From an uncultured Faecalibacterium sp. (lineage in GTDB: Bacteria > Bacillota > Clostridia > Oscillospirales > Ruminococcaceae), in assembly GCA_904394215.1 (NCBI GenBank), contig CAJFNF010000003.1:34267-98266 (forward strand): a stretch of DNA of 64,000 nt. The letters run 5' to 3'. Shown piece by piece: positions 1 to 64,000 of the stretch; the stretch's first letter is position 1, and each line of letters begins with the position of its first letter. The notes beneath the pieces are model-generated. The model did no database searches. It worked only from the letters and a program-made list of their open reading frames with translations, and had not been told where the DNA came from. Both the position numbers and the translations under genes were made by a program.

Positions 1-1
1 C

Positions 2-880
2 GTCAATGAGCTGCGCCGGGAGGCCCTGGACAGTCTGCTGAAAAAGCGGGAAGTGCTGCACCCCTGGAAGGTGGAACCGGTAACCCTGCCGGCCCTGACC
101 CGGCGCACCTGGCCCCCAAAACCCCAGCTGTGGGCCCGGTTTGAGACCTGGGACCAGGTGCCCCGGGAGGCTCTGGGCCCCCAGGGCCCGGCCCGGCTGA
201 TGCTGCCCATTGCAGAGGCGGCCAAAGTCCCCGAGGACCTGCGCAGCAAGGTGATTCTGGAACTGCCCCGGGCCATGTTCGGCGCTATGGAAGAGGATAC
301 CATCCGCCGGGTGGGCCAGGTGAGGGAGCAGGGCTTTGCAGGCTTTGAGGCCAACAACATCGCCCACCTGCGGATCTGCCAGGGCCTGCCCGTCACCGGC
401 GGCATCGGACTCAACATCACCAACCCCCTGGCCGCCCAGGTGTATGCGGACTGGGGCCTGTCGGCCCTGCTGGTGCTGCCCGAGGTGAAGGACAGCGAGA
501 TGATGTTCATCGCCCCGGCGCACAATGGCCGGCCGGTGCCCACCGGGGCCATGATCTATGGCCACATGCCCCTGATGCTGACCCGGGCCTGCCCCCTGCA
601 GAACGTCCATGACTGCGCCCACTGCCAGCGGGAAGGCGTCCTCACCGACCGCAAAGCCAAAAAGTTCCCGGTGCGGTGCAAGGGCGGCGTCCGGACCATC
701 TACAATCCGGTGCCCCTCTATATGGGGGACAAGCCGGGGGCGCTGCCGGTGGACTATGGCGTGGCCTATTTCACCACCGAGAGCCGGGAGGAGGCCGGCC
801 GGGTGCTGGACCAGATTGTCCGTGCCCAGCCCTTTGAGGACGAGTTCACCCGGGGCCTGTACTTCAAGGGCACCAACTGA
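2..880 (+). CDS. U32 family peptidase / RlhA-like protein, C-terminal part (truncated by window start)
   Basis: Frame is open from base 2 (VNELRREALDSLL...) and continues into the 53..880 ORF; U32/DUF3656-like C-terminal region. Confidence 0.8.
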   Translation, partial: VNELRREALDSLLKKREVLHPWKVEPVTLPALTRRTWPPKPQLWARFETWDQVPREALGPQGPARLMLPIAEAAKVPEDLRSKVILELPRAMFGAMEEDTIRRVGQVREQGFAGFEANNIAHLRICQGLPVTGGIGLNITNPLAAQVYADWGLSALLVLPEVKDSEMMFIAPAHNGRPVPTGAMIYGHMPLMLTRACPLQNVHDCAHCQREGVLTDRKAKKFPVRCKGGVRTIYNPVPLYMGDKPGALPVDYGVAYFTTESREEAGRVLDQIVRAQPFEDEFTRGLYFKGTN

Positions 881-961
881 AAATCGGACGGCCCCGGGGT
901 AAAACGCGGGGCCGACTCGTCTTACATTATACAATAGCAATAGGAAAAGGAAAAAACTGTC

Positions 962-1408
962 ATGCAGCAAGTCACTGTGAAATATAAAGTTCTGGACCCC
1001 CGGGCCCATGTGCCCGCCTATGCCACCGCCGGTGCGGCGGCAGCCGACCTGTGCGCGGTGCTGGACGCACCCCTGACCCTGGCCCCCATGGAGCGGGCCC
1101 TGGTGCCCACCGGCCTGGCCATCGAGCTGCCCGGCCCCGAGACGGTGGCCCTGGTCTACGCCCGCAGCGGCCTGTCCATCAAGCACGGCCTGTGCATGGC
1201 CAACGGCGTGGGTGTGGTGGACAGCGACTACCGCGGGGAGCTGCGTGTCCCCATGATCAACCTGGGCGCCGAGGCCTACACCATCCAGCCGGGGGAGCGG
1301 GTGGCCCAGCTCTGCATTGCGCCGGTGTACACCGCCGCCTTTGTCCCTGCCGAGACCCTGGGGGATACCGCCCGGGGCGAGGGGGGCTTTGGCTCCACCG
1401 GCAAGTGA
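962..1408 (+). CDS. dut: dUTP diphosphatase
   Basis: Trimeric dUTPase motifs: YARSGLS, GVVDSDYRGE, GERVAQL, GEGGFGSTG. Confidence 0.95.
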   Translation: MQQVTVKYKVLDPRAHVPAYATAGAAAADLCAVLDAPLTLAPMERALVPTGLAIELPGPETVALVYARSGLSIKHGLCMANGVGVVDSDYRGELRVPMINLGAEAYTIQPGERVAQLCIAPVYTAAFVPAETLGDTARGEGGFGSTGK

Positions 1409-1421
1409 GGGGGCAGGAAGG

Positions 1422-2000
1422 ATGAAACTGATTCTTGCCTCGGGCAGTCCCCGGCGCCGGGAACTGCTGAGCCTGTACACCACAGACTTTGAAGTATGCG
1501 TCAGCGCCTTTGATGAAAGGGCAGTCCATGCCGAAAACCCGGCGGCCCTGGCCCAGGCTTTGGCCCGGGGCAAGTGCCTGACGGTGTCGGAGCAGCACCC
1601 CGGCTGCCTGGTGGTGGGCAGCGACACGGTGGTGGAGCTGGAGGGGGAAGTCTTTGGCAAACCCAAAGATGCCTCCGATGCCCGCCGGATGCTGCGGGCC
1701 CTGTCGGGCCGGACTCACCAGGTCCACACCGGGGTCTGCATCACGGACGGCGCCCGCACCGAGAGCTTTGTGGATACCTGCCGGGTCACCTTTTTCCCCA
1801 TCCCGGAGGAAGAGCTGGAACAGTGCATCGCCAGCGGCGAGCCCTTTGACAAGGCGGGGGCCTACGCCATCCAGGGCCAGGCGGCCCTCTGGCTGGACCG
1901 GCTGGAAGGAGACTACTACACCATCATGGGACTGCCGGTCAGCCGTACCGTCCGGCTTTTGAAATCCTTCCGGGAAGAAAAAGTGGACGTGGAAAGATGA
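1422..2000 (+). CDS. maf: Maf-like nucleotide pyrophosphatase (septum formation protein)
   Basis: MKLILASGSPRRRELL start and GSDTVVELEGEVFGKP; start trimmed from 1317 to the ATG at 1422. Confidence 0.93.
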   Translation: MKLILASGSPRRRELLSLYTTDFEVCVSAFDERAVHAENPAALAQALARGKCLTVSEQHPGCLVVGSDTVVELEGEVFGKPKDASDARRMLRALSGRTHQVHTGVCITDGARTESFVDTCRVTFFPIPEEELEQCIASGEPFDKAGAYAIQGQAALWLDRLEGDYYTIMGLPVSRTVRLLKSFREEKVDVER

Positions 2001-2027
2001 AAAAACCGGGAAAAATCGTCAAAGCAC

Positions 2028-2056
2028 TTGTGAAAACGGGGCTTTGTGACTATAAT
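2028..2056 (+). promoter_or_regulatory. Sigma-A-type promoter upstream of mreB
   Basis: TTGTGA-N17-TATAAT. Confidence 0.65.
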
Positions 2057-2207
2057 AATGAGAGGGCTGGCCTGCCCTGGGACAGTTGTGCCCAAAACAG
2101 GCTGTGAAAGAGAGAAATCTGGGACTTCCGGTTTCCTGCTGGACCGGGAGAAACTTTACCGAAATAGAGTTTGAGGCAACTGGAGTTTAGAAGGAGTTAG
2201 CTGCGCT

Positions 2208-3230
2208 ATGAGTTTTCTGTCAAAAGATGTCGGGATTGACCTGGGTACTGCCAATACCCTGGTTTACATGAAGGGCAAGGGCATCATCATGCGGGAGCCC
2301 TCGGTTGTGGCCGTGGATACCCGCAACGATGAGGTGCGCTGCGTGGGCGCCGAGGCAAAGGCTGTCATCGGCCGTACCCCCGGCAGCATTGTGGCGGTCC
2401 GTCCCCTGAAGGACGGCGTCATCGCCGACTTTGATATCACCGCCAACATGCTGGAAAATTTCCTGAAGAAGGCCTGCGGCAACAGCCTGTTTGCCCGTCC
2501 CCGTGTGGTGATCTGCATCCCCTCGGGCGTCACCGAGGTGGAGCGCCGGGCCGTCCGTGAGGCGACCCTGAAGGCAGGCGCCCGCCAGGTGTCGGTGATC
2601 GAGGAGCCCATGGCAGCCGCCATCGGCGCCGGCCTGCCCATCAGCGAGCCCACCGGCAGCATGATCGTGGACATCGGCGGCGGCACTGCCGAGATCGCTG
2701 TGATTTCCCTGGGCGGCATTGTGGCTTCCCGCAGCGTCCGGATGGCCGGCGATATGTTCGACCAGGCCATCATCGCCTTCATCAAGCGCAAGTATAACCT
2801 GCTGATCGGTGAGCGCACCGCTGAGCAGATCAAGATCGACATCGGCTCCGCCTACAAGCTGGAGGAGGAGATGACCATGGAGATCAAGGGCCGCAACCTG
2901 GTGGACGGCCTGCCCAAGAATATTGTGGTCCACTCCGAGGATGTCCGGGAGGCCCTGCTGGAGTGCCTGGTCAAGATCACCGACGCCATCAAGGAAACCC
3001 TGGAGCGGACCCCGCCCGAGCTGAGCGCCGATATCATCGACCGCGGCATCACCCTGACCGGCGGCGGCGCCCTGCTGCGGGGCCTGGATAAGCTGATCCA
3101 GAGCGAGACCGGCATCGACGTCCATGTGGCCGAGAACCCCCTGGACTGCGTGGCCACCGGCGCCGGCGCTGTGCTGGACCATGTGGATCTGCTGCACGAC
3201 GTGCTGGATACCGACGGGGATCACATGTAA
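2208..3230 (+). CDS. mreB: Rod shape-determining protein MreB
   Basis: Actin-like ATPase motifs (DLGTANTLVY, IVDIGGGTAEIAV, LTGGGALLRGL); followed by mreC/mreD. Confidence 0.96.
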   Translation: MSFLSKDVGIDLGTANTLVYMKGKGIIMREPSVVAVDTRNDEVRCVGAEAKAVIGRTPGSIVAVRPLKDGVIADFDITANMLENFLKKACGNSLFARPRVVICIPSGVTEVERRAVREATLKAGARQVSVIEEPMAAAIGAGLPISEPTGSMIVDIGGGTAEIAVISLGGIVASRSVRMAGDMFDQAIIAFIKRKYNLLIGERTAEQIKIDIGSAYKLEEEMTMEIKGRNLVDGLPKNIVVHSEDVREALLECLVKITDAIKETLERTPPELSADIIDRGITLTGGGALLRGLDKLIQSETGIDVHVAENPLDCVATGAGAVLDHVDLLHDVLDTDGDHM

Positions 3231-3304
3231 ACCCTCTGGCCGGGCTGCGGGGCGGGATGGATATTCCGGCCCCCGGGACGGCATAACGATACCAAGGAAA
3301 AGAG

Positions 3305-3337
3305 AAGCGCGGATGGCACCGGCTGTCCGCGCTTTTT
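3305..3337 (+). terminator. Intrinsic terminator-like hairpin between mreB and mreC
   Basis: AAGCGCGGA...TCCGCGCTTTTT inverted repeat with T-run. Confidence 0.65.
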
Positions 3338-3361
3338 CACCCAGTGAAGGGGAGGAAGGCC

Positions 3362-4192
3362 GTGAAAGATTTTTTTGAGACCTGGAAATTCAGGATTCTG
3401 ATCGCGGTGGCGGTCTTTCTGGCGGGGCTGATGGCCTATGCTGCGGCCAACGGCCGGCTGACTGCCGCCCCCCAGGAACTGCTGAGCGTGGCGGCAGCAC
3501 CCTTCCAGAAGGTGGCCTCCCTGGTGGGCGGGGGGATCTCGTCGGTGTGGGACAAATACACCAGCATCGACGAGACCATGGCGGAAAACGAATCCCTGCG
3601 GGAGGAAAACGCCGAGCTGCGCCGCCAGCTGGTGGACTACGACCAGATGAAGGCGGAGAACGAGGCCTTCAAGAACCTGGCCGGCATCCAGGAGGATAAC
3701 CCCGAGATGAGCTTTGTCCCCGCCTTTGTGATTGGCCGGGACGGCCTGGACGCCTTCGGCGGCTTTACCCTGGACAAGGGCACCGCCCAGGGGGTGGAGC
3801 GGGGCGACACCGTCATCGATGATGAGGGCCAGCTGCTGGGCACCGTCATTGAGGCGGACCTGACCAGCTGCCGGGTGCTGACCATCCTGCACCCCAGCTT
3901 CAACGCGGCGGGTGTGGTGTCCCGTACCCGGGACAACGGCATCCTCACCGGCGACGCCTCCTATGCAGCCCAGGGCCAGTGCATCTTCACCGACCTGTCC
4001 CGTGAATCCATGGCGTCGGTGGGGGACGAGGTCATCACCACCGGTCTGGGCGGGGTGTATCCGCCGGACCTGCTGGTGGGACGGATCGTCAGCATTGAGC
4101 CTGAGGCCAGCGGCACTTCGGTCGTCGCGGTGATCCAGCCCGACGCCGACGTGCTGGGGGTCAAACAGGCCTTCATCATCACCGATTACTGA
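3362..4192 (+). CDS. mreC: Rod shape-determining protein MreC
   Basis: N-terminal TM, coiled coil, MreC beta domain (VIGRD...DKGTAQGVERGDTVID); GTG start after AGGAAGG. Confidence 0.92.
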   Translation: MKDFFETWKFRILIAVAVFLAGLMAYAAANGRLTAAPQELLSVAAAPFQKVASLVGGGISSVWDKYTSIDETMAENESLREENAELRRQLVDYDQMKAENEAFKNLAGIQEDNPEMSFVPAFVIGRDGLDAFGGFTLDKGTAQGVERGDTVIDDEGQLLGTVIEADLTSCRVLTILHPSFNAAGVVSRTRDNGILTGDASYAAQGQCIFTDLSRESMASVGDEVITTGLGGVYPPDLLVGRIVSIEPEASGTSVVAVIQPDADVLGVKQAFIITDY

Positions 4193-4226
4193 GATTTGGG
4201 ATCACCCAGAGAAAGGCGGGACTGAA

Positions 4227-4760
4227 ATGGAATCGCGCCGCAAGCGCAGGCGTTCCCAGCTGTACAAATGGGGCCTGTATGTTCTGCTGCTTCTGGCCTG
4301 CACGGTGCTGCAGACCATCCCGGGGTTTTTGCAGTTTGGCCAGGCCAAGCCGGTCTTTCTGCTGCCGCTGGCTCTGGCGGTGGCGGTCTGCGAGGATGAA
4401 TTTTCGGGGGCCCTGTTCGGCGCCGTCTGCGGCCTGATGTGGGACTATACCGCCGGCCGCACCGCCGGCCTGCTGGCCCTGGCCCTGATGGGGCTGAGCT
4501 TTGGCCTTTCGGTGGCCAGCCAGCTGTACCTGAAACTCACCTCCACCAATTTCGCCCTGCTGACGGCGGGGGCCCTGTGGCTGGTGCTGTCCAGTGACTT
4601 TTTGTTTTACTACGCCATGCCGGGCTACAGCAATATGCTGGAGCGGTATATCGGCTATGTGCCGCTGACCATTGGGATGAGCGCTCTGCTGTCGGTCCTG
4701 CTCTACCGGGCGGTGAGCTGGGCCAGCGAAACCTTTAAAATTGACAACGGCGTCATCTGA
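4227..4760 (+). CDS. mreD: Rod shape-determining protein MreD
   Basis: Small polytopic membrane protein between mreC and PBP2. Confidence 0.85.
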   Translation: MESRRKRRRSQLYKWGLYVLLLLACTVLQTIPGFLQFGQAKPVFLLPLALAVAVCEDEFSGALFGAVCGLMWDYTAGRTAGLLALALMGLSFGLSVASQLYLKLTSTNFALLTAGALWLVLSSDFLFYYAMPGYSNMLERYIGYVPLTIGMSALLSVLLYRAVSWASETFKIDNGVI

Positions 4761-4803
4761 CGCCCTGTTTTCAAAAACCAACGCAAAAGGGGGGACCCTC
4801 TCC

Positions 4804-6873
4804 TTGGATGAACATAAAATGGTAGTGCGCCGCCTGGCGCTGCTGGTTGCGGCGGCCCTGGTGGTGTTTGCACTCTATGCCCTGCGCCTAATTTTCCTGC
4901 AGCTGGTCCACGGGGAGGAGTTTGCCGACCAGGCCACCAACACCACCGAATACCGCTTCAATGTCACGGCAGCCCGTGGGGATATCGTGGACAGCGCCGG
5001 GCGCCGGATCGCCACCAGCACCACCTCCTACAACGTGGAGCTGAGCAAGCTGCTGATCGGGGATAACGACCTCAACGAGACCATCCGCAGTGCGGTGGAG
5101 ATTCTCCAGGCCAACGGGGAAAGCTGGAACGACGGCCTGCTGATCGGTTACGCCGATGAGAGCGGAAACTACGCCTTCACCGGGGATCCCGCCAGCGAGA
5201 CCGACCAGAAAGCCATCGCAGCGGTAAAGGAGGCCTTGGGCCTCCAGCAGTATGCCACCGCAGATGACGTTATGGCCCGGCTGATTGAGGAATACCAGCT
5301 GGAAGACTACGCCCCCGCCTGGCAGCGGATTCTGGGCGGCATCCATTACCAGATGGAGCAGGAGGCCTTCTCCAACGTCAACAATTTCACCCTGGCCGAG
5401 AATGTGTCGGACAAGACGGTGGCTACCGTCAAGGAGCACAGCCTGACCCTGCCCGGGGTGGAGATTGCCCAGACCAGTGTCCGCAGCTACACCGACGGCA
5501 CCATCCTGCCCCATGTGCTGGGCCGGGTGGGGAAGATTACCGCGGAGATGTGGCGGGTCACCGATGAAAACGGCCAGGTCACCTATCCGCTGCGGGACAA
5601 GGGCTACGCCATGAATGACGTGATCGGCATTTCGGGCCTGGAGTCTGCCTACGAGGATGAGCTCCGGGGCCAGGACGGCGTGGAGACCATCACCCGGGAC
5701 AGCGACGGCGTCATCATTGACACCAGCGTCACCACCGAGCCCCAGCCGGGCAAGACGGTGATGCTGACCATCAACAGCGAGTTCCAGAAGGCGGTGGACG
5801 AGGCCCTGGCCCGGAACGTCCAGCAGATCGCCGCCACCTACAATGTGGACGCCAGCGCCGGCGCCGTGGTGGTCATTGACGTCAAGACCGGCGCCATCCT
5901 GGCCTGCTCCAATTATCCCAGCTACGACCAGAACCTCTACAGCACCCAATATGCCGAGTACAGCGCCAACCCCGGCCTGCCCCTGTACAACCGGGCGCTG
6001 CAGGGCCTGTATACCCCTGGTTCCACCTATAAGCCTTCGGTGGCCATTGCGGCGCTGCTGAGCGGCGTCATTGACCGCAGCAGCACCGTCAACTGCACCG
6101 GCGTCTACAACTATTACAAGGACTACCACCCCCGCTGCACCCAGCATGGCCACAGCGGCAACGTCGATGTGGTGACCGCCCTGAAGTGGAGCTGCAATAT
6201 CTTCTTCTATGATGTGGGCCGCCGCACCACCAGTGATGTGTATGACTCCTATGCCTACCGTCTGGGCCTGGGTGTTCCCACCGGCGTGGAAGTCAGCGAG
6301 TCCACCGGACGGCTGACCACCAAAGAGGATTCCAACTACACTGACTCTCTGGAAATCCAGGCGGCCATCGGCCAGGGCAACACGGTGGTGACCCCGGTCC
6401 AGCTGGCCACCTATGCGGCCACCATCGCCAACAAGGGCGTCCGTTACCGGACCCATTTTGTGAAAGCCCTGCTGGACACCAACACCGGCGAGGTGCTGGA
6501 GGAGACCCAGCCCGAGATTGTGGATGTCATCGAGGATGACAAGGGCGCCTTCGACACGGTGGAGGAAGGCATGGTGGGCGTGTCCCAGACCATCGCTGAG
6601 CTGGCCAATTACCCCTATACCATCGCCTGCAAGACCGGCACCCCCCAGCGCAGCGATGGGTATAAGGTAGGCAATACCACCAAATACTACACCAACTCCA
6701 CCATGATCGCCTATGGCCCGGTGGAGGATCCCCAGATTGCGGTGGGCATTGTGGTGGAATACGGCGGCGGCGGTTCCCGTACCGGCGAGCTGGTGACGGA
6801 TATCTTCAACGCCTATTTCTTTGAGCGTTCCAACAGCATGACCCCCGTCCAGGAGGGCCAGCTGCTGGAGTGA
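4804..6873 (+). CDS. mrdA: Penicillin-binding protein 2 (transpeptidase)
   Basis: Dimerisation domain plus transpeptidase (PGSTYKPSVA SxxK-type motif, KTGTPQ); probable TTG start at 4804 after AAGGGGGG. Confidence 0.9.
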   Translation: MDEHKMVVRRLALLVAAALVVFALYALRLIFLQLVHGEEFADQATNTTEYRFNVTAARGDIVDSAGRRIATSTTSYNVELSKLLIGDNDLNETIRSAVEILQANGESWNDGLLIGYADESGNYAFTGDPASETDQKAIAAVKEALGLQQYATADDVMARLIEEYQLEDYAPAWQRILGGIHYQMEQEAFSNVNNFTLAENVSDKTVATVKEHSLTLPGVEIAQTSVRSYTDGTILPHVLGRVGKITAEMWRVTDENGQVTYPLRDKGYAMNDVIGISGLESAYEDELRGQDGVETITRDSDGVIIDTSVTTEPQPGKTVMLTINSEFQKAVDEALARNVQQIAATYNVDASAGAVVVIDVKTGAILACSNYPSYDQNLYSTQYAEYSANPGLPLYNRALQGLYTPGSTYKPSVAIAALLSGVIDRSSTVNCTGVYNYYKDYHPRCTQHGHSGNVDVVTALKWSCNIFFYDVGRRTTSDVYDSYAYRLGLGVPTGVEVSESTGRLTTKEDSNYTDSLEIQAAIGQGNTVVTPVQLATYAATIANKGVRYRTHFVKALLDTNTGEVLEETQPEIVDVIEDDKGAFDTVEEGMVGVSQTIAELANYPYTIACKTGTPQRSDGYKVGNTTKYYTNSTMIAYGPVEDPQIAVGIVVEYGGGGSRTGELVTDIFNAYFFERSNSMTPVQEGQLLE

Positions 6874-7061
6874 GAATGGGTACGAAACAGTGAAAAAATT
6901 TTCGTATCTGTATGGAAAAATCACCCGGGATTTAAAAAATTTGAAGGATCTGTATAAAAACAGTTGCTATTCTGAGGAAAATGTGGTACCATTATAATTG
7001 GAATGGCAGCATAATAGATCGGTAGTGATTTTGTGTGTCTTGGCAAAGGAGATGGATACGG

Positions 7062-7469
7062 ATGACGATTGCGCTGATCGCACATGAATCGAAAAAAGAA
7101 TTGATGGTACAGTTCTGTACGGCTTACTGCCGTATCCTAAGCCAGAACCAACTAGTCGCAACCGGGACCACCGGCAAATTGATTGCCGAGTCAACTGGCC
7201 TTCCTGTGAAACGGTTTCTGTCGGGAAAACAGGGCGGTGATCAGCAGATCGCTGCCCGCATCGCCTGCAATGAGATTGACTTGCTCATCTTCTTCCGAGA
7301 CCCGATCAATGCCAAGCCCAGTGAACCCAATGAAATGACACTGCTGCGTCTGTGTGACGTACATAATATTCCGATGGCCACCAACATCGCCACCGCTGAG
7401 GTCCTGATTCACGGCCTGGAGCGCGGCGATTTGGATTGGCGGAGCATTGTAAACCCTCCCCAGGCCTGA
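7062..7469 (+). CDS. mgsA: Methylglyoxal synthase
   Basis: [46 protein letters not shown] motifs. Confidence 0.95.
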
Positions 7470-7482
7470 TCGAAATCATGTG

Positions 7483-7529
7483 AAAAAACCCCGCTGCCCG
7501 GGATGGCCCGGAAGCAGCGGGGTTTTGTT
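7483..7529. terminator. Bidirectional intrinsic terminator between mgsA (+) and mnmA (-)
   Basis: AAAAAACCCCGCTGC...GCAGCGGGGTTTTGTTT. Confidence 0.85.
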
Positions 7530-7544
7530 TGTCTGTGGGTGGGT

Positions 7545-8612
7545 TTACTCGGCCCGGCGGATAAAGCCGCTGCCCACCACGGCGCCGTCCCGGTAGAAGG
7601 CTGCGGTCTGGCCAGGGGCGGGGGCCCGCACCGGCTCTTCAAAGACCAGGGTGTTTTCCCCGTTGAAGTAAGCGGGCTGGGCCTTGGCGGCGCTGCGGAC
7701 CTTGATCAGATAGGTGCCGGCAGGCAGAGGGGCGCCGTCGGAGGTCACCAGGTCTTCCAGGGTGACGGTGGTGAAGTACTCCTGGCCGGCCCGGGCCAGC
7801 TGGATGTCGCCGTTGTCCAGGATTGACCGGATGAAGACCGGCTCGCCCAGGGCGATGCCCAGGCCCTTGCGCTGGCCCACGGTGTAGTGGAGGACCCCCT
7901 TGTGAGGGCCCAGGTCGGCGCCGTCAGGGGAGATGAACCGGCCGGCCTTGCCGGACAGGCCCCGCTCCTCGATGTAGGAAGCGTAATTCCCGCCGGGGAT
8001 AAAGCAGATTTCCATGCTGTCGGGGGTGTCGGCACAGTCCAGGCCGAAGTCCCGGGCCATTTCCCGGACGTCGTCCTTTTCAAATTCCCCCATGGGAAGG
8101 ACCAGCCGGCTGAGGACTGCCTGGTCCAGCCGGCTCAGCATATAGGTCTGATCCCGGGCCGCGCTCTGGGGCTGGTGAATCCGGTTGACGCCGTCCCCGT
8201 CTGTCTCCACACGGGCGTAGTGCCCGGTGGCGATATACTGAATCCCCAGCCGGTCGGCTGCCGCCAGCAGGGCGGTGAACTTCACCGCCGGGTTGCAGCG
8301 GACACAGGGGTTGGGGGTGCGGCCGGCGCAGTAGTCGGCGCAGAAGGGGGTAATGACCTCCCGCTCAAACAGCTCCTGGGCGTCCAGCACAATGCACTCG
8401 ATCCCCAGTTGCTGGGCGGCCCGCTGGGCAGCCTTCACCGCGCCGTCGTGGGCCTCGGAAAAGCGGATCACCGCGCCGGTGACCGCAAAGCCCTGCTGCT
8501 GCAGGACCCGGACGGTGACGCTGGAATCCACGCCGCCGCTCATCCCTACCAGGACCTTGTCCTGCTCCTCATAGGTGTCAAACCCGCTGCCGGGCAAGAT
8601 GGTATCGTTCAT
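7545..8612 (-). CDS. mnmA: tRNA-specific 2-thiouridylase MnmA
   Basis: VGMSGGVDSSVT PP-loop, NPCVRCNPAVKF, GHYARVE; start trimmed to MNDTILPGSG. Confidence 0.95.
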   Translation of the reverse strand: MNDTILPGSGFDTYEEQDKVLVGMSGGVDSSVTVRVLQQQGFAVTGAVIRFSEAHDGAVKAAQRAAQQLGIECIVLDAQELFEREVITPFCADYCAGRTPNPCVRCNPAVKFTALLAAADRLGIQYIATGHYARVETDGDGVNRIHQPQSAARDQTYMLSRLDQAVLSRLVLPMGEFEKDDVREMARDFGLDCADTPDSMEICFIPGGNYASYIEERGLSGKAGRFISPDGADLGPHKGVLHYTVGQRKGLGIALGEPVFIRSILDNGDIQLARAGQEYFTTVTLEDLVTSDGAPLPAGTYLIKVRSAAKAQPAYFNGENTLVFEEPVRAPAPGQTAAFYRDGAVVGSGFIRRAE

Positions 8613-8613
8613 T

Positions 8614-9075
8614 TCAGTTTTGCCTCCCGCCATGTGCTTTGCTCTGGGCCACCGCCAGCCGGTCGCACCGCTCGTTTTCGGGGTGCCCCGCGTGGCCCTT
8701 GACCCAGACATAGGTAATGGTGTGTTTTTCAGAAAGTTCCAGCGCCTTTTCCCACAGGTCGGGGTTCAGCGCGGGGGATTTGTCGGCTTTTTTCCAGCCC
8801 CGGGCCCGCCAGGATTTGGCCCAGCCCTTTTCCAGCCCGTTGATGACGTATTGGCTGTCGGAGCAGTACCGCACCTCGCAGGGCTCTTTCAGGAGCCCCA
8901 GGGCTTCGATGAAGGCGGTGAGCTCCATCCGGTTGTTGGTGGTGGAGGCGTCTCCGCCGCTGAGTTCTTTCTCGTAGACTTTTTCACCGCTGCGGTACCG
9001 CAGCACGGCGCCCCAGCCTCCGGGGCCGGGGTTCCCGCTGCAAGCGCCGTCGGTGTAGATTTCGACTTTTTTCAT
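8614..9075 (-). CDS. rnhA: Ribonuclease HI
   Basis: [25 protein letters not shown]...NNRMELTA...DSQYVI...[13 protein letters not shown]. Confidence 0.96.
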
Positions 9076-9294
9076 GCTGTTCTCCTCCAAAGTGGAAGGG
9101 CTTTCTGCCCTCTATATTAGAGTCTGGGGCCCTGTTCTGTCAAGAGCAAATCAAAGGAGAAAAAACGGAAGCCGGTGCCAAAGCTCCGGGAGCAGCCTCC
9201 GGAATCCGTCGATTCTGCGCGAAATCGGTTTCATATCCGGCCGGCAAAGCCCGGCGGCCTGGTATAATGCGGGGCCCTGCAGGCCAAGCTTGAA

Positions 9295-9323
9295 TTGACA
9301 AAAGCAGATGCAGATACTATAAT
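9295..9323 (+). promoter_or_regulatory. Consensus sigma-A promoter upstream of the RNase J gene
   Basis: TTGACA-N17-TATAAT. Confidence 0.85.
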
Positions 9324-9456
9324 TGTTCCAAATAGGCAGCGTGAACGGGCGTGTAAAAAGTGCGCGCCCGGTGTCCCCGGGAGCCAGCCGCGGTCGCATT
9401 GTGCAGATGGACCGTGCAGGCAGAAAAAGACTGTCCGGGGGTGCATTTCGGATCAT

Positions 9457-9477
9457 AAAGCCGGAGGCCGGCTTTTT
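9457..9477 (+). terminator. Terminator-like hairpin within the RNase J 5' leader
   Basis: AAAGCCGG-AGG-CCGGCTTTTT. Confidence 0.55.
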
Positions 9478-9567
9478 ATAGATATAGTTTACCGGAGGCC
9501 GGGCAGGATGCTGCGGTCTCCCCGTCGGCATGGGCGCAGCCCGGCCGCATTTGTTTTGGAGGTACAA

Positions 9568-11373
9568 ATGGCACAGTCAAAAGAGAATACAGGCAGTCCG
9601 TCCCCCAGTGCAAGACGGAATAACCCCGGCAGTGAAGGGCGGGTCCAGCGGACCCGCCGCCCCATGCATCCCCGGCGCCCCCGGCGTCCCCAGAATGCCG
9701 GCAAGGGCGGCAGCAATGTGCCCATCCACATCTATCCCCTGGGCGGCCTGGGGGAAGTGGGCAAGAACATGACCGTCTATGAGTGCTGCGGCGATATGAT
9801 CATCGTGGACTGCGGCCTGGTGTTCCCTGACAGCGAGATGTACGGCGTGGACATGGTGATCCCCGATTTCACCTTTGTGATTCAGAACAAGGACAAGATC
9901 AAGGGCCTGCTGATCACCCATGGCCACGAGGACCACATCGGCAGCATCCCTTACCTGCTGCAGAAGATCGACCTGCCGGTCTACGGCACCAAGCTGACCC
10001 TGGGCCTGATCCGGAACAAGCTGGAAGAGTTCAACCTGGCGGGCCGCACCCACTTTGTGGAGATCACCCCCAAGCAGAAGCTGCACCTGGGCTGCTTTAC
10101 GGTGGAGCCCATCCACGTGAACCACTCCATCCCCGATGCAGTGGGCTTTGCCATTGATACCCCGGCGGGTGTCATCATCCAGACCGGCGACTTCAAGATC
10201 GACTATACCCCCCTGGCCTGCGGCCCCACCGACCTGACCACCCTGGCCGAGTATGGCCGCCGGGGTGTGCTGGCCCTGCTGAGCGATTCTACCAACGCCG
10301 AGCGCCCCGGCTTCACTGCCACCGAGCAGAAGGTGGCCGCCGGCGTCCACAACCTGTTTACCCAGGCAAGGAACAAGCGGATCATCATTGCAACCTTCGC
10401 TTCCAACATTTACCGGATCCAGCAGATCATCGAGCTGGCGGTGCAGGAAGGCCGGAAGGTTGCCTTCAGCGGCCGCAGCATGGTGAACAATACCGCCATG
10501 GCCCAGGAGCTGGGCTATATGCACATCCCTGAGGGGACCCTCATCAACATTGAGGACTTGAACCGCTATGCCCCCGAGGAAGTGGTGCTGATCACCACCG
10601 GCAGCCAGGGCGAGCCCCTGAGCGCCCTGTCCCGGATGGCATCCTGCAGCCACCGCCAGGTGCGGGTGGGCCCGGGAGATTTCATCATCATCTCGGCCAA
10701 CCCCATCCCCGGCAATGAAAAGAGCGTCACCAAGATTGTCAACGGCCTGCTGCTGCTGGGGGCTGAGGTCATCTACGAGAGCATGTACGATGTCCATGTG
10801 TCGGGCCATGCCTGCCAGGAAGAGCAGAAGCTGATGCTGACCCTGACCAGGCCCAAGTACTTCCTGCCGGTCCACGGCGAGTACAAGCAGCTGAAAAAGC
10901 ACGCCCTGACGGCGGCCAGCCTGGGCATTCCCCACAACCACATCCTGATCGCCGAAAACGGCTCCAACGTCATCCTGACCCAGGATGAGATCAAGCTGGG
11001 CGAACCGGTGACCGCCGGCGCCGTCATGGTGGACGGCCTGGGCGTGGGCGACGTGGGCAACGTGGTCCTGCGGGACCGCAAGCACCTGTCCGAGGATGGC
11101 CTGGTGATCATTGTGGCCACCGTGGACAGCAAGACCGGCAAAGTGCTGGCCGGCCCCGACCTGGTGAGCCGTGGCTTTGTGTATGTGCGTGAAAACGAGA
11201 GCCTGATGGACGGCGCCCAGAGCACCGTGGAGATGGCGCTGAACCGCTGCGTGGAAGAGCATGTCCGGGACTGGAACAGCGTCAAGACCCGGATGCGGGA
11301 GGCTCTCAGCAGCTATATTTACCGGCGCACCAAGCGCAGCCCCATGATCCTGCCGGTGCTGATGGAAGTCTGA
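9568..11373 (+). CDS. rnj: Ribonuclease J
   Basis: Metallo-beta-lactamase/beta-CASP motifs (THGHEDHIGSIPYLL, HVNHSIPDA, GDFKID, HVSGHA, VHGEYKQL); ATG at 9568 after GGAGG. Confidence 0.95.
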   Translation: MAQSKENTGSPSPSARRNNPGSEGRVQRTRRPMHPRRPRRPQNAGKGGSNVPIHIYPLGGLGEVGKNMTVYECCGDMIIVDCGLVFPDSEMYGVDMVIPDFTFVIQNKDKIKGLLITHGHEDHIGSIPYLLQKIDLPVYGTKLTLGLIRNKLEEFNLAGRTHFVEITPKQKLHLGCFTVEPIHVNHSIPDAVGFAIDTPAGVIIQTGDFKIDYTPLACGPTDLTTLAEYGRRGVLALLSDSTNAERPGFTATEQKVAAGVHNLFTQARNKRIIIATFASNIYRIQQIIELAVQEGRKVAFSGRSMVNNTAMAQELGYMHIPEGTLINIEDLNRYAPEEVVLITTGSQGEPLSALSRMASCSHRQVRVGPGDFIIISANPIPGNEKSVTKIVNGLLLLGAEVIYESMYDVHVSGHACQEEQKLMLTLTRPKYFLPVHGEYKQLKKHALTAASLGIPHNHILIAENGSNVILTQDEIKLGEPVTAGAVMVDGLGVGDVGNVVLRDRKHLSEDGLVIIVATVDSKTGKVLAGPDLVSRGFVYVRENESLMDGAQSTVEMALNRCVEEHVRDWNSVKTRMREALSSYIYRRTKRSPMILPVLMEV

Positions 11374-11434
11374 TCGCCGGGGCTTTGGGTATGGTTATTC
11401 CTCTTTTTGGGGAAAGGGAAGCGAGGCATCTGCC

Positions 11435-13414
11435 ATGAAGCAAAAACCCAGATGGACACTGGAAATGTTTACAGTGGGCTTTGCACTGCTGGCAGCGGTC
11501 CTGATGTTGCTGCTGCTGTTGGTGCAGCCGGCTGTCTGGCCGGCGCTGGTGATGATTGTCATCCTGTGCGCCGTTCTGATTGTGCTGGCCCGGCACCGGG
11601 TGCGCCGCTGGGCAGCCCGCTGGGTCAGCGGCACCAGCTTTGAAAATTCCAAGACCCAGTACAGCCTGGCAGCTCTGTCCCAGCCGGTGGCCCTGCTCAG
11701 CGGGGACACGGTGGTGTGGTATAATATCCCTTTCCGGGACCGGGTTCTCAGCGGCGCCGACCAGCTGGCGGGCCGGGTGAATAAAGTCCTGCCCGGCCTG
11801 GAGCTTCCCCAGTGCATCACCCCGGATGGCCAGGTTTTGGCCTGTGCCAGTGGCGTGTGGCGGATCCACGCCTCCACCGTGGAAGGGGAAGGGGAGGAAA
11901 AGACCAGCATTCTGGTCCTCAACGATGAGACGGCCCTGCGCAAAATTGAAACCGAATACAAGGCGAGCCGCCCCGGCTACATGATTTTCTCGGTGGACGG
12001 CTACGACGACGTCTTCAGCGATATGCTGGACAGCGAGAGCGCCCGGCTGCTGGAGCGGATCAACCGCACCATTGAAGGGATGATTGCCCGGGGCACCGGC
12101 TTTTTGCGCCGGGTGGCCAACGGCCGCTATATTGCGGTGGTGGAAGAGCGGCAGCTGGAGCAGTTTGCCCAGCAGGGCTACGACGTGCTGGATAAAATCC
12201 GGGCGCTGGAGCCCAGCATCAACCTGTCCATCTCCATCGGCATCGGCCGGCGGGCCCCTACCCTCCATGCGGCCCAGGAGATGGCGGTCCAGGCCCTGGA
12301 TATGGCCCAGGGCCGCGGCGGTGACCAGGCCGCTGAGATGACCCCCGACGGCTTTACCTTCTACGGCGGCGTCAGCCACGGTGTGGAAAAGCGGAGCAAA
12401 GTCCGCAGCCGCATTGTGGCCGAGGCCCTGGTGGGCCTGATCAAGGCCGCCGACCATGTGGTGATCATGGGCCACCGGATGAGCGACCTGGACGCCATCG
12501 GCGCCGCCGAGGGCGTGCTGCGGATCTGCAAGATCTGCGACGTGCCGGCGGTGATTGCAGTCCGGCGGGATGCCACCCTGGCCACCAGCCTGATCCACGC
12601 CATTGAGGACGCGGGCCAGGAGAGTGACTTCATCGACCCCCACGGTGCCCTTGCCATCATCAACAAGGAAACCCTGTGCATCGTGGTGGATACATACCAG
12701 GTGGGCCAGGTGGAGAGCAAGGAAATTCTGGAAAAGTGCGGCAAGATTGCGGTCATCGACCACCACCGCAAAGGTGTGGGCTACATCGAGAACGCAGTCC
12801 TGGTCTGCCACGAACCCTACGCCTCCTCCACCAGTGAACTGGTCACCGAGCTGCTCCAGTATGTGGGCAGCCGGGATGACAAACCCACCCGGGTGGAAGC
12901 CGAGGGCCTGCTGTCCGGCATCATGCTGGACACCCGCAATTTCAGCCTCCACACCGGCGTCCGCACCTTTGAGGCGGCGGCGGCCCTGCGCCGCTACGGC
13001 GCCGAGACCGAGCGGGCCTGGGCTCTGTTTGATGTGAGTCTGCCCGAGTACAACGCCAAGGCTGGGCTGGTGTCCAAGGCCCAGATGTACAAGGGCTGCG
13101 CCGTGGTGCTCAGCGGGGAACTGCCTTCGGAGGCCCAGGTGGCCATTCCCCAGGCGGCCAACGACCTGCTGGGCATTGAAGGGGTGCAGGCCAGCTTTGT
13201 GGTGGTTCAGACCGGCAGCTCCATCAAGATTTCGGCCCGCAGCATGGGCCAGGTCAATGTCCAGGTGATCATGGAGAGCCTGGGCGGCGGCGGCCACCAG
13301 ACGATGGCGGCCACCGTCATGAAGCACACCAGCCTAGATCAGGCGAAAGAGCTGCTTCATACTGCCATTGACAACTATCGCGCATCCCAGAAGAAAGGGA
13401 GCGTCAAGGACTGA
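11435..13414 (+). CDS. gdpP: DHH-family cyclic-di-AMP phosphodiesterase GdpP
   Basis: Two N-terminal TMs, degenerate GGDEF, DHH/DHHA1 (VIMGHRMSDLDAIGAA, VIDHHRKG, GGGGHQTMAA). Confidence 0.92.
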   Translation: MKQKPRWTLEMFTVGFALLAAVLMLLLLLVQPAVWPALVMIVILCAVLIVLARHRVRRWAARWVSGTSFENSKTQYSLAALSQPVALLSGDTVVWYNIPFRDRVLSGADQLAGRVNKVLPGLELPQCITPDGQVLACASGVWRIHASTVEGEGEEKTSILVLNDETALRKIETEYKASRPGYMIFSVDGYDDVFSDMLDSESARLLERINRTIEGMIARGTGFLRRVANGRYIAVVEERQLEQFAQQGYDVLDKIRALEPSINLSISIGIGRRAPTLHAAQEMAVQALDMAQGRGGDQAAEMTPDGFTFYGGVSHGVEKRSKVRSRIVAEALVGLIKAADHVVIMGHRMSDLDAIGAAEGVLRICKICDVPAVIAVRRDATLATSLIHAIEDAGQESDFIDPHGALAIINKETLCIVVDTYQVGQVESKEILEKCGKIAVIDHHRKGVGYIENAVLVCHEPYASSTSELVTELLQYVGSRDDKPTRVEAEGLLSGIMLDTRNFSLHTGVRTFEAAAALRRYGAETERAWALFDVSLPEYNAKAGLVSKAQMYKGCAVVLSGELPSEAQVAIPQAANDLLGIEGVQASFVVVQTGSSIKISARSMGQVNVQVIMESLGGGGHQTMAATVMKHTSLDQAKELLHTAIDNYRASQKKGSVKD

Positions 13415-13434
13415 CGCTCTGAGATCAGCAGAAC

Positions 13435-13465
13435 AAGGCGCGGCTGCCGGACAGGCGCGCCTTTT
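13435..13465 (+). terminator. Intrinsic terminator after gdpP
   Basis: AAGGCGCG...CGCGCCTTTT. Confidence 0.7.
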
Positions 13466-13519
13466 CCGCATCAGAGGCGGGCCGATGCCTGCCTTCACCG
13501 CCAGAAAAGGAGAAGCGGA

Positions 13520-14623
13520 ATGAAACAGTACGATTATCTCATTGTGGGCGCCGGCCTGTTCGGCGCGGTATTTGCCCATGAGGCCCGCCAGGCCGGCAAG
13601 CGCTGCCTGGTGATTGACCGGCGGGATCACATTGCCGGCAACATTTATACCGAGCAGGTGGAGGGGATCAACGTCCACCGGTACGGCGCCCATATTTTCC
13701 ACACCAATTCCAAGGAAGTGTGGGCTTATGTGAACCGCTTCGCCGAGTTCAACCGCTATACCAACAGCCCCATCGCCAACTACCACGGCGAGATTTACAA
13801 TATGCCCTTCAACATGAACACCTTCAACCGAATGTGGGGTGTGGTGACCCCTGCCGAGGCCAGGGCAGAGATCGAGCGCCAGCGGGCTGCCGCCGGCATC
13901 ACCGAGCCCAAAAACCTGGAGGAGCAGGCCATCAGCCTGGTGGGCACCGATATCTACGAGAAACTGGTGAAGGGCTACACCAGCAAGCAGTGGGGCCGCC
14001 CCTGTGACCAGCTGCCTGCCTTCATCATCAAGCGGCTGCCGGTGCGGTTCACCTACGACAACAACTATTTCAACGCCCTGTACCAGGGCATCCCCAACGG
14101 CGGCTATACCGCCATGGTGGAGCGGATGCTGGAAGGCACCGAGGTCCGCCTGGGGGTGGATTACCTCCAGGAAAAGGAGTCCCTGGACGCCCTGGCTGAC
14201 CGGGTGGTGTACACCGGCGCCATCGACGCCTATTTCGGCTACCAGCTGGGGGCCCTGGAATACCGCAGCGTCCGGTTTGAGACCGAGGTGCTGGACACCG
14301 ACAACTACCAGGGCAACGCGGTGGTGAACTACACCGACGCCGAGACCCCCTACACCCGGATCATCGAGCACAAGCACTTCGAGTTCGGCACCCAGCCCAA
14401 GACGGTGATCAGCCGGGAGTACAGTGCCGAGTGGAAGGTGGGGGATGAGCCCTACTATCCGGTGAACGACGAGAAGAACGGCGCCCTGTATGCCAAGTAT
14501 CGCGCTCTGGCTGAGGGCGAGAAGCATGTGCTGTTCGGCGGCCGCCTGGGCGAGTACAAGTACTACGACATGGACAAGGTCATCGAGAGCGCCCTGGCTG
14601 CTGTGCAGAAGGAACTGGGCTGA
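13520..14623 (+). CDS. glf: UDP-galactopyranose mutase
   Basis: FAD-binding VGAGLFGAVFA, HIAGNIYTE, YGAHIFHT, GYTSKQWGR. Confidence 0.95.
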   Translation: MKQYDYLIVGAGLFGAVFAHEARQAGKRCLVIDRRDHIAGNIYTEQVEGINVHRYGAHIFHTNSKEVWAYVNRFAEFNRYTNSPIANYHGEIYNMPFNMNTFNRMWGVVTPAEARAEIERQRAAAGITEPKNLEEQAISLVGTDIYEKLVKGYTSKQWGRPCDQLPAFIIKRLPVRFTYDNNYFNALYQGIPNGGYTAMVERMLEGTEVRLGVDYLQEKESLDALADRVVYTGAIDAYFGYQLGALEYRSVRFETEVLDTDNYQGNAVVNYTDAETPYTRIIEHKHFEFGTQPKTVISREYSAEWKVGDEPYYPVNDEKNGALYAKYRALAEGEKHVLFGGRLGEYKYYDMDKVIESALAAVQKELG

Positions 14624-14670
14624 GTCTGGCCTGGACCTGTAAAAGGAATGTGATTGAGGCACCGCCGCCC

Positions 14671-14699
14671 TTGCCGAAAGGCCCGGGATGCGGTATACT
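14671..14699 (+). promoter_or_regulatory. Promoter upstream of rplI
   Basis: TTGCCG-N17-TATACT. Confidence 0.6.
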
Positions 14700-14759
14700 A
14701 AAGGAAGAAAATGGGCCTGGTGTGCACCCCGCCGCCGGCCCGGAAATGAGGGATCAGCC

Positions 14760-15215
14760 ATGAAGGTTATTTTGAAGCAGGATATCAAAGGGATCGGCAA
14801 GAAGGATGAGATCCACGAGGTTTCGGACGGCTACGCCCGCAACTACCTGTTCCCCCGCAAGCTGGCCGCTGTGGCCGACGCCAGCGCTGTGAACATTGCC
14901 CGCAGCAAGGAGGCCGCTGCCGACTTCCACGAGGCAGAGAATGTGGCCGCAGCCCAGGCTCTGGCCGCCAAGATCAACAGCCGCATCGTCACCGTCAAGG
15001 CCAAGGGCGGCGCTTCGGGCCGCCTGTTCGGCAAGGTCACCAGCAAGGAGATTGCTGCAGCCCTGACCGAGGCCACCGGCGAGACGGTGGACAAGAAGAA
15101 GATCGAGCTGGAAATCAAGGACATCCGGGATGCCGGTGTCTTCAACGGTAAGGTCCGGCTGTACCCGGGCGTTGTGGCCAGCTTCAAGGTGAATGTGGAG
15201 GTCGAGCAGGCATAA
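14760..15215 (+). CDS. rplI: 50S ribosomal protein L9
   Basis: [36 protein letters not shown]; start trimmed to 14760. Confidence 0.97.
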
Positions 15216-15233
15216 GCTGCAACGGCTGCCGCT

Positions 15234-15264
15234 GCGCCCCCTCCAACATAGGGGGCGCTTTTTT
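15234..15264 (+). terminator. Intrinsic terminator after rplI
   Basis: GCGCCCCCT-CCAACAT-AGGGGGCGCTTTTTT. Confidence 0.85.
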
Positions 15265-15303
15265 GGGTGAGAGGCCCGATTTTTTGAGAGAGGAGAAAGA
15301 CGC

Positions 15304-16713
15304 ATGCCGGAAGAACGCCGCCGCTCCCGCTATGGCAGCGAGCTGAATCTGGAGAGCATGGGCATCCAGCCGCCCTACAGTATGCAGGCCGAGCAGAGCG
15401 TGCTGGGCGCCGTCCTGCTCAAACCCGAGGTCCTCACCGACCTGGTGGAGATTGTCCGCCCCGAGATGTTCTATGCATCCCAGAATGGCAAGATTTATGC
15501 GGAAATGATCCGCCTGTTCACCGGGGACCAGACCATTGACTTTGTGACCCTGCTGGATGCAGTGGTGTCAGACAACATCTTTGCCAGCCCCGACGAGGCC
15601 AAGGTCTACCTGACCGGCCTGGCCGAGACGGTGCCCAGCATTTCCAACGTCAAGGCCTATGCCCAGATCGTCCAGGAGAAATACCTGGTCCGCCAGCTGA
15701 TGGGGGTGGCAACCGACATTCTGCAGGACGCCGGCGATGAGCCGGACGCCTCCCTGCTGCTGGAAAACGCCGAGCAGCGCCTGTATGAGATCCGCTCGGG
15801 CCGGGATTCCAGCGCCCTGACCCCCCTGTCTTCCAGCATGGTGGAGACCCTGACCAACCTGCAGAAGATCAGCGGCCCCGACGCCGACAAATACAAGGGC
15901 ATCCCCACCGGGTTCCGGCTGCTGGATACGGTTCTGACCGGCCTGGGCCGGGGTGACTTGATCATCCTGGCGGCCCGCCCCGGCATGGGCAAGTCCAGCT
16001 TTGCGCTGAACATTGCCACCCGGGTGGCAATGAAGCAGCGGATTCCGGTGGCCATCTTCAGCCTGGAAATGACCAAGGAGCAGCTGACCAACCGTATCCT
16101 GTCGGCAGAGGCGGGCATCGACAGCCAGGCCTTCCGCACCGGCGCCCTGACGGCGTCGGACTGGGAGTATCTGGCTCTGGCCACCGAAAAGCTCCATGAT
16201 GCCCCCATCTATATGGATGACACTTCCTCCATCACCATCACCGAGATGAAGGCCAAGATCCGCCGGATCAACCAGGACCCCAGCCGGCCCAACATCGGCC
16301 TGATCGTCATCGACTACCTGCAGCTGATGACTTCCGGCCTGCGGACCGAGAACCGGGTCCAGGAGATCAGCACCATCACCCGGAACCTCAAGATCATGGC
16401 CAAAGAGATGAACGTGCCCATCATCGCCCTGAGCCAGCTGTCCCGTGCAGTGGAAAAACAGGGCAACAATTCCAGCCACCGCCCCCAGCTGTCCGACCTG
16501 CGCGATTCGGGTTCCATCGAGCAGGACGCCGACTGCGTCCTGTTCCTGTACCGGGATTCCTACTATGCCAGCCAGCAGCCGGACGGCGCAGAGGTGGACG
16601 CCGACACCGCCGAGTGCATTGTGGCCAAAAACCGCCACGGCGAGACCAGCGTGGTCCCGCTGGGCTGGGACGGCGCCCACACCCGGTTTATGGATGTGGA
16701 TTTCCAGCACTGA
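15304..16713 (+). CDS. dnaB: Replicative DNA helicase DnaB
   Basis: PPYSMQAEQSVLGA, AARPGMGKSSFALN, SLEM, DLRDSGSIEQDAD. Confidence 0.97.
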   Translation: MPEERRRSRYGSELNLESMGIQPPYSMQAEQSVLGAVLLKPEVLTDLVEIVRPEMFYASQNGKIYAEMIRLFTGDQTIDFVTLLDAVVSDNIFASPDEAKVYLTGLAETVPSISNVKAYAQIVQEKYLVRQLMGVATDILQDAGDEPDASLLLENAEQRLYEIRSGRDSSALTPLSSSMVETLTNLQKISGPDADKYKGIPTGFRLLDTVLTGLGRGDLIILAARPGMGKSSFALNIATRVAMKQRIPVAIFSLEMTKEQLTNRILSAEAGIDSQAFRTGALTASDWEYLALATEKLHDAPIYMDDTSSITITEMKAKIRRINQDPSRPNIGLIVIDYLQLMTSGLRTENRVQEISTITRNLKIMAKEMNVPIIALSQLSRAVEKQGNNSSHRPQLSDLRDSGSIEQDADCVLFLYRDSYYASQQPDGAEVDADTAECIVAKNRHGETSVVPLGWDGAHTRFMDVDFQH

Positions 16714-16714
16714 T

Positions 16715-18187
16715 ATGAACCAAAACAACGATAATTTTGAGAACATGCAAGCCCGCGTGCTGGCCTATTGCAGGCAGGCCGGGCTTTTTGTGCATGGACA
16801 GCAGGTAGCGGCGGCCGTCTCGGGCGGGGCAGACAGTATGGCTCTGCTGCGGCTGCTGCTGGTTTTGGCCCAGTCCCTGGGCATCCAGGTGTCCGCCTGC
16901 CATGTGAACCACCGGCTGCGGGGGGCGGCCGCTGATGGAGATGAGGCCTTTGTCCGGGCCCAGTGCGCCGAACTGGGGGTGCCTTTGCGGGTGTTCCGGG
17001 CAGGGGAAGAGGGACTGCCCGACGCCTCAGGCGGCGAAGCGGGGGCCCGGGCCCTCCGGTATGCCTGTTTTGAGCGGCTCCACCGGGAAGGGATAGACCG
17101 CATCGCCCTGGCCCATACTGTTACAGATCAAGCAGAGACCCTGCTGTTCCGGCTGGCCCGGGGGACCGGGCTCCACGGGGCGGGGGGCATCCGCCCGGTG
17201 CGGGATTTCTATGTCCGGCCCCTGCTGTGCCTGACCCGTGAAGAAGTGGAGGCCTGGTGCACCGCCTGCGGCCAGCAGTGGGTCACCGATGAAACCAACC
17301 TCTCGGACGACTACGCCCGCAACCGCCTGCGCCACGACGCCCTGCCGGCCCTCCGGCAGGCCAACGCCGGGGCCGAGCGGAACCTGGCCCGCTTCTGTGA
17401 AAAGGCGGCCCAGGCCGACGCCTATTTTGCCCGGGCAGCTGCCCAAATGCTGGAGCAGGCCGCCTGCCTGCGCCCCGAAGACTGCCCGCCGCCGGCCCGC
17501 CGGGCCCTGGCGGCAGGGGAGAAGGTGTACCGGCTGGAAGTACTCCAGCAGGCCGACCCCCTGATCCTGGAGGCGGCAGCCCATGCCCTGGTGGCCTCCC
17601 ACCGGGACCCGGAGGAGCGGTATATCCGCCTGCTGTGCCAGCTGGTGCAGGAGGGCTCCGGCGCGGTGCAGCTGCGGCCCGGGGTGCGGATGCGGGCCGG
17701 CCAGGGCTGCTTCTGGCAGGAAGAAATCCCGCCCGCCCCGGCGGGAGGCCCGTTGGAACCGGTTCCCTTCCGACCCGAAAATGGGACTGAATATCCCCTG
17801 GGCGGGGGATTGCGGCTCTGTGTCAGGGTGGAGAAACCCTTTTTTCAAGAAAAAACACAGGCCGTTCACAAAAAGGACTTAAAAAATGTAGCGGATTATG
17901 CTAGAATAACCATGTTGCATCCTGCCCTTACCCTGCGCAGCCGTCTGCCGGGAGATGAATACCGGCCCGCCGGCCGGAACCTCACCAAGCCGCTGCGCAA
18001 ATGGATGAATGAGCAGGCCATTCCGCCCGGACTGCGGGACAGTCTGCCCCTGCTGGCAGACGGCAGCCAGGTGGTGTGGGTCTGCGGCGCAGGTTTTGCG
18101 GAAGGTCTTGCCCCCCGGCCGGGGGAGCAGGGCATCATCCTGCACCTGGAGATAGAAACCCGAGAGGGAGAACAGAGAGGACGTTGA
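16715..18187 (+). CDS. tilS: tRNA(Ile)-lysidine synthase TilS
   Basis: AVSGGADSMALL PP-loop, HVNHRLRG, AHTVTDQAETLLFRL; start at 16715 within a longer ORF. Confidence 0.94.
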   Translation: MNQNNDNFENMQARVLAYCRQAGLFVHGQQVAAAVSGGADSMALLRLLLVLAQSLGIQVSACHVNHRLRGAAADGDEAFVRAQCAELGVPLRVFRAGEEGLPDASGGEAGARALRYACFERLHREGIDRIALAHTVTDQAETLLFRLARGTGLHGAGGIRPVRDFYVRPLLCLTREEVEAWCTACGQQWVTDETNLSDDYARNRLRHDALPALRQANAGAERNLARFCEKAAQADAYFARAAAQMLEQAACLRPEDCPPPARRALAAGEKVYRLEVLQQADPLILEAAAHALVASHRDPEERYIRLLCQLVQEGSGAVQLRPGVRMRAGQGCFWQEEIPPAPAGGPLEPVPFRPENGTEYPLGGGLRLCVRVEKPFFQEKTQAVHKKDLKNVADYARITMLHPALTLRSRLPGDEYRPAGRNLTKPLRKWMNEQAIPPGLRDSLPLLADGSQVVWVCGAGFAEGLAPRPGEQGIILHLEIETREGEQRGR

Positions 18188-18190
18188 GTC

Positions 18191-18742
18191 ATGGATATGC
18201 GTGATGACATTCAGACCGTTTTGGTCAGCGAGGAACAGCTGAAGGCCAAGGTGGCCGAGCTGGGAGCCCAGATCAGCCGGGACTACGCAGGCAAGGACCT
18301 GCTGCTGGTCTCGATCCTGAAAGGGGCCGTGGTCTTTATGGCCGACCTGATGCGGGCTGTCACCATTCCCTGCAGCATTGATTTTATGGTGGTGTCCAGC
18401 TACGGCGGCACCAATACCCAGACCACCGGTCTGGTCAAGATTGTAAAGGACCTGGACGCTGACCTGAGCGGCCGTGAGGTCCTGATTGTGGAGGACGTGC
18501 TGGATACCGGTGTGACCCTGTCCCACCTGGTGCCCATGCTCAAGATGCGCAATCCCAACTCGGTGCGGATCTGCGCCATCCTGGATAAGCCCGCCCGCCG
18601 CAAGACCAGCATCACGGCTGATTATCAGGGCTTTGAAGTACCTGACGCCTTCGTGGTGGGCTACGGCCTGGACTACGACGAAAAGTACCGCAACCTGCCC
18701 TTTGTGGGCGTTCTGAAGCCGGAGATCTACGGGGGCGAATAA
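18191..18742 (+). CDS. hpt: Hypoxanthine phosphoribosyltransferase
   Basis: VSILKGAVVFMADL, EDVLDTGVTL PRPP motif; tilS-hpt-ftsH synteny. Confidence 0.95.
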   Translation: MDMRDDIQTVLVSEEQLKAKVAELGAQISRDYAGKDLLLVSILKGAVVFMADLMRAVTIPCSIDFMVVSSYGGTNTQTTGLVKIVKDLDADLSGREVLIVEDVLDTGVTLSHLVPMLKMRNPNSVRICAILDKPARRKTSITADYQGFEVPDAFVVGYGLDYDEKYRNLPFVGVLKPEIYGGE

Positions 18743-18791
18743 CCCCAGGGCGGCCGGCGAATCTCACCCGATATTACAGAATGGGAGTTGA

Positions 18792-20999
18792 TTGTTTTTG
18801 CAGCAGAAAAGACCGCACCTGAACCCGCTGATCCTGGCGCTGGCGCTGGCCGCTGTGCTGATGATCTGGTCGGTGTTCACCACCTCCAACAGCACGACCG
18901 GCTCCACCATGAGCTACTCAACGGTGGTGCATTACTTTGAACATTTGCAGGTGACCTCCTTCACGCTGGACCGGAACACCAGCGTCATCACCATGAACAT
19001 CAAGGAGGGCGACCTGCCCCTGCCCGGCACCACCGATGCTTCGAATGGCGCCACCGGCGGCCTGGTGACAGACCTGTTCGGCTCGGGCAGCTCCTCCAGC
19101 GATTCGGTGGAGAAGAATTCCGACGGTACCGTCACTGTCCGGTACCAGCTGCCCTATGCAGCCCTCTTTATCAATGAAGTCCAGAAGTATATCGACGCCT
19201 ACGACGCGGCCAACCCCGACGCCCCCATGCAGTATGATTATACTGCCCTGCGGGAGTCGGTGCCCTGGATGGAGATCTTCTTCTATCTGGCCATGCTGGG
19301 CTGCACCGGGTTCATCCTGTTCTCGATGCTCCGGGGCGGCGCCGGCGGCGGCAACGTGATGAACGTGGGCCGCGCCCGGGTCAAGGACGAGTCCACCAAC
19401 CAGAAGACCGCCACCTTTGCCGATGTCGCCGGTGAGGACGAGGAAAAGGAAGAGCTGAAGGAAGTGGTGGAGTTCCTCAAGAGCCCCGACAAGTTCAATT
19501 CTCTGGGCGCCCGGATTCCCCACGGCGTCCTGCTGGTAGGCCCTCCGGGCACCGGCAAGACCCTGCTGGCCCGCGCCTGTGCCGGCGAGGCAGGGGTGCC
19601 CTTCTACTCCATCTCCGGCTCTGACTTTGTGGAAATGTACGTCGGCGTGGGCGCATCCCGTGTCCGCGACCTGTTTGACAAGGCCAAAAAGACCATGCCC
19701 TGTATCATCTTCATCGACGAGATCGATGCGGTGGGCCGCCAGCGCGGCGCCGGTCTGGGCGGCGGCCACGACGAGCGCGAGCAGACCCTGAACCAACTGC
19801 TGGTGGAGATGGACGGCTTTGAGGCCAACGACGGCATCATTGTGATGGCCGCCACCAACCGGGCCGACATCCTGGACAAGGCGTTGCTGCGTCCCGGCCG
19901 TTTTGACCGCCAGGTCTATGTGGGCCTGCCCGATGTCAAGGGCCGCGAGGAGATCCTCAAGGTCCACACCCGCAAGAAGCCGCTGGCCCCCGATGTGTCC
20001 CTGCGGGTGATTGCCCAGCGGACCGCCGGTTTTGCCGGCGCCGACCTGGAAAACCTGGTCAACGAGGCAGCCCTGCTGGCTGCCCGCCGCAACCGCAAGG
20101 CCATCACCATGGAGGACATCGAGGAAGCATCCATGAAGGTGATGGCCGGCCCCGAGAAGAAGAGCCGTGTGGTCACCCCCGAAGAAAAGAAGCTGACTGC
20201 CTACCATGAGGCAGGCCACGCAGTGGCGGGCTTCTACTGCAAGCACCATCCTCGGGTCCATGAGATTACCATCATTCCCCGGGGCCAGGCAGGGGGCTAC
20301 ACCATGTACCTGCCTGAGAAGGATCGCTCTTATGTGACCCGCCGGGAAATGTTTGAGGACATCGTCTCCAGCCTGGGCGGCCGTGTGGCCGAGCAGCTGA
20401 TCCTGGAGGATATCTCCACCGGTGCCTCCAATGACCTGCAGCAGGCCACCAACATTGCCCGCCAGATGATCACCCGCTATGGCTTCTCGGAGCGGCTGGG
20501 CCCTGTGGTCTACGGCACCTCCCAGGAGGAGACCTTCCTGGGCCGCGACTTCGGCCAGGGCAAGGGCTACAGTGAGACCACCGCTGCCGAGATCGACAGC
20601 GAGATCCGGGATATCATCGACGAGGCCTATGAGACCTGCCGCCGGACCCTGACCGAGCATATGGATCAGCTCCATGCCCTGGCCCAGGCCCTGATCGAGC
20701 GCGAGAAGCTGAACGAGTCCGAGTTCAACGCCATCATGCGGGGTGAAAAGCTGCCTCCCCGGAAGGATGAGGACGGCAACCCCGTGGCCCAGCAGCCTGC
20801 AGCCCCGGCTGCACCGCAGGCTCCTGCAGAGCAGGCACCGGCAGCGCCCGTGCAAGAGCCCGCCGTGGAAATGCCTGCGGCAGAGGATGAGGCTCCCGCC
20901 GGCGGGGTGGATGTGCCCGCCCAGGACCAGCCGGCAGCACCTGCCCCTGAGAAGGGTTCTGCGCCGGAAGACCGGAAGCCCGACCAGCCCCAGGCATAA
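18792..20999 (+). CDS. ftsH: ATP-dependent zinc metalloprotease FtsH
   Basis: [16 protein letters not shown] region (RPGRFDRQ), HEAGHA; TTG start; long Pro/Ala/Glu-rich tail. Confidence 0.97.
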
Positions 21000-21016
21000 C
21001 AGTAAACAGCGAAGGA

Positions 21017-22093
21017 GTGAGTGTTGTGGAGGAAAGTTTTGACCCGATTGCCCAAACCCGAGCCAACTATTATACCCCGGGCAGCCCGGTTCAGTTTGTC
21101 CGCGTTGAGCTGCTGAAAGGCAGCGTCAGCGGGGACCGGGCGGTCTGCCTGACCTTCAAAAATATTTCCCGGGTAAATCTGACCGCCCTGGAAATTCGCT
21201 TCAAGTGCAAAACCACCGGCGGCGAGATCCTCTGCGAGGATGAATTTGCCTACCGCGACCTGGACATCAAGCCCGGGGAGCTGTTCGGCATGGATGACGC
21301 CGTGTTCATCACCCAGAAACCCATTGTCAGCGTGGATGTGGTGCTGGAAAACGTCTACAACGGCAAGAAGGTTGTCCGGCTGGACAACATCAAGCGGGTC
21401 CGACTGCCGGCCCCCCGGGCCCTGCCTGAGAATCTGGCAGCCGCTCTGGAGGAGCGGATGGGCCGCAAGGGAATGCGCTATGCACCCCAGGTGCTGGACT
21501 GCGGCTGGTACTGCGCCTGCGGCGCCTTCCATCCCAAGGAAGAGGACACCGTCTACTGCAGCGAGTGCGGTTCGGACCGGATCCTGCTGCAGAACGCCCT
21601 GAATACCCTGATGCAGCCCGAGCAGGACGCCGAGCCGGAAGAAGCGCCCGGTCAGGGGACCGTGATTGCCCCTGCCTCTGCCCCGTCGGAGGACAGCGAG
21701 CCCACCCGGATTGCCGGCGCCCCGGTTGAGAGCAGCGGCGGCACCCGTGCCTTTGAGCCGGTGCAGCCGGCCCGGCAGGAGCCTGCCACCCGGGTCAGCC
21801 AGGAGACGCGGCTGTTTACCCAGCCCAGCCAGCCGCCGGTGTCCTCCCGCAGCCGCGGGACCGACCCGGAGGAGGAAGAAGAGGCAACCCGCCAGGTCCG
21901 GCCTTCCGACCGGTGGAAGGAACAGCCCATCCGCCACGCCGGCGTGTCCCGAGCAGAGGATGAGGAAGAGGAGGAAGAAGACGATCGGGACCCTGTGGCG
22001 GAGAACATCATCCGCTGGGTGCCGCCCGTCACGGCTCTGATCTGCGCAGGCATTGCGCTGTACGGATTCCTGTATTATCAGTTCTTTTTGTAA
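21017..22093 (+). CDS. Hypothetical zinc-ribbon protein with one C-terminal TM (tail-anchored)
   Basis: CACG...YCSECG zinc-ribbon-like cysteines, acidic linker, terminal hydrophobic ALICAGIALYGFLYYQFFL. Confidence 0.75.
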   Translation: MSVVEESFDPIAQTRANYYTPGSPVQFVRVELLKGSVSGDRAVCLTFKNISRVNLTALEIRFKCKTTGGEILCEDEFAYRDLDIKPGELFGMDDAVFITQKPIVSVDVVLENVYNGKKVVRLDNIKRVRLPAPRALPENLAAALEERMGRKGMRYAPQVLDCGWYCACGAFHPKEEDTVYCSECGSDRILLQNALNTLMQPEQDAEPEEAPGQGTVIAPASAPSEDSEPTRIAGAPVESSGGTRAFEPVQPARQEPATRVSQETRLFTQPSQPPVSSRSRGTDPEEEEEATRQVRPSDRWKEQPIRHAGVSRAEDEEEEEEDDRDPVAENIIRWVPPVTALICAGIALYGFLYYQFFL

Positions 22094-22102
22094 GAAAACC
22101 CG

Positions 22103-22138
22103 CAGGGGGGAGCGCGTTTTGGCCGCTCCCCCTGTTTT
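22103..22138 (+). terminator. Intrinsic terminator
   Basis: CAGGGGGGAGCG...CGCTCCCCCTGTTTT. Confidence 0.75.
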
Positions 22139-22169
22139 GGGTTGAGGACAAGGGAGGGGAGGAAAAAGC

Positions 22170-23012
22170 ATGCCCGAAGAATATTTGCAGGCCGCCTTTG
22201 AAATCAAGGCTTCCTGTGACGAGATCAGCCGGCGGATTCTCCGCTGGCACTGGGAAAACAAGCCCGGATCGCACAGCTTTGAATCCCTGCTGGAACATCT
22301 GGAGCGCCGCCAGGAGGAAAGCCCTGCTTACTATGGCCACATGCCGGATATCGGCCGGAAAACCAGCTGGCAGCAGCTGGACACCACCCTGTGCATGCGG
22401 GTGCTTCTGGACCCGGAAAACGATGCCTCCCAGCCCCTGGACCTGCTGGGCAGCACCGCCCATCCCGGGGCGGCCCGCCGGGCCTGCAATGCGGTGCGGA
22501 TGGCCCGCAATGAGGGCGCTCACGCCGCCGACCGCGCCAGCGGCAGCCAGGCTGCGGTGCTGTTTGATGAGGCCATCGAGTGCCTGGAAGAGGCCTACGC
22601 CGGGACAGCCTTCAGCGAAAAGGAGCTGTCCAAATATTACCAGCTGGCCGACAGCTATCTCCGCCGGTGCGGCGTGGGGAGCAGGGAATCGGCCTCCTGG
22701 CCCAAAGAGGCCCCAGGACGGCGGGAAAGCCAGCCCGAGGTACATGTCTATCCCACCGGCGCAGCCCGTCAGAAGGCGGCTGCAGCCCGGGAAAAAGAAG
22801 ATTCCGGCCGCGCAGGCCGGAGCGCCGGCAAAAATCGCAGTTCCGACCGCCGGAGCCAGCCCAAACAGTCCCGGAGCAATGGGGGAAAACGGGGGCGCCC
22901 CTCCCAAAAGAAACAGAATCCCGGCAGCAGGGCAGCCCTGATTCTGGCGGCGGCAGCACTGCTCATCGGTCTTCTGATGCGGGCTGCGGGCATGGGGCTG
23001 TGGATTTTCTGA
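22170..23012 (+). CDS. Hypothetical protein with HEPN-like RNxxxH motif and C-terminal TM
   Basis: Helical N-terminus ending ACNAVRMARNEGAHAAD; basic low-complexity linker; terminal TM AALILAAAALLIGLLMRAAG. Confidence 0.7.
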   Translation: MPEEYLQAAFEIKASCDEISRRILRWHWENKPGSHSFESLLEHLERRQEESPAYYGHMPDIGRKTSWQQLDTTLCMRVLLDPENDASQPLDLLGSTAHPGAARRACNAVRMARNEGAHAADRASGSQAAVLFDEAIECLEEAYAGTAFSEKELSKYYQLADSYLRRCGVGSRESASWPKEAPGRRESQPEVHVYPTGAARQKAAAAREKEDSGRAGRSAGKNRSSDRRSQPKQSRSNGGKRGRPSQKKQNPGSRAALILAAAALLIGLLMRAAGMGLWIF

Positions 23013-23032
23013 GAGAAGTTGAGGAGGAAGGT

Positions 23033-23878
23033 ATGGAGAAACATCTGATTTTTCTGGATATCGACGGCACCTTGATTGAGCCTGGGAAAATGGAACCACC
23101 GGCCAGCGCTGTGGATGCGGTGCACAAGGCCCGGGCCAACGGCCATAAGGTATTCCTGTGCACCGGCCGGAACTACAAAATGACGGCGCCGGTGCTCCAC
23201 TATGGTTTCGATGGCTATGTGTCCAGCGCCGGCGGCTATGTGGTCTGCGGCGATCAGGTGATTTTTGACTGCCCCATGGAACAGGCCCAGAGCGACGGCC
23301 TGCGGAAAATCCTGGAATCCAATGATGTGGAGTGCACCCTGGAAGTCCGGGACGCCACCTTCGGCGGGGAGAGAATGATGGAACGCCTGGCTGCCTACCA
23401 GGCCCAGCGACCCGGCGCGGTCAACAGCGAGGTGGAGCGGTGGCGCAAAGCCTTTGCAGACGGCATGCTGATCCGGCCCTTGTCGGAATACCAGGGCCAG
23501 CCGGTGTACAAAATCTGCTACATTGCCCAGAAGCAGGAGGACCTGGCCCCGGCCAAGGCGGCCTATGGCGATCAGTTTGTCTTCTGCGAGCAGACCACCT
23601 TCAAGGATGGGGGCGGTGTGGTCAGCGGTGAGCTGATCAACCGCAAGTTCAACAAGGGAGAGGGAATCCGCCGGATCTGCAGCCATTTGGGAATGCCGCT
23701 GTCTTCGGTGATCGCCTTTGGGGACAGCCCCAACGACCTGGAAATGACCGATGTGGCCGGCATCAGCTACTGCATGGCCAATGGTTCTGATGACCTGAAA
23801 GCCCGCTGTGACCGGATCTGTCCGGCGGTGACCGAGGACGGCATCGCCATTGCTTTCCGGGATCTGGGCCTGATCTGA
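23033..23878 (+). CDS. HAD-superfamily hydrolase (Cof-type)
   Basis: FLDIDGTL, FLCTGRN, AFGDSPNDLEM. Confidence 0.92.
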   Translation: MEKHLIFLDIDGTLIEPGKMEPPASAVDAVHKARANGHKVFLCTGRNYKMTAPVLHYGFDGYVSSAGGYVVCGDQVIFDCPMEQAQSDGLRKILESNDVECTLEVRDATFGGERMMERLAAYQAQRPGAVNSEVERWRKAFADGMLIRPLSEYQGQPVYKICYIAQKQEDLAPAKAAYGDQFVFCEQTTFKDGGGVVSGELINRKFNKGEGIRRICSHLGMPLSSVIAFGDSPNDLEMTDVAGISYCMANGSDDLKARCDRICPAVTEDGIAIAFRDLGLI

Positions 23879-23890
23879 TTTGTGAGAAAC

Positions 23891-23921
23891 AAAAAGCGCA
23901 GCCAAACGGCTGCGCTTTTTT
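23891..23921. terminator. Bidirectional terminator between HAD hydrolase and RNA methyltransferase
   Basis: AAAAAGCGCAGCC-AAAC-GGCTGCGCTTTTTT. Confidence 0.85.
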
Positions 23922-23941
23922 GATGCTGTGATGGCTGCAGG

Positions 23942-24772
23942 TCAGTCCCGGGCCCGGAGCTGCCAAAAGGCCACGGCACTGGCCGCGGCCACGTTCAGGG
24001 AGTCCACTCCGTTGGACATGGGGATTTTGACGGTGTAGTCGCACTGGGCGATGGTGACAGGGGAAAGGCCGTCTCCCTCGGTGCCCAGAATCAGGGCCAG
24101 CCGGTCCTCAGCCATCAGCTGGGGGGCGTCGATAGAGACCGAGCGGTCGCTGAGGGCCAGGGCGGCGGTTTTGAACCCCATTCCCTTCAGCCGGGCCAGG
24201 CCTGCCTCAGGCCAGTCGGCGGGCAGGGTGCCGATCTGGGTCCAGGGCACCTGGAACACCGTCCCCATGCTGACCCGCACCGCCCGGCGGCACAGGGGGT
24301 CACAGCAGGAAGGGGTTACCAGGACAGCGTCGATATGGAGGGCCGCCGCCGACCGGAAGATGGCCCCCACATTGGTGGAGTCCACGATGTTTTCCAGCAC
24401 CGCCACCCGGCGGGCATTCCGGCAGAGGTCTTCCACTGCCGGCAGAGCGGGCCGGTGAAAGGCTGCCAGAACCCCGCGGGTCAGCTGGTAGCCGGTGAGG
24501 GCAGTGAGCACATCCCGGTCGGCGGTGTAGACCGGGGCGTCGCCGCTGCGGGCCAGCACCTCCTGGGCAGGGCCGTCGATCTTCCGCCGCTCCATCAGGA
24601 AGGACAGGGGCTTGTATCCGGCGTCCAGAGCCCGGTCAATGACCTTGGGGCTCTCGGCAATGAAGATGCCCTTCTCGGGTTCCAGACGGCTGCGGAGCTG
24701 GTTTTCGGTCAGCCGGGCAAAGACGTCCAGGGCCGGGTCCTGTAAATCGGTGATTTCAATGATATGAGCCAT
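23942..24772 (-). CDS. TrmH/SpoU family RNA methyltransferase
   Basis: SPOUT motifs: VDSTNVGAIFRSAAALHIDAV, LILGTEGDGLS, IPMSNGVDSLNVAAASAV. Confidence 0.93.
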   Translation of the reverse strand: MAHIIEITDLQDPALDVFARLTENQLRSRLEPEKGIFIAESPKVIDRALDAGYKPLSFLMERRKIDGPAQEVLARSGDAPVYTADRDVLTALTGYQLTRGVLAAFHRPALPAVEDLCRNARRVAVLENIVDSTNVGAIFRSAAALHIDAVLVTPSCCDPLCRRAVRVSMGTVFQVPWTQIGTLPADWPEAGLARLKGMGFKTAALALSDRSVSIDAPQLMAEDRLALILGTEGDGLSPVTIAQCDYTVKIPMSNGVDSLNVAAASAVAFWQLRARD

Positions 24773-24783
24773 GGTTTCTCCTT

Positions 24784-25962
24784 TTATGGGTCTTGGGACT
24801 GGATCGAGAAGTCGCTCTCTCCCGACAGGCCGTCCAGATTCAGCATTCCTTCCAGGGCGGCGATGTCCGCCGACACGTCCAGCGCGTCGGACTGGAACAG
24901 CTTGTCCAGCTGGTTTTCAAAGGCTGTGACCAGCAGGTCCAGGGACCTCTGGATGCTTTGTTTGGTTTTGGTGATGTTTTCCCCGTCCACGCCCTGGCTG
25001 TCCAGCTGGATGTAGGTGTGGAGCAGTTTCAGGGAGGTGGGCAAATAATAGCCCACGAATTTCCGCAGCTGCTCCTGCTTGGAGGGGTCTTTCTCGGCCA
25101 GGGCAAAAATCCGCGCGGCCACTTGTTCCAGCCGTCCCACCTTGTCCTGCGTGGCAGGATCGGCCAGGGACTGCCCGGCCTGATGGAGCTGCCGCAGCAG
25201 CTTCTGGTACTGGGTTTCGTCGGCGGGGTCAGGTTCCGGTTCGGGCTGGGCGGGCTGGGCCGGGATGGGGGCAGGGCCCCGTACAATCAAAAAGCCTGTA
25301 AGGTTGTCAATGTAGGCATCGGCGCCGAAATAGCCGTGGTCGATGGCGTGCTCCAGCACCCGGCGGCCTTCCTCAGCCGGAAGGCCCGCGGTGGCAAACA
25401 GTTCGTTCAGCGGGATGTTGTCCCGGCCGCCCACCACCTTGTCCAGCTGCCGTTCCAGGCGGCTGATCCGTTTCAGATTCAGGCTGAACAGCAGTGCCCC
25501 GCCGCCTCCTGCGATCTGGGCCACAGCGGTAAAGAGGTCAGACCAGTTGCTCAGAGACAGCCGCTCATGGATGGGGTGCATAAAGAGCATCTGGGAGACA
25601 GCGTCGGGGAGGCTGACCACCCCGATGAACAGCAGAATGGCCCCGGCGATGGTGCAAAGGCTGGTCAGGCGCTGCTGGTGAAGCTTGGATTTCTGCTGTT
25701 CGGCGGTGGGGAGATCATGGCCGGCATAGTGGGCGCTGTAGTCATAAGCGCCCTGGGGCGCAGCCCGGCGGGTGTCCTGGGGACGAAAGTCGGCGGCGTA
25801 ATCCTGGCGGTCCCGGGCGGCCTGAAGCTCTTTCTTTTCGCTGTCCCGGTCGATGGCCCGGATGATGAACAGGATCACCGACAGCCAGGGGGCCAGGCCC
25901 AGCAGGATCAGCAGGGCAATGATGGGAATGTGTGCGAAATAGTGTCTTCGTTGTGGCTGCAT
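24784..25962 (-). CDS. XpaC-like (5-bromo-4-chloroindolyl phosphate hydrolysis family) membrane protein
   Basis: N-terminal TM segments and C-terminal helical XpaC-like region (ARIFALAEKDPSKQEQLRKFVGYYLPTSLKLLHTY). Confidence 0.75.
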   Translation of the reverse strand: MQPQRRHYFAHIPIIALLILLGLAPWLSVILFIIRAIDRDSEKKELQAARDRQDYAADFRPQDTRRAAPQGAYDYSAHYAGHDLPTAEQQKSKLHQQRLTSLCTIAGAILLFIGVVSLPDAVSQMLFMHPIHERLSLSNWSDLFTAVAQIAGGGGALLFSLNLKRISRLERQLDKVVGGRDNIPLNELFATAGLPAEEGRRVLEHAIDHGYFGADAYIDNLTGFLIVRGPAPIPAQPAQPEPEPDPADETQYQKLLRQLHQAGQSLADPATQDKVGRLEQVAARIFALAEKDPSKQEQLRKFVGYYLPTSLKLLHTYIQLDSQGVDGENITKTKQSIQRSLDLLVTAFENQLDKLFQSDALDVSADIAALEGMLNLDGLSGESDFSIQSQDP

Positions 25963-26070
25963 AGACCATGACCTCCCAGGCAGAAACGACAAAATAAGCC
26001 GTGCTCCTTTTATTATACTGGAACACGGCTCGTTTGTTAAGGTTGAATTTTGAGGCGCTGGGCGCAGGTC

Positions 26071-27999
26071 TTACTTCATCAGAGCGCAGACGGCGTCAGC
26101 GTAGGCCACAGGATCGTCCACCGGCAGGCCCTCGATCAGCTGTGCCTGGGCGTAGAGGATCTGGCTGTACTGGTTCACCTTGTCGGTGTCGCCGGCCTCC
26201 TGGGCGGCCTTCAGCACGGCAAAGACGGGGTGGGAAGCATTGATCTCCAGCACCTTTTCGCTCTTGACGTTCTCGCTGCCCGGCTGATGGGACAGGACCT
26301 TCTCCATCTCAATGGACAGGGGGCCGTCGGAGGACAGGCAGACCGGGTGATCCTTCAGACGGGTGGAAACCCGCACTTCCTTGATCTTGCCATCCAGAGC
26401 GGTCTTCATGGCCTCAAACAGGGACTTGTTCTCGGCAGTTGCCTCTTCGGCAGCCTTCTTCTCCTCGTCGGATTCCAGGCCCAGGTCGTTGCTGTTGATG
26501 TTCTTGAACTCGACGGTGCCGTCCTTGCCCTCGGCGTCCTTCCGGGGGAAGGAGTGCATGACCTGGAAGCAGAACTCATCCACGTCCTCGGTCAGCAGCA
26601 GCAGGTCATAGCCCTTGTCCAGCACCAGGGCTGCGGTGGGCAGTTTGGCCAGACGGTCGGCGGAGTCGCCGGCGGCGAAGTAGATGTACTTCTGGTCGGC
26701 GGGCATCTTCTCCACGTACTCTTCCAGGGTCACCATCTTCTTCTCCTTGGCGGAGTAGAACAGCAGCAGGCCCCGCAGCAGATCCACGTGCATGCCGTAA
26801 TCCGAGTAGGCGCCGAACTTGATCTGGCGGCCAAACTCCTTCCAGAAGGCCTCATACTTCTCGCGGTCATTGACCAGCATGGCGTTCAGCTCGTTCTTGA
26901 TCTTCTTCTCCAGGGCGTTGTGGATCAGCTTGAGCTGGCTGTCCTTCTGGAGGGTCTCACGGCTGATGTTCAGGCTCAGGTCCTGGCTGTCCACGATGCC
27001 CTTCACAAAGCTGAAGTAGTCGGGCAGCAGGTCGGGGCACTTGTCCATGATCAGCACGCCGGAAGCATAGAGGGCCAGGCCCTTCTCGTACTCCTTGGTG
27101 TAGTAGTCATAGGGACGGTGAGAGGGGATGAACAGCAGGGCGTTGTAGTTGGCAGTGCCCTCGGTCCGGCTGACAATCACCCGGGCGGGGTCTGCATAGT
27201 CGCCGAAGTGGTTCTTGTAGAAGGTGTTGTACTCCTCGTCGGTGACTTCGCTCTTCTGCTTCTTCCAGATGGGGACCATGCTGTTCAGGGTCTCCAGCTC
27301 GGTGTACTCTTCCCATTCGGGGGTGTAGTTCTCGGGCTTGGGATCGGGTTCCGGTTTCTGGCGGCTCTTGGTCCGCTCCATCTGGATGGGGTAGCGGATG
27401 TAATCGCTGTACTTCTTGACGATGGCGGCCACGCCGTACTCCGAGACGTAGTTGTCGTAGTTTTCGGTGTCGGTGTTGTCCTTGATGTGAAGGATGATGT
27501 CGGTGCCGGCGGTGTCCTTCTCGGCGGGGGTGATCTCATAGCCCTCCACGCCGCTGGACTCCCACTTCCAGGCCTGGTCGCTGCCGAAGGCTTTGGAAAT
27601 GACGGTGACATGGTCGGCCACCATGAAGGCGGAGTAGAAGCCCACGCCGAACTGGCCGATGATGTCGATGTTCTCATCGGTGTTCTGGGCCTTGAAATCC
27701 TGGCTGCCGGAATGGGCGATGGTGCCCAGGTTCTGTTCCAGTTCCTCACGGGTCATGCCGATGCCGTTATCCGAGACAGTCAGCATCCGGTTGTCCTTGT
27801 CCAGGGTCAGCAGAATCCGGAAGTCCTCCCGGTTCATCCCCACCGAGGTGTCGGTCAGGCTCTTGAAATAGAGCTTGTCAATGGCATCGGAGGCGTTGGA
27901 GATCAGCTCACGCAGGAAAATCTCCTTATTGGTATAGATCGAATTGATCATCAGGTCCATCAGCTTTTTGCTTTCGGCCTGGAACGGCTGCATTGCCAT
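26071..27999 (-). CDS. htpG: Molecular chaperone HtpG (Hsp90)
   Basis: ELISNASDAIDKL, DNGIGMTREEL, GQFGVGFYSAFMV; start at MAMQPFQAESKKLMD. Confidence 0.96.
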   Translation of the reverse strand: MAMQPFQAESKKLMDLMINSIYTNKEIFLRELISNASDAIDKLYFKSLTDTSVGMNREDFRILLTLDKDNRMLTVSDNGIGMTREELEQNLGTIAHSGSQDFKAQNTDENIDIIGQFGVGFYSAFMVADHVTVISKAFGSDQAWKWESSGVEGYEITPAEKDTAGTDIILHIKDNTDTENYDNYVSEYGVAAIVKKYSDYIRYPIQMERTKSRQKPEPDPKPENYTPEWEEYTELETLNSMVPIWKKQKSEVTDEEYNTFYKNHFGDYADPARVIVSRTEGTANYNALLFIPSHRPYDYYTKEYEKGLALYASGVLIMDKCPDLLPDYFSFVKGIVDSQDLSLNISRETLQKDSQLKLIHNALEKKIKNELNAMLVNDREKYEAFWKEFGRQIKFGAYSDYGMHVDLLRGLLLFYSAKEKKMVTLEEYVEKMPADQKYIYFAAGDSADRLAKLPTAALVLDKGYDLLLLTEDVDEFCFQVMHSFPRKDAEGKDGTVEFKNINSNDLGLESDEEKKAAEEATAENKSLFEAMKTALDGKIKEVRVSTRLKDHPVCLSSDGPLSIEMEKVLSHQPGSENVKSEKVLEINASHPVFAVLKAAQEAGDTDKVNQYSQILYAQAQLIEGLPVDDPVAYADAVCALMK

Positions 28000-28041
28000 A
28001 GCAAAAACCTCTTTTCTTTCCAAAGAGCAGCTAAGACTTGC

Positions 28042-28068
28042 TTAGCACTCATATATTTCGAGTGCTAA
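28042..28068 (-). promoter_or_regulatory. CIRCE operator (HrcA binding site) upstream of htpG
   Basis: Perfect TTAGCACTC-N9-GAGTGCTAA. Confidence 0.95.
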
Positions 28069-28095
28069 TATACACCGATTCGGACCGAAAATCAA
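28067..28095 (-). promoter_or_regulatory. htpG promoter abutting CIRCE
   Basis: Minus strand TTGATT-N17-TATATT; -10 overlaps the CIRCE edge. Confidence 0.75.
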
Positions 28096-28212
28096 GCCCC
28101 TGCACCCTTCCTTCATAAAAAGTTTAAAATTCCTCTTTCCAGCGGGGAAGCTCTGCGGTACAATAGGATGCAGGCGGCGCAGAAGAGACGGCCGCCCGGG
28201 GAGGAAACAGCC

Positions 28213-28989
28213 ATGAAAGTTGAAACCTTACAGGCGGGCGGCGCCCAGCTGACCGTCTATCTGCGTGAGCCCTCGGCCTCCATGCCCGAGACCCAGGCCC
28301 GGCCGCTGGTGCTGGTGGTACCCGGCGGCGGATATGAACATGTGAGCCAGCGGGAAGCAGACCCTGTGGCGGTCCAGTTTCTGGCAGCGGGATACCATGC
28401 AGCGGTGCTGTGGTATAGCGTGGGGGAGCAGGCCCGGGACTACCGGCCTCTGGCCCAGCTGAATGAAGCCATGGCCCTGCTGCGGGCCCATGCCGGGGCC
28501 TGGGGCATCCGGCCCCGCCAGATTGCCCTCTGCGGCTTTTCGGCAGGGGCCCACCTGGCCCTGTCGGGGGCTGTGCTGGACCTGCCCGGCTGCGCCGGAG
28601 CCCAGCAGCGGCCCGACGCCCTGATCCTCAGCTATCCGGTGGTGACAGCCGGGCCCTTTGCCCACCGGGGCAGCTTTGTCCAGCTGTCCGGATCTCAGGA
28701 CCCCGCCGACCACCTGGCCTTTGGCCTGGAGGACAAGATCACCCCGGCGGTGCCGCCGGTCTTTGTGTGGCATACCATGGAGGACGCCACCGTCCCGGTG
28801 GAAAACACCCTGATGCTGGTGTCGGCCCTCCACAAAGCCGGGGTGCCTTGCGAGGCCCATCTGTTCCCCCACGGCAAGCACGGCCTCAGCGTCTGCACCG
28901 CCGAGGTGGGCAACGAGATGCCCCACCCGGGCCGATGGCTGGAACTGGCAAAAGAGTGGCTGGGAGAGGTCTTTGACTTTCATCCTTGA
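28213..28989 (+). CDS. Alpha/beta hydrolase (carbohydrate acetyl-esterase-like)
   Basis: VVPGGGYEHVSQRE oxyanion region, GFSAGAH nucleophile elbow, HGKHGL. Confidence 0.88.
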   Translation: MKVETLQAGGAQLTVYLREPSASMPETQARPLVLVVPGGGYEHVSQREADPVAVQFLAAGYHAAVLWYSVGEQARDYRPLAQLNEAMALLRAHAGAWGIRPRQIALCGFSAGAHLALSGAVLDLPGCAGAQQRPDALILSYPVVTAGPFAHRGSFVQLSGSQDPADHLAFGLEDKITPAVPPVFVWHTMEDATVPVENTLMLVSALHKAGVPCEAHLFPHGKHGLSVCTAEVGNEMPHPGRWLELAKEWLGEVFDFHP

Positions 28990-29032
28990 AGGCAACTTTG
29001 CGATTATACGAAGAAAACTTTGTGAAAAGCGG

Positions 29033-29061
29033 TTGACATAGACTAACCGATTTTGTATACT
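29033..29061 (+). promoter_or_regulatory. Consensus promoter upstream of the 29098 gene
   Basis: TTGACA-N17-TATACT. Confidence 0.8.
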
Positions 29062-29097
29062 ATGGGGCGGAGATCATCCGCTCAAAAAAGGAGAGCA

Positions 29098-29544
29098 ATG
29101 ATTATGCCATTCCATGACAATCAACCCAGAATTTCAGTGCAGGGCCTGCTGCTGCAGGCGTTCCTGACCGGGTGGGAACATTCCGACAAGAAGATTTCCC
29201 AGGATGAATACGTGGACAGTTCCATCCGCGTCATCGAAAAGATGCAGGTGGAGCCCGAGAGCATCTACGCAGAAGAGGGCCTGGGCCTTTTGGACGGAGA
29301 CCATGTGGACCATCTGGAGGACCTGCTGCGGGCCGACGGCGTCTGGATCTACTACGGGGTGGAGGCCGAAAACTTCTTCCTGCTCCAGTGGTACCCGGAC
29401 GAGGCTGCCGCCAAAGCCAAGCTGGCAGACCTGGAAGCCCTGGGGGACGGGGTCCAGTACATGGTGGACCTGACCCTCAAGCGGTCCAAGACATCGGACG
29501 CCGAATATTTTGGAGATTCTTCCCCGGTGCAGCTGCATTCCTGA
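29098..29544 (+). CDS. Conserved hypothetical protein, ~148 aa
   Basis: ORF with upstream AAGGAGAG SD and consensus promoter; no recognised domain. Confidence 0.7.
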   Translation: MIMPFHDNQPRISVQGLLLQAFLTGWEHSDKKISQDEYVDSSIRVIEKMQVEPESIYAEEGLGLLDGDHVDHLEDLLRADGVWIYYGVEAENFFLLQWYPDEAAAKAKLADLEALGDGVQYMVDLTLKRSKTSDAEYFGDSSPVQLHS

Positions 29545-29599
29545 GCCAAAGGGGCAGCGGCGCCGCCAGCCACAAAGAGAGCCATCAGGAGGAACGCTT

Positions 29600-30106
29600 A
29601 TGGGTTTGTCTGAAACAGAACGCGCACACCTGGCAGCCATCCTGCAGAAGTACGAGGACGATCCCCGGGTGCAGGAGATGAACAATTTCATTCAGCACGG
29701 CTGCGTCACTACATACCAGCACTGCCGGAATGTGGCCCGGGTGAGCTTCTGGATCAACCGCCGCTTCCATCTGGGGGCGGACGAGACGGCCCTGGCTGTG
29801 GGAGCGCTGCTCCACGACTTCTATCTCTATGACTGGCACCACACGGTGCCCTTTGCAGACTGCAAGGGCCTGCGGAACATCTTCAAGATGCACGGCTTTG
29901 TCCACCCGCTGCTGGCCCGGGACAACGCCGACCGGTGCTTTGGCCTGACCGCCAAGGAAAAGAACATCATCCGCAGCCACATGTGGCCCCTGACCCTGCT
30001 TCATGTGCCCGCCTGCCGGGAGGCTGTGATCGTCTGCCTTGCAGACAAATACTGTGCGATTCTGGAAGCCCTTTACCGCAACAGCCAGAAACCCATCGGG
30101 GTCTGA
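29600..30106 (+). CDS. HD-domain protein
   Basis: H...ALLHDFYLYDWH HD motif; start at 29600 after AGGAGG. Confidence 0.85.
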   Translation: MGLSETERAHLAAILQKYEDDPRVQEMNNFIQHGCVTTYQHCRNVARVSFWINRRFHLGADETALAVGALLHDFYLYDWHHTVPFADCKGLRNIFKMHGFVHPLLARDNADRCFGLTAKEKNIIRSHMWPLTLLHVPACREAVIVCLADKYCAILEALYRNSQKPIGV

Positions 30107-30126
30107 TCTTACATCTGAACCAAAAC

Positions 30127-30161
30127 AAAAACCCGCTGCCATCGGATGGCTGCGGGTTTTT
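30127..30161. terminator. Intrinsic terminator between convergent genes
   Basis: AAAACCCGCTGCC...GGCTGCGGGTTTTT. Confidence 0.75.
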
Positions 30162-30164
30162 CCT

Positions 30165-30689
30165 TTACAGTTTCTTATAGCCGGCGGGCTCGTCGTCGGC
30201 GCAGCGGCGTTCCATCAGCCAGGTGTCCAGCCAGCGGCCGTGGCAGTCCCGGGCAATCCGCTCCCGGCGGCCCACTTCCCGGAAGCCGCATTTTTTGTGG
30301 AGCCGGTGGCTGGCCTCGTTGTCCTGGAGGACGGTGGACTGCAGCGTCCAGTAGCCCGCCTGTTCTGCGGCCTGGCACAGGGCGGTCAGCAGGTGGTAGC
30401 CATAGCCATGGCCCCGGTACTGTTCTCCCACATAGATGCTCACCTCGGCCACGCCCCGGTAGCACCAGCGCATATTCACCCGGGAGAGCACCGCCCAGCC
30501 TGCAATGGCCCCATCGGGGGCCAGGATCACCAGCCGGCACTCCTTGATATGGGAGGCGTCCCAGGCTCGGTAGGGCGGGCAGGCTGTCTGAAAGGTGGCG
30601 TGTTCGGTTGCAATTCCTTCTTTGTAAATCTCGGCGACCTCAGGCCAGTCGTCGGGCCGCATGGGCCGGATTGACATTGATTCATCCAT
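30165..30689 (-). CDS. GNAT family N-acetyltransferase (phosphinothricin-acetyltransferase-like)
   Basis: IRPMRPDDWPEVAEIYKEGI, AEVSIYVGEQYRGHGYGYHLL, NEASHRLHKKCGFREVG. Confidence 0.9.
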   Translation of the reverse strand: MDESMSIRPMRPDDWPEVAEIYKEGIATEHATFQTACPPYRAWDASHIKECRLVILAPDGAIAGWAVLSRVNMRWCYRGVAEVSIYVGEQYRGHGYGYHLLTALCQAAEQAGYWTLQSTVLQDNEASHRLHKKCGFREVGRRERIARDCHGRWLDTWLMERRCADDEPAGYKKL

Positions 30690-30715
30690 CAAAATTGATC
30701 GTCCGTTCTTTCCTT

Positions 30716-31429
30716 TTAGAATGTCTCGCCAGACAGTTCGGCTTCGCTGACAATGCCGGCGGCCAGCGCCTTGGCCCGCATGGCGGCGTACAGCTCGGCC
30801 TGGGTTGCAGAGTAGTAGGGGGTGACAAACAGAGTGCCGATCCCAAACAGCAGGGAACCCAGGATGTTCCATCCCAGGAAGGACAGGTCCAGCACAAAGA
30901 TGTTCCACTTTTCTCCGTCGGTCATCAGGGTGCTGATCTCGGCGGCCCGGGCCGGTTCCATATCAGGGTTCTCAGCCAGCAGGTAGGGGACAAAGGTGTA
31001 CTGGTACGCCTTGATGATGCCGGGGATCACCAGCAGCAGGGTAAACAGGAAAATCCGCAGGTTGGCGTAGAATATCCCGCTGACGGTGTTCCAGTAGTTG
31101 TTGGAAAAACCCGAGAACAGGGTGCCCAGGCCCACTTCGCCGGCCCGGTTTTGGATCAGATAGCGGCACTGCCCCACCCGGATCACCGGGCTGAACAGGA
31201 TGCCCCAGCATAGGCTCGCCACCAGCACCACCACCAGGGCCAGCACCCCCACCAGCCGGGAAGCCTGTTCCACCGTGGTCTGGTAATTGATCTGGGTGTT
31301 GACAAGGTTGAAGTTCAGATCAATGTCCCCGGCCAGCAGCGAAGCGATCAGGCACATCAAAAAGACGCGCCAGTAGCTGCGGCGAAGAACCGTTTTGGCG
31401 TTGGCTTTCAACAGCGCGCGTGTCCACAT
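30716..31429 (-). CDS. DUF975-family membrane protein
   Basis: Multi-TM protein with GFSNNYWNTV...IPGIIKAYQYTFVPYLLAENP; start trimmed to MWTRALLKANAK. Confidence 0.8.
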   Translation of the reverse strand: MWTRALLKANAKTVLRRSYWRVFLMCLIASLLAGDIDLNFNLVNTQINYQTTVEQASRLVGVLALVVVLVASLCWGILFSPVIRVGQCRYLIQNRAGEVGLGTLFSGFSNNYWNTVSGIFYANLRIFLFTLLLVIPGIIKAYQYTFVPYLLAENPDMEPARAAEISTLMTDGEKWNIFVLDLSFLGWNILGSLLFGIGTLFVTPYYSATQAELYAAMRAKALAAGIVSEAELSGETF

Positions 31430-31633
31430 AGAGATAACCTCCTCCGAATCAAAAAAAAACAGGCGAGAAGTATCCACAGTATAGCAGATTTTGGCGGAAA
31501 GCACAATGCCGCCGGCCCTGCAAAGGTTTTGACAAGTAAGCTTCGGCGGGTTACAATAGAGGCAATGAAGCTGCCGGTTCCCGGCAGCGCGGGGACCAAA
31601 GCCAGACATTCCGGGAAAGATGGGGTGAACCCG

Positions 31634-32731
31634 ATGAAACGAACAAAGATGGGCCGGTGGGTGGCCGATGCCGCCGCGGTGCTGGCCATGATGCTGGCAG
31701 CCCTTCCGGTGCAGGCTGCTGCGCCTTTTTTGACGCCGGATTCCACCGTGGAAGAAATGTACACTAACCCTGCGCTCACAGAGCTGAAACTGGAGACCCT
31801 GGAAGATGGGCTGCTTTGGCCCGAGCAGCCCTGGGAAAACGCCGACAGCTCCCTGCGGGACTATCTGGGGGCCACGGCGCCGGATGCGGTGGCAGGGCTG
31901 AACCTGCTGATTGACAACTATAACCAGGGGGTCCAGGTGAGCTTTCCCCTCTATTCCGAGGAGGAAATCCAGGAGGATCCCACCCGGGCAGAGGCCCGTC
32001 TGTTTTACTTCCCGGCGGAACAGCCCGGGGGCAAATATGCCCTGGTGGTGTCGGGAAACTTTCTGGAGTGCACTGGCCGGGTGAAGGAGGGCTGCGGCAC
32101 CGCCTTCCAGCTCCATGAGATGGGTTATGCCGCCTTTGTGCTGCAATACCGGGCGGGCAGCCGGCTGAAAAACAATGCCAACTATCAGGACCTGGTCCGT
32201 GCGGTGCAGTTCATCACCCAGAACGCCCAGGAACTGGGGGTTCAGCCGGAGGACTATGCCCTGGTGGGCTATTCCGCCGGCGGCCAGCTGTGCGGCCTCT
32301 TCGGCACCGACCGGATGGGCTACAGCAACTATGGCCTGCCCAAGCCCGGCGCGCTGCTGCTGGGCTATCCCATTGTGGATTACATGTACAGCAAACCTGG
32401 CTTTTTCTACGTATACGATGGGGCCCGGCCGGGGGATGACCTGGCCCCGGGGGACTATTATTATAACATTGACCTGCCCGCCGAGGTGACGGCCAGTTTC
32501 CCGGCCACCTACCACTGGTTCGGCAAAAATGACCTGACCCTAGGGGCCCTGATCCCGCCTTTGCAGGGGCCGCTGCTGGACAAGGCCCTGGAAAAGAACG
32601 GCGTGATGCACCAGATGACGGTGTATGACAACGCGCCCCATGGTGTGGGCGTGGGCACCGGCACCGATGCAGAGAACTGGCTGACGGAGGCTGCTGCCTT
32701 CTGGGAGAAGGCAGCAGCCTCAGCAAAATAG
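31634..32731 (+). CDS. Secreted alpha/beta hydrolase (paralog 1)
   Basis: Signal peptide MKRTKMGRWVADAAAVLAMMLAALPVQA; GYSAGGQ nucleophile elbow. Confidence 0.85.
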   Translation: MKRTKMGRWVADAAAVLAMMLAALPVQAAAPFLTPDSTVEEMYTNPALTELKLETLEDGLLWPEQPWENADSSLRDYLGATAPDAVAGLNLLIDNYNQGVQVSFPLYSEEEIQEDPTRAEARLFYFPAEQPGGKYALVVSGNFLECTGRVKEGCGTAFQLHEMGYAAFVLQYRAGSRLKNNANYQDLVRAVQFITQNAQELGVQPEDYALVGYSAGGQLCGLFGTDRMGYSNYGLPKPGALLLGYPIVDYMYSKPGFFYVYDGARPGDDLAPGDYYYNIDLPAEVTASFPATYHWFGKNDLTLGALIPPLQGPLLDKALEKNGVMHQMTVYDNAPHGVGVGTGTDAENWLTEAAAFWEKAAASAK

Positions 32732-32753
32732 AATGGGAAGGATTTATCTTAAG

Positions 32754-33863
32754 ATGAAAAGGTGGATTTCTGAAAAAGCGCGGCGCGGGATATCGGCAGC
32801 CGCGGCCCTGTTGCTGACGGCGTCGGCGGCGGTTTCTGCCTGTGCACTGGGGGAACCCAACATCACTGCGGACACCACCATCGGAGAGATCAGGGCCAAT
32901 GAGAGCATCATCGGTTCGGGGTTCAACACAATGGACCGCTCGGCCTACTGGCCGGAACAGCCCTGGGAATACACCAGCTGGACCCTGCAGGAATATCTGG
33001 GAGATTGCGCGCCGGATGCAGCCGCCGGCCTGAATCTGCTGATTGAAAACTACAACAGCGGGGTTCAGGTCACCTATAAGATTTATACCCCGGAAGAAAT
33101 TGCCGCCGATCCCAGCAAGGATCAGGTGGAACTGTATTACTTCCCGGGAAAGCAGCCCGGCGGAAAGTACGCCCTGGTGATGCCGGGCAATATGTTTGAA
33201 AAGAGCGCCAAAATGCGGGAAGGCTGCGCCACCTGCTACCACCTGCATGAAATGGGATATGCTTCCTTTATCCTGCGGTACAGCGTGGGTGAGGACAACC
33301 ACAACAATGCCGCCTATAAGGACCTGGTGCGTGCCATCCAGTTCATCACCCAGCACGCCGACGAATTTGGGGTACAGGCTGAAGATTATGCCCTGATCGG
33401 TTATTCTGCCGGCGGCCAGATGAGCGGCATCTTTGGCACCGACCGGATGGGCTACAGCAATTACGGCCTGCCCAAGCCGGGGGCCCTGCTGCTGGGGTAT
33501 CCTATTGTCAACTATGTTTACATTAAGCCGCTGTACTTCTACATCATTGATGGCGCCCGGCCGGGGGACGATCTGGCGCCGGGAGATTACTATTACAACA
33601 TTGAATTGTCGGCGGAGGTTACGCCCAACTATCCGCCCACCTATCACTGGTTTGGGTGGGATGACGCTGTCCTGCTGCGGATGAATATCTTGCAGCAGGG
33701 GCCTGCCTTTGACAAAGCCCTGGAGGAAAATGGCGTGATGCATCAGATGGTGACCTATCGCCATGCACCCCACTGTTCCAGCACAGGCCTGGGAACCGAT
33801 GCCAACGGATGGCTGGCCGATGCAGTGGCCTTCTGGGAGGCTGCCGTCGCCCAAAAACAATAA
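32754..33863 (+). CDS. Secreted alpha/beta hydrolase (paralog 2, possibly a lipoprotein)
   Basis: Signal peptide ending AAVSAC; GYSAGGQ; colinear similarity with paralog 1. Confidence 0.85.
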   Translation: MKRWISEKARRGISAAAALLLTASAAVSACALGEPNITADTTIGEIRANESIIGSGFNTMDRSAYWPEQPWEYTSWTLQEYLGDCAPDAAAGLNLLIENYNSGVQVTYKIYTPEEIAADPSKDQVELYYFPGKQPGGKYALVMPGNMFEKSAKMREGCATCYHLHEMGYASFILRYSVGEDNHNNAAYKDLVRAIQFITQHADEFGVQAEDYALIGYSAGGQMSGIFGTDRMGYSNYGLPKPGALLLGYPIVNYVYIKPLYFYIIDGARPGDDLAPGDYYYNIELSAEVTPNYPPTYHWFGWDDAVLLRMNILQQGPAFDKALEENGVMHQMVTYRHAPHCSSTGLGTDANGWLADAVAFWEAAVAQKQ

Positions 33864-33880
33864 GAAAGAGGGAAAAAACC

Positions 33881-35335
33881 ATGGCTTTTGATTGGAATGA
33901 AACCTTTCGCAGTCTGAATACAGGCCTGCCGGACGATATCGCCCGGCTGAAGGCCGCCGGCTATTACACCGAGGCCATCGCCCGGATTGACGCCCGCCTG
34001 GCGGAGGACTGGACTTCCACCCAGAACGGCCCCAACCGGGAGGCCAACCCCACCCCCCAGGGGGTGCAGGCCCAGCGGATGGCCCTGCTGGCCCAGCGGG
34101 AGATGATGCGCCGGATGCCGGCAGAATATCCCTATACCGAGGCCCAGGCCGTGGCCCGGATGCAGTCCCTGGTGCGGGACTTCACCCCGGAGGAATTCCA
34201 CGCTCTGGATCAGGCCGGCCGGGTGGACTGGCGGTTTGTGGAAGGGGAGAAGCGTTACCAGGTCCGCTTTGCCGAGACCCTGCTGGACACCGACCCCGCC
34301 TATGGGGCCCGGCGCCTGGAACCTGAACCGGACGGCAGCGCGGCCCGTGCCCGCCGCCGCGCGGTCCATCAGAAGATGGTGGAGACCGGCAGCGCTTCGG
34401 CCCGGATCACGGTGGAAGCGGGGATCGGGATGACCGATGAGGCCTTTGACAGAGCCCTGGCCCAAGCAAAAGCAGAGGGCCGGAACACCGTCCATGTCCG
34501 GGCCTGGCTGCCCCTGGCAGCGGCCTGTGATTCCCAGAGCGATATTGTGGTGGAGCAGGTGTCCGAGCCGCCCGCCCATATTGCCCCCGCGGATGCACCC
34601 CAGCGGACGGTGTTCTGGGAGGCGGATCTGGCCGAGAATCGCCGCTTCACCCTGCGTTACAGCTATACCCAGACCGCCCGCTATTCCGACCCCCTGAGCT
34701 TTGTGCCTGATCCGGTGCAGCCCGACTTTGACACCGCTGAAGAGGCGCCCCATATTGTCTTTACCCCCTACCTGCGGGCGCTGGCGGCCCAGCTGACCGC
34801 CGGGGTGGACAGCCCGGCGGAGAAGGCAAAGCGGATTTATGACTACATTACCCTCAACGTCCACTATCACTACCAGCCCGCCTACTTTGTGCTGGAGGAT
34901 ATTCCCACCCGCTGCGCTGCTGACCGCCGGGGGGACTGCGGCATCATGGCCCTCACCTTTATCACCCTGTGCCGCATCGCCGGGATTCCGGCCCGGTGGC
35001 AGAGCGGCCTTTCGGTGGGGCCGGGCAAGTGCGGCTGCCACGACTGGGCCATGTTCTACATCGCCCCCAAGGGCTGGATGTATGCCGACTGCTCCTACGG
35101 CGGGTCGATGGCCCGGGCCGGGGAGGAGGAACTCCGCCGCCACTACTTCGGCAATCTGGACCCCGGCCGTATGGTGGCCAACCGGGCCTTTGAGGCGCCC
35201 TTTGACCCGCCCATGACCGGGTTCCGGGCCGACCCCTACGACAACCAGACCGGTGAGCTGGAGGCTGACGGTGTGGGGCTGTACCGGAATCAGGTGGAGA
35301 CCACCAAAGAGACCATCCTCTATCAGGAACTGTAA
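33881..35335 (+). CDS. Transglutaminase-like domain protein
   Basis: Cys-His-Asp style motifs: DRRGDCGIMALTFITLCRIAGIPARW, CHDWAMFYIAPKGWMYADCSYG. Confidence 0.85.
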   Translation: MAFDWNETFRSLNTGLPDDIARLKAAGYYTEAIARIDARLAEDWTSTQNGPNREANPTPQGVQAQRMALLAQREMMRRMPAEYPYTEAQAVARMQSLVRDFTPEEFHALDQAGRVDWRFVEGEKRYQVRFAETLLDTDPAYGARRLEPEPDGSAARARRRAVHQKMVETGSASARITVEAGIGMTDEAFDRALAQAKAEGRNTVHVRAWLPLAAACDSQSDIVVEQVSEPPAHIAPADAPQRTVFWEADLAENRRFTLRYSYTQTARYSDPLSFVPDPVQPDFDTAEEAPHIVFTPYLRALAAQLTAGVDSPAEKAKRIYDYITLNVHYHYQPAYFVLEDIPTRCAADRRGDCGIMALTFITLCRIAGIPARWQSGLSVGPGKCGCHDWAMFYIAPKGWMYADCSYGGSMARAGEEELRRHYFGNLDPGRMVANRAFEAPFDPPMTGFRADPYDNQTGELEADGVGLYRNQVETTKETILYQEL

Positions 35336-35344
35336 GGAGATGCC

Positions 35345-36715
35345 ATGGAAACAATGTTTGCTGCCCTCTGCCTGCTGCTGTTGCTGGCCGGGGATCTTTT
35401 GCTGGTGATCCTGCTGCTGCGCAGCCGCCGCCCGGACCAGGAGGACCAGATGCAGGAGCTGGAAGGCTGGCTGGACCAGCGGCTGGCCGCCCAGGAAGAG
35501 GCTTTCAACAAAAAACTCCGGGACAGCCAGGCGGCGCTGGCCGATCAGAATTATGCGGCCATCCGGGGCGTCCAGAACGCGGTGGAAGGCATGGGCGCCC
35601 AGCTGACCAACGGCCAGGCTGCCCAGCAGAAGAACCTGGAAAACCGGTTCCAGACCATGGAGCGCACGGTGGAAAGCCGCCTGCGTACCCTGGAACTGTC
35701 CAACGAGCAGAAGCTGGGGGAGATGCGCCGGACCCTCACCGAAGGGATGGATGCTGTCCGGGCTGAGAACAACAAAAAGCTGGACGAAATCCGCCATACG
35801 GTGGACGAGCAGCTCCAGGAAAACCTGCAGAAGCGGGTGAGTGAGAGCTTCAAGACGGTGAGCGACCAGCTGGAACAGGTGTATAAGGGCCTGGGCGAAA
35901 TGCAGTCTCTGGCCGCCGATGTGGGAGGCCTGAAACAGGTGCTGTCGGGGGTCAAGACCCGGGGCATCCTGGGCGAGATTCAGCTGGGGGCGATTCTGGA
36001 AGAGATCCTGGCCCCTGAGCAGTACGGCACCAATGTGGCCACCATTCCCGGCTCCACCCAGCGGGTGGAGTTCGCCGTCAAGCTGCCGGGAGCTGACGGC
36101 CAGAATATCTGGCTGCCCATCGACTCCAAATTCCCCGGGGACACCTACGCCCACCTGCAGGACGCCCTGGCATCGGGAGATGCCCAGGCGGTGGAGGCTG
36201 CCCGCAAGGCTCTGGAGCAGGTGATCCGTGCCGAGGCCAAGGACATCCGCACCAAATATGTGGAGCCTCCCTACACCACCAACTTCGGCATCCTGTTCCT
36301 GCCCTTTGAGGGGCTGTACGCCGAGGTGGTGAACCAGGGCATGGTGGAAAGCCTGCAGCGGGATTATCAGGTGAATGTGGCGGGCCCCAGCACCATGGCG
36401 GCCCTGCTGAACAGCCTGCAGATGGGCTTCAAGACCCTGGCCATCCAGAAGCGGTCCAATGAGGTCTGGCAGGTGCTGGGCGCCGTCAAGACCGAATTTG
36501 AGAAATTCGACAAGGGCCTGGCCAAACTGCAGGAGCGTCTGCGCCAGTCTGACCGGGAGCTGGACGATTTGATCGGCACCCGGACCCGGGCCATCAACCG
36601 GAAACTCCGGTCGGTTCAGTCTCTGGACGACGTCAGCGCGGCGGCTCTTTTGGAGCTGGACGCTGCCCCGGGCCAGCCGCCCCGGGCAAGCATCACCGAT
36701 GGACACGAGGATTAA
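35345..36715 (+). CDS. rmuC: DNA recombination protein RmuC
   Basis: N-terminal TM, coiled coil, GVKTRGILGEIQLGAILEEIL, DSKFPGDTY. Confidence 0.93.
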   Translation: METMFAALCLLLLLAGDLLLVILLLRSRRPDQEDQMQELEGWLDQRLAAQEEAFNKKLRDSQAALADQNYAAIRGVQNAVEGMGAQLTNGQAAQQKNLENRFQTMERTVESRLRTLELSNEQKLGEMRRTLTEGMDAVRAENNKKLDEIRHTVDEQLQENLQKRVSESFKTVSDQLEQVYKGLGEMQSLAADVGGLKQVLSGVKTRGILGEIQLGAILEEILAPEQYGTNVATIPGSTQRVEFAVKLPGADGQNIWLPIDSKFPGDTYAHLQDALASGDAQAVEAARKALEQVIRAEAKDIRTKYVEPPYTTNFGILFLPFEGLYAEVVNQGMVESLQRDYQVNVAGPSTMAALLNSLQMGFKTLAIQKRSNEVWQVLGAVKTEFEKFDKGLAKLQERLRQSDRELDDLIGTRTRAINRKLRSVQSLDDVSAAALLELDAAPGQPPRASITDGHED

Positions 36716-36747
36716 ACCAAATTTTCACAGAATCTGTCGCGGAAGCA

Positions 36748-36776
36748 TTGCTTTTTCCCTATGAGTGTGGTATGAT
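36748..36776 (+). promoter_or_regulatory. Promoter upstream of the flavodiiron protein gene
   Basis: TTGCTT-N17-TATGAT. Confidence 0.6.
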
Positions 36777-36885
36777 AAGTCGGCTCAGCTGGATGCTGGG
36801 CTTGTGGAAGGTTTCGGGGCCGCTGTTTGAGGACAGTCCCCTTTAAGCATTGTTGTGAAAGAACCAAAGGAAAGGACGACCTGCG

Positions 36886-38070
36886 ATGAATGTATACAAA
36901 ACAAAAATCACCGACTCTGTCCTGGGCATCAGCCTCAATGACACGACCCTGGATCTGTTTGAAAGCCAGTACCCTGTGCCCAATGGCGTAAGCTACAACA
37001 CCTACCTGATCCGGGATGAAAAGACCACCGTGCTGGACACCGTGGACGCCCGCGCCACCGACCTGTGGCTGGAGACCCTGGAGTCTGAGCTGGCCGGCAC
37101 CGCTCCCGACTATCTGGTGGTGTCCCACGTGGAGCCCGACCACTCGGCCAATGTGGCCCGCCTGGCTGCAAAGTACCCCGAGATGAAGGTGGTGGGCAAC
37201 GTCAAGACCTTTGCCTTCCTGGCCAACTTCTTCCCCGGTGCCATTTCCGCTGACCGCCAGGTGGTGGTCAAAGAGGGCGACGAGCTGAGCCTGGGCAGCC
37301 ACACCCTGCACTTTGTGATGGCACCCATGGTCCACTGGCCCGAGGTCATGCTCAGCTATGAGTCCAGCGAGAAGCTGCTGTTCTCGGCTGATGCCTTCGG
37401 CCGCTTCGGCGTTGTGGCCGACGGCGACGGCATCCACAACTGGGTAGATGAGTCCCGCCGCTACTACCTGAACATCGTGGGCAAGTATGGCGCCCAGGTG
37501 CAGGCTGTCCTGAAGAAGGCTGCCGCCCTGGAGATCGCTCAGATCTGCCCCCTGCACGGCCCTGTCCTGAACGGTGACCTGGCCCCCTACCTGAGCCTGT
37601 ATGACACCTGGTCCAAGTACCTGCCTGAGGCTCCCCAGGAGATCCTGGTGGCTTCGGCTTCCATCCACGGCCACACCCGCGAGGCCGCCCACACCATGGC
37701 TGAGAAGCTCCGCGCTGCCGGCGCTCAGGTCACTGAGCTGGACCTGACCCGCACCGACGTGTCCGAGGCTGTGGCCCAGGCATTCCGCTGCGGCAAGATG
37801 GTGCTGGCTGCTGCCACTTATGACGCCAGCCTGTTCCCCGCCATGGAGTCCTTCCTGACCCACCTGAAATCCAAGAACTTCCAGGGCCGCACCATCGGCC
37901 TGATGGAGAACGGCATGTGGGCCCCCATGGCTGCCAAGCTGATGACTGCCGCCCTGACCACCCTGAAGGGCGTCACCCTCTGCGAGCAGGTGGTGACCAT
38001 CCGCGGCGCTGCCCACGCAGCTGAGGAAGCCCAGATGGATACCCTGGTCAGCCAGCTGATGGCCCAGTAA
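36886..38070 (+). CDS. FprA-type flavodiiron protein
   Basis: Diiron ligands in VSHVEPDHSANV, lactamase-like domain, C-terminal flavodoxin domain (VASASIHGHTREAA). Confidence 0.92.
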   Translation: MNVYKTKITDSVLGISLNDTTLDLFESQYPVPNGVSYNTYLIRDEKTTVLDTVDARATDLWLETLESELAGTAPDYLVVSHVEPDHSANVARLAAKYPEMKVVGNVKTFAFLANFFPGAISADRQVVVKEGDELSLGSHTLHFVMAPMVHWPEVMLSYESSEKLLFSADAFGRFGVVADGDGIHNWVDESRRYYLNIVGKYGAQVQAVLKKAAALEIAQICPLHGPVLNGDLAPYLSLYDTWSKYLPEAPQEILVASASIHGHTREAAHTMAEKLRAAGAQVTELDLTRTDVSEAVAQAFRCGKMVLAAATYDASLFPAMESFLTHLKSKNFQGRTIGLMENGMWAPMAAKLMTAALTTLKGVTLCEQVVTIRGAAHAAEEAQMDTLVSQLMAQ

Positions 38071-38088
38071 TTTTAGATCCTGAAACCG

Positions 38089-38121
38089 AAACTGCCCCGG
38101 CATCATGCCGGGGCAGTTTTT
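38089..38121 (+). terminator. Intrinsic terminator after the flavodiiron gene
   Basis: AAACTGCCCCGG-CATCATG-CCGGGGCAGTTTTT. Confidence 0.9.
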
Positions 38122-38136
38122 CTGTATCTGCATTTT

Positions 38137-38523
38137 TTAGACGCCGGGGCGCCGGTTTCCGTCCTTGTCAAAGGTCCGCTTCAGGGCGGCTTCGGTGGGG
38201 AAGATGCACCCCACCAGGGGCACCGCCTGCACCAGGCAGAAAAGGCCGCCCACTGTGCCCACCGTATCTTCAGGTCGGCCCAGCAGCAAAAGCATCACCA
38301 CAAGGGTGACCGGCAGCAGCACCAGCCCCCAGCGGAACCACAGCCGGCCGCAGTACTGGTGGGCAAAGGCCCAGGTGTCCTGGTTTTTCATGGACCGGGT
38401 GGTGCGGTAGCCAAAGAGGTAGTTGACGGTTTTGGGGGGACGTTTGATGAACATCAGGCCAAATCCGATCATAATGGCAGGGATCAGCAGATTGCTCAGC
38501 AGCATGTAGAACCAGAATCCCAT
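38137..38523 (-). CDS. SdpI-family membrane protein
   Basis: FGYRTTRSMKNQDTWAFAHQYCGRLWF and multiple TMs. Confidence 0.82.
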   Translation of the reverse strand: MGFWFYMLLSNLLIPAIMIGFGLMFIKRPPKTVNYLFGYRTTRSMKNQDTWAFAHQYCGRLWFRWGLVLLPVTLVVMLLLLGRPEDTVGTVGGLFCLVQAVPLVGCIFPTEAALKRTFDKDGNRRPGV

Positions 38524-38561
38524 AGCGGCTCCTTTCACCGGGCGTCTGCCCCGGAAATAAA

Positions 38562-38591
38562 AACAGGCAGCAGAAAAGACTGCTGCCTGTT
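38562..38591 (-). terminator. Terminator hairpin at the end of the DUF1836 gene
   Basis: AACAGGCAGCAG...CTGCTGCCTGTT; minus strand continues TTTTTATTT. Confidence 0.7.
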
Positions 38592-39139
38592 CAGTTCAAA
38601 TCGTCCAGGATGTCGGGCCAAAGGGCCTTTTCCTGGCGCAGGGCGTCAAAGCAGCAGTCCAGATACAACTTGTGGGCGGCCGGGATGATGGTGCGCCGGA
38701 GCAGGTACTGCTCGTCGTTCAGCTCGCTGTCGGCAGGCCGGTCAAAGCTGCGCAGCCCAAACACATAGCCCACTGCCGCTTCCAGTTCAGCGCAGAAGGT
38801 ATTGTAGGCCGTCTCGGCGGAACAGTACTCCTGCTGGATGGAGAAGAGCAGCTGGATGTTTTCCATCGAGAGCACATTCTTGACTGCTACGATATAGATC
38901 AGATATCCAATTTGATCCCGGGTGTATTTTTTGCGCACCGGGTGGGAGATCAGCCCTTTTTTGACATAGTTGCTGACCATCGAGCCAGTCAGTTCCACCC
39001 CGGGGAAGGCCCGGAAATGCGCATTCACATACTGAACCGTCTGGTCGAGATACAGCCCCACGCCGGGAAGTTCATCGTACCGGGGCAGGGCAAAACCCAC
39101 GGCCGAAGCCGCAATGCGGCGTTTCGTCTCTGTATTCAT
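38591..39139 (-). CDS. DUF1836-domain protein (MerR-like HTH predicted)
   Basis: LTGSMVSNYVKKGLISHPVRKKYTRDQIGYLIYI HTH-like segment. Confidence 0.85.
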   Translation of the reverse strand: MNTETKRRIAASAVGFALPRYDELPGVGLYLDQTVQYVNAHFRAFPGVELTGSMVSNYVKKGLISHPVRKKYTRDQIGYLIYIVAVKNVLSMENIQLLFSIQQEYCSAETAYNTFCAELEAAVGYVFGLRSFDRPADSELNDEQYLLRRTIIPAAHKLYLDCCFDALRQEKALWPDILDDLN

Positions 39140-39218
39140 AATGTTAGTATACATCGAAACGTGGAAAAGTCAACAGAAATTGAAAATAAAAACCTTTTGT
39201 TAAGATTCTGAGATATTG

Positions 39219-39247
39219 TTGACAAGTTATCAAAAAACTGCTATGAT
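39219..39247 (+). promoter_or_regulatory. Promoter upstream of degV
   Basis: TTGACA-N17-TATGAT. Confidence 0.75.
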
Positions 39248-39338
39248 GGGAGCAAGTAAGCGCAACTTGTTCAATCACGGAACAGTGCGAAACGCTATGG
39301 TTGGCACTTGCCGGCTGCGGAATGGAGAGATGTATAGT

Positions 39339-40190
39339 ATGAAACGGAAAATTGTTGTGGATTCCTCATCGAATCTTTGCCAGCTGCCGGGGGTTGACTT
39401 TACCAGTGTGCCGCTGAAGATCATCACCGACGAACAGGAATATGTGGATACCCCTGACATCGACGCTTTTGCCATGGCTGCCGCCATGCGCAGCTACAAG
39501 GGCAAAAGCTCTACTTCCTGCCCCAACGTGGGGGATTTCCTGTCGGCCTATCAGGGGGCAGACGAGGTCTTTGTGGTGACCATCACCGGCGCGCTGTCGG
39601 GCTGCAACAATGCGGCCCGGATGGCGGCGGAGGAATACCAGGATATGAATCCCGGCACCAAGGTGTATGTGCTGGACAGCCTGTCCACCGGCCCCGAAAT
39701 GTCTCTGGTGGCAGAGCGTCTGGCGGCCCTGGTGCCCACCGAGGCCAGCTTTGAGGAAATCTGCGAGGCGGTCAACGCCTACAGCCAGCACACCCATCTG
39801 CTGTTCTCCCTGGAGTCCCTGAACAACCTGGCCCGGAACGGCCGGGTCAAGCTGACGGCGGCTGTGGTGGCCCGGGCCCTCGGCATCCGAGTGGTGGGCC
39901 AGGCCAGCCCCGAAGGGGAACTGGACCTGATCTGCAAGACCCGCGGGGAACACGGCGTTTTGGAGCGCCTGATCCTGGAAATGAAAGACAAGGGCTTTGC
40001 GGGGGGCAAGGCGGAAATTGCCCACTGCGACAATGACAAGGCAGCCCGGCGGCTGAAACTGATGATCGAGGCCATCTGGCCCACCTCCAAGGTGAAGATC
40101 GTGGGCTGCGGCGCTCTGTGCAGCTTTTATGCCGAGCAGGGGGGCCTGCTGGTAGGCTACGAAGACGCCGGCGCTCCTGCCCTTGGCTGA
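39339..40190 (+). CDS. DegV family (fatty-acid-binding) protein
   Basis: KIVVDSSSNL, STSCPNVGDFLSAY, TITGALSGCNNAA, DSLSTGPEM. Confidence 0.92.
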   Translation: MKRKIVVDSSSNLCQLPGVDFTSVPLKIITDEQEYVDTPDIDAFAMAAAMRSYKGKSSTSCPNVGDFLSAYQGADEVFVVTITGALSGCNNAARMAAEEYQDMNPGTKVYVLDSLSTGPEMSLVAERLAALVPTEASFEEICEAVNAYSQHTHLLFSLESLNNLARNGRVKLTAAVVARALGIRVVGQASPEGELDLICKTRGEHGVLERLILEMKDKGFAGGKAEIAHCDNDKAARRLKLMIEAIWPTSKVKIVGCGALCSFYAEQGGLLVGYEDAGAPALG

Positions 40191-40211
40191 GAAAACAAAC
40201 GTCCTGTCTTG

Positions 40212-40253
40212 GGAGGCGGGACCGTCCTGCGGGACGGCCCCGCCTCCTTTTTG
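40212..40253 (+). terminator. Intrinsic terminator after degV
   Basis: GGAGGCGGGACCGTCC-TGC-GGGACGGCCCCGCCTCCTTTTT. Confidence 0.88.
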
Positions 40254-40366
40254 ACTGCCCGGCTTGCAAAAATAAGGAGCGGGCGGTATACTGACGAAGA
40301 GAGCCCTGCGGCCAAAGCCCCGTCAGACGGCGGGCTGCAGGCCATCTGCCAGAAAGGAGAGAGGCT

Positions 40367-41893
40367 ATGTTTCGACTGCCGATCGTAAAATTTTTCAGCC
40401 GTTTTGTCAACCGGATCACCATTACCCTGGCTCTGATTCTGGTGCAGGTGGCCTGGATGGCATCCCTGTATCTCAGGCTGGTGGAGTATGCCGCCTGGCT
40501 GAATGTGGTGATGGTGGTCCTGAGCGTGCTGATCATCCTGTTTCTGGTGCGCAAGGACGAGAACCCGGCCTACACCATTGCCTGGATGGCTCTGATCGGC
40601 ATTACGCCGGTGTTCGGCGGGCTGATGTACTTGTTCTGGGGCAACAAACGCCCCTCCCGCCGGATGCGGCGCCGGATGGAGGCAGTGGACCGGCGGCACC
40701 GGGGGCTGGTGGCCCAGCATCCCGACCAGGTCATGGAGCTGGAACCCCGGCTGGGGGAGCTGTCCGCCTATATTGCCAAATACGGGCCATGGCCCGCCTG
40801 GAAAGACACCTCGGTCCAGTATTTTTCCAGCGGCGAAGCCATGTTTCCTCATCTGCTGGAGGATTTGAAAAAGGCAGAGCGGTTTATCTTCCTGGAAACC
40901 TTCATCATACGCCCCGGACGGATGTGGAACGCAGTGGAGGAGATCCTGAAGGAAAAGGCTGCCGCCGGGGTGGACGTCCGGGTAATCTACGACGATATGG
41001 GATGCCTGACCACCGTCCCTTCGGGTTTTGTGGTCCAGCTGGAGCGGGCCCATATCCGCTGTATCCCCTTTAACCCGGTGGTGCCCCTGGTGTCCCTGGT
41101 GATGAACCACCGGGACCACCGCAAGATTGTCTCCATCGACGGCAACATCGCCTACAACGGCGGCACCAACTTTGCCGACGAGTATATCAACGAAGAAGAG
41201 CGGTTCGGTTACTGGAAGGATGCCGCCATCCGGCTGGAAGGCAGTGCGGTGTGGAATTTCACCGTCATGTTCCTGAACTTCTGGAATGCCTTCCGCCCCA
41301 GGGAGGAGGACTACAGCACCTTCCGCCCCACCGTCAAAGGCCGTGGGGACGGGGTGGTCCAGCCTTACGCCGACAGCCCGCTGGACGAAGAGCGGCTGGC
41401 TGAGAACGTCTACCGGGATATCATTGACCAGTCCCGGCACTACGTCTATATCTTCACACCCTATCTGGCCATCGGGGAAGACCTGATGAACTCCCTCCGG
41501 CTGGCGGCCAAGCGGGGGGTGGATGTGCGGCTGGTTTTGCCGGCCATCCCGGACAAAAAGATTGTGTTCCGGCTCAGCCGGTCCTATTATCTGCCTCTGC
41601 TGCGGGCCGGGGTCAAAATCTATGAGTTCACCCCCGGTTTCATCCACTCCAAGTGCTACGTCAGCGATGACCGGGTGGCGGTGGTGGGCAGCATCAATAT
41701 GGATTACCGCAGCCTCTACCTGCATTTCGAATGCGGCACCCTGCTGATGAACAACAGCCAGGTGCTGTCGGTGCGGGCCGATGCGGAGAAGACCTTTGCC
41801 CGGAGCCGGCGGATTACCATGGACGACTGCCGGACCAGCCTGCCCGGTACCCTGCTGGATGATGTGCTGCGGCTTGTCAGCCCCATGATGTAA
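40367..41893 (+). CDS. cls: Cardiolipin synthase
   Basis: Two HKD-type phospholipase D motifs (NHRDHRKIVSIDG, HSKCYVSDDRVAVVGSINMD), N-terminal TMs. Confidence 0.94.
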   Translation: MFRLPIVKFFSRFVNRITITLALILVQVAWMASLYLRLVEYAAWLNVVMVVLSVLIILFLVRKDENPAYTIAWMALIGITPVFGGLMYLFWGNKRPSRRMRRRMEAVDRRHRGLVAQHPDQVMELEPRLGELSAYIAKYGPWPAWKDTSVQYFSSGEAMFPHLLEDLKKAERFIFLETFIIRPGRMWNAVEEILKEKAAAGVDVRVIYDDMGCLTTVPSGFVVQLERAHIRCIPFNPVVPLVSLVMNHRDHRKIVSIDGNIAYNGGTNFADEYINEEERFGYWKDAAIRLEGSAVWNFTVMFLNFWNAFRPREEDYSTFRPTVKGRGDGVVQPYADSPLDEERLAENVYRDIIDQSRHYVYIFTPYLAIGEDLMNSLRLAAKRGVDVRLVLPAIPDKKIVFRLSRSYYLPLLRAGVKIYEFTPGFIHSKCYVSDDRVAVVGSINMDYRSLYLHFECGTLLMNNSQVLSVRADAEKTFARSRRITMDDCRTSLPGTLLDDVLRLVSPMM

Positions 41894-41907
41894 CGGAATC
41901 GGATCGG

Positions 41908-41934
41908 CGCCCCTCCTGTGAGGGGCGTTTTTTT
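41908..41934 (+). terminator. Intrinsic terminator after cls
   Basis: CGCCCCT...AGGGGCGTTTTTTT. Confidence 0.85.
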
Positions 41935-42019
41935 GATGCATAAAGCCAGGCCCGGCGGGGCAGACTACCCCCAAAAGCCCCAGCAGGGGCGTTCAGCAAT
42001 AGCAAAGGGGAGCGAAAAA

Positions 42020-43045
42020 ATGAGAGCAAATCAATATCTGGCAGGGCTGGCCGCGGCGGCCCTGCTGCTGACCGCCTGCGGGAAGATGGATTCCAGTTCC
42101 TCGGGCAGTTCATCTTCCGGCACATCGGGGTCCGGGTCGGGCCAGAAACAGGATGCCTGGAAAACCGGCCTTGCCATCCAGACCGAAACCAAAGCAGGGG
42201 ACAAATCCGGCGAGATGAATTCCATCGCCGCCGCCGTCCTGCTGGATGAGGACGGCCGGATTGTCCAGGTGGTGGTGGACGAGCTGGAAGGCAAGATTAC
42301 CACCAAGGAGGACGGCGCCGTGACGGTGGCCGAGGACCTGCGCTCCAAGCGGCAGAAGGGGGATGAGGAATATCCCCTGTCGGCGGTGTCCTCCATTGGC
42401 AAGAGCTGGGCAGAACAGGCCGACGCCTTTGGGGAATACCTGATGGGGATGACCGCTGAGGAGGTCCGAAAGGTGGAAACCGACACCGACGGCTACGCCA
42501 AAGACGCAGACCTGCTGTCGGGCTGCACCATCAAGGTGGATGGCTACCGGGAGGCAGTAGCGGCAGCCTGCGCCCAGGCCAAGGCCATGGGTGCCGCCGA
42601 AGGGGACAGCCTGGCCCTGGGTGTGGAGACCACCGACGCCAGCAAGACCCTCCAGGCGACGGCCGATAAGGATGCCGTGCCCCAGCTGGATGTGACCGCT
42701 GCGGCCCTGACGGTGAATGCTTCGGGCCGGGTGACCAGCGCTGTCTGTGATGAGGCCGAGCCCTCCCTGACGGTGGACGGCAAGGGCATGGTGGCCGGGG
42801 ACGGCGAAGTCAAGAGCAAGCACATTCTGGGGGATGACTACGGCATGCGGAAGGCCTCTGCCCTGGGCAAAGAGTGGTACGAGCAGAGCGACGGCTATGC
42901 CGGCTATCTGAAGGGCAAGACCGCTGAGGAGATCGAGAAGATCCCCACCGACGGCAGCGACGCAGATCTGGCGTCCCTGTGCACCATTGATACCGCCGGC
43001 ATGCAGGAAGCAGTCCTGCGGGCCCTGGATACCCTGCGGACCTGA
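42020..43045 (+). CDS. Lipoprotein with two related domain repeats
   Basis: Lipobox AALLLTAC, Ser/Gly linker; duplicated K-W-EQ-D-YL-G-TAEE...CTI...EAV blocks. Confidence 0.8.
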   Translation: MRANQYLAGLAAAALLLTACGKMDSSSSGSSSSGTSGSGSGQKQDAWKTGLAIQTETKAGDKSGEMNSIAAAVLLDEDGRIVQVVVDELEGKITTKEDGAVTVAEDLRSKRQKGDEEYPLSAVSSIGKSWAEQADAFGEYLMGMTAEEVRKVETDTDGYAKDADLLSGCTIKVDGYREAVAAACAQAKAMGAAEGDSLALGVETTDASKTLQATADKDAVPQLDVTAAALTVNASGRVTSAVCDEAEPSLTVDGKGMVAGDGEVKSKHILGDDYGMRKASALGKEWYEQSDGYAGYLKGKTAEEIEKIPTDGSDADLASLCTIDTAGMQEAVLRALDTLRT

Positions 43046-43113
43046 CCAGGGGCCAAGGGTAAAATTGCCACTTTTTCGGTCAAAATGAAACCGCAGATTG
43101 TCCAAAAATACGA

Positions 43114-43142
43114 TTGCCAATTTTGACATCCTGCACTATAAT
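43114..43142 (+). promoter_or_regulatory. Promoter upstream of MATE transporter
   Basis: TTGCCA-N17-TATAAT. Confidence 0.7.
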
Positions 43143-43158
43143 ATACTCCAATCCAAAG

Positions 43159-43191
43159 GCGTCCTGTTCCGGTCCGGAACAGGACGCTTTT
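43159..43191 (+). terminator. Intrinsic terminator between that promoter and the MATE gene
   Basis: GCGTCCTGTTCC-GGTCC-GGAACAGGACGC-TTTT, perfect 12-bp stem. Confidence 0.8.
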
Positions 43192-43234
43192 CACGGGTTT
43201 TGCGGCAGACGATGCAGACAGAAGGAGGACTCCT

Positions 43235-44626
43235 ATGACAAAAGATATGACCCAGGGTCAGCCCCTGCGGCTGATTCTGCTCTTTGCGGTGCCCATGATG
43301 CTGGGCAGCCTGTTCCAGCAGTTCTACAACCTGGCCGACACCATCATCGTGGGCCGGTTTGTGGGTGTGGATGCCCTGGCTGCAGTGGGCAGCGTGGGCG
43401 GCCTGAGCTATCTGGTGCTGGGCTTTGTGAACGGCATTGCCTGCGGCTTTGCCATCCCCCTGGCCCGGTGTTTTGGCGCCAAGGATGAGGTGGAGCTGCG
43501 GCGCTACACCGCCAATTCGGTGTGGCTGTCCCTGATGTTCGCAGCAGCGTTGACGGTGGTGACGGTGGCACTGACCCGGCCCATCCTGGTCCTCACCAAC
43601 ACCCCCTCGGATATCATTGATCTGGCCGACGTGTACATCCGCACCATCTTCGCAGGCATCCCCTTCACCCTGCTGTACAATGTGACCAGCGCCTTTATGC
43701 GGGCGCTGGGGGACAGCCGGCGGCCCCTGTATTTCCTGCTGGTGGCCAGCGTGCTGAACATCGGCCTGGACATCTTCTTTGTGCTGGTGTTCCACGCCGG
43801 CGTCTTTGGCGCCGCCATCGCCACCGTCATCAGCCAGGCGGTGGCCGGCCTGTGGAGCTTGGCCTACATGGTCAAGAACTTCCGGATACTGGGCTGGTCC
43901 CGGGAAGAGGGCCGGTTCAGCACCGCCCACTGCGCCAAACTGTGCCTGATGGGCCTGCCCATGGGCCTCCAGTGCAGCATCACGGCCATCGGCAACATAG
44001 TGCTGCAGACTGCAGTCAACGGCCTGGGCAGCGCCATTGTGGCGGCTATGACCGCCGGCGGCAAGGCCGGCCAGATCCTGTCGGTGCCCCTGGAAAGCAT
44101 CGGCACCGCCATGACCACCTACACCAGCCAGAACCTGGGGGCAGGCAGCCTGCCCCGGGTCCGGCAGGGTGTGCGGACGGCCCTGGGCATCGGCATCCTG
44201 TACAGCATTGCCTCCTTCATCATCTTCCACTTCTCGGATGTGCTGGTGATCGGCCTGTTCCTGGACAGCAGCGAGGATGCCACCGGCGCCATCATGGCCA
44301 ACGCCCGGGAGTTCCTGTTCTGGAACAGCGTCTTCTATATCCCCCTGGCGGTGCTGATTGTCTACCGCTATTCCATCCAGGGCCTGGGCTATTCGGGCCT
44401 GGCTATGTTTGCCGGCGTCTTTGAGATGTTCGCCCGGGCGCTGGTGAGCTTCTGGATGGTGCCTGTGTTCGGCTACTGGGCCGGATGCATTGCCAGCCCG
44501 GTGGCCTGGTTCGCCGCCTGCTTCTTCCTGATCCCGGCCTACCAGGTGGTTATGCACCGGCTGGAAGGCTCCCGCCATGGCCCGGCGGCAGCCCAGCAGG
44601 GAGAAATACAGCTGAAAAAGGCCTGA
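43235..44626 (+). CDS. MATE family efflux transporter
   Basis: 12-TM MATE features: FAVPMMLGSLFQQFYNLADTIIVGRFVG. Confidence 0.93.
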   Translation: MTKDMTQGQPLRLILLFAVPMMLGSLFQQFYNLADTIIVGRFVGVDALAAVGSVGGLSYLVLGFVNGIACGFAIPLARCFGAKDEVELRRYTANSVWLSLMFAAALTVVTVALTRPILVLTNTPSDIIDLADVYIRTIFAGIPFTLLYNVTSAFMRALGDSRRPLYFLLVASVLNIGLDIFFVLVFHAGVFGAAIATVISQAVAGLWSLAYMVKNFRILGWSREEGRFSTAHCAKLCLMGLPMGLQCSITAIGNIVLQTAVNGLGSAIVAAMTAGGKAGQILSVPLESIGTAMTTYTSQNLGAGSLPRVRQGVRTALGIGILYSIASFIIFHFSDVLVIGLFLDSSEDATGAIMANAREFLFWNSVFYIPLAVLIVYRYSIQGLGYSGLAMFAGVFEMFARALVSFWMVPVFGYWAGCIASPVAWFAACFFLIPAYQVVMHRLEGSRHGPAAAQQGEIQLKKA

Positions 44627-44646
44627 AACACAACAGCATAATCGTT

Positions 44647-44677
44647 CCGCCCCGGGGAAACCCGGGGCGGCTTTTTT
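44647..44677 (+). terminator. Intrinsic terminator after MATE gene
   Basis: CCGCCCCGGG-GAAA-CCCGGGGCGGCTTTTTT. Confidence 0.88.
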
Positions 44678-44763
44678 GTGCCAAACCATGATTTACAAAA
44701 TTCGCCCGGGAGGGTATACTTATATATTATGGACAACTGCAAGGGGAAGGGAGGACGCCGTCC

Positions 44764-46995
44764 ATGGAAGAACAGCAGCTGGACCAGCTGGAAGGGACCA
44801 TTGAGGACATTATTTTTGAAAACAGCGACAGCGGCTATGTGGTGTTTGAACTGTCGGGCGGCGGCACCCTGACGGTGGTCTGCGGCACCCTGGGGGAGCT
44901 GCATGTGGGCCAGAGCGTGGTGTGCCGGGGCCGGTACGAGACCCATGCCACCTATGGCCGCCAGTTCCACGCCACCGAGTGCATCACCGATATGCCCAGG
45001 GACCTGGACGCAGTCTATGCCTTTCTGGCCAGCCGGTCCCTACCCTATGTGGGCCCTGCCACCGCCCAGAAGATCATCGAGAAATTCGGCACAGCCTCCC
45101 TGGATGTGATTGCCAACGAGCCGGCCCGGCTGACCGAAATCAAGGGCATCTCGGCGGACAAGGCCGACCGCATCCAGCAGGAGTTCAAGCGGATGTTTGG
45201 GATGCGGGAGCTGATTGCCTATCTGGCCCAGTTTGAGATCGGCCCCCGGCGGGCCATGGAGGTGTTCCGCACCTTTGGCCCGGGGGCTGCCCAGGCCATC
45301 GCCGCCAACCCCTATCTGCTGTGCGGCGAACCCCTCCAGCTGGATTTCCGCCACGCCGACAGCATCGCCCAGTATTACCAGATGGAAGGGGACTGCGCCC
45401 AGCGGCTGGAAGCCGCCCTGCTGCGGACGCTGCGCCACAATGCGGGCAACGGCCATACCTGCCTGCCCCGGGAACGGCTGGTGGCCACGGCCTCGGCCTT
45501 CATCCATCAGCCCCCCGAAAAACTCACCGCCGCCCTGGAAAACTGCCTGGAAAGCGGGGAGCTGGCCTCCTGCAGCTGGAATGGCGGGGACTATATCTAC
45601 CTGCCCGACCTGCTGGGGGCAGAGAAAGCCATTGCGGCCCGGCTGGCCTTTCTGGTCCGGCGGGACAAGCAGGCGGCCCGCCACATTGACCGGGACATCC
45701 AGGTGCTGGAACTGACCCAGGGCTTTGCCTATGCCCCGGAGCAGCGGGAGGCCATCCGCCGGGCGGTGACCGAAAACTGCCTGGTGCTCACCGGCGGGCC
45801 CGGCACCGGCAAGACCACCACCGTCAACGCCATCCTGAATATCCTGGAAAGCCAGGCCGAGCGGGTGGCCCTCTGCGCCCCCACCGGCCGGGCCGCCAAG
45901 CGTCTGAGTGAACTCACCGGCCGCAAGGCCTCCACCATCCACCGCCTGCTGGAAGTGGACTACTCCGGGGGCCAGGTCAGCTTCATCCATAATGAAAAAA
46001 ACCTGCTGAAATGCGACGTGGTGATCCTGGACGAGATGAGTATGGTGGATGTCCAGCTGTTCCAGAGCCTGCTGGCGGCTCTGCGGCCCAACTGCCGGAT
46101 CATCATGGTGGGGGATGCGGACCAGCTGCCCAGCGTGGGCCCCGGCAATATCCTGGGCGAGGTGATCCGCTCCCAAAAGGTGCCCACCGTCTGCCTCAAG
46201 CGGATTTTCCGTCAGGCCAAACGGAGCCTGATTGTGGAAAACGCCCACAACATTGTCAGCGGCCGCCCCCTCCAGAAGGGGGGCAAGGAAGACGACTTCT
46301 TCTTCCTGGAAGCGGACGGCGAGGCATGCCAGAAGCTGATCTGCGATCTGGTAACCACCCGGCTGCCCCGGAGCTATGGCTTTGACCCCATCCGGGACAT
46401 TCAGGTCCTGTGTCCCACCAAGATGGGCCCCTGCGGCACCCAGGCCCTCAACAGCCTGCTGCAGGATCTGCTGAACCCGCCCGCCCCGGGCAAACCCCAG
46501 CTTCAGAGCGCGTCACGGGTGTTCCGGGTGGGGGACAAGGTGATGCAGGTGCGGAACAACTACGAGATCGTCTGGCACCGGGACGGCGGCGAACAGGGGG
46601 TAGGGGCCTACAACGGCGACATCGGCATTGTGGAGTCCATCAACACCCGGGACCGGTCGATGGTGGTGCGGATGGACGACCGGAAGCTGATCTACCCCGC
46701 TGAAAATCTCAGCGAGCTGGAGACGGCCTATGCCATCACCATCCACAAGAGCCAGGGCAGCGAGTTTGCAGCGGTGGTGCTGCCGGCGGCCCAGGTGCCG
46801 CCCCGGCTGTGCTACCGGAACCTGTTTTACACCGGCGTCACCCGGGCCCGGAAACTCTGTGTGGTGACGGGCCGGCGGGATACGGTGGCCGCCATGATGG
46901 CCAACGTCCGCCAGAACCTCCGGTATTCGGGCCTGGCGGCCCTGCTGCAGGAGGCTCTGCCCCCGGAGCAGCAGCCCCTGCCGGGGGAAGAATAA
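44764..46995 (+). CDS. recD2: RecD2-type ATP-dependent DNA helicase
   Basis: N-terminal HhH region, TGGPGTGKTTTVNAI, DEMSMVD, AYAITIHKSQGSEF. Confidence 0.95.
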   Translation: MEEQQLDQLEGTIEDIIFENSDSGYVVFELSGGGTLTVVCGTLGELHVGQSVVCRGRYETHATYGRQFHATECITDMPRDLDAVYAFLASRSLPYVGPATAQKIIEKFGTASLDVIANEPARLTEIKGISADKADRIQQEFKRMFGMRELIAYLAQFEIGPRRAMEVFRTFGPGAAQAIAANPYLLCGEPLQLDFRHADSIAQYYQMEGDCAQRLEAALLRTLRHNAGNGHTCLPRERLVATASAFIHQPPEKLTAALENCLESGELASCSWNGGDYIYLPDLLGAEKAIAARLAFLVRRDKQAARHIDRDIQVLELTQGFAYAPEQREAIRRAVTENCLVLTGGPGTGKTTTVNAILNILESQAERVALCAPTGRAAKRLSELTGRKASTIHRLLEVDYSGGQVSFIHNEKNLLKCDVVILDEMSMVDVQLFQSLLAALRPNCRIIMVGDADQLPSVGPGNILGEVIRSQKVPTVCLKRIFRQAKRSLIVENAHNIVSGRPLQKGGKEDDFFFLEADGEACQKLICDLVTTRLPRSYGFDPIRDIQVLCPTKMGPCGTQALNSLLQDLLNPPAPGKPQLQSASRVFRVGDKVMQVRNNYEIVWHRDGGEQGVGAYNGDIGIVESINTRDRSMVVRMDDRKLIYPAENLSELETAYAITIHKSQGSEFAAVVLPAAQVPPRLCYRNLFYTGVTRARKLCVVTGRRDTVAAMMANVRQNLRYSGLAALLQEALPPEQQPLPGEE

Positions 46996-47127
46996 AGGGC
47001 CTGGTTTCGGGAAAATCCCTATACTTTTGGGGCCGGATATGATATACTGAAACTCGGATTTTTACAGCTCATCCAGAGCTTTCATTGAGATAGACAGCTT
47101 GTGGACACAGAAAGGAACGTTTGGATT

Positions 47128-48153
47128 ATGGCACAGAATGATATCGGGATCGATCTGGGCACAACCACCATCATCATTGCCCAGGAGGGCAAGGGCGTGG
47201 TGCTGAACCAGCCTAGCGTCGTGGCTGTTGACACCCGCAAAAAGGCGGTTCTGGAGGTGGGCGACAAGGCCCTGGCCATGGTGGGCCGCACCCCCAATTA
47301 CATTTCCGCCACCTTCCCCCTGAAAGATGGCGTCATCAGCGACCACACCATGACCCGGGAACTGATCTGCCGCTTTGTGAACCAGGTTTACAGCTCCCAC
47401 ATGGTCAAGCCCCGGGTGGCAGTCTGCGTGCCTGCAGCCATCACCGGCATTGAGAGCGACGCCGTGGTGGAGGCCGTGGTGGCGGCCGGCGCCCGCCAGG
47501 TCTATCTGATCGACGAGCCCATCGCCGCAGCCCTGGGTTCGGGGATTGATATCACGGTGCCTGACGGACGGATGATCATCGACATCGGCGGCGGCACCAC
47601 CGATATCGCGGTGCTGTCCCTGGGCGGCAAGGTCAAGGCCACCAGCGTCCGGGTGGCAGGCAACCACTACGATGACGAAATCCTCAAGCATGTGCGCACC
47701 AAGTTCAACATTGCCATCGGCCAGCGCACCGCCGAGGAGCTGAAAAAGCGGGTGGCCTGCTGCCCCCAGAAAACCGACTTTGATGAGACCATGGAGATCA
47801 AGGGCCGCAGCCTGCTGACCGGCCTGCCGGTGCGGGTGAACGTTTCCACCAGCGACCTGTATGATCCGGTCATGATGCTGAGCGAGCAGATCGGCACCGC
47901 TGCCCATCAGGTGCTGGAGAAGACCCCGCCCGAGCTGGCCGGCGATATCTACAAAAACGGCGTGATGCTGACCGGCGGCGGCGCCCAGCTCCACGGCTTG
48001 CCCGAGTACCTGAGCCAGGAGCTGAAAGTGGACGTCTATGTCTCCCCCGACCCGGTGAACTGCGTGGCCCTGGGCACTGCCATGAGCCTGAGCATGGGCG
48101 ACAAGCTGGAGGTGGGCTTCACCGACGCCACCCCCCGGATTGGCCGCCGCTGA
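47128..48153 (+). CDS. MreB/Mbl-family actin-like protein (second paralog)
   Basis: IGIDLGTTTIIIAQEGKGVV, IIDIGGGTTDIAV, LTGGGAQLHGL; no adjacent mreC/D. Confidence 0.92.
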   Translation: MAQNDIGIDLGTTTIIIAQEGKGVVLNQPSVVAVDTRKKAVLEVGDKALAMVGRTPNYISATFPLKDGVISDHTMTRELICRFVNQVYSSHMVKPRVAVCVPAAITGIESDAVVEAVVAAGARQVYLIDEPIAAALGSGIDITVPDGRMIIDIGGGTTDIAVLSLGGKVKATSVRVAGNHYDDEILKHVRTKFNIAIGQRTAEELKKRVACCPQKTDFDETMEIKGRSLLTGLPVRVNVSTSDLYDPVMMLSEQIGTAAHQVLEKTPPELAGDIYKNGVMLTGGGAQLHGLPEYLSQELKVDVYVSPDPVNCVALGTAMSLSMGDKLEVGFTDATPRIGRR

Positions 48154-48187
48154 GCCTTTCATGGGACTGTAAAAGGAAAAGGATGCA

Positions 48188-48833
48188 ATGAAAAGACGAA
48201 TGACCGCTGCTGTGATGGCTTTGGCCCTGGCCGCTGCGATGGCGCTGCCGGCCTCGGCATCTTCCTGATTTGACTGGTCGGTTTTCCAGCAGGTGGAGGG
48301 GATCAGCCTCACCGGGGAAGACGCGGCAGGGGAAGCCTATGCCATGGTGGATGCCCTGGCCAGCGGGGCAGACGGTCTGATCAGCGCAGGAAACGGCACC
48401 GTCCGGGTGATCCCGGCAGTGGGCACCAACGAGGATATGGACCTTTTCGGCCTGGTGCTGGATTACCGGGAGAGTGAGGCAAGAGGGTTTGACCAGGTGA
48501 TCGTGGTCATCGGGGACAACCAGTATTTCTTCTCTTCCGGCACCTCTCCCATTTGCCAGCAGACCCAGCTGCCCGATGGCACGGTGTGCGAGACGTTGAC
48601 CCTACTGCTGGACGGTGATTCGATCCGGATGGTAGAGGATCTGAAAGACCATCGGGATGAAGCTGTCCAGGTTGTGCTGGTGGGCTCGGGGGGGCATCAT
48701 ACACTTTGAGCTGACCGACGCCATCAAGGACGGCATCCTGAAGCTGTACCATCTGTATGTGGCGGCTGGGGGGACCCGGCAGGAAAACCTGGACACCATC
48801 ACCCAGGCCCACCATACGGCTATGAACGGCTGA
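48188..48833 (+). pseudogene. Disrupted secreted-protein gene (in-frame TGA at 48266 and frameshift at a G7 run, 48688-48694)
   Basis: MKRRMTAAVMALALAAAMALPASASS* then FDWSVFQQVEGISLTG... in the same frame to G7, then IIHFELTDAIKDGILKLYHLYVAAGG...HHTAMNG* in another frame. Confidence 0.7.
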
Positions 48834-48878
48834 TGGCTGCTGCCCGAGAAAAACCGGACTTTGATTTTTGTGCATTTT

Positions 48879-48910
48879 GCCCAGCCTCCCTGCAGGGGGC
48901 TGGGCGTTTT
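48879..48910 (+). terminator. Terminator-like hairpin after the pseudogene
   Basis: GCCCAGCCTCCC-TGCA-GGGGGCTGGGCGTTTT. Confidence 0.7.
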
Positions 48911-48986
48911 CGATGGAAGGGACTGTCCACAGCGGTGGGTTTGTGGTATACTGATAACAATTATGAGCAAGGAGCAAAAATAGGGA

Positions 48987-51494
48987 ATGGCAACCGATTT
49001 ACAGACAGAATTTTGTACCCTTCGGGATACTTACATTGAAAAACAGTTTGGCCGCCTGAACGAAATGCAGCGCCGGGCGGTGTTCACCACCAGCGGCCCC
49101 CTGCTGATTCTGGCCGGTGCCGGCAGCGGCAAGACCACTGTGCTGGTCAACCGGATCGCCAACCTGATCCGGTTCGGCAGCGCCCACGGCAGCTGCTGGA
49201 CCCCCCGCCCCGCCACCGATGAAGACCTGCGGGCCCTGCGCACCGCCATCATGACCGGAACGGATGTGCCGGCCTGGCTGGACGAGATGATGCGCTGCAA
49301 CCCGGTCCGCAGCTGGAACGTGATGGCCATCACCTTCACCAACAAGGCAGCAGGGGAGCTGAAAGCCCGTCTGGGCGCCATGCTGGGGGAAGAGGACGGC
49401 AAAGAGGTCTTTGCCTCCACCTTTCACTCGGCCTGCGTGCGGATTCTCCGCCGGTATGCCGAGGAAATCGGCTGGCCCCGCAGCTTTACCATCTATGATA
49501 CCGACGACGCCCAGCGGGTGATGAAGGCCATTTATAAAGAACAGAACGTGGATGACAAGTTCTTCCCGGTGAAGGCCGCCCTGAACCAGCTGGGCCGCTG
49601 GAAGGACCAGCTGGTGGACCCGGCTGCCGCTGCCAGGGATGCCATCGGCAAGACTAAACTGGAGCTGGCCGCCAAGATCTACGGCATCTATGAAAAGCGG
49701 CTTCACGAGGCCGGCGCCTTTGACTTTGACGGCCTGATTTACTACACTGTCCGCCTGCTGCAGGACAACCAGGAAGTTCGGGATTACTACCAGAACCGGT
49801 ATCGCTACCTGCTGGTGGACGAGTACCAGGACACCAGCGTGGCCCAGTTCCGGCTGGTGAGCCTGCTGACCGGCCCCGAGAAAAACATCTGCGTGGTGGG
49901 CGACGATGACCAGAGCATCTACCGCTTCCGCGGCGCCACCATCGAGAACATCCTGAACTTTGAGCGCTATTACCCCGGCGCCAAGGTGATCCGGCTGGAA
50001 CAGAATTACCGCTCCACTTCCAACATACTGAACGCTGCCAACTGCGTCATCAGCCACAACACCGAGCGCAAGGGCAAGACCCTCTGGACCAAAAACAGCG
50101 AGGGCGCCCCGGTCCACGTCTATCAGGCAGAGGATGAGCGGGACGAGGCCAGCCACATTGCCGAGGTCATCGGCCAGCACCTGCGGGAGGGCGGCCACCT
50201 GGCCGACCACGCCATTCTGTACCGGATGAACGCCCAGTCCAACCCCATCGAAAACTACTTCACCCGGGCCGGCATTCCCCACAAGATTGTGGGCGGCCAG
50301 CGGTTCAATGACCGCAAGGAAGTGAAGGACATTCACTCCTACATGTCCATTGTGGCCAACCCCAGGGACGACGTCCGGCTGCGGCGGATCATCAACGAGC
50401 CTGCCCGCAAGATCGGCGCTTCCACGGTGGATGCCATCGCCGACCTGGCCAGCCAGGAAGGGGTCAGCATGCTGGATATCATCAGCCGGGCCGATGAATA
50501 CGCCCGGCTGTCCCGGGCCATCGGGCCCCTGCTGAAGTTCTGGCAGATGTACCGCCAGCTGCAGGAGGCCCTGGATACCTGCCCCCTGGACCTGTTTGCC
50601 CAGAAGGTCATTGACCTGACCGGCTACCGGGCCATGCTGGAACAGCAGGCCAATCAGGGCCATGAGGATGCCCAGGACCGGCTGCAGAACCTGGGCCAGC
50701 TGGTCAACAACGTCAAGAGCTACTGCGACACCCGTGGGGTGGATGCCAGCCTGGAGGGCTATCTGGAAGAAATCGCCCTGATCAGCGACATTGACAGCTA
50801 CAATGAGGACGCAGATCAGGTGGTGCTGATGACCATCCACTCGGCCAAAGGCCTGGAATTCCCCTATGTGTTCCTGGTGGGTATGGAGGAAGGCATCTTC
50901 CCCAGCGAAATGAGCCGTTTCTCCCCGGAGGATCTGGAAGAAGAGCGCCGGCTGGCCTATGTGGGCATCACCCGGGCCAAGAAGGAGCTGTATATTTCCC
51001 ACAGCGTCACCCGGATGCTCTACGGCCGCACCTGCCGCAACGAGCCCAGCCGCTTTTTGAACGAGATTGAGCCGGAGTACCTGGAAACCACCCGCAGCCC
51101 GGCTCTGGAACGGCCCAGCCGCAGCTGGAACGGTTTTGGGGACAGCGTCCCCGGCGGCGCATCGGGCTATTCCGGGCCTTCGGGCCGGGGCCGCGCCGCT
51201 TCGGGCCGCAGCAGCGGCTACCTGAACCGGGAATACAACGCCGGGTCCCACCCGGTATCCTTCCCGGGGGCGCCGGCAGCGGGCTTTGCCCGGCCCGCAG
51301 CACCCCGCCCCTCGGCGCCGTCCAGGCACTATGCGCCGGGTGAGACGGTGTTCCACAAGGTCTTTGGCCGCGGCACCGTCACCAAGGTGACCCCGGCAGC
51401 AGGGGACAGCATTGTGGAGATTCATTTCGACAAGGTGGGCACCAAGAAGATGATGGCCAACCTTGCCCCGCTGACCAAAGGAACGGAGGAGTAA
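48987..51494 (+). CDS. pcrA: ATP-dependent DNA helicase PcrA/UvrD
   Basis: LNEMQRRAVFTTSGPLLILAGAGSGKTTVL, VDEYQDTS, SAKGLEFPYVF; C-terminal FGRGTV Tudor-like motif. Confidence 0.96.
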   Translation: MATDLQTEFCTLRDTYIEKQFGRLNEMQRRAVFTTSGPLLILAGAGSGKTTVLVNRIANLIRFGSAHGSCWTPRPATDEDLRALRTAIMTGTDVPAWLDEMMRCNPVRSWNVMAITFTNKAAGELKARLGAMLGEEDGKEVFASTFHSACVRILRRYAEEIGWPRSFTIYDTDDAQRVMKAIYKEQNVDDKFFPVKAALNQLGRWKDQLVDPAAAARDAIGKTKLELAAKIYGIYEKRLHEAGAFDFDGLIYYTVRLLQDNQEVRDYYQNRYRYLLVDEYQDTSVAQFRLVSLLTGPEKNICVVGDDDQSIYRFRGATIENILNFERYYPGAKVIRLEQNYRSTSNILNAANCVISHNTERKGKTLWTKNSEGAPVHVYQAEDERDEASHIAEVIGQHLREGGHLADHAILYRMNAQSNPIENYFTRAGIPHKIVGGQRFNDRKEVKDIHSYMSIVANPRDDVRLRRIINEPARKIGASTVDAIADLASQEGVSMLDIISRADEYARLSRAIGPLLKFWQMYRQLQEALDTCPLDLFAQKVIDLTGYRAMLEQQANQGHEDAQDRLQNLGQLVNNVKSYCDTRGVDASLEGYLEEIALISDIDSYNEDADQVVLMTIHSAKGLEFPYVFLVGMEEGIFPSEMSRFSPEDLEEERRLAYVGITRAKKELYISHSVTRMLYGRTCRNEPSRFLNEIEPEYLETTRSPALERPSRSWNGFGDSVPGGASGYSGPSGRGRAASGRSSGYLNREYNAGSHPVSFPGAPAAGFARPAAPRPSAPSRHYAPGETVFHKVFGRGTVTKVTPAAGDSIVEIHFDKVGTKKMMANLAPLTKGTEE

Positions 51495-51500
51495 ACGCCC

Positions 51501-52283
51501 ATGATGACGGTTCGACTGATTGCCCATACCCCCGACCCCGAAAAGGTGGTGGCAGCTGCCGCCAAGCTCTGCTATTCGGACAGCCACATCACCGACCTGC
51601 TGGACGGCCTGGATGAGGAAAAGACCGCCCGTTTCCTGAACATGCTCAGCGACCTGGGCCATGCCAGCCCCATTGAGCACGCCAGCTTCACCTTCGGCAT
51701 CGAGGGGGTGAGCCGGTCCCTGCTGGCCCAGATCACCCGCCACCGGATTGCATCTTTCAGCGTCCAGAGCCAGCGGTATGTGCGGCTGGATGATTTCCGC
51801 TATGTGGTGCCCCCTGCCATCGAGGCGGTGCCCGAGGCAAAAGCAGCTTTCCTGGCCAGCATGGAAGAGGACGCCAGCCGCTATCTGGACCTGGCCCGCA
51901 AGCTGGAAGAGGGCCACGCCGCCAAACTGATGGCGGAAGGCATGCCCGAAAAGGAAGCCCGCCGGAAGGCCGAGAAGATGGCCAACGAGGACGCCCGGTT
52001 TGTGCTGCCCAACGCCTGCGAGACCAAGATGGTGGTCACCATGAATGCCCGCAGCCTGCTGAATTTCTTCCGGCTGCGGTGCTGCGAGCGGGCCCAGTGG
52101 GAGATCCGCCAGCTGGCGGATGAGATGCTGCGCCTGGTGTACCCGGTGGCGCCCCACCTGTTCCGCACCGCCGGTCCCGGCTGCCTGGAAGGACCCTGCC
52201 CCGAGGGCAAGATGTGCTGCGGCCATCCCGCTCAGGTGCGGGACAAGTACAGCGCCCTCCGCGAAAGCTGTGGGCAGGCATGA
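51501..52283 (+). CDS. thyX: FAD-dependent thymidylate synthase
   Basis: ThyX motif TRHRIASFSVQSQRYV. Confidence 0.95.
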   Translation: MMTVRLIAHTPDPEKVVAAAAKLCYSDSHITDLLDGLDEEKTARFLNMLSDLGHASPIEHASFTFGIEGVSRSLLAQITRHRIASFSVQSQRYVRLDDFRYVVPPAIEAVPEAKAAFLASMEEDASRYLDLARKLEEGHAAKLMAEGMPEKEARRKAEKMANEDARFVLPNACETKMVVTMNARSLLNFFRLRCCERAQWEIRQLADEMLRLVYPVAPHLFRTAGPGCLEGPCPEGKMCCGHPAQVRDKYSALRESCGQA

Positions 52284-52972
52284 CCGGAGCAGAAGATCGG
52301 GGCTGCCTGCTGGTGATTGATGGCCTGGACGGCAGCGGCAAGGCCACCCAGGCCAGGCTTCTGGCCGAGACCCTGGCCGCCCAGGGGCGTCAGGTGCGGC
52401 AGATCAGCTTCCCCAACTATGCCAGCGACTCTTCGGCCCTGGTGAAAATGTATCTGGCGGGGCAGTTCGGGGACAAGCCCGACGATGTCAACGCCTACGC
52501 GGCCTCCAGCTTCTTTGCGGTGGACCGCTATGCCAGCTATAAGACCGACTGGGGCGCCTTTTACCAGGCGGGAGGCATTGTGATTGCCGACCGGTACACC
52601 ACCTCCAACGGCGCCCACCAGTGCTCCAAACTGCCGCCTGAGGCCTGGGACGCCTATCTGGACTGGCTGTTTACATACGAATACCAGCTGCTGGGGCTGC
52701 CTGCGCCGGACGCAGTGATCTACCTCCGGGTGGACCCGGCGGTGAGCCAGCAGCTGATGACTGCCCGCTACCACGGGGATGAGAGCAAAAAAGACATCCA
52801 GGAGCGGGATCTGGAATATCTGGAGCGGAGCCGCCGCGCCGCCGAATACTGCGCCCAAAAGCTGGGCTGGCAGACGGTGGAATGCACCCGGGCAGGCGCC
52901 ATGCGGACGGTGGAGGACATCGGCCGTGAGGTGCTGGCCCAGGCCCAGGCTGTGTTGCAAAAGAGCGAATAA
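52280..52972 (+). CDS. tmk: Thymidylate kinase
   Basis: IDGLDGSGKATQARLL P-loop, IADRYTTSN; ATGA overlap with thyX. Confidence 0.92.
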   Translation: MTGAEDRGCLLVIDGLDGSGKATQARLLAETLAAQGRQVRQISFPNYASDSSALVKMYLAGQFGDKPDDVNAYAASSFFAVDRYASYKTDWGAFYQAGGIVIADRYTTSNGAHQCSKLPPEAWDAYLDWLFTYEYQLLGLPAPDAVIYLRVDPAVSQQLMTARYHGDESKKDIQERDLEYLERSRRAAEYCAQKLGWQTVECTRAGAMRTVEDIGREVLAQAQAVLQKSE

Positions 52973-53017
52973 ACGCAAAGCATGCGATAATCAAGCGAAG
53001 AAGGGGGTATCTTAAAG

Positions 53018-53833
53018 ATGTTTCGTCTGATGGAGCCGTCAGACCTGACGGCTGTGGAGGAGCTTTGGGCTGCCCAGTGGGATGAGCCCGCCGACCTGGC
53101 CGAAAAGGCAGTCCGGCGGTTTGCCGGGGAGGAGAATACCTATCTGGCCGAGGAGAACGGTGCAGTGCAGGCATTGGTGCTGGCGGTGCCGGTGACCCTT
53201 CAGGGCCGCCGGGGCTGCTACCTCTATGGCCTGTGCAGCCGGGATGACACCACAGCCGCCGGCCTGGTGGACTATGCCTGCGACCAGCAGGCCGGGAAAG
53301 GGGCTGCCTTTATGGTGACGGTCCCTGCAGGGGCCCAGCAGGCGGCCTTCTATGGGGCTAGGGGCTTTGCCCGGGCCTTTGAGCTCCGGTGCCTCACCCG
53401 GGAGGTGCGGCGGAATCTCTGGAGCCAGGCGGACTTTGACGCAGTCACCGCCAAGAAGCTGTGCGAGCTGCGGAAAAAATACTGCCCCGACGGCGTGGAG
53501 CTGGACGCGGCCCGGATGGGGGTGGTGCTGGGTGACCTGTATGCCCGGGGCATCACCATCGTGTCCAACGACCACGGCTATGGCCTGTACTTCCGCAAGG
53601 AGGATACCCTCTTCTTTGTGGAGCTGATGGCCGACGACGACCGGGCTGCCGAGGTCCTGATGGAAGCTGCCCGCCAGAAGCAGGGCGTGGTGGAAAAAGC
53701 CGTTATCACGGTGGGGGCTGCCCAGCCCCTGTTTCTGGGGGAGGGCACCCGGCAGGAATACGGCATGATCCGGTTTGCCGGGGCGCCCTTTGATGTCAGC
53801 GGCAGCTACATGCGGCTGATGATGGAAAAATAA
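53018..53833 (+). CDS. GNAT-like acetyltransferase domain protein
   Basis: FRLMEPSDLTAVEELWAAQW start; acetyltransferase-like layout (AAFYGARGFARAFEL). Confidence 0.65.
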   Translation: MFRLMEPSDLTAVEELWAAQWDEPADLAEKAVRRFAGEENTYLAEENGAVQALVLAVPVTLQGRRGCYLYGLCSRDDTTAAGLVDYACDQQAGKGAAFMVTVPAGAQQAAFYGARGFARAFELRCLTREVRRNLWSQADFDAVTAKKLCELRKKYCPDGVELDAARMGVVLGDLYARGITIVSNDHGYGLYFRKEDTLFFVELMADDDRAAEVLMEAARQKQGVVEKAVITVGAAQPLFLGEGTRQEYGMIRFAGAPFDVSGSYMRLMMEK

Positions 53834-53892
53834 GGGGTTCCGGGCCTGCTTTTGGCGCCCGCCGGACCTCTGCAAGGAAGGACAAACATGGT

Positions 53893-55041
53893 ATGAAGGA
53901 TGCGAAAACGAGCAAGCATGCCGCCCAGCCCGCCAAAAAACACATCCTGCGGTGGGTGATTCTGGCCCTGGTGCTGGCTTTGGTGCTGGCAGCGGGAGCT
54001 GTGGCGCTGCTGTTCCGGCGTGAGATCAAGGGCAGCGGCGCTTCGGGCCAGACGGTCACCGTGGAAGTGAAGCAGGGCAGCGGTGTAGCTGCCATTGCCA
54101 GGCAGCTGAAAGAGGCCGGGGTGATCCGCTTCCCCCAGCTGTTCCGCTGGTACGTGGGCCAGCAGGGGGCCGCCGGCAAACTGCAGTACGGCACCTTTGA
54201 GCTGGAACAGGGGGCGTCCTATGACGACCTGATCGCATCCCTGTCGGTGTATGCGGCGGCGGATTCGGTCCGGCTCACCTTCCCCGAAGGAACCACCGCC
54301 ATTGCCATTGCCCAACAGATGGAGCAGGCGGGGCTGTGCACCGCCGAGGAATTCCTGGAAGAAGCCAACCAGGGGGATTTCAGCCAGTTCAAGTTCTGGC
54401 AGTACGTCCCCACCGATGAAGAGGCCCCCGGCCGCTTTATGAAGTGTGAGGGCTATCTGTTCCCCGACACCTACGAGTTCCTCCAGGACGGCACCGTCCA
54501 CGACTATGTGGCCACCTTCTATGCCCGGTTTGACCAGATGATCACCGATGACATCTACCAGGAGCTGGACCAGCAGGGGATGACCCTCCATCAGCTCATC
54601 ACCTTGGCGTCCTTTGTCCAGGAGGAGGCCGGCAACGACCAGGACAGCAATGTGGCCCAGGTGTTCCGCAACCGTCTGGCCGAGGGCTCTCCCTATCCCC
54701 GGCTGGAAAGCAACGTTTCCAGCCACGTCAAGAGCGACGAGGACAACAACTACCTGTGGAACTGGGTTGCCCCCTGGTTTGGCGGCTGGGATGAGATCCC
54801 CCAGGAGATCATCGAGGCCTACGACACCTACCAGCGCAATGGCCTGCCGGCGGGCCCGGTGTCCAACCCGGGCATCGACGCCATCCAGGCTGCCCTGGAT
54901 CCCCAGCCCGACGAGGAAGCCAAAGACGCCTATTTCTTTGTCACCGACAAGACGGGCCACTATTATTACGCCCAAACCCTGGCCCAACACCAGGCCAACA
55001 TCCAGACGGCCCGGCAGGTGAATGCCGGCCTGGAACAGTAA
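53893..55041 (+). CDS. mltG: Endolytic murein transglycosylase MltG
   Basis: N-terminal TM; ASFVQEEAGNDQDSNVAQVFRNRL and GLPAGPVSNPGIDAIQAAL. Confidence 0.95.
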   Translation: MKDAKTSKHAAQPAKKHILRWVILALVLALVLAAGAVALLFRREIKGSGASGQTVTVEVKQGSGVAAIARQLKEAGVIRFPQLFRWYVGQQGAAGKLQYGTFELEQGASYDDLIASLSVYAAADSVRLTFPEGTTAIAIAQQMEQAGLCTAEEFLEEANQGDFSQFKFWQYVPTDEEAPGRFMKCEGYLFPDTYEFLQDGTVHDYVATFYARFDQMITDDIYQELDQQGMTLHQLITLASFVQEEAGNDQDSNVAQVFRNRLAEGSPYPRLESNVSSHVKSDEDNNYLWNWVAPWFGGWDEIPQEIIEAYDTYQRNGLPAGPVSNPGIDAIQAALDPQPDEEAKDAYFFVTDKTGHYYYAQTLAQHQANIQTARQVNAGLEQ

Positions 55042-55067
55042 ACAACAATCAGAGAGGAACCATTGGT

Positions 55068-56297
55068 ATGTTAGAGATTCCCGAACTGCTGGCCCCGGCG
55101 GGGGACCTGGAGCGGCTGCGGTACGCAGTCTGCTACGGTGCCGACGCCGTCTACTGCGGCCTGCCCGAATTTGGCATGCGGTCGGCCCCGGCCAACTTTA
55201 CCCCCGAGCAGCTGGCCGAGGGCGTGATCTACGCCCACGCCCGGGGCCGCAAGGTCTACCTGACCCTGAACACCCTGCCCACCAACCAGGAGGCCGACCG
55301 GCTGCCCGACGCCGTCCGGGAGGCCGCTGCCGCAGGGGTGGACGCCTTCATCGTGGCGGACCTGGGCGTGCTGGATGCCTGTAAGACCTATGCTCCGGAT
55401 GTGGATGTCCACATGTCCACCCAGACCGGCATCACCAACTACGCCGCTGCCACCGCCTGCTACAAGATGGGCGCCAAGCGGGTGGTACTGGCCCGGGAGC
55501 TGAGCCTCACCGACATCGCAGTCATCCGGGATAAAACCCCGCCTGAGCTGGAGCTGGAAGCTTTTGTCCACGGTGCCATGTGCATGAGCGTGTCGGGCCG
55601 GTGCCTGCTGTCCAATTACCTGGCCGGCCGGGACGCCAACCGGGGCCAGTGCGCCCAGCCCTGCCGCTGGAAATACTACCTCACCGAGGAGACCCGCCCC
55701 GGCCAGCTGTACGAGATCGGGGAAGGGGAAGGCGGCAGCTACATCCTGAATGCCAACGACCTGTGCACCGCCCCCTTCCTGGATCTGATCTGCAAGGCCG
55801 GCGTGGACAGCCTCAAGATTGAGGGCCGGGCCAAGACCTTCTACTATGTGGCCAGCGTCACGGCAGCCTATCGGAAGGCCCTGGACCAGTACCTGGCTAA
55901 TCCCATGGCCGATGACTTTGAACTGTCCGAGGGCGTGCTCACCGAGCTGACCCGCACCAGCCACCGGCCTTATTCCCCGGGGTTCTACTTTGGCCCCGAC
56001 AAGGCCCGGCAGAACACTTCCAGCGCTTCTTACATCCGGGAATGGGAGTTTGTGGGCACGGTGGAGAGCTGGGAAAACGGCGTTGCCTCCTGCCAGCAGC
56101 GGGGCAAGTGGTCCCTGGGAGATACCATCGAGGCCCTGTGCCCCGACGGCACCAGCATTCCCCTGACCCCTGCCTGGATCAAAAACGAGGCGGGTGAGGA
56201 AGTCACTTCCACCCCCCATGCCATGGAAAAGTACACCATTCCCACCCCCGAACTGCCCCCCATGAGCCTGCTGCGCCGCCATACGGCAGAAGCCTGA
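55068..56297 (+). CDS. U32 family peptidase (TrhP/YrrO-like)
   Basis: ELLAPAGDLERLRYAVCYGADAVYCG, EAFVHGAMCMSVSGRCLLSNYLAGRDANRGQCAQPCRW. Confidence 0.95.
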   Translation: MLEIPELLAPAGDLERLRYAVCYGADAVYCGLPEFGMRSAPANFTPEQLAEGVIYAHARGRKVYLTLNTLPTNQEADRLPDAVREAAAAGVDAFIVADLGVLDACKTYAPDVDVHMSTQTGITNYAAATACYKMGAKRVVLARELSLTDIAVIRDKTPPELELEAFVHGAMCMSVSGRCLLSNYLAGRDANRGQCAQPCRWKYYLTEETRPGQLYEIGEGEGGSYILNANDLCTAPFLDLICKAGVDSLKIEGRAKTFYYVASVTAAYRKALDQYLANPMADDFELSEGVLTELTRTSHRPYSPGFYFGPDKARQNTSSASYIREWEFVGTVESWENGVASCQQRGKWSLGDTIEALCPDGTSIPLTPAWIKNEAGEEVTSTPHAMEKYTIPTPELPPMSLLRRHTAEA

Positions 56298-56323
56298 GGC
56301 CATCACGGAATGACATAACAAAA

Positions 56324-56371
56324 CAAGCTGCCCTGCTTTCCCGGAGCATACCGGAAAGGCAGGGCAGCTTG
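56324..56371. terminator. Strong hairpin terminator between U32 and cutC
   Basis: CAAGCTGCCCTGCTTTCCCGG-AGCATA-CCGGAAAGGCAGGGCAGCTTG; T-rich on the minus-strand 3' side. Confidence 0.85.
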
Positions 56372-56399
56372 CTGTATAAGGAGATGATGATGGCGTATT

Positions 56400-57164
56400 T
56401 TAGAGGCTGTCCAGCGCCTGGCGGGCCTGGCGGACCGCCTCGGGGTCGGTCTGCCACAGCTCAAACTCAGAGAAGCCCGGCAGTCCCATGGGCACCCCCG
56501 GCCGCCGGAAGGTCATCCGGCTGGGAAGGGTGTGCTTGCCTGACAGATGGAAGGAGCGGATGCCGGTTTCCCGGGCCAGCAGGGGAATGTTCTGGGCATT
56601 GACCCCCGACCCGGCCAGGATCTCGATCCGGCCCGCCGCTTTCTGCTGGATTTGGGCCAGCAGGGCCCGGCCGGTATAGGCATCGGCAGCCTGCCCGCTG
56701 GTGAGGATGGTGTTCAGCCCCAGGCTGCAGGCGGCTTCCAGACAGGCTTCTGCATCCCGGCAGACATCGAAGGCCCGGTGAAGGGCCAGGGCCACCGGCC
56801 TGCCCTGGGCAGCCTGGCGGGCTGCCTGGCAGATCCGCTCCATGGCGGGCAGGTCCAGATCCCCTTCCGGGGTCAGGACGCCGGTGACGATGCCGTCGGC
56901 GCCGGCCCCGACCAGCTGGGCCGCCAGTTCTTCCATCTGGGCCAGCTCCCATGGATCATAGCAGAAATCCCCCGCCCGGGGACGCAGCAGCACCCGCACC
57001 GGCAGGCCGGTCTCGGCCTTGACCTGTTTGACCAGGGCCAGGGAAGGGGTGGTGCCCCCGATGGACAGGTCAGCGCACAGTTCCAGCCGGTCGGCGCCGC
57101 CGGAGCGGGCCGCCAGGGCGCTGGCGGTGCTGTCTACACAGATTTCCAGAATGTTGCGGGACAT
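56400..57164 (-). CDS. cutC: CutC-family protein
   Basis: ILEICVDSTASALAARSGGADRLELCADLSIGGTTPS, LHRAFDV; start trimmed to MSRNILE. Confidence 0.93.
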   Translation of the reverse strand: MSRNILEICVDSTASALAARSGGADRLELCADLSIGGTTPSLALVKQVKAETGLPVRVLLRPRAGDFCYDPWELAQMEELAAQLVGAGADGIVTGVLTPEGDLDLPAMERICQAARQAAQGRPVALALHRAFDVCRDAEACLEAACSLGLNTILTSGQAADAYTGRALLAQIQQKAAGRIEILAGSGVNAQNIPLLARETGIRSFHLSGKHTLPSRMTFRRPGVPMGLPGFSEFELWQTDPEAVRQARQALDSL

Positions 57165-57197
57165 GGGGCAGCCCTCCTTGGAAGATGGAATGTACAA

Positions 57198-58697
57198 TCA
57201 GCGGACGCTCTCCAGGAAGCGGACAAAGCCTGCCTGGCCTGCCTCGTCCCGCTTGTAGACGCCGGCATCTTCCAGCACCTGGGCAAAGACGTGGCCGATT
57301 TCCTCCTGGACGATGCCCTGGACGTTGTCGGCATTCAGGTCAGGATACTTGGCCAGCAGCTGGCCTGCCCACTCGGCATGCTTCTGGATGGATTCGCTGT
57401 ACTGGTCCAGCGGGGTCCGGTTGACCAGGGCAGTTTCCAGCTCGGCAATCTCGTTTTTCAGACGGCTGGGCAGGACGGCCAGGCCCATCACTTCGATCAG
57501 GCCGATGTTCTCTTTCTTGATGTGGTGGAGCTTGGCATGGGGATGGAACACTCCCAGGGGATGCTCAGGAGTGGTGATGTTGTTCCGCAGCACCAGATCC
57601 AGCTGGAACTTGCCGTCCCGCATCCGGGCGATGGGGGTGATGGTGTTGTGGGGCTCGCCGTCGGTCTCGGCGAAGATGAAGCAGCTCTCGTCCGAGTAGC
57701 CCCGCCATGCCTTCAGAATCTTGTCGGCCAGATCCACCAGGCGCTCGTCGTCGTCACAGGTGAGGCGGATGCAGCTCATGGGCCAGCGGACGATGCCGGC
57801 CTCCACATCCTCATAGCCGGGGAAGGTCCAGGGCTTCTCGATGGGGGCCTTGGCCATGGCAAACTCATAGTGGCCGCCCTGGAAGTGGTCGTGGCTCAGG
57901 ATGCTGCCGCCCACGATGGGCAGGTCGGCATTGCTGCCCACAAAGTAGTGGGGGAACTGGGCCACAAAGTCCAGCAGCTTGCGGAAGGTGGCACGCTCGA
58001 TCTTCATGGGGGTGTGGACGCTGTTGAAGACGATGCAGTGCTCGTTATAGTAGACATAGGGGCTGTACTGCAGGTTCCAGTCGCTGTCGTTGATGGTGAT
58101 GGGGATGATCCGGTGGTTTTCCCGGGCGGGATGGTTCATCCGGCCGGCGTAGCCCTCGTTCTCACGGCAGAGCTGGCACTTGGGATAAGCGCTCTGGGGG
58201 GCCAGCTTGGCGGCGGCGATGGCCTTGGGGTCTTTCTCGGGCTTGGACAGGTTGATGGTGATATCCAGATCGCCGTAGGGGGTCTTGGTGACCCACTTCA
58301 GATCCTTCTTGATCCGGTAGCGGCGGATGTAGTCGGTGTCCTGGCTGAACTGATAGAACCAGTCGGTGGCAGCCTTGGGGCCCTCTTCCTCGTACTTCTC
58401 CCAGAAGTTGGCCCGGACAATGCTGGGCCGGGGGGTCAGCACGCCCATCAGCTTGGTGTCGAACAGGTCCCGGGCCACCGAGTTATCCTCGCAGATGCCC
58501 CGGGCCACCGCGTCATCCACCAGTTCCTTGAGGATGGATTCCAGGTCGATGTAATAGCAGTCGCCTTCCGGCTCCTCAAAATTGTCCAGCTGCATGGTCA
58601 TCAGAAGCTGGTTGCGGATGTAGATTTCGTCATCAGGCTGAATCAGCCCGGTGTCCAGCCCGTAGTTGACGAGCTGCTGAATGGCATTGTAAATCAC
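57198..58697 (-). CDS. galT: UDP-glucose--hexose-1-phosphate uridylyltransferase (class II GalT)
   Basis: Firmicutes-type GalT: YNEHCIVFNSVHTPMKI, VGGSILSHDHFQGG. Confidence 0.95.
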   Translation of the reverse strand: MIYNAIQQLVNYGLDTGLIQPDDEIYIRNQLLMTMQLDNFEEPEGDCYYIDLESILKELVDDAVARGICEDNSVARDLFDTKLMGVLTPRPSIVRANFWEKYEEEGPKAATDWFYQFSQDTDYIRRYRIKKDLKWVTKTPYGDLDITINLSKPEKDPKAIAAAKLAPQSAYPKCQLCRENEGYAGRMNHPARENHRIIPITINDSDWNLQYSPYVYYNEHCIVFNSVHTPMKIERATFRKLLDFVAQFPHYFVGSNADLPIVGGSILSHDHFQGGHYEFAMAKAPIEKPWTFPGYEDVEAGIVRWPMSCIRLTCDDDERLVDLADKILKAWRGYSDESCFIFAETDGEPHNTITPIARMRDGKFQLDLVLRNNITTPEHPLGVFHPHAKLHHIKKENIGLIEVMGLAVLPSRLKNEIAELETALVNRTPLDQYSESIQKHAEWAGQLLAKYPDLNADNVQGIVQEEIGHVFAQVLEDAGVYKRDEAGQAGFVRFLESVR

Positions 58698-59977
58698 AGA
58701 ACTGCGCCTCCTTCAGGACGAATGGAAAGAACATGGCAGCGGCCCTCGCCGATGATGGCTTCGATGCCGGCCTTGAATGCGTTCAGCTGATCCAGGGGGA
58801 CAAAGGCCTGGACGGTGCCTGCAAATCCGCCGCCGTGGACACGGACGGCTCCTGCGCCGGCCAGCAGATGCTTGGCGGCGGCGATGGTGACGGCCACCTC
58901 CTGGTGGGTGGTGTAGCCGGCGGGAATCACGTTCTGCAGATACTCCCAGCTGCTGCGGCCCGATTCATTGACCAGGGAGAGGAAGGTCTCAAAGTCCCCG
59001 GCCCGGAGTGATGCCACCTGGCTGGACACCCGGTCGTTGTCAGCATAGAAGTGGAAAGCCCGGAGGACGGCCCGGTCGCCGCAGGCCTGGCGGCAGGCGG
59101 GGATGCTGGCCAGGAAGGTCTCAAAGGGGACTTCCCGCAGCACTTCGCCGCCGCAGATCTTGGCCACAGCACGGCAGTCGGCGGGAATGGCAGCGTACTC
59201 GTCGGTCAGGTCGGCGTGGTCGGCGCCCGAATCCAGGATGCACAGGGCCAGGCCGGCCTTGGAGAAGTCCACATCCACCGGTTCCACCACCGGGTTGGCA
59301 GGGTCGGCAAAGTCAATGGTGATGATGTTGCCCACGCTGGAAGCCATCTGATCCATCAGACCGCAGGGCTTGCCGAAGTAGACGTTTTCCGCCCACTGGC
59401 CGATCTGGGCGATGGCGATGGGGGAAACCTTCTGCTCCATGAACAGCTCGTTGAGGATGGTGCCAATCAGCACCTCAAAGGCGGCGCTGGAGGAAACACC
59501 GCTGCCCTTGGGCACGTTGGAAGTGACATAGACGTCCAGGCCCGACAGTTTGGCGCCCCGCTGGGCAAAGGCAGCGCACTCACCCCGCAGGATGGCGGCG
59601 CTGGTGTTCTCCTCCTCTTTGCGGGCGGCCAGGTCATCCAGATCGATGACGCACAGAGAATAGCCCTCGCTCTGGACCCGCAGCTGGCCCTTGTCGTTGG
59701 GGCCGGCGGCCGCAATCATGTCAATGTTGACGCTGCCGGCCAGCACCCGGCCGTGCTGATGGTCGGTGTGGTTGCCGCCGATCTCGGTGCGGCCCGGCGC
59801 ACTGAACAGGGCCGCGCCGCTGTGGGGACCGAAGGTGGATTCCAGGCCGTCCAGAGCTGCGGCATACCGCTGGGCCTGGGGCGCTGTCTGGTTGGGCTCA
59901 CAGCAATAGAGGGAGGCCAGCCGGGCGGCGTGGACACCGTCCGCCAGCTCCTGCTTCCAAATACGGACATCCTTCAT
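58694..59977 (-). CDS. galK: Galactokinase
   Basis: APGRTEIGGNHTDHQHG, VPKGSGVSSSAAFEVLIG, VRVHGGGFAGTVQAF; overlaps galT by 4 bp. Confidence 0.96.
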   Translation of the reverse strand: MKDVRIWKQELADGVHAARLASLYCCEPNQTAPQAQRYAAALDGLESTFGPHSGAALFSAPGRTEIGGNHTDHQHGRVLAGSVNIDMIAAAGPNDKGQLRVQSEGYSLCVIDLDDLAARKEEENTSAAILRGECAAFAQRGAKLSGLDVYVTSNVPKGSGVSSSAAFEVLIGTILNELFMEQKVSPIAIAQIGQWAENVYFGKPCGLMDQMASSVGNIITIDFADPANPVVEPVDVDFSKAGLALCILDSGADHADLTDEYAAIPADCRAVAKICGGEVLREVPFETFLASIPACRQACGDRAVLRAFHFYADNDRVSSQVASLRAGDFETFLSLVNESGRSSWEYLQNVIPAGYTTHQEVAVTIAAAKHLLAGAGAVRVHGGGFAGTVQAFVPLDQLNAFKAGIEAIIGEGRCHVLSIRPEGGAVL

Positions 59978-60280
59978 TCTCGTTTCCTCCTTATACACTG
60001 CATGGGGTCTTTGATCGCGGCCCCGGCGATTGACTACAATTTAATAATAAAGAATTTGGTCCCAAAATAACATGTACTATTGTTGCTGGTTGATGCAAAG
60101 TTGCAGAAAATTTTCATTTCAGGCCAAAAGATAGATTCCACAAAAAAATAGAGGGATTGAAAATTGCTTTTGGAAGCTTCGCTGACCTGGCGGAGCATTG
60201 GACCGGCCTTTGGGGATAAAATCAAAAAAGCTGGTTTTGCCGGGCAAAAAATACGGATATGGAGAAATCCAGCGAAACAA

Positions 60281-60316
60281 AAAACGCCGCAGGGCATAGG
60301 ACGCTGCGGCGTTTTT
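60281..60316 (-). terminator. Intrinsic terminator downstream of the small-protein pair
   Basis: AAAAACGCCGCAG...CTGCGGCGTTTTTTGTTT on the minus strand. Confidence 0.88.
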
Positions 60317-60371
60317 CAGGCAAAGGAATCGGGAATGGGATCGGCTGCTCCGCGGCTGCGGGGAAGGCCGT

Positions 60372-60632
60372 TCAGAACTGTTTGAACATATCAAGGATAC
60401 CGCCGGCCAGTTCCTGGCTCAGGCCGATGACGGCACGGACAGCGGTAAACAGCAGGGCGGGGACAAAGGTGAAGGAAATGGCGATCACCGAAGAGCCGCG
60501 GTAGATATCGGTCAGATGCAGGCTCTCGGCAAAGCTGACAAGGGCATCACTGACAGGGCCGCCGCCCTGAATCATACGCTGTTCGGATGAATCAATGGCT
60601 GCATAATGTGCAGGCATACGAAGATTCTGCAT
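60372..60632 (-). CDS. 86-aa putative double-glycine-leader peptide (P1)
   Basis: SD AGGAG 8 nt before ATG; leader RMPAHYAAIDSSEQRMIQGGG then a hydrophobic segment. Confidence 0.75.
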   Translation of the reverse strand: MQNLRMPAHYAAIDSSEQRMIQGGGPVSDALVSFAESLHLTDIYRGSSVIAISFTFVPALLFTAVRAVIGLSQELAGGILDMFKQF

Positions 60633-60694
60633 AAGAAAAACTCCTTTCTAACATAATGCTTGGCAGGCGTGCCCGCCAAAAACAGCTGCCTCAA

Positions 60695-61138
60695 TTAGGC
60701 CGCTGCGGGGACAGGTGTGGTCGTGGAGGCCGCGGCGTCTGCAAAGGCCTCCTGGAACGCCTTGACCAGCGGGTCAATCAGAGCGTTATAGTAGTATACG
60801 GCCTGGCCGACGCCATAGGCGGTACCCAGCGCGGCGGCAAAGCCGAAGGCAACCCACTGGGTAGGGTTCAAAGACGAGAAAAAGTCATTCAGCAGCTTGC
60901 GCCCGGTGGTGGAGGTGGTGCCAATCAGGGCACAGGCCAGCATGGAAACGCCGGAAGAAAACAGAATGCCGCCGAAAAGGGTCAGGCCGTTTACCACAAC
61001 ATTGACGCCGAACTGGAGGACCTGTTCCTTGCTGATATCAAAGAGTGCGCCGCCTTCCAGGTAGACCATTTCATCCTGCGGGACAAGAGCATAGTGCGCA
61101 GGCATGGCAATTGCGCCAGATGAGGTTGTATATTCCAT
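60695..61138 (-). CDS. 147-aa putative double-glycine-leader membrane peptide (P2)
   Basis: SD AGGAG 8 nt before ATG; leader AMPAHYALVPQDEMVYLEGG then two hydrophobic segments. Confidence 0.75.
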   Translation of the reverse strand: MEYTTSSGAIAMPAHYALVPQDEMVYLEGGALFDISKEQVLQFGVNVVVNGLTLFGGILFSSGVSMLACALIGTTSTTGRKLLNDFFSSLNPTQWVAFGFAAALGTAYGVGQAVYYYNALIDPLVKAFQEAFADAAASTTTPVPAAA

Positions 61139-61162
61139 AAGTAGGGCTCCTTTCAGGTTGGC

Positions 61163-61180
61163 CCCCGCGCAGTTCGCGGG
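61163..61180 (-). promoter_or_regulatory. 5'UTR hairpin upstream of the P2 SD
   Basis: CCCGCG-N5-CGCGGG-type inverted repeat between -10 and SD. Confidence 0.5.
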
Positions 61181-61195
61181 AACTAAGTTACCTGA

Positions 61196-61201
61196 ATTAT
61201 A
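61196..61201 (-). promoter_or_regulatory. Candidate -10 element of the P2-P1 transcription unit
   Basis: Perfect TATAAT on the minus strand in AT-rich sequence; the -35 (TTGTTG, 17 bp upstream) is weak. Confidence 0.55.
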
Positions 61202-61234
61202 GCATATTACACAAAAAACAACAAGACATCGCAC

Positions 61235-61253
61235 AGCTTGGTTAGGACAAGCT
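61235..61253. repeat. Inverted repeat upstream of the P2 promoter (candidate operator)
   Basis: AGCTTG-N7-CAAGCT, with CACA/TGTG flanks. Confidence 0.5.
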
Positions 61254-61424
61254 TTGTGAGGTTGTTGTGAAAAAATCGAGAATAAACAAACGTACCTGCG
61301 TTTGAATGTGATAAGGCTTACAATTTTGAACCGTGAAAAAATGTTCCGGTGCAATCTTTTGGGCAGCAAAGGAATCGTGAGGGCTGAAGCTTCCTTTGGC
61401 AAACCTGCCCGCAGACAGGCGAAA

Positions 61425-61456
61425 GCCGCTGTGCCGCCGTGAGACGGCACAGCGGC
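61425..61456 (-). terminator. Hairpin downstream of malQ
   Basis: Perfect 12-bp GCCGCTGTGCCG...CGGCACAGCGGC. Confidence 0.65.
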
Positions 61457-61498
61457 CTTCGCTGCGCAAAATAAGGAGAAAGGGTAAAATGGGAGGTA

Positions 61499-62974
61499 TC
61501 AGGTTTGGATGGGGGCCCGGTCGTAGAGACTGGTGAGCTCCGCGATGGTCTGGGCCAGCTGGCTGGTCAGGAGGCAAGGGTCCAGCCGCCACTGCCAGTT
61601 GCTGCCCAGGGTGCTGGGGGTATTGATGCGGGCCTCGGGCCCCAGATGGAGCCAGTCCGCCATGGGGATCACTGCCATGGAAGATACGCTGGACAAGCAG
61701 GCGCAGATCATGGCATCGGTCAGGCCTTCGGGGGTGCAGCGCAGATAACGGCAGGCGTACTGGATATCCTGGGGGCTGGCGGTTTGCTGCCAGCCCTGGG
61801 TGGTGACGTTGTCATGGGTGCCGGTGTAGACCACGCTGTTGGGCGTATAGGTGTAGGGGAGATAGTTCCCCGGTTCCCGGCTGTCAAAGGCAAACTGCAT
61901 GATCTTCATGCCGGGGCAGCCGCTGGCAGCCAGCAGGGCCTTCACTTCGTCGGTCAGGTACCCCAGGTCTTCGGCAATGACCGCATCCCGGCCCACCGCC
62001 TGGTGCATGGCGTGGATGAAGGCCAGTCCCGGGCCTTTGACCCACTGTCCGCCGTGGGCGGTGGTGTCCCCCGCCGGGATGGAAAAGTAGCTTTCAAAAC
62101 CCCGGAAGTGGTCGATCCGCACCAGGTTGTAGATGGAGGTGGCGTGGCGAAGCCGCTGCTTCCACCAGGCGAAATCCTCGGCGGCGTGGCGGGGCCAGTC
62201 ATAGAGGGGGTTGCCCCACAGCTGGCCGTCGGCCGCAAAGGAATCAGGGGGACACCCGGCTACCCGGGTCAGGTGGACCTGCCCGTCGGTCTGGAACAGT
62301 TCGGGCCTGGTCCACAGGTCGCTGGAATCAGGACTGACGTAGATGGGGATGTCGCCGATCAGCTGGATGCCCTTGCGGTTGGCGTAAGCTTTCAGATCCT
62401 GCCACTGCTGGTAGAAAAAGTATTGGACTGCCTTATAGTAGCCGCAGCGCCCGGCCAGGCGTTCCCGGGCATCGGCAATGGCATCAGGCTGGCGGCACCG
62501 CAGCGGGTCGGGCCAGTGGGCCAGGCCTGCCTGGCCCTGTTCCTCCTTGATGGCCATGAAGAGGGCATAATCCTCCAGCCAGAAGGACTGTGCCTGGCAA
62601 AACTGCTGGTACCCTTCGGTGGGGGCGGCCAGCAGCCGCCGGGCAGCTTTGGCCAGAATCAGCGGGCGCTGGAGGTACAGCTCGCTGTACTGGATGGGCT
62701 CCACCGGCTGGGCCGGGGGCAGTTCGGATTCCTCCAGATATCCCTGCCGGGCCAGCAGGCCGAAGTCGATGAAATAGGGATTCCCTGCAAAGGCGGAAAA
62801 ACTCTGATAGGGACTGTCCCCATAGCCGGTGGGGCCGATGGGGAGGATCTGCCAAAAGGTCTGTTTGGCCTGTGAGAGAAAGTCCACAAAGCGGTAGGCT
62901 TCACGGCCCAGCGTGCCGATGCCGTAGGGGCCCGGCAGGCTGAACACAGGCATCAGGATGCCGCTTGCACGCAT
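61499..62974 (-). CDS. malQ: 4-alpha-glucanotransferase
   Basis: GH77 motifs: RASGILMPVFSLPGPYGIGTLG, RIDHFRGFESYFSIP, AEDLGYLTDEV, TGTHDNVTTQGW. Confidence 0.95.
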   Translation of the reverse strand: MRASGILMPVFSLPGPYGIGTLGREAYRFVDFLSQAKQTFWQILPIGPTGYGDSPYQSFSAFAGNPYFIDFGLLARQGYLEESELPPAQPVEPIQYSELYLQRPLILAKAARRLLAAPTEGYQQFCQAQSFWLEDYALFMAIKEEQGQAGLAHWPDPLRCRQPDAIADARERLAGRCGYYKAVQYFFYQQWQDLKAYANRKGIQLIGDIPIYVSPDSSDLWTRPELFQTDGQVHLTRVAGCPPDSFAADGQLWGNPLYDWPRHAAEDFAWWKQRLRHATSIYNLVRIDHFRGFESYFSIPAGDTTAHGGQWVKGPGLAFIHAMHQAVGRDAVIAEDLGYLTDEVKALLAASGCPGMKIMQFAFDSREPGNYLPYTYTPNSVVYTGTHDNVTTQGWQQTASPQDIQYACRYLRCTPEGLTDAMICACLSSVSSMAVIPMADWLHLGPEARINTPSTLGSNWQWRLDPCLLTSQLAQTIAELTSLYDRAPIQT

Positions 62975-62989
62975 GAAAATCCCTCCTTC

Positions 62990-63832
62990 TTATCCCTTGA
63001 CAGCGCCGGCAATGACGCCCTCGATGATGTACTTCTGGCAGGCGACATACAGGATAATGATGGGGACAATGGCGATGATGATGCAGGCCATCATGGGGGC
63101 CAGTTCCACCCGGCCGTAGCCGCCGCGGAAATACTGGATGGCCATGGGGATGGTGCGGTACTTCTTGATGTCCAGCACCAGGGTGGGAAGGAGGTAGTCG
63201 TTCCAGACCCACATGGTTTCCAGGATGGCGGTGGAGATCATGGTGGGCTTCAGGATGGGGAACACAATCCGGAAGAACAGCTGGATGGGATTGCAGCCGT
63301 CGATCATGGCGGATTCCTCAATCTCGATGGGCACGCTCTTCATAAAGCCGGTGAACATGAACACCGCCAGGCCGGCGCCGAAGCCCAGATAGATGATGCA
63401 GATGTTCCAGGGGGTGTTCAGCTTGAGGGTGTCGGCGGTTTTGGAGAGGGTGAACATCACCATCTGGAAGGGGACCACCATCGAAAAGACGATCAGCAGG
63501 TTCATGCCCTTGGACAGAGCGTTGTGAACCCGGGTCAGATACCAGCCGCACATGGAGCAGCACAGCAGGATCAAAAACACGCTGGTGACGGTGATGACCA
63601 GGCTGTACAGGAAGCTGGACAGGAAGTTCATCTTGACGATGCCGTAAATGTAGTTGCCCAGGCCGGCGAAGTTCTCAGCGGTGGGCAGGGCAAAGACGGT
63701 GGAGGTGGTGAAGGTGCCCTCGACTTTCAGGCTGTTGATGAAAATCAGGACGATGGGGTAGACCCACAGCAGGCAGAGGAGGGCCATGATGACGGTGGTG
63801 ATGTTGTTGGACAAGCGCTTGGATTTGGACAT
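62990..63832 (-). CDS. Carbohydrate ABC transporter permease (MalG-type)
   Basis: Multi-TM protein with EESAMIDGCNPIQLFFRIVFPILKPT EAA loop; start trimmed to MSKSKRLSNN. Confidence 0.93.
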   Translation of the reverse strand: MSKSKRLSNNITTVIMALLCLLWVYPIVLIFINSLKVEGTFTTSTVFALPTAENFAGLGNYIYGIVKMNFLSSFLYSLVITVTSVFLILLCCSMCGWYLTRVHNALSKGMNLLIVFSMVVPFQMVMFTLSKTADTLKLNTPWNICIIYLGFGAGLAVFMFTGFMKSVPIEIEESAMIDGCNPIQLFFRIVFPILKPTMISTAILETMWVWNDYLLPTLVLDIKKYRTIPMAIQYFRGGYGRVELAPMMACIIIAIVPIIILYVACQKYIIEGVIAGAVKG

Positions 63833-64000
63833 CAGGACTGCACCTCCTTCGAACGGGTAAACCGGAGCTGAATCAGGGAGATGACCACAACGATCAGGAA
63901 GAAGACCACGGCCTTGGCCTGGCCGATGCCCTTCCACTGGGCGCCGCTGCGGCCGTAGAAGGTGGAGTAGATGTTGAGGGCCAGCATCTCGCTCAGGTTG
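63832..64000 (-). CDS. Sugar ABC transporter permease, C-terminal fragment (truncated by window end)
   Basis: Open frame NLSEMLALNIYSTFYGRSGAQWKGIGQAKAVVFFLIVVVISLIQLRFTRSKEVQS*, TGATG overlap with the next permease. Confidence 0.8.
   Translation of the reverse strand, partial: NLSEMLALNIYSTFYGRSGAQWKGIGQAKAVVFFLIVVVISLIQLRFTRSKEVQS

Follow-up and report, generated by a model that had tools for sequence, protein, structure and literature searches.

A genus-core gene pair of Faecalibacterium that probably encodes two additional cargoes of the MAM transporter

The window analysed here (the whole 64,000-nt stretch of DNA, taken from contig 3 of an 88-contig, 2.4-Mb Faecalibacterium genome) contains two adjacent genes on the minus strand, for the small proteins P2 and P1, which share a double-glycine leader. 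We propose, with a probability of roughly 0.7 and on the basis of sequence comparisons, that this pair constitutes an unlinked operon of extra cargoes of the MAM transporter, which would be kept in the envelope beside MAM. MAM (Microbial Anti-inflammatory Molecule) is a well-known surface protein of the genus with anti-inflammatory activity, and its presumed exporter is a peptidase-containing ABC transporter (PCAT). The locus has the following features:

60695..61138, minus strand: P2 precursor, 147 aa (leader aa 1–30, core aa 31–147), with orthologues in 26 genomes of the genus
60372..60632, minus strand: P1 precursor, 86 aa (leader aa 1–24, core aa 25–86), with orthologues in 26/31 genomes of the genus
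61049..61138, minus strand: MAM-type double-glycine leader of P2, ...MPAHYALVPQDEMVYLEGG, from residue conservation in orthologues
60561..60632, minus strand: MAM-type double-glycine leader of P1, ...MPAHYAAIDSSEQRMIQGG, from residue conservation in orthologues
60698..61048, minus strand: predicted mature core of P2, 117 aa, three helices and two hydrophobic segments, from AlphaFold2, hydropathy and profile similarity
60375..60560, minus strand: predicted mature core of P1, 62 aa, one hydrophobic segment, from alignments and hydropathy
61196..61224, minus strand: probable promoter TTGTTG, 17 nt, TGC-TATAAT (extended −10), read from the sequence
60633..60694, minus strand: gap between P2 and P1, 62 nt, with the Shine-Dalgarno sequence GAAAGGAG ahead of P1
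60278..60317, minus strand: intrinsic terminator AACGCCGCAG...CTGCGGCGTTTTTT, 3′ of P1
61499..62974, minus strand: malQ (4-alpha-glucanotransferase, Pfam PF02446), upstream neighbour and locus marker, outside the system

The presence of a probable promoter before P2, a Shine-Dalgarno sequence for each gene (with a strong AAAGGAG ahead of P2 as well), a short intergenic gap and a terminator after P1 makes it plausible that P2 and P1 form a two-gene operon. The extended −10 element is located 58–63 nt 5′ of P2, and a consensus promoter scan reported no promoter (−35 match of 3/6), despite the good extended −10 visible by eye. The pair sits between malQ and the downstream neighbour galK, with malQ upstream of the pair in 12/16 orthologous loci, several of the remaining loci being truncated. 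An 87-aa ORF (60034–60297, minus strand) overlaps the terminator, and Rfam and tRNA scans of the complete window gave no matches.

The leaders of P2 and P1 have 9/19 identical residues in exact register, and the registered double-glycine leader described in the initial annotation is thus real. Relative to the scissile bond, the layout consists of Pro at −18, Tyr at −15, Val or Ile at −12, Glu at −8, Leu or Ile at −4 and the two glycines at −2/−1. The hydrophobic positions claimed previously hold at −12 and −4 for both proteins, whereas position −7 of P1 in the window is a Gln. PCAT substrates generally have leaders ending in GG, GA or GS, with hydrophobic residues at −4, −7, −12 and −15. A degenerate DNA pattern, P..Y(6)E(5)GG, gave seven matches in the 2.4-Mb genome versus 0 for the reversed-pattern control, which places the leader beyond chance; six of these seven were small leader proteins (the pair itself, two members of a trio on contig 53, one by the PCAT and a weaker one on contig 7), and the seventh looks like a chance match. 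Conservation of the leader in homologues, which had been suggested as a check, was evident in the 26 P1 and 26 P2 orthologues, with GG and P(−18) present in 52/52 and E(−8) in 51/52. In P2 orthologues, GG, P(−18), M(−7) and Y(−5) are each found in 26/26 and E(−8) in 25/26, while −15 and −12 are hydrophobic in nearly all and −4 is Leu or Ile in 21 and Thr in 5; in P1 orthologues, GG, E(−8) and P(−18) are each found in 26/26, −15 and −12 are hydrophobic, as is −4 mostly, and −7 is Gln in 18/26. Mean identity was 65% for the P2 leader versus 32% for its core, and 51% versus 44% for P1, with the leader conserved at least as well as the core in 324/325 P2 pairs and 265/325 P1 pairs.

The genome encodes one Peptidase_C39 protein, a 776-aa PCAT located on contig 16, another contig than that of the pair. 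It has C39, ABC_membrane and ABC_tran domains and retains Q8, C14 and H92, which have been named in the MAM PCAT of F. duncaniae (PMC12184118). The PCAT gene is followed by two genes of the MAM leader type (the first, directly downstream, being mam) and then by genes for a 151-aa protein and for one protein each of the HlyD and Big_2 families, and it is preceded by sigma-factor-like genes. As this arrangement is that described by Auger et al. (2022) for the mam locus, with PCAT, HlyD-family and Ig-domain proteins and sporulation genes (PMC8836110), the contig 16 cluster was taken to be the mam locus. The 135-aa product of the gene that follows PCAT in genome G003 (L134) has an N-terminus identical, residue for residue, to the peptide M1–K42 published for MAM of F. 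duncaniae. Since the genes after PCAT carry the same leader as the pair, and the F. duncaniae orthologue of these genes contains the MAM peptide as published, sequence comparison assigns the leader of P2 and P1 to the MAM type. The earlier suggestion of a leader of the C39/PCAT type is well supported, and the export of both proteins that goes with it is favoured, by the single genomic C39 ABC transporter, by the same leader in the genes after it, and by genus-wide co-occurrence. The published leader motif, MMMPANx(8,11)VxGG, matched 19/21 MAM sequences collected here, and 0/26 P2, 0/26 P1 and 0/40 other leader proteins.

The mam copy of the host genome (L008:11682–12023, G000:C16; ...NEMTYV/LMTASNWKTFN) is about 11 codons shorter than its relatives, with an in-frame gap that removes the GG site, and this may reflect either a genuine deletion or an assembly error across two similar genes in tandem. 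The second MAM-like gene, after mam (L008:12060–12440, G000:C16), has the leader MTFPANYAVIAEDELTYVTGG, is also found in related genomes and misses the MMMPAN motif. The 151-aa protein (L008:12785–13240, G000:C16), encoded 3′ of the MAM-like genes and ahead of the HlyD gene, has no Pfam match.

Independent evidence that the leader belongs to the PCAT was provided by other genera, which have the same leader near an orthologous PCAT. Outside Faecalibacterium, a stricter leader pattern was matched in 4 genomes of a 299-genome family sample, with 0 control matches. In the three other genera inspected (L241, L242 and L243), leader genes are located a few kilobases from a PCAT with a C39 domain closely resembling that of Faecalibacterium, and two of the three have an HlyD-family gene nearby, one a Big_2 gene. 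The cargoes are unrelated, and the match of the MAM profile is confined there to the leader. Judged from these loci, the PCAT and the MAM-type leader apparently represent a wider export cassette shared across genera.

Within Faecalibacterium, P1 was detected in 26/31 genomes, with P2 beside it in all 26, and the PCAT was likewise detected in 26/31 (a C39 match in G021 lies in a different, 293-aa frame and was not counted). A C39 transporter is present in 25/26 genomes with P1, in agreement with another check suggested previously. P1 was found in 25/26 genomes with PCAT versus 1/5 without (Fisher 7.7e-4, computed without a tree, while the PCAT-negative genomes may represent one lineage), and in 20/20 versus 0/2 when only near-complete genomes were considered. 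The exceptions, G024 and G025, are both <80% complete, the P1-positive genome without PCAT being 77% complete. Four genomes of the same genus (G019, G020, G021 and G026) lack PCAT, MAM and the pair, with no convincing leader protein among their leader-pattern matches. Shared ancestry may explain part of the co-occurrence of the pair and PCAT. Among the 299 sampled family genomes, none outside the genus yielded P1, and in the named genome collection its closest relatives come exclusively from Faecalibacterium, the nearest being uncultured or poultry-associated species. By these genome comparisons, P2-P1 is classed as a genus-core operon at a single locus.

The core sizes given in the initial annotation (117 aa for P2, 62 aa for P1) and its count of two hydrophobic stretches in P2 and one in P1 were confirmed, with hydropathy placing the segments at aa 54–72 and 96–114 of P2 and aa 47–65 of P1. 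The AlphaFold2 model of P2 (pLDDT 64.7) has helices at 37–71, 76–88 and 92–138, a layout similar to the MAM helices at 37–70, 74–86 and 100–119 (PMC12184118). Comparison of core-only profiles of P2 and MAM by hhalign, with the leaders removed, gave an alignment of 63 columns with a score of 33.9 and a probability of 71.5, versus 17.5 for the best of 200 column-shuffled controls and 13.9 for the reversed control; other pairs of leader-family cores scored ≤18.6, except one pair of clearly related families. The similarity was weak and not significant in plain HMM searches, with a best value of 6.5e-3 versus 0.05 for shuffled sequences. Profile and model together suggest that the P2 core is probably a very distant relative of MAM. 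The core of P2 is 114–131 aa long in orthologues and that of P1 62–97 aa, the latter containing a conserved motif, S[FI][TS]FxPxL[LF]F, in alignments of orthologues. No similarity was detected between the P1 core and P2, MAM or three other leader families. Neither P2 nor P1 had a Pfam or NCBIfam match above cut-off, and a PDB fold search with both models gave no match, to which little weight is given as the models are modest (pLDDT 64.7 and 71.9).

MAM has been described as the most abundant envelope protein, forming a hexameric surface lattice, with export by PCAT proposed and cleavage supported by modelling and by the near-absence of leader peptides (PMC12184118). We suggest that the single PCAT, encoded elsewhere beside mam, recognises the leaders of P2 and P1 in trans, would cut after the GG and would export the mature 117-aa P2 and 62-aa P1, which would most probably remain on the surface or in the membrane and help to build the envelope layer that contains MAM. 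P2 would be a divergent, more hydrophobic paralogue of MAM, and P1 a small, single-segment partner that may interact with P2 and MAM. Some observations count against this scheme. P1 has Gln at −7, a position that is usually hydrophobic in GG leaders, and P2 has two hydrophobic segments, whereas MAM has none by the same hydropathy measure. In other bacteria, PCAT cargoes are mostly bacteriocins or pheromones.

The pair resembles MAM (PMC8836110, PMC12184118) in its leader register (P −18, Y −15, hydrophobic −12, E −8 and GG), its probable use of the same PCAT and its restriction to the genus, and P2 additionally in the remote profile match and helix layout of the core. The pair differs in the absence of matches to the published motif (0/52 for P2 and P1) and in its location, since mam lies near PCAT and a sporulation cluster, whereas the P2-P1 operon is unlinked, between malQ and galK; furthermore, MAM is less hydrophobic than P2, and its core is unrelated to that of P1. 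The leader of RtgG from the pneumococcal rtg locus, with a Pro at −18 and Y/L/M/L at −15/−12/−7/−4, resembles that of P2, and its residues −22 to −18 help to choose the PCAT; the RtgAB PCAT, as is proposed for that of Faecalibacterium, serves several cargoes with one transporter (PMC7018657). The rtg peptides differ in that their genes lie together with those of the PCAT at a locus that is variable and under quorum control, rather than at an unlinked genus-core site.

It is unlikely, in our judgement, that P2 and P1 are a two-peptide, membrane-active, bacteriocin-like pair which uses the shared PCAT and is aimed at other cells. Like class IIb bacteriocins and PF10439 (Bacteriocin_IIc), they are adjacent GG-leader, membrane-seeking proteins with hydrophobic cores; 1/13 P2 members and 4/11 MAM members matched Bacteriocin_IIc weakly, below threshold, and the fast divergence of the P2 cores (0.32 core versus 0.65 leader identity) would also fit such a role. 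Mature class IIb peptides are about 25–50 aa, which is exceeded by the longer and unequal P2 and P1 cores (62–131 aa), no immunity gene is evident on either side of the pair, up to malQ and galK, there are no family matches above cut-off, and the pair occupies one syntenic site throughout the genus instead of an accessory island. A system for cell-cell communication, with one of the two proteins as exported signal and the other as its partner, is more doubtful still: PCATs of other Gram-positives do export pheromones (PMC7018657) and the pair is a core operon, but no sensor or regulator gene is located directly beside the pair, where malQ and galK flank it, and the cores, besides being strongly hydrophobic, greatly exceed known GG pheromones in length. 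The proposal of the initial annotation, a two-component system for antagonism or signalling, was therefore not supported, as it drew on the leader type alone, which is common to many unrelated proteins, while the locus is genus-core and no bacteriocin family matched above cut-off. Least probable is that the two proteins stay unprocessed in the cytosol or membrane, their leader having merely been inherited by duplication, a reading for which leader decay, as may have occurred in the GG-less host mam copy (in-frame gap of about 11 codons), and the lack of a hydrophobic residue at −7 of P1 could be cited, but against which stand the GG kept in 52/52 orthologues and the conservation of leaders relative to cores. 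A role in the envelope beside MAM fits better than antagonism or signalling, given the genus-wide inheritance at a single locus and the long cores.

The leader-PCAT logic was known already, and new with respect to the literature searched are the unlinked, genus-core, two-protein cargo operon and the wider cargo set; the main texts searched, as distinct from supplementary tables, contain no mention of further cargoes of the MAM PCAT. Going by the main text of PMC8836110, its 108-sequence MAM-like set (a PSI-BLAST collection) may include P2. It is possible, and proposed here tentatively, that the PCAT of Faecalibacterium serves as a multi-cargo machine for surface assembly, exporting about 5–8 leader proteins per genome, that P2 and P1 belong to the genus core as structural partners of MAM, and that the MAM lattice is an envelope layer of several components delivered by this C39 transporter. 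Among the candidates for the factor behind the anti-inflammatory effect of Faecalibacterium, MAM is a leading one. Should P2, P1 and further leader proteins use the PCAT as well, its deletion would deprive the cell of several surface proteins and not of MAM alone, the published leader motif would undercount cargoes, and part of the anti-inflammatory or envelope phenotypes may be due to unnamed partners. The multi-cargo idea is directly testable in the published F. duncaniae envelope proteome.

At least three further leader families recur in the genus, together with several single types; two of these families are related to each other, while the remaining cores are unrelated. The leader was also considered as a private signature of the pair, which was ruled out, as many unrelated small proteins carry the same tag. 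The trio on contig 53 (L009:7122–8464, G000:C53) consists of tandem leader proteins with hydrophobic cores, the third having Phe for Tyr, and similar clusters are present in many genomes of the genus. The weaker candidate leader on contig 7, MPSQYVSISEKESAVISGG (L014:1233–1646, G000:C7), precedes a Ser/Thr-rich core which is unlike the others.
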